Assembly: GCA_001871015.1 (NCBI GenBank)
Contig: MNUO01000025.1
Span: 1-15,487, forward strand
Direction of reading: 5' to 3'
DNA: 15,487 nt
Source of the DNA: Candidatus Desantisbacteria bacterium CG1_02_38_46
GTDB taxonomy: Bacteria; Desantisbacteria; UBA1551; UBA1559
The notes under the pieces were generated by a model. The model was not told where the DNA came from, searched no databases, and saw only the letters and a program-made list of their open reading frames with translations. Shown here one piece after another: positions 1 to 15,487 of the stretch. Within the stretch, counting starts at the first letter, position 1; each line of letters begins with the position of its first letter. A program made the position numbers and the translations under genes.

Positions 1-2
1 TT

Positions 3-158
3 GTAAAATTAGAAGGAAATAAATTGTATGTTCGCTTAAGAGGATTTAAAAATCAAATAATTGATTATGCTGCCCGCCATCTTTGTGAGGATTTAAATAA
101 AATGAGACCTTTTACCCCTGATAAGTTTCATTTTACTGTACACTATGAAGTGGTATAG
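3..158 (+). CDS. C-terminal fragment of an unidentified protein, possibly a transposase (partial at window edge)
   Basis: An open frame runs from the window edge to a TAG at 156-158, giving 51 residues that begin VKLEGNKLYVRLRG and end TVHYEVV. It is the only convincing + strand coding stretch here. Composition is ordinary for a protein: mixed charged and hydrophobic residues, with an ARHLCEDLNK helix-like stretch. I do not recognise the family with certainty. A transposase is inferred only from context: about 65 bases after its stop, a minus-strand aminotransferase gene is abruptly cut off, as expected at the edge of an insertion element. The catalytic part and the other element end lie outside the window. 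It could instead be the tail of an unrelated gene. Confidence 0.5.
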   Translation, partial: VKLEGNKLYVRLRGFKNQIIDYAARHLCEDLNKMRPFTPDKFHFTVHYEVV

Positions 159-226
159 GGGGGTACCTGCAAAATATTTTTAGAAATGCAAAGAAAATCT
201 GACTATTTGCTCAGATGTCTGAAAAA
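159..226. mobile_element. Putative end of an insertion element disrupting the aminotransferase gene
   Basis: This stretch separates the + strand frame ending at 158 from the point, near 216-226, where homology of the minus-strand aminotransferase start stops. It contains a 6-bp inverted repeat, ATCTGA at 197-202 and TCAGAT at 211-216, and the short symmetric string TCAGATGTCTGA at the presumed border. The element's other end is outside the window, so terminal inverted repeats and a target duplication cannot be tested. The border is inferred from where the protein stops looking like a class IV aminotransferase. Confidence 0.35.
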
Positions 227-290
227 TAGAAATCCTTGCTTCACTTTCTAGAACCATTTTACCATCCAAATAAATTTCCCTTTCTTCCAT
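180..290 (-). pseudogene. 5' remnant of a class IV (branched-chain type) aminotransferase gene
   Basis: A GGAGGG ribosome-binding site (forward CCCTCC, 295-300) precedes ATG at 288-290. The first 23 residues, MEEREIYLDGKMVLESEARISIF, match the start of class IV PLP aminotransferases (IlvE / D-amino-acid transaminase), which typically read I-Y/W-L/F-N/D-G-x-F/M-V, then acidic-A/E-A-K/R-I/V-S-V/I-F and go on into the HGLxYGDGVFEG motif. Here the similarity breaks at that point: 13 unrelated residues follow, then TAA at 180-182. A functional enzyme needs nearly 300 residues, so this is a truncated gene. The promoter at 351-379 still faces it. The break coincides with the putative insertion-element end. 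The family call rests on a short N-terminus. Confidence 0.6.
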
Positions 291-350
291 CTCGCCCTCC
301 TCTTTTACTTTTTATTCCACTTTCGGGAAATTTTCCTGAAACTAATATAT

Positions 351-379
351 AGTATAACATAAAAAGTGCAAAAAGTCAA
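351..379 (-). promoter_or_regulatory. Sigma-70-type promoter for the aminotransferase remnant
   Basis: Read on the minus strand, TTGACT (374-379), a 17-base spacer and TATACT (351-356) lie about 60 bases upstream of the ATG at 290, just past the abiEii stop. Hexamers and spacing are close to consensus. It now appears to drive only a truncated gene and might read on into the insertion element antisense to its gene. Confidence 0.7.
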
Positions 380-399
380 TACCCGGTTAATTTTTTTGA

Positions 400-1191
400 T
401 TAATTTTTTTTGAGAAATGTTTCTTTATCCAAAAGGGCAAGTTCTTTTTTGTCCTCAAGAAATCGCTCCACATCATTCCTTACGTTTTTGAAATCCACCC
501 CTGACAACCTCTCTGCAAGAAACCGGGGGAAATTGCTTTCATTAATGGAAACTGGTTTTTTTTCAGTCTGAATAATTGCGTTATTTAGTACCGTGAAGTT
601 TGGTTTTATTTTCTTACCGAGGAACCAAAGGAGGTCGTAGAAATCTCTCCCCTTAGTATACCTCCTGAAAAAACAAGCATGGAGCTTACACGCATAAAGA
701 GAAGGCAGGTCAAAATGACTCAGTGTAAACATAAATAATTTGTTTACCAGAGATATTTCTGTCCTCCACCCGGCCGGAGGATTGGTGTCTACATCCAGGC
801 GGATGAACAATTTTTGAGATTCAAAAGAAGAAATACCTGTATCAAAAAGAATTCCGCCGAACTTGCAATCTATTTTGTGGACGTTTTTTTCTATCTTTTT
901 ACTTACCTCTGCTTTCATATTGAATAACTCCAGCTGCCTGTCTAAGTAAGAAACGAGTCCTTCTGTACTGTAACTATTCTTGCTGGTGAGTGAAAAATCC
1001 ATGTCTTCGGAAAACCTGCGCAAATCGTAGATAACCCTCAAGGCAGTCCCACCGATAAAACTAATGCTTTTGAAGAATCCACCCTCGTAAACTATTTTTA
1101 GAATTAACAACTGGATGCATTCCCTTAAATGATTCAGCCTTTCCTCGCGGGTCTTAAATTTCTCAATCTCCGACATCAGAACTTCAAGCAT
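400..1191 (-). CDS. abiEii: AbiEii-type nucleotidyltransferase toxin (type IV toxin-antitoxin / abortive infection)
   Basis: The product is a DNA-polymerase-beta-fold nucleotidyltransferase toxin of the AbiEii family; family members are bacteriostatic and act in phage abortive infection. Visible motifs: GGTALR followed by FSEDMDFSL in the N-terminal third (the GGTALR...R-SED-DF nucleotidyltransferase core), RLDVD further on, then YACKLHACFFRRYTKGRDFYDLLW, the Lys/Arg- and Asp-bearing motifs of the C-terminal half (split here as YACKLHA and KGRDFYDLLW). The start chosen is ATG 1189-1191, giving 263 residues: it follows GGGAGGG at a good distance and lies one base past the antitoxin stop (TGAGATG). 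The longer frame from 1209 has no such site. It is co-transcribed downstream of the antitoxin gene, the standard AbiEi-AbiEii order. All motifs appear intact. Confidence 0.9.
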   Translation of the reverse strand: MLEVLMSEIEKFKTREERLNHLRECIQLLILKIVYEGGFFKSISFIGGTALRVIYDLRRFSEDMDFSLTSKNSYSTEGLVSYLDRQLELFNMKAEVSKKIEKNVHKIDCKFGGILFDTGISSFESQKLFIRLDVDTNPPAGWRTEISLVNKLFMFTLSHFDLPSLYACKLHACFFRRYTKGRDFYDLLWFLGKKIKPNFTVLNNAIIQTEKKPVSINESNFPRFLAERLSGVDFKNVRNDVERFLEDKKELALLDKETFLKKN

Positions 1192-1192
1192 C

Positions 1193-1825
1193 TCAAGCCC
1201 TCCCTGCAAACTTGCAGAATGCTCTCGCCACTATGATGAGCTTTTCATTTTTAAATTTCTTTGCAAATCCAATAATTTTATTTTTCGAAAGGATGGAAAG
1301 GTTCTGGAAACGATAGGATTCCTCGAATACGTGAAAATCATCTATCTTTAATTTTTTAAGATTAAAATAAAGGAAATCTATAACGGCTTTTTCTGGACTG
1401 GCGATGAAAAAAAAACATTTATTCTCATCCGCCATTTTCCTGAACCCATCAAAACATTCACTCTTAATGTGTCGGTAGATGAAATTGCCAAATTCGTTCC
1501 TGAAGAATACAGGTTTTTTTGTAGTCACTGATGTAATGTCGGCAACCCTTTCGGGAATTAAATCATAAAAAGAAAGGGCGTATTCGGTGCTTACATAGGA
1601 AGGAAAATACAGTTGGTTAGCAATAAACATTCGGGAAGGAGTAACTTTTCTGTCCTCACTGTTTAAAACATAGATTCCTTTCCTCAGTTTTAGCAAGAGA
1701 TTCTTTCTCACCCACCTGCTTAACTGATTCTTGAGAACCTGGGTATTCCCATACAGACTCTCTATCTGCGAAAAGGAAAAAATGGGCATATCAATCAGTT
1801 TCTTTTTAAATTCTGAGTACTTCAT
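1193..1825 (-). CDS. abiEi: AbiEi-type antitoxin / transcriptional autorepressor
   Basis: The gene immediately precedes the AbiEii toxin on the same transcript, as in type IV toxin-antitoxin pairs. The product has 210 residues. The N-terminal ~50 form a winged-helix-like segment (FSFSQIESLYG, QLSRWVRKNLLLKLRKGIYVL). The rest carries patterns typical of AbiEi C-terminal domains: PSYVSTEYALSFYDLIPE, TSVTTKK and SPEKAVIDFLY. In characterised systems AbiEi neutralises the toxin without stable binding and represses its own operon by binding inverted repeats. ATG 1825 is chosen because GAGGG lies just upstream; the alternative ATG at 1843 lies inside the inverted repeat and has no ribosome-binding site. 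The stop is followed after one base by the toxin start, suggesting translational coupling. Confidence 0.87.
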   Translation of the reverse strand: MKYSEFKKKLIDMPIFSFSQIESLYGNTQVLKNQLSRWVRKNLLLKLRKGIYVLNSEDRKVTPSRMFIANQLYFPSYVSTEYALSFYDLIPERVADITSVTTKKPVFFRNEFGNFIYRHIKSECFDGFRKMADENKCFFFIASPEKAVIDFLYFNLKKLKIDDFHVFEESYRFQNLSILSKNKIIGFAKKFKNEKLIIVARAFCKFAGRA

Positions 1826-1834
1826 ATTTCCCTC

Positions 1835-1854
1835 AATAATCATTTTTGATTATT
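1835..1854. promoter_or_regulatory. Inverted-repeat operator candidate of the abiE operon
   Basis: AATAATCA, a four-T centre and TGATTATT form a perfect 8-bp inverted repeat. It lies between the -10 element and the translation start, about +3 to +22 of the predicted transcript. Its position suits autorepression by AbiEi, which in studied systems binds inverted repeats in its own promoter region. It is visible in the sequence; binding is inferred. AT-rich DNA yields such repeats by chance more easily, which limits certainty. Confidence 0.55.
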
Positions 1855-1863
1855 TACGGAAAT

Positions 1864-1892
1864 ATTATAGCACATTTCTAGTTAAAAGTCAA
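1864..1892 (-). promoter_or_regulatory. Near-consensus sigma-70 promoter of the abiE operon
   Basis: On the minus strand TTGACT (1887-1892), a 17-base spacer and a perfect TATAAT (1864-1869) sit in the gap after the phosphohexomutase stop at 1920. Predicted +1 is near 1857, leaving a leader of about 32 bases before the ATG at 1825. This gives the toxin-antitoxin pair transcription independent of the sugar operon upstream. Confidence 0.85.
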
Positions 1893-1919
1893 GTAAAATA
1901 AGCTCAAAGTGCATTTTTA

Positions 1920-3371
1920 TCATTGTGCCATTTTCTGACCGGCATTTATCAGGACATTCAATTTTTTCCTGTTGTCAGCTTCAGCATATATGCGTACGAC
2001 AGGCTCTGTCCCTGAAAATCTAAAAAGAATCCAGGAACCATCTTCAAGTAGTAACTTGGTACCATCAATCGTGATTTTTTTAAGCACTTTCAAACCAGCA
2101 ATTTCCCTGATTGAGCGGGATAAATTAACCTTGAGTATTTTATCCATTTGTGCAGTTAACTTTAAATTAACCCTGCTGGAAAGAAACAAACCCACTTCCT
2201 TATAAAGATTGTTCATAATCTTACCGAGAGTCTTTTTCTCCGTCGCTACCATTTCTGCCATCAATAATCCTGCTAGAATTCCATCTTTCTCCGGAATATG
2301 CCCGTGGATAGTTAGCCCGCCACTTTCTTCACCGCCTATAAGAATATCTCTCTTCTGCATTACTTCAGCAATATATTTAAAACCAACCGGTGTCTCTGTA
2401 ACCTCTAAGCCATACTTCTTACAAAGTGCATCAATCATATGAGTTGTTGCTACCGTACGCACAACTATGTCCTTCCATCCGCGAGTTTTGTAAAGATGAT
2501 AAAGCAAGAGAGTAATTACAGCATTGGGATTGTAATAAGTTCCGTCAGCATCAATTATTCCAAACCTGTCAGCATCACCATCAGTAGAAATACCGATATT
2601 TGCTCTGGTAGATTTCACTTTTGCAATCAATTCCCTCAAAGTTTCTTCATCAGGTTCAGGTCGTCCCCCACCGAATATTACATCTCTCCAATTATGCAAA
2701 ATTTGAAATTTGCAATCTGAAATTTGCAATATTTTTTCAAGGTAATGCCTTCCTGTTCCATAGAGCGGGTCAGCAACAATTTTCAGCCTGCGTAACGCCT
2801 TCAGACTTACCAATTCTTTTATCCGCTTTATATATGTATCTTCTGGATTTATGTATCTGATTGAAATATCTTTTTTTGTTCTCTGTGTACTCTGTGGTTT
2901 GATTTTTCTTATAAGGTTCTGCTGAAGGCAGGTTCTTATATTTTTTTCAATTTTATCTGTTATCTCCGGGAATGCAGGTCCTCCATAGGAAGGAGAAAAT
3001 TTTATCCCATTGTATTCACATGGATTATGACTGGCAGTAAAATTTATTCCTCCGTCTGCCTTTCTACGTATAATTTCATATGCAATAACCGGGGTGGGAA
3101 CATCCTCTTTGGTCAGAAGTGGCTGGATTCCATTTTCTGCCAGGACTTTTGCGCATTCAAGAGCGAAATCTTCACTCATAAAACGGGTGTCGTAGCCCAC
3201 GACTACAGTCGGTCGTCGTGCGTCCGACCCACGCTTTGTGTGGGTACCCCGCGTGCGTTGTAAAGATTTAATATACTGAGCAATTGCAGTGGTGACAAGC
3301 CGGACATTGTCAAAAGTAAATCCATCGCCGATAATTGCTCGCCATCCAGAAGTGCCAAATTTAATTTCCAT
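1920..3371 (-). CDS. Phosphoglucomutase / phosphomannomutase (alpha-D-phosphohexomutase family)
   Basis: A cytosolic enzyme that interconverts hexose 1- and 6-phosphates (glucose or mannose; the preference cannot be read here). The 483 residues contain all four family signatures: TASHNP with the phosphoserine at residue 114, the metal loop GDADRFG at 265-271, the sugar-binding GGEESGG at 346-352, and the phosphate-binding RFSGTEP at 451-457. The start has GAGGGG seven bases upstream and follows the 42-residue ORF by two bases. Next to galT it would move galactose-derived glucose 1-phosphate into glycolysis. Three stretches look like dispersed genomic repeats carried in frame: residues ~39-54, ~158-166 and ~216-227. 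They fall between the signature motifs, so the enzyme is probably active. It is the last gene before the abiE promoter. Confidence 0.93.
   Translation of the reverse strand: MEIKFGTSGWRAIIGDGFTFDNVRLVTTAIAQYIKSLQRTRGTHTKRGSDARRPTVVVGYDTRFMSEDFALECAKVLAENGIQPLLTKEDVPTPVIAYEIIRRKADGGINFTASHNPCEYNGIKFSPSYGGPAFPEITDKIEKNIRTCLQQNLIRKIKPQSTQRTKKDISIRYINPEDTYIKRIKELVSLKALRRLKIVADPLYGTGRHYLEKILQISDCKFQILHNWRDVIFGGGRPEPDEETLRELIAKVKSTRANIGISTDGDADRFGIIDADGTYYNPNAVITLLLYHLYKTRGWKDIVVRTVATTHMIDALCKKYGLEVTETPVGFKYIAEVMQKRDILIGGEESGGLTIHGHIPEKDGILAGLLMAEMVATEKKTLGKIMNNLYKEVGLFLSSRVNLKLTAQMDKILKVNLSRSIREIAGLKVLKKITIDGTKLLLEDGSWILFRFSGTEPVVRIYAEADNRKKLNVLINAGQKMAQ
2695..2732. repeat. Tandem 14-bp repeat inside the phosphohexomutase gene
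   Basis: On the coding strand TTGCAAATTTCAGA is followed at once by TTGCAAATTTCAAA, two units identical at 13 of 14 positions. They encode roughly LQISDCKFQIL. Such alternating AAATTTC/TTTGCAA strings resemble a dispersed simple repeat known from several uncultured-phylum genomes (recalled, not checked). The frame stays open and the downstream FGGGRPEP motif is kept. Confidence 0.55.
2874..2900. repeat. Dispersed-repeat-like insertion inside the phosphohexomutase gene
   Basis: The coding strand reads CCACAGAGTACACAGAGAA, translated as PQSTQRT. This string resembles a short repeat that I recall from the intergenic DNA of many uncultured bacterial genomes. It sits in a linker between the active-site serine domain and the following domain, where length varies in the family. 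Only one copy is visible in the window, so repeat status is inference. Confidence 0.4.
3210..3257. repeat. GC-rich palindromic repeat inserted in frame in the phosphohexomutase gene
   Basis: This ~48-bp block is much richer in G and C than its AT-rich surroundings and contains an imperfect hairpin: ACCCAC at 3228-3233 and GTGGGT at 3239-3244 around a 7-base loop. It encodes RTRGTHTKRGSDARRP at residues 39-54, between helix QYIKSLQ and the conserved strand VVVGYDTR, where relatives usually have only a few residues. It looks like a small palindromic element captured in frame. Confidence 0.55.
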
Positions 3372-3373
3372 AA

Positions 3374-3502
3374 TTACCCCTCGTTTTTCTCCTTTATCTC
3401 TACATGAACTGTTGCTATGCCATTGGTATCCAGAATGATTTTATTCTCTACTTTTGTAGCAATTTCATATCCCGTGTATCCGATTAAAATTGTTTCAATC
3501 AT
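3374..3502 (-). CDS. Small translationally coupled ORF (42 residues), function unknown
   Basis: ATG 3500-3502 overlaps the galT stop in an ATGA arrangement, and the frame ends TAA two bases before the phosphohexomutase ATG. The product is MIETILIGYTGYEIATKV followed by ENKIILDTNGIATVHVEI and KEKNEG. It is acidic, beta-rich in appearance, and has no signal peptide or cysteine. It fills the gap between two convincing operon genes exactly, with coupling at its start and the next gene's GAGGGG site at its end, which argues that it is translated. I do not recognise the family. It might be an accessory subunit or an eroded domain of a neighbour. Confidence 0.6.
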   Translation of the reverse strand: MIETILIGYTGYEIATKVENKIILDTNGIATVHVEIKEKNEG

Positions 3503-4497
3503 TTAGGAATCCTGACCTCTCTTAAAAATTTAGCGTTATCCTCCGGCATAGAAATGTTAATAAACATCCCTGAACCTAATTCAAACCCGGCAGTTTTTGT
3601 AAGCCGGGGAACAATGCTCAGATACCAGTGGAAATATTCCTTTACTCCGCCACCTGTTGGAGCAGAACGAATGACATAATTAAAATTCGGGTCGTCCAGT
3701 CCATAATAAAACCTCGCCAGTACATTTTTAAGGATACCTGCCATATCTTTTATCTCTTCATCAGTTATATCGCCAAAAGATGAAGTGTGTCTTTTTGGTA
3801 AAATCCAGGTATGGAATGGCGAAAGTGCAGCATAAAGGACAAAGGAAATAAAATGCTCGGTCTCAATTAAAATTCTCTCTTTTGCTTTAATTTCTTCTGC
3901 CATCATTTTACAGTATACACATTCACCTGTATCATCGAAATATCTCATCGCATCCTCAAGTCTATTCCTGACCTGTGTGGGCACAACAGGAGTTGCAATT
4001 AACTGGGAGTGCGGGTGTTCAAGGGATGTACCTGCAGCTTCTCCATGATTTTTAAAAATAATTATCAATTCAATCCTCGGGTCATTCAAGATATCAAGAT
4101 ACCTGGCTCTGTATGCCCCAAGAATTAATTCAATATTTTCCACAGGTAATAGAGCAGTGGTCAGGTTGTGAAGAGGAGTTTCTGCAATGACTTCATGAAT
4201 TCCAACCCCGTTGAGCCACCTCTCAATACCTTCTATTTTTCTCCTGCGTTCTCCTTCTTTTGACAGAGCTGCAAACTTGTTTGGAAAAGAACGAACCTTC
4301 CATCCACCATCATCTGATATTCTAAGGGTCTCGCCAGGTGTATTACTTTCATTTCCAGGACAAAACGGGCAGGCAGGATTGAAAGCAGGAAGTTCTTTCT
4401 TTTCTTTTCTGGACTTAAATTCTTCAGGTCTTTTTGCCCTTTCAGTTGCTATTATTACCCATTCCTTTGTCGCCAGGTTCTGTCTTAATTCAGACAT
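3499..4497 (-). CDS. galT: Galactose-1-phosphate uridylyltransferase
   Basis: A HIT-superfamily enzyme of the Leloir pathway: it transfers UMP between UDP-glucose and galactose 1-phosphate. The 332 residues are about the usual length. Visible features are VIIATERAKRPEEF near the N-terminus, CPFC at 43-46, FPNKFAAL at 71-78, HGEAAGTSLEHPHSQ with the HPH catalytic triad at 161-163 (His163 the expected uridylylated residue), a second CxxC (CVYC) at 193-196, and FHWYLSIVPRL near the C-terminus. The paired CxxC motifs suggest structural zinc. AAGGAGGG lies just before the ATG. The neighbouring phosphohexomutase fits, but no galK or galE is in the window, so the galactose 1-phosphate source lies elsewhere or the enzyme acts on another sugar 1-phosphate. 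Confidence 0.93.
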   Translation of the reverse strand: MSELRQNLATKEWVIIATERAKRPEEFKSRKEKKELPAFNPACPFCPGNESNTPGETLRISDDGGWKVRSFPNKFAALSKEGERRRKIEGIERWLNGVGIHEVIAETPLHNLTTALLPVENIELILGAYRARYLDILNDPRIELIIIFKNHGEAAGTSLEHPHSQLIATPVVPTQVRNRLEDAMRYFDDTGECVYCKMMAEEIKAKERILIETEHFISFVLYAALSPFHTWILPKRHTSSFGDITDEEIKDMAGILKNVLARFYYGLDDPNFNYVIRSAPTGGGVKEYFHWYLSIVPRLTKTAGFELGSGMFINISMPEDNAKFLREVRIPK

Positions 4498-4570
4498 ATT
4501 CCCTCCTTAATAATGTATCTGTATAGCCAATTTTACCATTGAACCATTCATGTCCATACCGGGACAACTC

Positions 4571-4756
4571 TCAGTATAAAAAGTTCCTGTTTGTGGGTGC
4601 CAGCTTCGTAATTTTTTCCTTTAATTCTGCTGCCTCTTTCTTTCCTTTTTTCCACCAGTCCTTCCACCACTGGGCATCAGCCCTGGAACAACTTGCGCCC
4701 AAAAATATAAGTGTTAAGAAAACCACCAGGACCACACTATCTCTTTTGCTTATCAT
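4571..4756 (-). CDS. Small secreted or lipid-anchored protein, function unknown
   Basis: The frame encodes 61 residues. ATG 4754-4756 is chosen because AAGGAGG lies at ideal distance; an upstream in-frame ATG has no such site. The protein opens with a signal peptide: MISKRDS, a hydrophobic core VVLVVFLTLIFLG, then ASCSRADA. Cleavage by signal peptidase I after ADA (residue 28) looks likely; a lipoprotein cleavage at Cys23 (LGASC) is possible but atypical. The mature part QWWKDWWKKGKKEAAELKEK is rich in Trp and Lys and could form an amphipathic, membrane-surface helix. It lies between the ABC permease and galT in the same orientation and is probably part of that operon. No family is recognised. 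Confidence 0.6.
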   Translation of the reverse strand: MISKRDSVVLVVFLTLIFLGASCSRADAQWWKDWWKKGKKEAAELKEKITKLAPTNRNFLY

Positions 4757-4801
4757 TGCTCCTCCTTTTTCCCTCATCAAAAAAGATAATTCTTTTTACT
4801 G

Positions 4802-6466
4802 TTATATTCTGAAAAGCTCTCCCATTCTTTTGCCGATGAATTTATTGGAAAGGAACAGACTTGCGGCAAGGAGAATCATGCCTAACACTCCCATCGCGCT
4901 TGCAATATAAGGACCGTCGGCTATGCGGCCCACAAGAACGTAGATTGCCTTTGTTATGGGATAGAACTGCTCTTTCATTGCGAGTATCAGACTATCACTT
5001 ACTTCTAACATCGCAAATGAAAACGCAAGGATACCACCTGCTATGATATTTGCGCTGATGAGGGGCATTGAAATTCTACGGAATGTATAAAATGGCGTGG
5101 CACCCAGGTTCTGGGACGCCTCCTCAAATGTAACGCTGGTCTGCTGTAACCCTGCATAGGCAGTCCTTACCACAAAAGGAATGCGCCGTATCGTATAGGC
5201 AATTATTAAAAGCGGAAAAGGGTTGTTCCTGGGGTCAAGAATGCCACCAGAGAATGATGCAACATATCCGAAAGCAAGTATTAAGCCTGGAATTGCCAGC
5301 GGGAGCATTACAATCGCATCCAGAATTTCCTTTCCTTTAATTTTTGTCCGGGCAAGAAGATATGCAATCATAAGCCCGATTAAAATATCAAAAATCATTG
5401 ATACCGCACTTAAAGAAAGACTGTTGCGTATGCTTGACACTGTTAGTGGATGGTTAAATACCATCCCATAATATTTTGCGGTAATCTGCGAAGGTAGTAT
5501 ACTCATAAACCAGCTGCCGGATATTGAGGTGAGAAAAACACTGATGTGAGGAAGAAGCGAGATACAGATGACCGCAAAAACGAAAATATAAAATAAAATT
5601 CCGCCAATACCTTTTAATTCTTTTTCGGTTCTGGGCACCTGCCCCTTTGCCATCATAGTATAGCTTTCTCTGCCTAACATTGCTTTGGATATCCAGAAAA
5701 AAGTCACAGTGAGCAGGAGCACAAGTATTACAAGGGCATATCCCATCGGATTTTCACCGATATCAGTAACCATATTGAAAATCTGCACAGGCACAAGACG
5801 GGTATATTCAAAAATCAGCGGAGTTCCTAAATCTGTAAACGCCCAGATGAAAACAAGTATTGCTCCGGCAAAATAGCCGGGAAGCATTAAAGGGAATGTA
5901 ATCGTGCGAAAAATATGCTTTCCGTCCGCGCCAAGATTTTTTGCAGCTTCTTCCATACTTGGGTCAATATTTGCAAGTGCTGTGCTCATATTAAGAAACA
6001 TCAGGGGATAAAGATGTAAAACTTCCATCAGGACCACACCCCAGAATCCTCCTCCTCCAAGCCAGTCAACCGGTTGTTTTAAAATGCCGGTTTTCATCAA
6101 AAGCAAATTGATTGAACCGAATCTTGCCAACATCTGCCTCATGCCGATTGCACCAACAAACGGAGGCATAATCATCGGCACAAGCATTAAACTTGAAAGC
6201 AATCCTCTAAATCTAAACTTGAACCTGCCCATAACAAAAGCAAGTGGAAGAGTCAGGATGGTTGTAATTAAAGTCACTGTGATGCCCAGGATAAAACTGT
6301 TGATTATGCACTCTCTGAGCACCGGATTTGTGAACATATACTGGAAAAATACTGCTGAAAAATTGCCTTCAAAGTAAAAACATTTGGTAAATACATAAGC
6401 AAGCGGGTAGAATAAAAACAAGGCAAAAAATACATAAATTAGAAATAAAGATATGCGTGATTTCAT
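4802..6466 (-). CDS. ABC transporter permease, two fused transmembrane domains (Fbp/Afu class)
   Basis: The 554 residues hold two consecutive binding-protein-dependent permease domains, about twelve membrane helices in all. Each has the cytoplasmic EAA loop that contacts the ATPase: EEAAKNLGA at 172-180 and EEASQNLGA at 448-456. The fused layout is that of ferric (FbpB), hexose-phosphate (AfuB) and related COG1178 permeases. It overlaps the upstream ATPase gene by four bases (ATGA), so translation is coupled. The substrate cannot be read from the permease. Neighbours (galT, phosphohexomutase, HAD phosphatase) favour a sugar or sugar phosphate; the family also contains iron, phosphonate and thiamine importers. 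Confidence 0.9.
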   Translation of the reverse strand: MKSRISLFLIYVFFALFLFYPLAYVFTKCFYFEGNFSAVFFQYMFTNPVLRECIINSFILGITVTLITTILTLPLAFVMGRFKFRFRGLLSSLMLVPMIMPPFVGAIGMRQMLARFGSINLLLMKTGILKQPVDWLGGGGFWGVVLMEVLHLYPLMFLNMSTALANIDPSMEEAAKNLGADGKHIFRTITFPLMLPGYFAGAILVFIWAFTDLGTPLIFEYTRLVPVQIFNMVTDIGENPMGYALVILVLLLTVTFFWISKAMLGRESYTMMAKGQVPRTEKELKGIGGILFYIFVFAVICISLLPHISVFLTSISGSWFMSILPSQITAKYYGMVFNHPLTVSSIRNSLSLSAVSMIFDILIGLMIAYLLARTKIKGKEILDAIVMLPLAIPGLILAFGYVASFSGGILDPRNNPFPLLIIAYTIRRIPFVVRTAYAGLQQTSVTFEEASQNLGATPFYTFRRISMPLISANIIAGGILAFSFAMLEVSDSLILAMKEQFYPITKAIYVLVGRIADGPYIASAMGVLGMILLAASLFLSNKFIGKRMGELFRI

Positions 6467-7530
6467 AGAAGCAATATTACATTCTGCGGTTCAATATAGA
6501 TCCAGACTTTGCTTCCTTTCTGGCGAACCTGACCAAAAGGATTATGTGCAACTGCCTTTATAAGACTATTGTCGCCAAGGCGGAGATGGTACTGTTCATT
6601 GTCACCTAAATAGGTAAACTCTTCAATCACCGCTTCAAACTGGTTGGGCAGAGTTTCGTTTATGGCATCAAGGACCTGTATAGACTCCGGCCTTATAGAG
6701 CAGGCAACTCTCCCTCCAATCTGAATATTAATTTTATTGAAAGAACATAACTTACCTATTCTAATTTCAAGTATTACTTTATGATTATTTGTCTCTAAAA
6801 CTTTACCTTCAATAAAGTTAGTTTCGCCTATAAAACCTGCGACAAATTTATTGGCTGGATTCTCATATATTTCGCGTGGAGTGCCTGTCTGCTCAATCAT
6901 TCCTGTATTCATTACTGCTACCCTTTCTGCCATTGATAGTGCCTCTTTCTGGTCATGCGTCACATATATGGAGGTAATCTTTGTTTCTTCATGAATCCTT
7001 TTTATTTCTTCCCTCATTTCAAGTCGCAATTTGGCATCAAGATTGGAAAGAGGCTCATCTAACAAGAGTAAGTCAGGCTGAATAACCAGTGCCCTTGCAA
7101 GCGCTACGCGCTGCTGTTGTCCACCTGAAAGCTGTGCCGGTTTTCTATTTGCATAATCTATCATCCGCACAATTTCAAGCGCCTGATTTGTCCGCGCCTC
7201 TTTTTCTTCCAGCGAAACATCACGGATGTCCAGCCCGTATTCTACATTCTTTTTCACCGTCATATGCGGCCAGAGAGCATAATTCTGAAAAACCATTCCG
7301 GTGTTTCTCTTGTGTGGAGGAACTTCGTTCATCAGTTTGTCGTCAAAACAAATTTCACCGTTTTCAGGAGTATAAAATCCGGCAATCATCCTGAGAACCG
7401 TTGTCTTACCGCAACCCGATGGACCCAACAGGAAAAAAAGTTCTCCTTTTTTGATTTCAAGAGAAACATTGTCCACTGCTCTGGTCTTGTCAAAATATTT
7501 AGTAATACCCTGCAATTTTACGCTGACCAT
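6463..7530 (-). CDS. ABC transporter ATP-binding protein (PotA/FbpC class)
   Basis: This is the energising subunit of the importer. The 355 residues show Walker A GPSGCGKT at 36-43, the Q-loop GMVFQNYALWPHM, signature LSGGQQQR from 134, Walker B with LLLLDEP at 154-160, the D-loop SNLDAKLR, and the switch histidine in YVTHDQ (residue 192). A C-terminal TOBE-like region follows from about residue 240. Everything needed for ATP hydrolysis is present. GAGG precedes the ATG. The gene follows the binding-protein gene after a 103-base gap holding a dispersed repeat, and overlaps the permease gene downstream. Confidence 0.93.
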   Translation of the reverse strand: MVSVKLQGITKYFDKTRAVDNVSLEIKKGELFFLLGPSGCGKTTVLRMIAGFYTPENGEICFDDKLMNEVPPHKRNTGMVFQNYALWPHMTVKKNVEYGLDIRDVSLEEKEARTNQALEIVRMIDYANRKPAQLSGGQQQRVALARALVIQPDLLLLDEPLSNLDAKLRLEMREEIKRIHEETKITSIYVTHDQKEALSMAERVAVMNTGMIEQTGTPREIYENPANKFVAGFIGETNFIEGKVLETNNHKVILEIRIGKLCSFNKINIQIGGRVACSIRPESIQVLDAINETLPNQFEAVIEEFTYLGDNEQYHLRLGDNSLIKAVAHNPFGQVRQKGSKVWIYIEPQNVILLL

Positions 7531-7547
7531 ATTAACCTCTTGTCATT

Positions 7548-7620
7548 TTTCCATTCTTTTGTCATTGCGAGGCTTGTCCTGAGCGAAGCGAAGGAACTTA
7601 AAACGAAGCAATCTTCTCAA
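7548..7620. repeat. Composite dispersed repeat between binding-protein and ATPase genes
   Basis: The core reads GTCATTGCGAGG, then CTTGTCCTGAGCGAAGCG and AAGGAACTT, then CGAAGCAATCT. The outer parts (ATTGC...GCAAT) are complementary and resemble the widespread 'CATTGCGAG...GAAGCAATCT' intergenic repeat; the inner part resembles a second repeat family, so this may be one element nested in another. It occupies most of the 103-base gap in an otherwise compact operon, where it could form an RNA hairpin between binding-protein and membrane-subunit messages. Family membership is recalled rather than searched. Confidence 0.6.
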
Positions 7621-7633
7621 CTCTCAACGGTTT

Positions 7634-9031
7634 TTATTTCGCAAGTTTTTCTGCTTCTATGTACTTATTCCGTGCAAAAGCAATCCATTCCTTAATTTTG
7701 TTATTGCGGAATGCCTGGTCGTTCCATTTATCCTTGGCAAGACTAAGAATTTCATCCTCGCTTGCCGGCAATTCCAGGAATTTTTTAAGTGCTTTCTCTT
7801 TGTCGCCACGGCGACCAGGCATCCCACTTGCAATAATTGCCTTCCAGGCACTTCCTAATTCCTTGTGTGTATCAATAACAAGTGCTCCTATAAAATCGTT
7901 AAGAATTGTGTATCTGAGACTGCCTTTATCAGGACTATATTTAAATGAGCCCTTAAATTTAAAAGGATTGACCCTAATTACACTTTTATCCTTGAACTCA
8001 TCATATAATTTTGGAATAACACTCAAGCGGTCCAGACCAAATTCTTTTGGACCACAGGGTTCGCCTTTGCGCAGTATCCAGAGTTTCTGTCCGTCAATAC
8101 TCATCACGAATTCCAGAAATGCTTTTGCTAAATCAAGATGCGGGGCACCTTTTAAAATAGAAATCGCATCCGGATTTATCACTGTAAGTTTTTCGGGCAA
8201 CATAAATCCAACCTTCTCCTCCCCTACTTCAGCAACCTGCGCCCACCCATAAGCATCTATTGCAAGACCGTAAGCCACCTGCCCGTTTGAAACGTCCTTG
8301 GGGGTCTGACTTGCGTGCTTCGGAAAAGACTTGATATTCCCTGCCATTTTGGTAATAATGTCAAAACCTTTCTGCCAGCCATATGCCTGCAGTATAATTT
8401 CGTACATCATATGGATGGTTCCCGAATGTCTGAGGTCAGCAGAACCCACCCATCCAAGCAAATCAGGATTAGCAAGGTCTTCCCATGTTTTGGGCTCAGG
8501 AAACTTCATCATTTTCAGGACAACTTTATTATAAACTATACCAAAACTGGAAAGGCAGGCGCCGTACCAGTTATAAGCAGGGTCATAAATCGGCATTCCT
8601 GAAATCTGTTTGGGTATTAACTTGAGATTCTCATCAGAAATTTTGTAGGGCAAAGTATAACCATTCTTCATCAAATCAAGATGGGGTTCCACTCCACCGC
8701 CAAAAAATATGTCAATCCCGGTGCTGTTCGGATTCTTCGCCGAAGTAGGCTCTGTAAGAGCAAACTCGGATTTCACAAATCTTAAATCATCGCTTGAACC
8801 GCCCTGGTCAAGCCATTCGACTTTTGCTTCCTCCTTATATTTTGCCTTGTACCAATTCTTAAAAGCATCACCGAATTCCTTGCGCACTCCCTCCCAGTGC
8901 GGGGAAATTATTACAAGAGCATCTCCCCTGGGAACCGGCATCAGCTTCTTCTCTTCTTTCGCCTTTTTGCCACACCCGGAAAGCAATAAGCCTGCAGCAG
9001 CCATCACTAAAACCATACTTCTTTTACCCAT
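7634..9031 (-). CDS. ABC transporter extracellular solute-binding lipoprotein (COG1840/AfuA-FbpA-like)
   Basis: The 465-residue protein begins with a lipoprotein signal peptide, MGKRSMVLVMAAAGLLLSGC, with Cys20 as lipidation site, so it should be anchored outside the inner membrane. GGAGGC precedes the ATG. The fold pattern is that of family 1 / COG1840 binding proteins: a start strand ALVIISPHWEG, GIDIFFGGG, the hinge region with FGIVYNK, and W-E-D-LANPDLLGWVG. At the place where ferric-binding relatives carry two adjacent tyrosines, this protein reads LAIDAYGWAQ with a single Tyr, arguing against iron. Together with galT, phosphohexomutase and HAD neighbours, a sugar, sugar phosphate or similar anionic ligand is more likely. 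It has its own promoter and palindromic operator. Confidence 0.88.
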   Translation of the reverse strand: MGKRSMVLVMAAAGLLLSGCGKKAKEEKKLMPVPRGDALVIISPHWEGVRKEFGDAFKNWYKAKYKEEAKVEWLDQGGSSDDLRFVKSEFALTEPTSAKNPNSTGIDIFFGGGVEPHLDLMKNGYTLPYKISDENLKLIPKQISGMPIYDPAYNWYGACLSSFGIVYNKVVLKMMKFPEPKTWEDLANPDLLGWVGSADLRHSGTIHMMYEIILQAYGWQKGFDIITKMAGNIKSFPKHASQTPKDVSNGQVAYGLAIDAYGWAQVAEVGEEKVGFMLPEKLTVINPDAISILKGAPHLDLAKAFLEFVMSIDGQKLWILRKGEPCGPKEFGLDRLSVIPKLYDEFKDKSVIRVNPFKFKGSFKYSPDKGSLRYTILNDFIGALVIDTHKELGSAWKAIIASGMPGRRGDKEKALKKFLELPASEDEILSLAKDKWNDQAFRNNKIKEWIAFARNKYIEAEKLAK

Positions 9032-9040
9032 CTTTGCCTC

Positions 9041-9077
9041 CAGTATAATCTAAATTAGTCTAATTTATATTATACTG
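9041..9077. promoter_or_regulatory. 37-bp near-perfect palindrome: operator candidate of the ABC-galT-mutase operon
   Basis: Forward reading gives CAGTATAAT, C, TAAATTAG, centre T, CTAATTTA, T, ATTATACTG. The two 18-base arms pair at 17 of 18 positions; the only mismatch is 9050/9068. The palindrome covers the -10 element (9069-9074), the predicted start of transcription and most of the leader. Because the predicted +1 (near 9062) lies inside it, most of one arm is not transcribed, so it should act as DNA, bound by a dimeric or tetrameric repressor, rather than as an RNA hairpin. No regulator gene adjoins it. The cognate protein is unknown. Confidence 0.75.
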
Positions 9078-9096
9078 TAAATTTTGAAAAAATCAA
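9069..9096 (-). promoter_or_regulatory. Sigma-70-type promoter of the binding-protein gene and operon
   Basis: TTGATT (9091-9096), a 16-base spacer and a perfect TATAAT (9069-9074) precede the lipoprotein gene by about 40 bases. It lies in the short gap after the HAD phosphatase stop and would start the ABC-galT-mutase transcript. No convincing terminator separates it from the upstream operon. Confidence 0.75.
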
Positions 9097-9116
9097 ATAA
9101 AAAAATGAATGATCTA

Positions 9117-9953
9117 TTAGAGATAATCTGCTAACACCCTTGCCACTCCTGCCTGGTTATTATCCCACTGGGCTACAATTTTCGCTGCCTTTTTTGATTT
9201 TTCTCCGGCATTTGCCATTGCTATTCCTATTCCTGCTGCAGAAAGCATCGGTGCATCATTATCCCCGTCGCCAAAAGCAATTATTTCATTAATATCGATT
9301 TTGTAATGCTCGGCGAGTTTTATCAGACCCACTCCTTTGTCAACATCCCTGTTCATAAATTCAAGATATTCAGGATTTGTCTTTGTTAATGTAACTTCCT
9401 TACCGAGAATAGAATAAAAATAATCATACTGTTCATCGCGGTATCGCGGCCTCGGGTTGGCAGGCTCTGAAGAATCTGTGATTAAAATCAATTTTGTCGG
9501 TTCTTTGCCCTTGAACTGACTTATATCAGAAACAAAATGAAAAACCGCACCGGTCTGATTTGCATAAATATCTGCATATTTACGAAGTGATTGGTCATCC
9601 TTGGCGTAGAGTACATCATTAAAATAATAATTGAGATGAAAATGATTTTTCAGGGTATAATCTATCATTTTATCGCCGTATTTCACCGGCAATGGCTTAT
9701 GAAAAATTATTTTTCTGCCTTCGGATTTTGTATCGCGCACCATCGCTCCATTATAAACAATGAGCGGGCAGTCAATACCTATCAAATCTGCGGTAGGCGC
9801 TACACAATCCGTCATTCTGCCCGATGAAAGGACAACGATTATCCCCTTTTTGTGGGATTCCTGCAGAATTATCTTGTTTTCCTCAGGGATTTTACCCTCG
9901 TTATCAAACAGGGTCCCATCCAAGTCAAGTGCTATCATTTTAATTCTGGACAT
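9117..9953 (-). CDS. HAD-superfamily phosphatase, Cof/YidA type (probable sugar phosphatase)
   Basis: A cytosolic phosphohydrolase of 278 residues. Motif I is DLDGT (nucleophile Asp10, acid/base Asp12), motif II the SSGRM region near residue 43, motif III Lys in EPTKLIL, motif IV GDGDND at 228-233. A C2-type cap lies between motifs II and III, as in Cof-like sugar phosphatases, which act on several sugar phosphates and pyridoxal phosphate. The gene starts eight bases after the MFS stop, and its AAGGA site overlaps that stop, so it is the third gene of the Gfo/Idh-MFS operon. Residues ~160-173 (SSEPANPRPRYRDE) form an unusual GC-rich, Pro/Arg-rich insert that may be another captured repeat. 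The specific substrate is unknown. Confidence 0.88.
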   Translation of the reverse strand: MSRIKMIALDLDGTLFDNEGKIPEENKIILQESHKKGIIVVLSSGRMTDCVAPTADLIGIDCPLIVYNGAMVRDTKSEGRKIIFHKPLPVKYGDKMIDYTLKNHFHLNYYFNDVLYAKDDQSLRKYADIYANQTGAVFHFVSDISQFKGKEPTKLILITDSSEPANPRPRYRDEQYDYFYSILGKEVTLTKTNPEYLEFMNRDVDKGVGLIKLAEHYKIDINEIIAFGDGDNDAPMLSAAGIGIAMANAGEKSKKAAKIVAQWDNNQAGVARVLADYL

Positions 9954-9961
9954 ATGAATCC

Positions 9962-11134
9962 TTAAAGTTCTTCGTCCTGATATTTTCGCATATTAAACAC
10001 AAGGACTGCGCATATTAAAAATAAAATTGCAAAGACGCCAAATCCAGCTGAATAATTTTTAGTGTAGGCATTCAGGTACATTCCGCTTAATATGGAAATT
10101 GCCACACCAAGGTCGCGCCACATATATATTGCACCGAACACGAGATGTCGCCGCTGGGAAGCGGCAGAATCGCCTATTACTGCCATTACGACTACAAGTA
10201 CTATTCCGGTTTGCAGGCCAAAAGTGGCTGCAGAAATAAATAACATCCACGGCGTGCGGACAAAAATTGCCAGCGCTACTCCAAGTGCTGAAAGCAAAAA
10301 TCCAAAAATTAAAATATTATACCTGCCGAACCTGTCAGACAGCCATCCCGAAAAAGAACTGGATACTAATCTTGTCATGTAAAATCCCTGCGTAATTATT
10401 CCTATAAGAGCAACACCGTAAAGACCTTTTATCAAATCACCGAAACTGCTCATCACGATACCAAAACCAAAAGAAGCGGTGAATTGTATAAAAGCCAGTA
10501 TCTTGCTCTTGTGACTTTTTAACACTCCGAACACTTTAAATACTGTTGAAGATTCCCGCTGGATATGGCGATTGGGAACACCTAACAGAATACAATTCCC
10601 TGCCAGAGTAATAAATATTACCCTTATCAGCATTCCATTGTTTCCATATCTTCCAGCCAACCATCCCAACAAAAATACGCCTATTGCCTGCCCAAGCAGT
10701 GACGAAGTGTAAAAAATCCCTGAACTGGTGCCGTATTTAGTCTTAGCACTTGAGTCTAAAATCTGAGTACTGGCTGAAATCCACATACTTGCTGCGCCCC
10801 ATCCCCAGATGATTGCCGCTATAATTAAAAATGAATAGCTGTTGGAAAAAAGTGCGCAGACCGCAAAAAAAGTGTAAGTAGTAGAACTCAATACAAGAGA
10901 CCAGTAATCTCCCAGCCACTTAAGTGTATAACCACACAAAATCCGCCAGAAAAGAAAAGATAAATAAAGTGTGGCGAGAATCCAGGAACATGCAAGTGCA
11001 CTGCGTCCCAGCTTCTCAGAAAGCACAGGAATAAGATATTGCTGAAAAGCTCCTGTCCCCATAAAAATAAAAAAGAAAGCAGCTGAAATTATCCACAGGT
11101 CTGATAATCCAATTTTTTTCCGGGAGTCATTCAT
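9962..11134 (-). CDS. Major facilitator superfamily transporter
   Basis: A polytopic inner-membrane protein of 390 residues with about twelve hydrophobic segments. SGWLSDRFGRYNILIFG between the two halves matches the MFS loop motif (G-x-x-x-D-R-x-G-R). It starts MNDSRKKIGLSDLWI; ATG 11134 is chosen because AAAAGGAT lies at suitable distance, whereas ATG 11152 directly abuts the stop of the preceding gene without a clear ribosome site. It lies between the Gfo/Idh oxidoreductase and the HAD phosphatase, so uptake or export of a sugar, sugar acid or related metabolite is likely. The sequence resembles oxalate/formate-type or monocarboxylate-type MFS proteins only loosely; substrate unassigned. 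Confidence 0.85.
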   Translation of the reverse strand: MNDSRKKIGLSDLWIISAAFFFIFMGTGAFQQYLIPVLSEKLGRSALACSWILATLYLSFLFWRILCGYTLKWLGDYWSLVLSSTTYTFFAVCALFSNSYSFLIIAAIIWGWGAASMWISASTQILDSSAKTKYGTSSGIFYTSSLLGQAIGVFLLGWLAGRYGNNGMLIRVIFITLAGNCILLGVPNRHIQRESSTVFKVFGVLKSHKSKILAFIQFTASFGFGIVMSSFGDLIKGLYGVALIGIITQGFYMTRLVSSSFSGWLSDRFGRYNILIFGFLLSALGVALAIFVRTPWMLFISAATFGLQTGIVLVVVMAVIGDSAASQRRHLVFGAIYMWRDLGVAISILSGMYLNAYTKNYSAGFGVFAILFLICAVLVFNMRKYQDEEL

Positions 11135-11152
11135 AAAATATCCTTTTTGCAT

Positions 11153-12106
11153 TCACATCTGTGAGTGATAAATTCTATCCACTAATTCCATTGTCTTAAC
11201 TGCATCTGAGAAATTTGTTATCGTCTGTTTGTTTTCTTTTACGCAATCAATAAAATGGCGGTTTTCGGCAAAAAATCCAGCTATTTTATAGAGTTCTGCA
11301 CTCTCTGCCGCATCTTTTGCCAGGGTCACCTCCCCTTCTTCTTTGTTGTCCTTATAAATTATTGATTTCACTTCCGGTTCCACAAAAGCAGAAATGCCTT
11401 TACCGTGCATTTCAATGCTAAATATGCGTTTTCCAACAATCCAGTTCGCCACAAGAAATCCTACTGCCCCGCTCTCAAATTTTACCATCGCATTAAAAAC
11501 ATTGTTATAAGTGGTATCAATGGCGCGCACATCGCTTACTACTTTTTTCACCTCCCCTCCCATCCAGCGAAGATTATCCACTGCATGTATTGCATCGCAG
11601 GTTAAAATATCGGTCGCTCCTGCATAGTATGGACCGCCGGAGTAATTTTTTACAAAAAAAGCAGTGCATTGCACCAAACCTCTCTCATCCACTTTTTTCT
11701 TTGCAGCCACACTTAAGGGTGAAAACCGGCGCTGAAAGCCAGTCATTGTCAGACATTTATTTTTTTCTGCTAAAAGAGCCATTTGCATGGTCTGCTCTGT
11801 ATTTATTCCGGGCGGCTTCTCAATAAACACATGCAATTTCTGATTCAGACAATGGATAACAAGGTCAAAAAGATGATGCGGGGGCATTAAAATATAAACT
11901 GCCTGCGGATTTGTCTCCTCCAGCATCTTTTTATAATTTGTAAATGTCTTCTCTATTTTAAATTTTTGAGCTGTTGCTTTTAATTTTTCTTCAATGACAT
12001 CACACAATCCAACAATTTCTACATCTCCAAACTCCACAAGCGAAGGATAATGAACCCTGTTCGCCATCCCTCCTGCTCCAATTAACGCCACTCTAATTTT
12101 ACTCAT
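11153..12106 (-). CDS. Gfo/Idh/MocA-family NAD(P)-dependent oxidoreductase
   Basis: The 317-residue protein starts MSKIRVALIGAGGMANRVHYP. The Rossmann loop G-x-G-G-M-A lies at 10-15, the family EKPP at 96-99, and GFQRRFSP at 123-130. CDAIHAVDNLRW at 170-181 holds the usual catalytic Asp/His region (His174). Relatives oxidise or reduce a sugar, inositol or sugar-acid hydroxyl with NAD(P). ATG 12106 is chosen: GGAGG lies ten bases upstream, and the earlier in-frame ATG at 12163 lies upstream of the promoter -10. It heads an operon with the MFS and HAD genes, under the promoter within repeat copy R1. Confidence 0.9.
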   Translation of the reverse strand: MSKIRVALIGAGGMANRVHYPSLVEFGDVEIVGLCDVIEEKLKATAQKFKIEKTFTNYKKMLEETNPQAVYILMPPHHLFDLVIHCLNQKLHVFIEKPPGINTEQTMQMALLAEKNKCLTMTGFQRRFSPLSVAAKKKVDERGLVQCTAFFVKNYSGGPYYAGATDILTCDAIHAVDNLRWMGGEVKKVVSDVRAIDTTYNNVFNAMVKFESGAVGFLVANWIVGKRIFSIEMHGKGISAFVEPEVKSIIYKDNKEEGEVTLAKDAAESAELYKIAGFFAENRHFIDCVKENKQTITNFSDAVKTMELVDRIYHSQM

Positions 12107-12124
12107 TTTACAAAATCCTCCTTT

Positions 12125-12245
12125 TTTAATAGCTAAGGAAATTATACCAAAAGTTATCCACAACCTTCAGGACTAAAGTCCTGAGTTACGGCAGGTCAGG
12201 ACTAAAGTCCTGAGTTACGTAACTCAGACCTTCAGGTCTGATTTT
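12125..12245. repeat. R1: direct repeat with palindrome array and promoter (copy 1)
   Basis: About 121 bp, nearly identical to 15374-15487 except for scattered substitutions and a ~7-base indel. Contents: a promoter part (see the separate entry), then TCAGGACTAAAGTCCTGA at 12167-12184 and again at 12196-12213, a perfect 18-bp palindrome CTGAGTTACGTAACTCAG at 12210-12227, and CAGACC-TTCA-GGTCTG at 12225-12240. The palindromes recall REP-type elements found widely in bacterial genomes. It fills the gap between the UroD-like gene stop and the Gfo/Idh operon. Confidence 0.85.
12141..12149 (-). promoter_or_regulatory. Extended -10 promoter of the Gfo/Idh-MFS-HAD operon
   Basis: On the minus strand TGGTATAAT is a perfect extended -10 element (TGnTATAAT). 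At the -35 position only TGAAGG is present, at the edge of the palindrome array. Predicted +1 near 12134 gives a leader of about 28 bases to the Gfo/Idh ATG. The same element recurs in R2. Confidence 0.7.
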
Positions 12246-12279
12246 TCTTGACATTGCTTTTCAAGAATAATTATTCAAA

Positions 12280-13392
12280 TTATATATTTATTGGATATTT
12301 CCCGACTTCCCTCACATATTTCACCAGTTCAATTAAAGTTTCTGGAGAAACACCTGGATAGGTTTCACCTCCAATTGCAAATTCATAACCACCACCAGGA
12401 GCAGCAACCTTTATTGCATGCTTGATTTTTTCTTTTGTTTCATCGGTTAAACCCCGGTATAAATCTTTATTATTTAAACCTCCATGAATTACAACTTTTC
12501 CCTTCATATCCCTCACTGCTGCATCGATTGAACTGAATCCACCTATGTCCATAGATGTGAGTTTCAGGTCTTCTGCAAATGTTTTGAAATTGTGGTCATT
12601 AGGACCATCTGCATGAAGGTATCTCTCTTTTTTCCCATATCTTTCATAAATTGCTTTATCGAAAGGAAGGACCATCTCGCAATACATCTTATTTGAGACA
12701 AATGCAGAATTGTCATTTGCAAGTCCTATACTCTGCCTGTTTTTAATTCCAAATCTTTTATCCATATAATCAGTAATTTTAAAAAAAGCATCCAGCATTT
12801 TTTCGAGGAGGATTTTTACTACTTCCGGACTTGTATGCATCATTGTATAAACAGTAGTTGGCTCCATAATTGCGCAGGCTGCTGAAAGTGGTGGGTGAAT
12901 TCCAAAGCCAAAGCTGAATGGAAGTTTTACCCCTTTCTTTTCCAGAATTTTTTTCGTTTTTGTTGCTTCGGCAAAAACATATTGAATTCCTGGGTTAGTC
13001 GCCGGGTCAGGAACTTTCAGTTTCATTATGTCATTCTCATCTTTCAGTATGGGGACAACCCTGGGTGAGGTATCATCTGGATATTCAATAGGACAATTAA
13101 AAAATAAACCCTCGCCAACAGGACCCAAATCCAGTGTGATGCCGTAATCAGTACGGTCATCTTTCAGATATTCAAATCTCCACGGAATGTATTTTAAAAA
13201 TACATCCACCATTACTTCTCTGTCTGTGTAGTAATCTTTAATATTATAACCGAACATCGTGGAATAATAGCTTCCATACGCGCTGATGTTTATCGGCACA
13301 AAATCTGGCTCTTTGAAGGAAAATGCAATTTTCTTCCTTTTTTCAGACTCTTCAATCTGGATTTTATATTTTTTGGGATTAAAAATTTCCAT
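12280..13392 (-). CDS. UroD-like (uroporphyrinogen decarboxylase family) protein A, reaction unknown
   Basis: The 370 residues align by pattern with the UroD/cobalamin-dependent methyltransferase-activase TIM-barrel superfamily: FKEPDFVPINIS at the first strand, LGPVGEGL, and KERYLHADGPNDHNFKTF followed by LTSMDIGGFS and GKVVIHGGLNN. Heme UroD's N-terminal FRQAGR-type arginine signature is missing, and the MtaA/CmuA zinc pattern HxC is replaced by HAD at 260-262, so neither heme synthesis nor zinc-dependent methyl transfer can be assumed. The gene overlaps the preceding UroD-like gene by 14 bases, with AGG before its ATG, implying coupled production and perhaps a heteromer. Context is sugar catabolism. 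The fold call is firm; the function is open. Confidence 0.8.
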   Translation of the reverse strand: MEIFNPKKYKIQIEESEKRKKIAFSFKEPDFVPINISAYGSYYSTMFGYNIKDYYTDREVMVDVFLKYIPWRFEYLKDDRTDYGITLDLGPVGEGLFFNCPIEYPDDTSPRVVPILKDENDIMKLKVPDPATNPGIQYVFAEATKTKKILEKKGVKLPFSFGFGIHPPLSAACAIMEPTTVYTMMHTSPEVVKILLEKMLDAFFKITDYMDKRFGIKNRQSIGLANDNSAFVSNKMYCEMVLPFDKAIYERYGKKERYLHADGPNDHNFKTFAEDLKLTSMDIGGFSSIDAAVRDMKGKVVIHGGLNNKDLYRGLTDETKEKIKHAIKVAAPGGGYEFAIGGETYPGVSPETLIELVKYVREVGKYPINI

Positions 13393-14452
13393 ATTTTCCT
13401 ATCTCCCTCGCGGTCTCAACTGCAAATTTATAATTCTGGAAACTCACTGACGGCGGCACTGAATGGTCACTATGAAATATATAGCCACCTCTTTCTTTTG
13501 CTATGGATACTTTACTCTCTACTTCTTCACGAATCTTCTCCTTATCTAAACTTAAGATATCTGCTGAAATGTTGCCGAAAAAAGTTATTTTGTTGTCATA
13601 TTGCTTTTTGTAAATTCGGACATCATTTCCTGCTCTCGCTTCCAGTGGCTGAATAGCATCAACGCCAACTTCTATTAGAAGCGGCAAAAATTCTTTCACA
13701 TTTCCATCACAATGGTAAATCAGAAAAAGCCTCTGCTCCCTGCAGAACTGCTTTATGCGCACAAGACTGGGCATAACGAGAGCCCTGTAAGTTCTGGGCG
13801 AAAAAAGCATTCCGTTCTTATAGCAGAGGTCGCTGGAAAGCCATATAGCGTCGGGTTTCATTCCTTCCTTGATGCAAATTTCACACATCTTAAGTATAAA
13901 TCCTGTATGCGTATCAATCATATCCTTTATTAAATCCGGTTCTTCCACCATCTTTGGTAATCCTGATTCAAATCCCATTGTACGTTCTAAAACAAACCAG
14001 CAGGGTTCATCTGGACTTAAATAAACAAAATCTCTTCTTTTGCGAAGGTTTTCATAAGTTGTTTTCATTTCTTTGGGAATTCTTTCTTTTGTAGGCACAA
14101 GTTTTTGTTTTAATTCCTCCCAATCTTTTTTCTCCTTCAGAATATGGTCAACCTGATTAGGAGGACTGTAGGTTTCACCTTTCCATACTTTTAAAGTTCT
14201 TCCATAACCATCGGTTTCTATCCTATATTCAGTAGTATCTTCCAACACTTTAACCGGCAATTGAAATGTTCCGTCAAAAGAAATTCCGCTGATGTGGTCC
14301 ATTTCAAAATAATCAAGTGGGGCAATGTCTTCTGGCAAACCTTCTTTTTTCCAGCGTTCAACTGTCTGGGGCCAGAAACATATTTCGCAAAGAGGAACCC
14401 TGTCAGGAATTTCTCCTGCCAGCACTTTGCTTATTCTTTCCTGCGAAGTCAT
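13379..14452 (-). CDS. UroD-like (uroporphyrinogen decarboxylase family) protein B, reaction unknown
   Basis: The 357-residue protein begins MTSQERISKVLAGEIPDRVPL, the usual opening of UroD-family proteins (E-R-x-x-x-x-L-x-G-x-x-P-D-R-V-P). ATG 14452 is chosen for the AAGGAG just upstream; the open frame extends 28 codons further but runs into the isomerase gene. Other signatures are SSDLCYKNGMLFSP at 206-219, YHCDGN at 246-251, VDAIQPLE at 264-271, and HSDHSVPPSV at 327-336. HCDG replaces the HxCG zinc motif of MtaA-type methyltransferases (His present, second ligand Asp), and the downstream zinc cysteine is not evident. It is the second gene of the isomerase-UroD-UroD operon, a context I recall from planctomycete and lentisphaeral genomes. 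Confidence 0.82.
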   Translation of the reverse strand: MTSQERISKVLAGEIPDRVPLCEICFWPQTVERWKKEGLPEDIAPLDYFEMDHISGISFDGTFQLPVKVLEDTTEYRIETDGYGRTLKVWKGETYSPPNQVDHILKEKKDWEELKQKLVPTKERIPKEMKTTYENLRKRRDFVYLSPDEPCWFVLERTMGFESGLPKMVEEPDLIKDMIDTHTGFILKMCEICIKEGMKPDAIWLSSDLCYKNGMLFSPRTYRALVMPSLVRIKQFCREQRLFLIYHCDGNVKEFLPLLIEVGVDAIQPLEARAGNDVRIYKKQYDNKITFFGNISADILSLDKEKIREEVESKVSIAKERGGYIFHSDHSVPPSVSFQNYKFAVETAREIGKYGNF

Positions 14453-14477
14453 TTTTTCTCCTTTTCTCTGCAACCCC

Positions 14478-15293
14478 CTATAAAATTTTACGCAGGAAAG
14501 TAAGGTCTTTTTTTGTCTGTTCCACAACCTGTTCAACAGGCAACTGGTATTCGCTATGCATAGAAAGTGGCCCGTTGAAATTAAGAGTTTTCAAGAAATC
14601 TGAAAATTCTTTCCAGTTCACCAATCCTTCTCCCAGAGGTACTACCTGTGTTTTCCAGGGCCATTTCGACGATGGGTCAACATCCTTGATACGGGCAAAA
14701 CTAAGGTCTTTAACAGCAACCATAAAAAGTCTATTAGAGATATAATCTAAATTCATCTTCCATCCCGAGTATCCTCCTTCAATGGCTGCATGCCCTATAT
14801 CATAATAAGCACCCACCCACTCGGGAGAACAATTCTCAAGAAGGTCAATCAAATGCGGTAAGGAAGCGCCGAGGCAATTCCCGGAATGATTATGATAACC
14901 TGCTTTTATTTTCTTCTCCTCGCAAAATTTAGCGATATCTTTCAATTTCGCATTTGCTTCCCTTAACAATTTTCTTAAACTTCCAAACTCCTGATATGCA
15001 TAATATCCCAACTTGAAATAACCGATTCCTAAATTTGAAGCTGCGCCCAGAACATCTTTTGCGTATAGTTGATTTATATCAGTAATCTCAGTAGTAATCA
15101 TTGTGATTTTTACCCCTTCCCGCAAAAGAGCTTCTTTAGCTATGGGAAGTTTTTCCTTCACTTCTGCCGGCTCTACATGCCCGCCCTTCCTTACAGTAAG
15201 ATCTACGCCTTCAATTCCAATTGATTTCAAAGCTTTACCTAAATTTTGGTAATCTGATTCCTGTAAATGCTTACTAAAAACACACAGTTCCAT
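14478..15293 (-). CDS. Sugar phosphate isomerase/epimerase-like TIM-barrel protein (AP endonuclease family 2)
   Basis: The 271-residue protein belongs to the xylose-isomerase-like TIM barrel group, whose members include keto-sugar epimerases, inosose dehydratases and hydroxypyruvate isomerase. Candidate metal ligands and active-site residues are seen in AGYHNHSGN at 131-139, YDIGH at 164-168, VAVKDL at 192-197, LGEG at 220-223 and HSEY at 246-249. No signal peptide is present, so it is cytosolic. AAAGGAGG precedes the ATG. It is the first gene after the R2 promoter, with a leader of about 90 bases, and leads into the two UroD-like genes. The exact substrate cannot be read from sequence alone. 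Confidence 0.87.
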   Translation of the reverse strand: MELCVFSKHLQESDYQNLGKALKSIGIEGVDLTVRKGGHVEPAEVKEKLPIAKEALLREGVKITMITTEITDINQLYAKDVLGAASNLGIGYFKLGYYAYQEFGSLRKLLREANAKLKDIAKFCEEKKIKAGYHNHSGNCLGASLPHLIDLLENCSPEWVGAYYDIGHAAIEGGYSGWKMNLDYISNRLFMVAVKDLSFARIKDVDPSSKWPWKTQVVPLGEGLVNWKEFSDFLKTLNFNGPLSMHSEYQLPVEQVVEQTKKDLTFLRKIL

Positions 15294-15325
15294 CGCTGCC
15301 TCCTTTATTTAATCAAGGTAGTGAT

Positions 15326-15352
15326 TCAGCATCGGTTAGCCATCTTACTCAT
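15326..15352 (-). other. Possible decayed coding remnant in the isomerase operon leader
   Basis: In the leader an ATG at 15350-15352 begins ATGAGTAAGATGG (MSKM...), and the frame stops after eight codons. The Gfo/Idh gene, at nearly the same distance from the other copy of the promoter, begins ATGAGTAAAATTA. The similarity of start and position suggests that R2 once stood before a related gene now deleted, or that a short leader peptide is made. Very short, so tentative. Confidence 0.25.
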
Positions 15353-15373
15353 TCTTGTCTTATCATATTTTTA

Positions 15374-15487
15374 TTTAATAGCTAAGGAAATTATACCAGA
15401 AGTTATCCACAACCTTCAGGACTAAAGTCCTGAGGTACAGCATGTCAGGGCTAAAGCCCTGAGCTACGGACCTTCAGGTCTGATTTT
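15374..15487. repeat. R2: direct repeat with palindrome array and promoter (copy 2, cut by window end)
   Basis: Second copy of the R1 unit, same orientation, 3.25 kb away. It contains TCAGGACTAAAGTCCTGA at 15416-15433 and TCAGGGCTAAAGCCCTGA at 15445-15462; compared with R1 the second palindrome has A-to-G and T-to-C changes at paired positions, keeping the stem. A GACC-TTCA-GGTC hairpin lies at 15469-15480. It lacks most of the TAACTCAG half-palindrome of R1. The unit may continue beyond the window. Confidence 0.85.
15390..15398 (-). promoter_or_regulatory. Extended -10 promoter of the isomerase-UroD-UroD operon
   Basis: TGGTATAAT on the minus strand, identical to the element in R1, with no good -35 hexamer. 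Predicted +1 near 15383. Sharing the whole promoter segment with the Gfo/Idh operon implies matched basal expression and possibly shared regulation through the adjoining palindromes. Confidence 0.65.

Follow-up and report, generated by a model that had tools for sequence, protein, structure and literature searches.

Protein B, one of two divergent UroD-like proteins encoded by overlapping genes in the uncultured anaerobe Candidatus Desantisbacteria bacterium CG1_02_38_46, is most likely a corrinoid-dependent methyltransferase that acts on an O-methylated polyol or sugar and is served by a corrinoid protein in trans. The case for its neighbour, protein A, is weaker. To the explanation as a whole, i.e. 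methyl transfer by B, the corrinoid protein of contig C5 as its partner, a sugar or polyol ether as substrate, and A as a distant member of the UroD family, we give an even chance. The term window is used for the whole stretch of 15,487 nucleotides that was analysed (MNUO01000025.1; contig C65). The host assembly (G000) is a draft of 1.73 Mb with a completeness of 88%; G001 denotes a genome of the same order that is 93% complete.

Gene layout of the window and the A-B pair

On the minus strand of the window, genes for a TIM-barrel protein of the AP_endonuc_2 (xylose-isomerase-like) family (14478..15293; Pfam PF01261, 5.3e-22), for B (357 amino acids; 13379..14452; Pfam URO-D, 5.1e-22, 78.8 bits) and for A (370 amino acids; 12280..13392; Pfam URO-D, 1.8e-24, 86.9 bits) form a TIM-B-A unit, the cut-off of the URO-D model being 23.9 bits. 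The TIM-barrel gene is the first of the unit and lies 25 bp upstream of B, whose ATG is preceded by a GGAG that resembles a ribosome-binding site. The reading frames of A and B are intact and share 14 bases, and the two proteins are 22% identical across 194 residues. The first-pass annotation had described two divergent UroD-family genes with a 14-base overlap downstream of a TIM-barrel gene, and all of this was confirmed.

Further genes of the minus strand encode a Gfo/Idh/MocA dehydrogenase (11153..12106; Pfam PF01408, 2.2e-23), an MFS transporter (9962..11137, start codon assumed; PF07690, 6.6e-36) and a Cof-type HAD-IIB phosphatase (9117..9953; PF08282, 6.8e-59; TIGR00099 above cut-off); ABC transporter genes also belong to this group. 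It is separated from the TIM-B-A unit by about 170 bp with a promoter-like repeat (12137..12213, minus strand) that comprises the palindromes TCAGGACTTTAGTCCTGA and GGTTGTGGATAACTTYTGGTATAATTTCC and stands ahead of the Gfo/Idh gene. A second copy of the repeat (15386..15462, minus strand) is located ahead of the TIM-B-A unit; both copies combine a palindrome with a promoter-like 29-mer. Such palindromes would not be expected by chance. Because of the gap and the repeat within it, TIM-B-A and Gfo/Idh-MFS-HAD-ABC may represent two transcription units. A promoter-like 29-mer identical to that of the window is present at 2496-2524 of locus L212 (contig C17). The window also includes a gene pair at 400-1843, the first member of which (1193-1843) is AbiEi-antitoxin-like with a score below the cut-off; its partner is AbiEii-like in look and has no NCBIfam match.

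The designation of the gene cluster as a sugar-catabolic operon was borne out in part. The best NCBIfam match of the TIM barrel is iolE (38 of 290 bits) and that of the Gfo/Idh protein is IolG-like, which speaks for it; both matches are far below the cut-off, however, and the ABC substrate-binding protein encoded in the window is of the SBP_bac_6 / 2-aminoethylphosphonate-like kind.

Orthologues of A (53–54% identity) were detected in only one other genus (3/3 genomes). A, a distant UroD, is so far represented in two lineages. In the contexts examined, all from that genus, none of them has a B-type partner. At three loci (L102, 10135-12896; L286; L287) we observed a conserved trio of a HAD phosphatase, the A orthologue and a beta-keto acid cleavage enzyme (BKACE). 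The 75% orthologue of B (G001, contig C43) is preceded by a different UroD of 412 amino acids and has retained a Gfo/Idh gene downstream that is an orthologue of the one in the window (phmmer, 1.8e-175). The idea of A and B as a conserved pair was dropped because their orthologues are unpaired and the partners of B differ. A and B co-occur in none of the other orthologue contexts examined, and we regard the pair as a local combination and not as a conserved system. Adjacency of UroD genes as such exceeds chance: four adjoining pairs are present in G000 as compared with 0.43 expected (P about 0.0008), and UroDs account for 21/369 near B relatives versus 4/307 (p 0.0017, among the matches listed).

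Family, fold and candidate metal ligands

A and B are neither uroporphyrinogen decarboxylases (HemE) nor classical coenzyme M methyltransferases, a conclusion that is supported by several lines of evidence. A pattern search found neither of the HemE signatures (P-x-W-x-M-R-Q-A-G-R; G-F-x-x-x-P-[FYW]-T...) in A or B, in agreement with the first-pass annotation, and A and B score 20.6 and 22.7 bits, respectively, against the HemE equivalog model TIGR01464, the cut-off of which is 302.95 bits. Scores of 20–59 bits were obtained with the NCBIfam models for MtaA, MtbA and mtaA_cmuA (cut-offs 235–600). Moreover, the His-x-Cys...Cys zinc ligands of MtaA and MtbA are found neither in A, which has H-A-D and E343, nor in B, which has H-C-D and D329/H330.

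The predicted structure of B (AF2, pLDDT 95.4) resembles HemE (VIA Z 25–27) and, slightly less well, MtaA (4ay7; Z 24.3) over the whole length, and B thus has the UroD/MtaA fold of the corrinoid O-demethylases. CdmB was absent among the fold matches listed, which is evidence neither for nor against a relationship. In a comparison of sequence profiles with the PDB, the top match of B was likewise MtaA 4ay7 (E 3.6e-4), and that to CdmB was not significant (E 0.82). A phmmer search of the PDB gave no match for B and HemE alone for A (E 0.22). The model of A is weak (pLDDT 68, from 14 rows) and too poor for site analysis. In the UroD tree, B falls inside a well supported clade of 24 rows, and A sits on a long isolated branch, apparently in another deep part. 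No relatives of A were retrieved in the single-protein scan of the genome contigs.

In B, H247-C248-D249 (13706..13714, minus strand) takes the place of the zinc-binding His-x-Cys of MtaA; the profile alignment to 4ay7 sets it on LHICGNV. Where MtaA has the downstream Cys, B has D329-H330 (13463..13468, minus strand) as a candidate third ligand. H247, D329 and H330 are invariant in an alignment with 26 relatives. In the model, H247 is located at a strand end and D329/H330 just after a beta strand, as expected for ligands at the mouth of the barrel. H247, D249 and D329/H330 are thus candidates for a metal or acid site. The corresponding residues of A are H260-A261-D262 (12607..12615, minus strand), with HADGPND being invariant in four orthologues, and the candidate third ligand E343 (12364..12366, minus strand) within GGETY, which is invariant in the same number of orthologues.

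That both proteins carry H-x-D and that the zinc Cys is not evident downstream had been read correctly from the sequence. The further notion that such a motif speaks against corrinoid methyl transfer was not supported, and the motif is not unusual. Among 74 UroD-like proteins, 29 have H-x-D and 28 H-x-C at the aligned position, and each motif occurs in eight UroDs of G000. Relatives that share 34% identity or more with B are about evenly divided (43 H-x-D versus 44 H-x-C); of those with at least 42% identity, 22 have H-x-D and one has H-x-C. We therefore abandoned H-x-D as the mark of a new enzyme class, H-x-C being equally common, the B clade included. O-methyltransferases of the UroD superfamily carry Asp or Glu in place of Cys ligands (PMC10418091), and zinc is absent from some O-demethylases and from the dehalogenase CdmB (PMC13222342). 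Given such carboxylate ligands, the presence of D329/H330 and E343 in B and A, and zinc-free members of the group, H-x-D is no argument against methyl transfer. In addition, UroDs with H-x-D are direct neighbours of corrinoid proteins, RACE and MtaB, as described in the following section.

Corrinoid genes beside relatives of B and in the host genome

The best case of linkage between a relative of B and corrinoid genes is locus L183 of Chloroflexi. There, all genes have the same orientation: NanE and ROK genes come first, then those for a UroD of the B clade (HTDG), a corrinoid protein, RACE and an MTHFR homologue, and after these another UroD gene and a pair of Gfo/Idh genes. In four loci of Armatimonadota (L134, L135, L138, L140), B orthologues with HCDG (48–49% identity) come directly after MtaB, which matches PF12176 with 8e-168 and 1e-167 in the two loci scanned. 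The MtaB gene and the B-type UroD gene overlap in L134 and in L140 (8613-11068 in either locus). Other arrangements are UroD, MtaB, UroD (HTDG), UroD, corrinoid protein and homocysteine S-methyltransferase (L200); corrinoid protein, RACE, two UroDs and homocysteine S-methyltransferase (L192); a corrinoid protein followed by a UroD with HSDG (G033, contig C90); a UroD with HSDG adjoining RACE (G059, G068, G070); Gfo/Idh and RACE with two UroDs (G028, contig C61); and an ABC transporter, two UroDs and a corrinoid protein (G046, contig C15). Loci of this kind are few of many, yet they come from several phyla; corrinoid neighbours were detected for just a few of 80 B relatives. For A, no link to corrinoid genes was seen in the contexts examined.

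At the level of genomes, RACE is encoded in 11/11 genomes with at least five UroD matches versus 11/48 others (Fisher p 2.5e-6), and a stand-alone corrinoid protein in 10/11 versus 8/48 (p 6.5e-6), an association across 59 genomes that are not independent and in which it is confounded by kinship and a common anaerobic life style. Genomes with a B orthologue have RACE in 18/18 and a stand-alone corrinoid protein in 13/18 cases. The clearest exception is G001, in which a stand-alone corrinoid protein was not detected next to 28 UroDs in spite of 93% completeness.

The statement of the first-pass annotation that no corrinoid protein is nearby is true of the window, which contains no corrinoid protein gene, but not of the genome. 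Contig C5 (L211, 468-1214) encodes a stand-alone corrinoid protein (B12-binding, 4.7e-28; B12-binding_2, 7.1e-21), and RACE-type activators are encoded on C17, C33 and C89. C17 harbours RACE (RACo_C_ter, 4.2e-103) together with a pterin-binding methyltransferase (2.6e-27). Corrinoid protein, activator and methyltransferase II are thus all encoded in G000 outside the window, and CODH/ACS subunits are present on the background contigs scanned. By contrast with this single stand-alone corrinoid protein, G000 has 26 URO-D matches (loci including L087-L101), an unusual ratio; six other sampled genomes have 20–28 such matches. MtaB was considered as a partner in G000 and rejected, the one match being weak and below the cut-off (E 2.1e-4).

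Several gene arrangements around these loci were recorded in passing. The corrinoid protein gene of C5 adjoins genes that look phosphofructokinase- and aldolase-like by eye. On C17 (L212, 39-4627), RACE, a gene that by eye is hexulose-6-phosphate-synthase-like and the pterin-binding methyltransferase are clustered. On C89 (L213, 3788-8552), two AP_endonuc_2 genes and one Gfo/Idh gene are followed by RACE, and a similar, partly conserved RACE cluster with one AP_endonuc_2 gene and with Gfo/Idh is found in G001 (contig C35; L220, 6567-11470). On C79 (L087, 1236-2723), a gene for an MttB-family methyltransferase (PF06253, 8e-38) adjoins a UroD gene.

Proposed function and alternative readings

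We propose that B functions as a UroD-fold methyltransferase I that would bind an O-methylated polyol or sugar at H247, D249 and D329/H330 and hand the methyl group to Co(I) of the C5 corrinoid protein. The latter would be reactivated by the RACE proteins of C17, C33 and C89, and the pterin-binding protein of C17 would move the methyl group to tetrahydrofolate, from where it could enter the Wood-Ljungdahl pathway. Further conversion of the demethylated polyol may be the task of the Gfo/Idh dehydrogenase and of the TIM barrel, which is isomerase-like. A probably takes the same or a related substrate and may, e.g., attack it at another position.

A methylated cyclitol or sugar is a reasonable guess for the substrate, which is drawn from gene neighbourhood alone, namely the AP_endonuc_2, Gfo/Idh and fucosidase neighbours of UroDs and the IolE- and IolG-like matches in the window. 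The 98 genes within 4 kb of G000 UroDs include nine for AP_endonuc_2, the commonest neighbour family, five each for Gfo/Idh and GHL6, and three for alpha-L-fucosidase, counts that are partial and refer to the matches listed. None of these families is among the 25 commonest of 87 background genes, which were taken from contigs without UroD and are not a random sample. Next to B relatives, neither Gfo/Idh (6/369 versus 3/307, p 0.35) nor AP_endonuc_2 is enriched among the matches listed, and the idea that the B family generally partners with them was dropped. On C83 (L090, 3652-12090), a UroD pair is found among genes for two fucosidase-like proteins, a sugar kinase and fucose isomerase; in the second member of the pair, C-x-D stands where others have H-x-D. 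These neighbourhoods support the view that UroD-like genes recur in carbohydrate settings as a group to which no function has been assigned.

Among known systems, the corrinoid O-demethylases and dehalogenases MtvB, OdmB, VdmB, MtoB and CdmB share with B the UroD fold and, going by the candidate ligands in its sequence, a carboxylate in place of Cys, and their corrinoid protein, RACE and H4folate-type methyltransferase have counterparts that are encoded in G000 and clustered in B relatives. Unlike them, B lies in an operon with carbohydrate neighbours and without a corrinoid protein, and its match to the CdmB profile is insignificant (see above). Since B has no linked corrinoid protein and its sequence is distant from the named references, we did not file it in a named family. 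The methylcobamide:coenzyme M methyltransferases MtaA and MtbA have the same fold, and their H-x-C aligns with H-x-D, but their His-Cys-Cys zinc site is replaced in A and B. HemE shares the fold of B and differs in its signatures and scores (about 21–23 bits versus 303). Type 1 mlp clusters (Kountz and Balskus, PMC10418091) likewise combine several UroD homologues with a corrinoid protein and RACE; there, the site is His-Cys-Cys and the link is to sulfur or selenium compounds, whereas the UroDs described here have H-x-D, are linked to carbohydrate genes, and their corrinoid protein is unlinked.

It strikes us as rather unlikely that A and B work without a corrinoid, as lyases, decarboxylases or isomerases for a step in sugar-acid or keto-sugar metabolism, with H-x-D engaged in acid/base or metal chemistry. 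Enzymes of this type would be in line with 26 UroD matches per stand-alone corrinoid protein in G000 and 28 UroDs in G001, where none was detected, with some G000 paralogues being devoid of the His (CxD, TxD, LxD), with the location of A orthologues beside BKACE and a HAD phosphatase, and with the frequency of AP_endonuc_2 next to G000 UroDs (9/98; outside the top 25 of the 87 background genes). They are hard to reconcile with the finding that, in several phyla, the B clade and other H-x-D relatives are in direct linkage with MtaB, corrinoid proteins and RACE. No positive support was obtained for the decarboxylase or lyase role which the first-pass annotation had thought conceivable, and we know of no UroD-family carbohydrate lyase.

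If B transfers methyl groups to a corrinoid, the donor could also be a methoxylated aromatic compound, methanol, a methylated amine or thioether, or a haloalkane, the sugar genes being bystanders. Known methyltransferases of the UroD superfamily use such substrates (PMC13222342, PMC10418091), B orthologues overlap with MtaB, a methanol methyltransferase homologue, and the ABC binding protein differs from the classical sugar type. We nevertheless consider a non-sugar donor unlikely because B and Gfo/Idh are kept together in G001, because in L183 the UroD is joined by NanE, ROK and Gfo/Idh as well as by a corrinoid protein and RACE, and because other UroDs of G000 are located beside fucosidases, fucose isomerase and AP_endonuc_2. 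The overlap of 14 bases and the excess of adjoining UroDs, both in G000 and near B relatives, might be taken to mean that the pair itself is the functional unit, either as an A-B heterodimer or as a methyltransferase I / II pair. With the orthologues of A and B unpaired elsewhere in the contexts examined and the partners of B differing, this is very improbable.

Methyl transfer by B with a corrinoid protein in trans may be one instance of a wider pattern. The stand-alone corrinoid proteins of the sampled genomes are of one type with a median pairwise identity of 60% across phyla, as compared with 28–37% between MetH domains and the C5 protein; RACE proteins are mostly 30–47% identical to those of G000, and the median identity of UroDs within G000 is 24%. 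Linkage of the corrinoid gene varies: its partner is UroD in part of the genomes and RACE or Gfo/Idh in another part, and in G000 it is unlinked. These identities would fit one slowly evolving carrier and many fast-diverging UroD partners. As a tentative extension, which we consider possible but clearly short of probable, one conserved corrinoid protein together with RACE and methyltransferase II could form a hub that serves 20–28 divergent UroDs. Every one of these UroDs would belong to a separate glycan or polyol locus and act specifically on a single methylated sugar or cyclitol; in this way, anaerobes from several phyla that are little known would strip methyl decorations and feed them into the Wood-Ljungdahl pathway.

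Ordinary sugar enzymes are blocked by the O-methyl groups that sugars and cyclitols of plants, algae and microbes can carry, and an oxygen-dependent (P450) route for the removal of sugar O-methyl groups exists. In a literature search that covered little of the subscription journals, we found neither an anaerobic counterpart of this route nor a report of sugar O-demethylation by UroD proteins. If true, the proposed role of B would carry a known enzyme class over to carbohydrates. The more interesting part, and one worth testing, is the wider pattern of one corrinoid protein and 20–28 UroDs per genome in several phyla. Should these UroDs be sugar O-demethylases, a large unassigned enzyme expansion would gain a testable function, many annotations as 'uroporphyrinogen decarboxylase' in such genomes would be wrong, and glycan breakdown would be tied to one-carbon metabolism in anoxic habitats.
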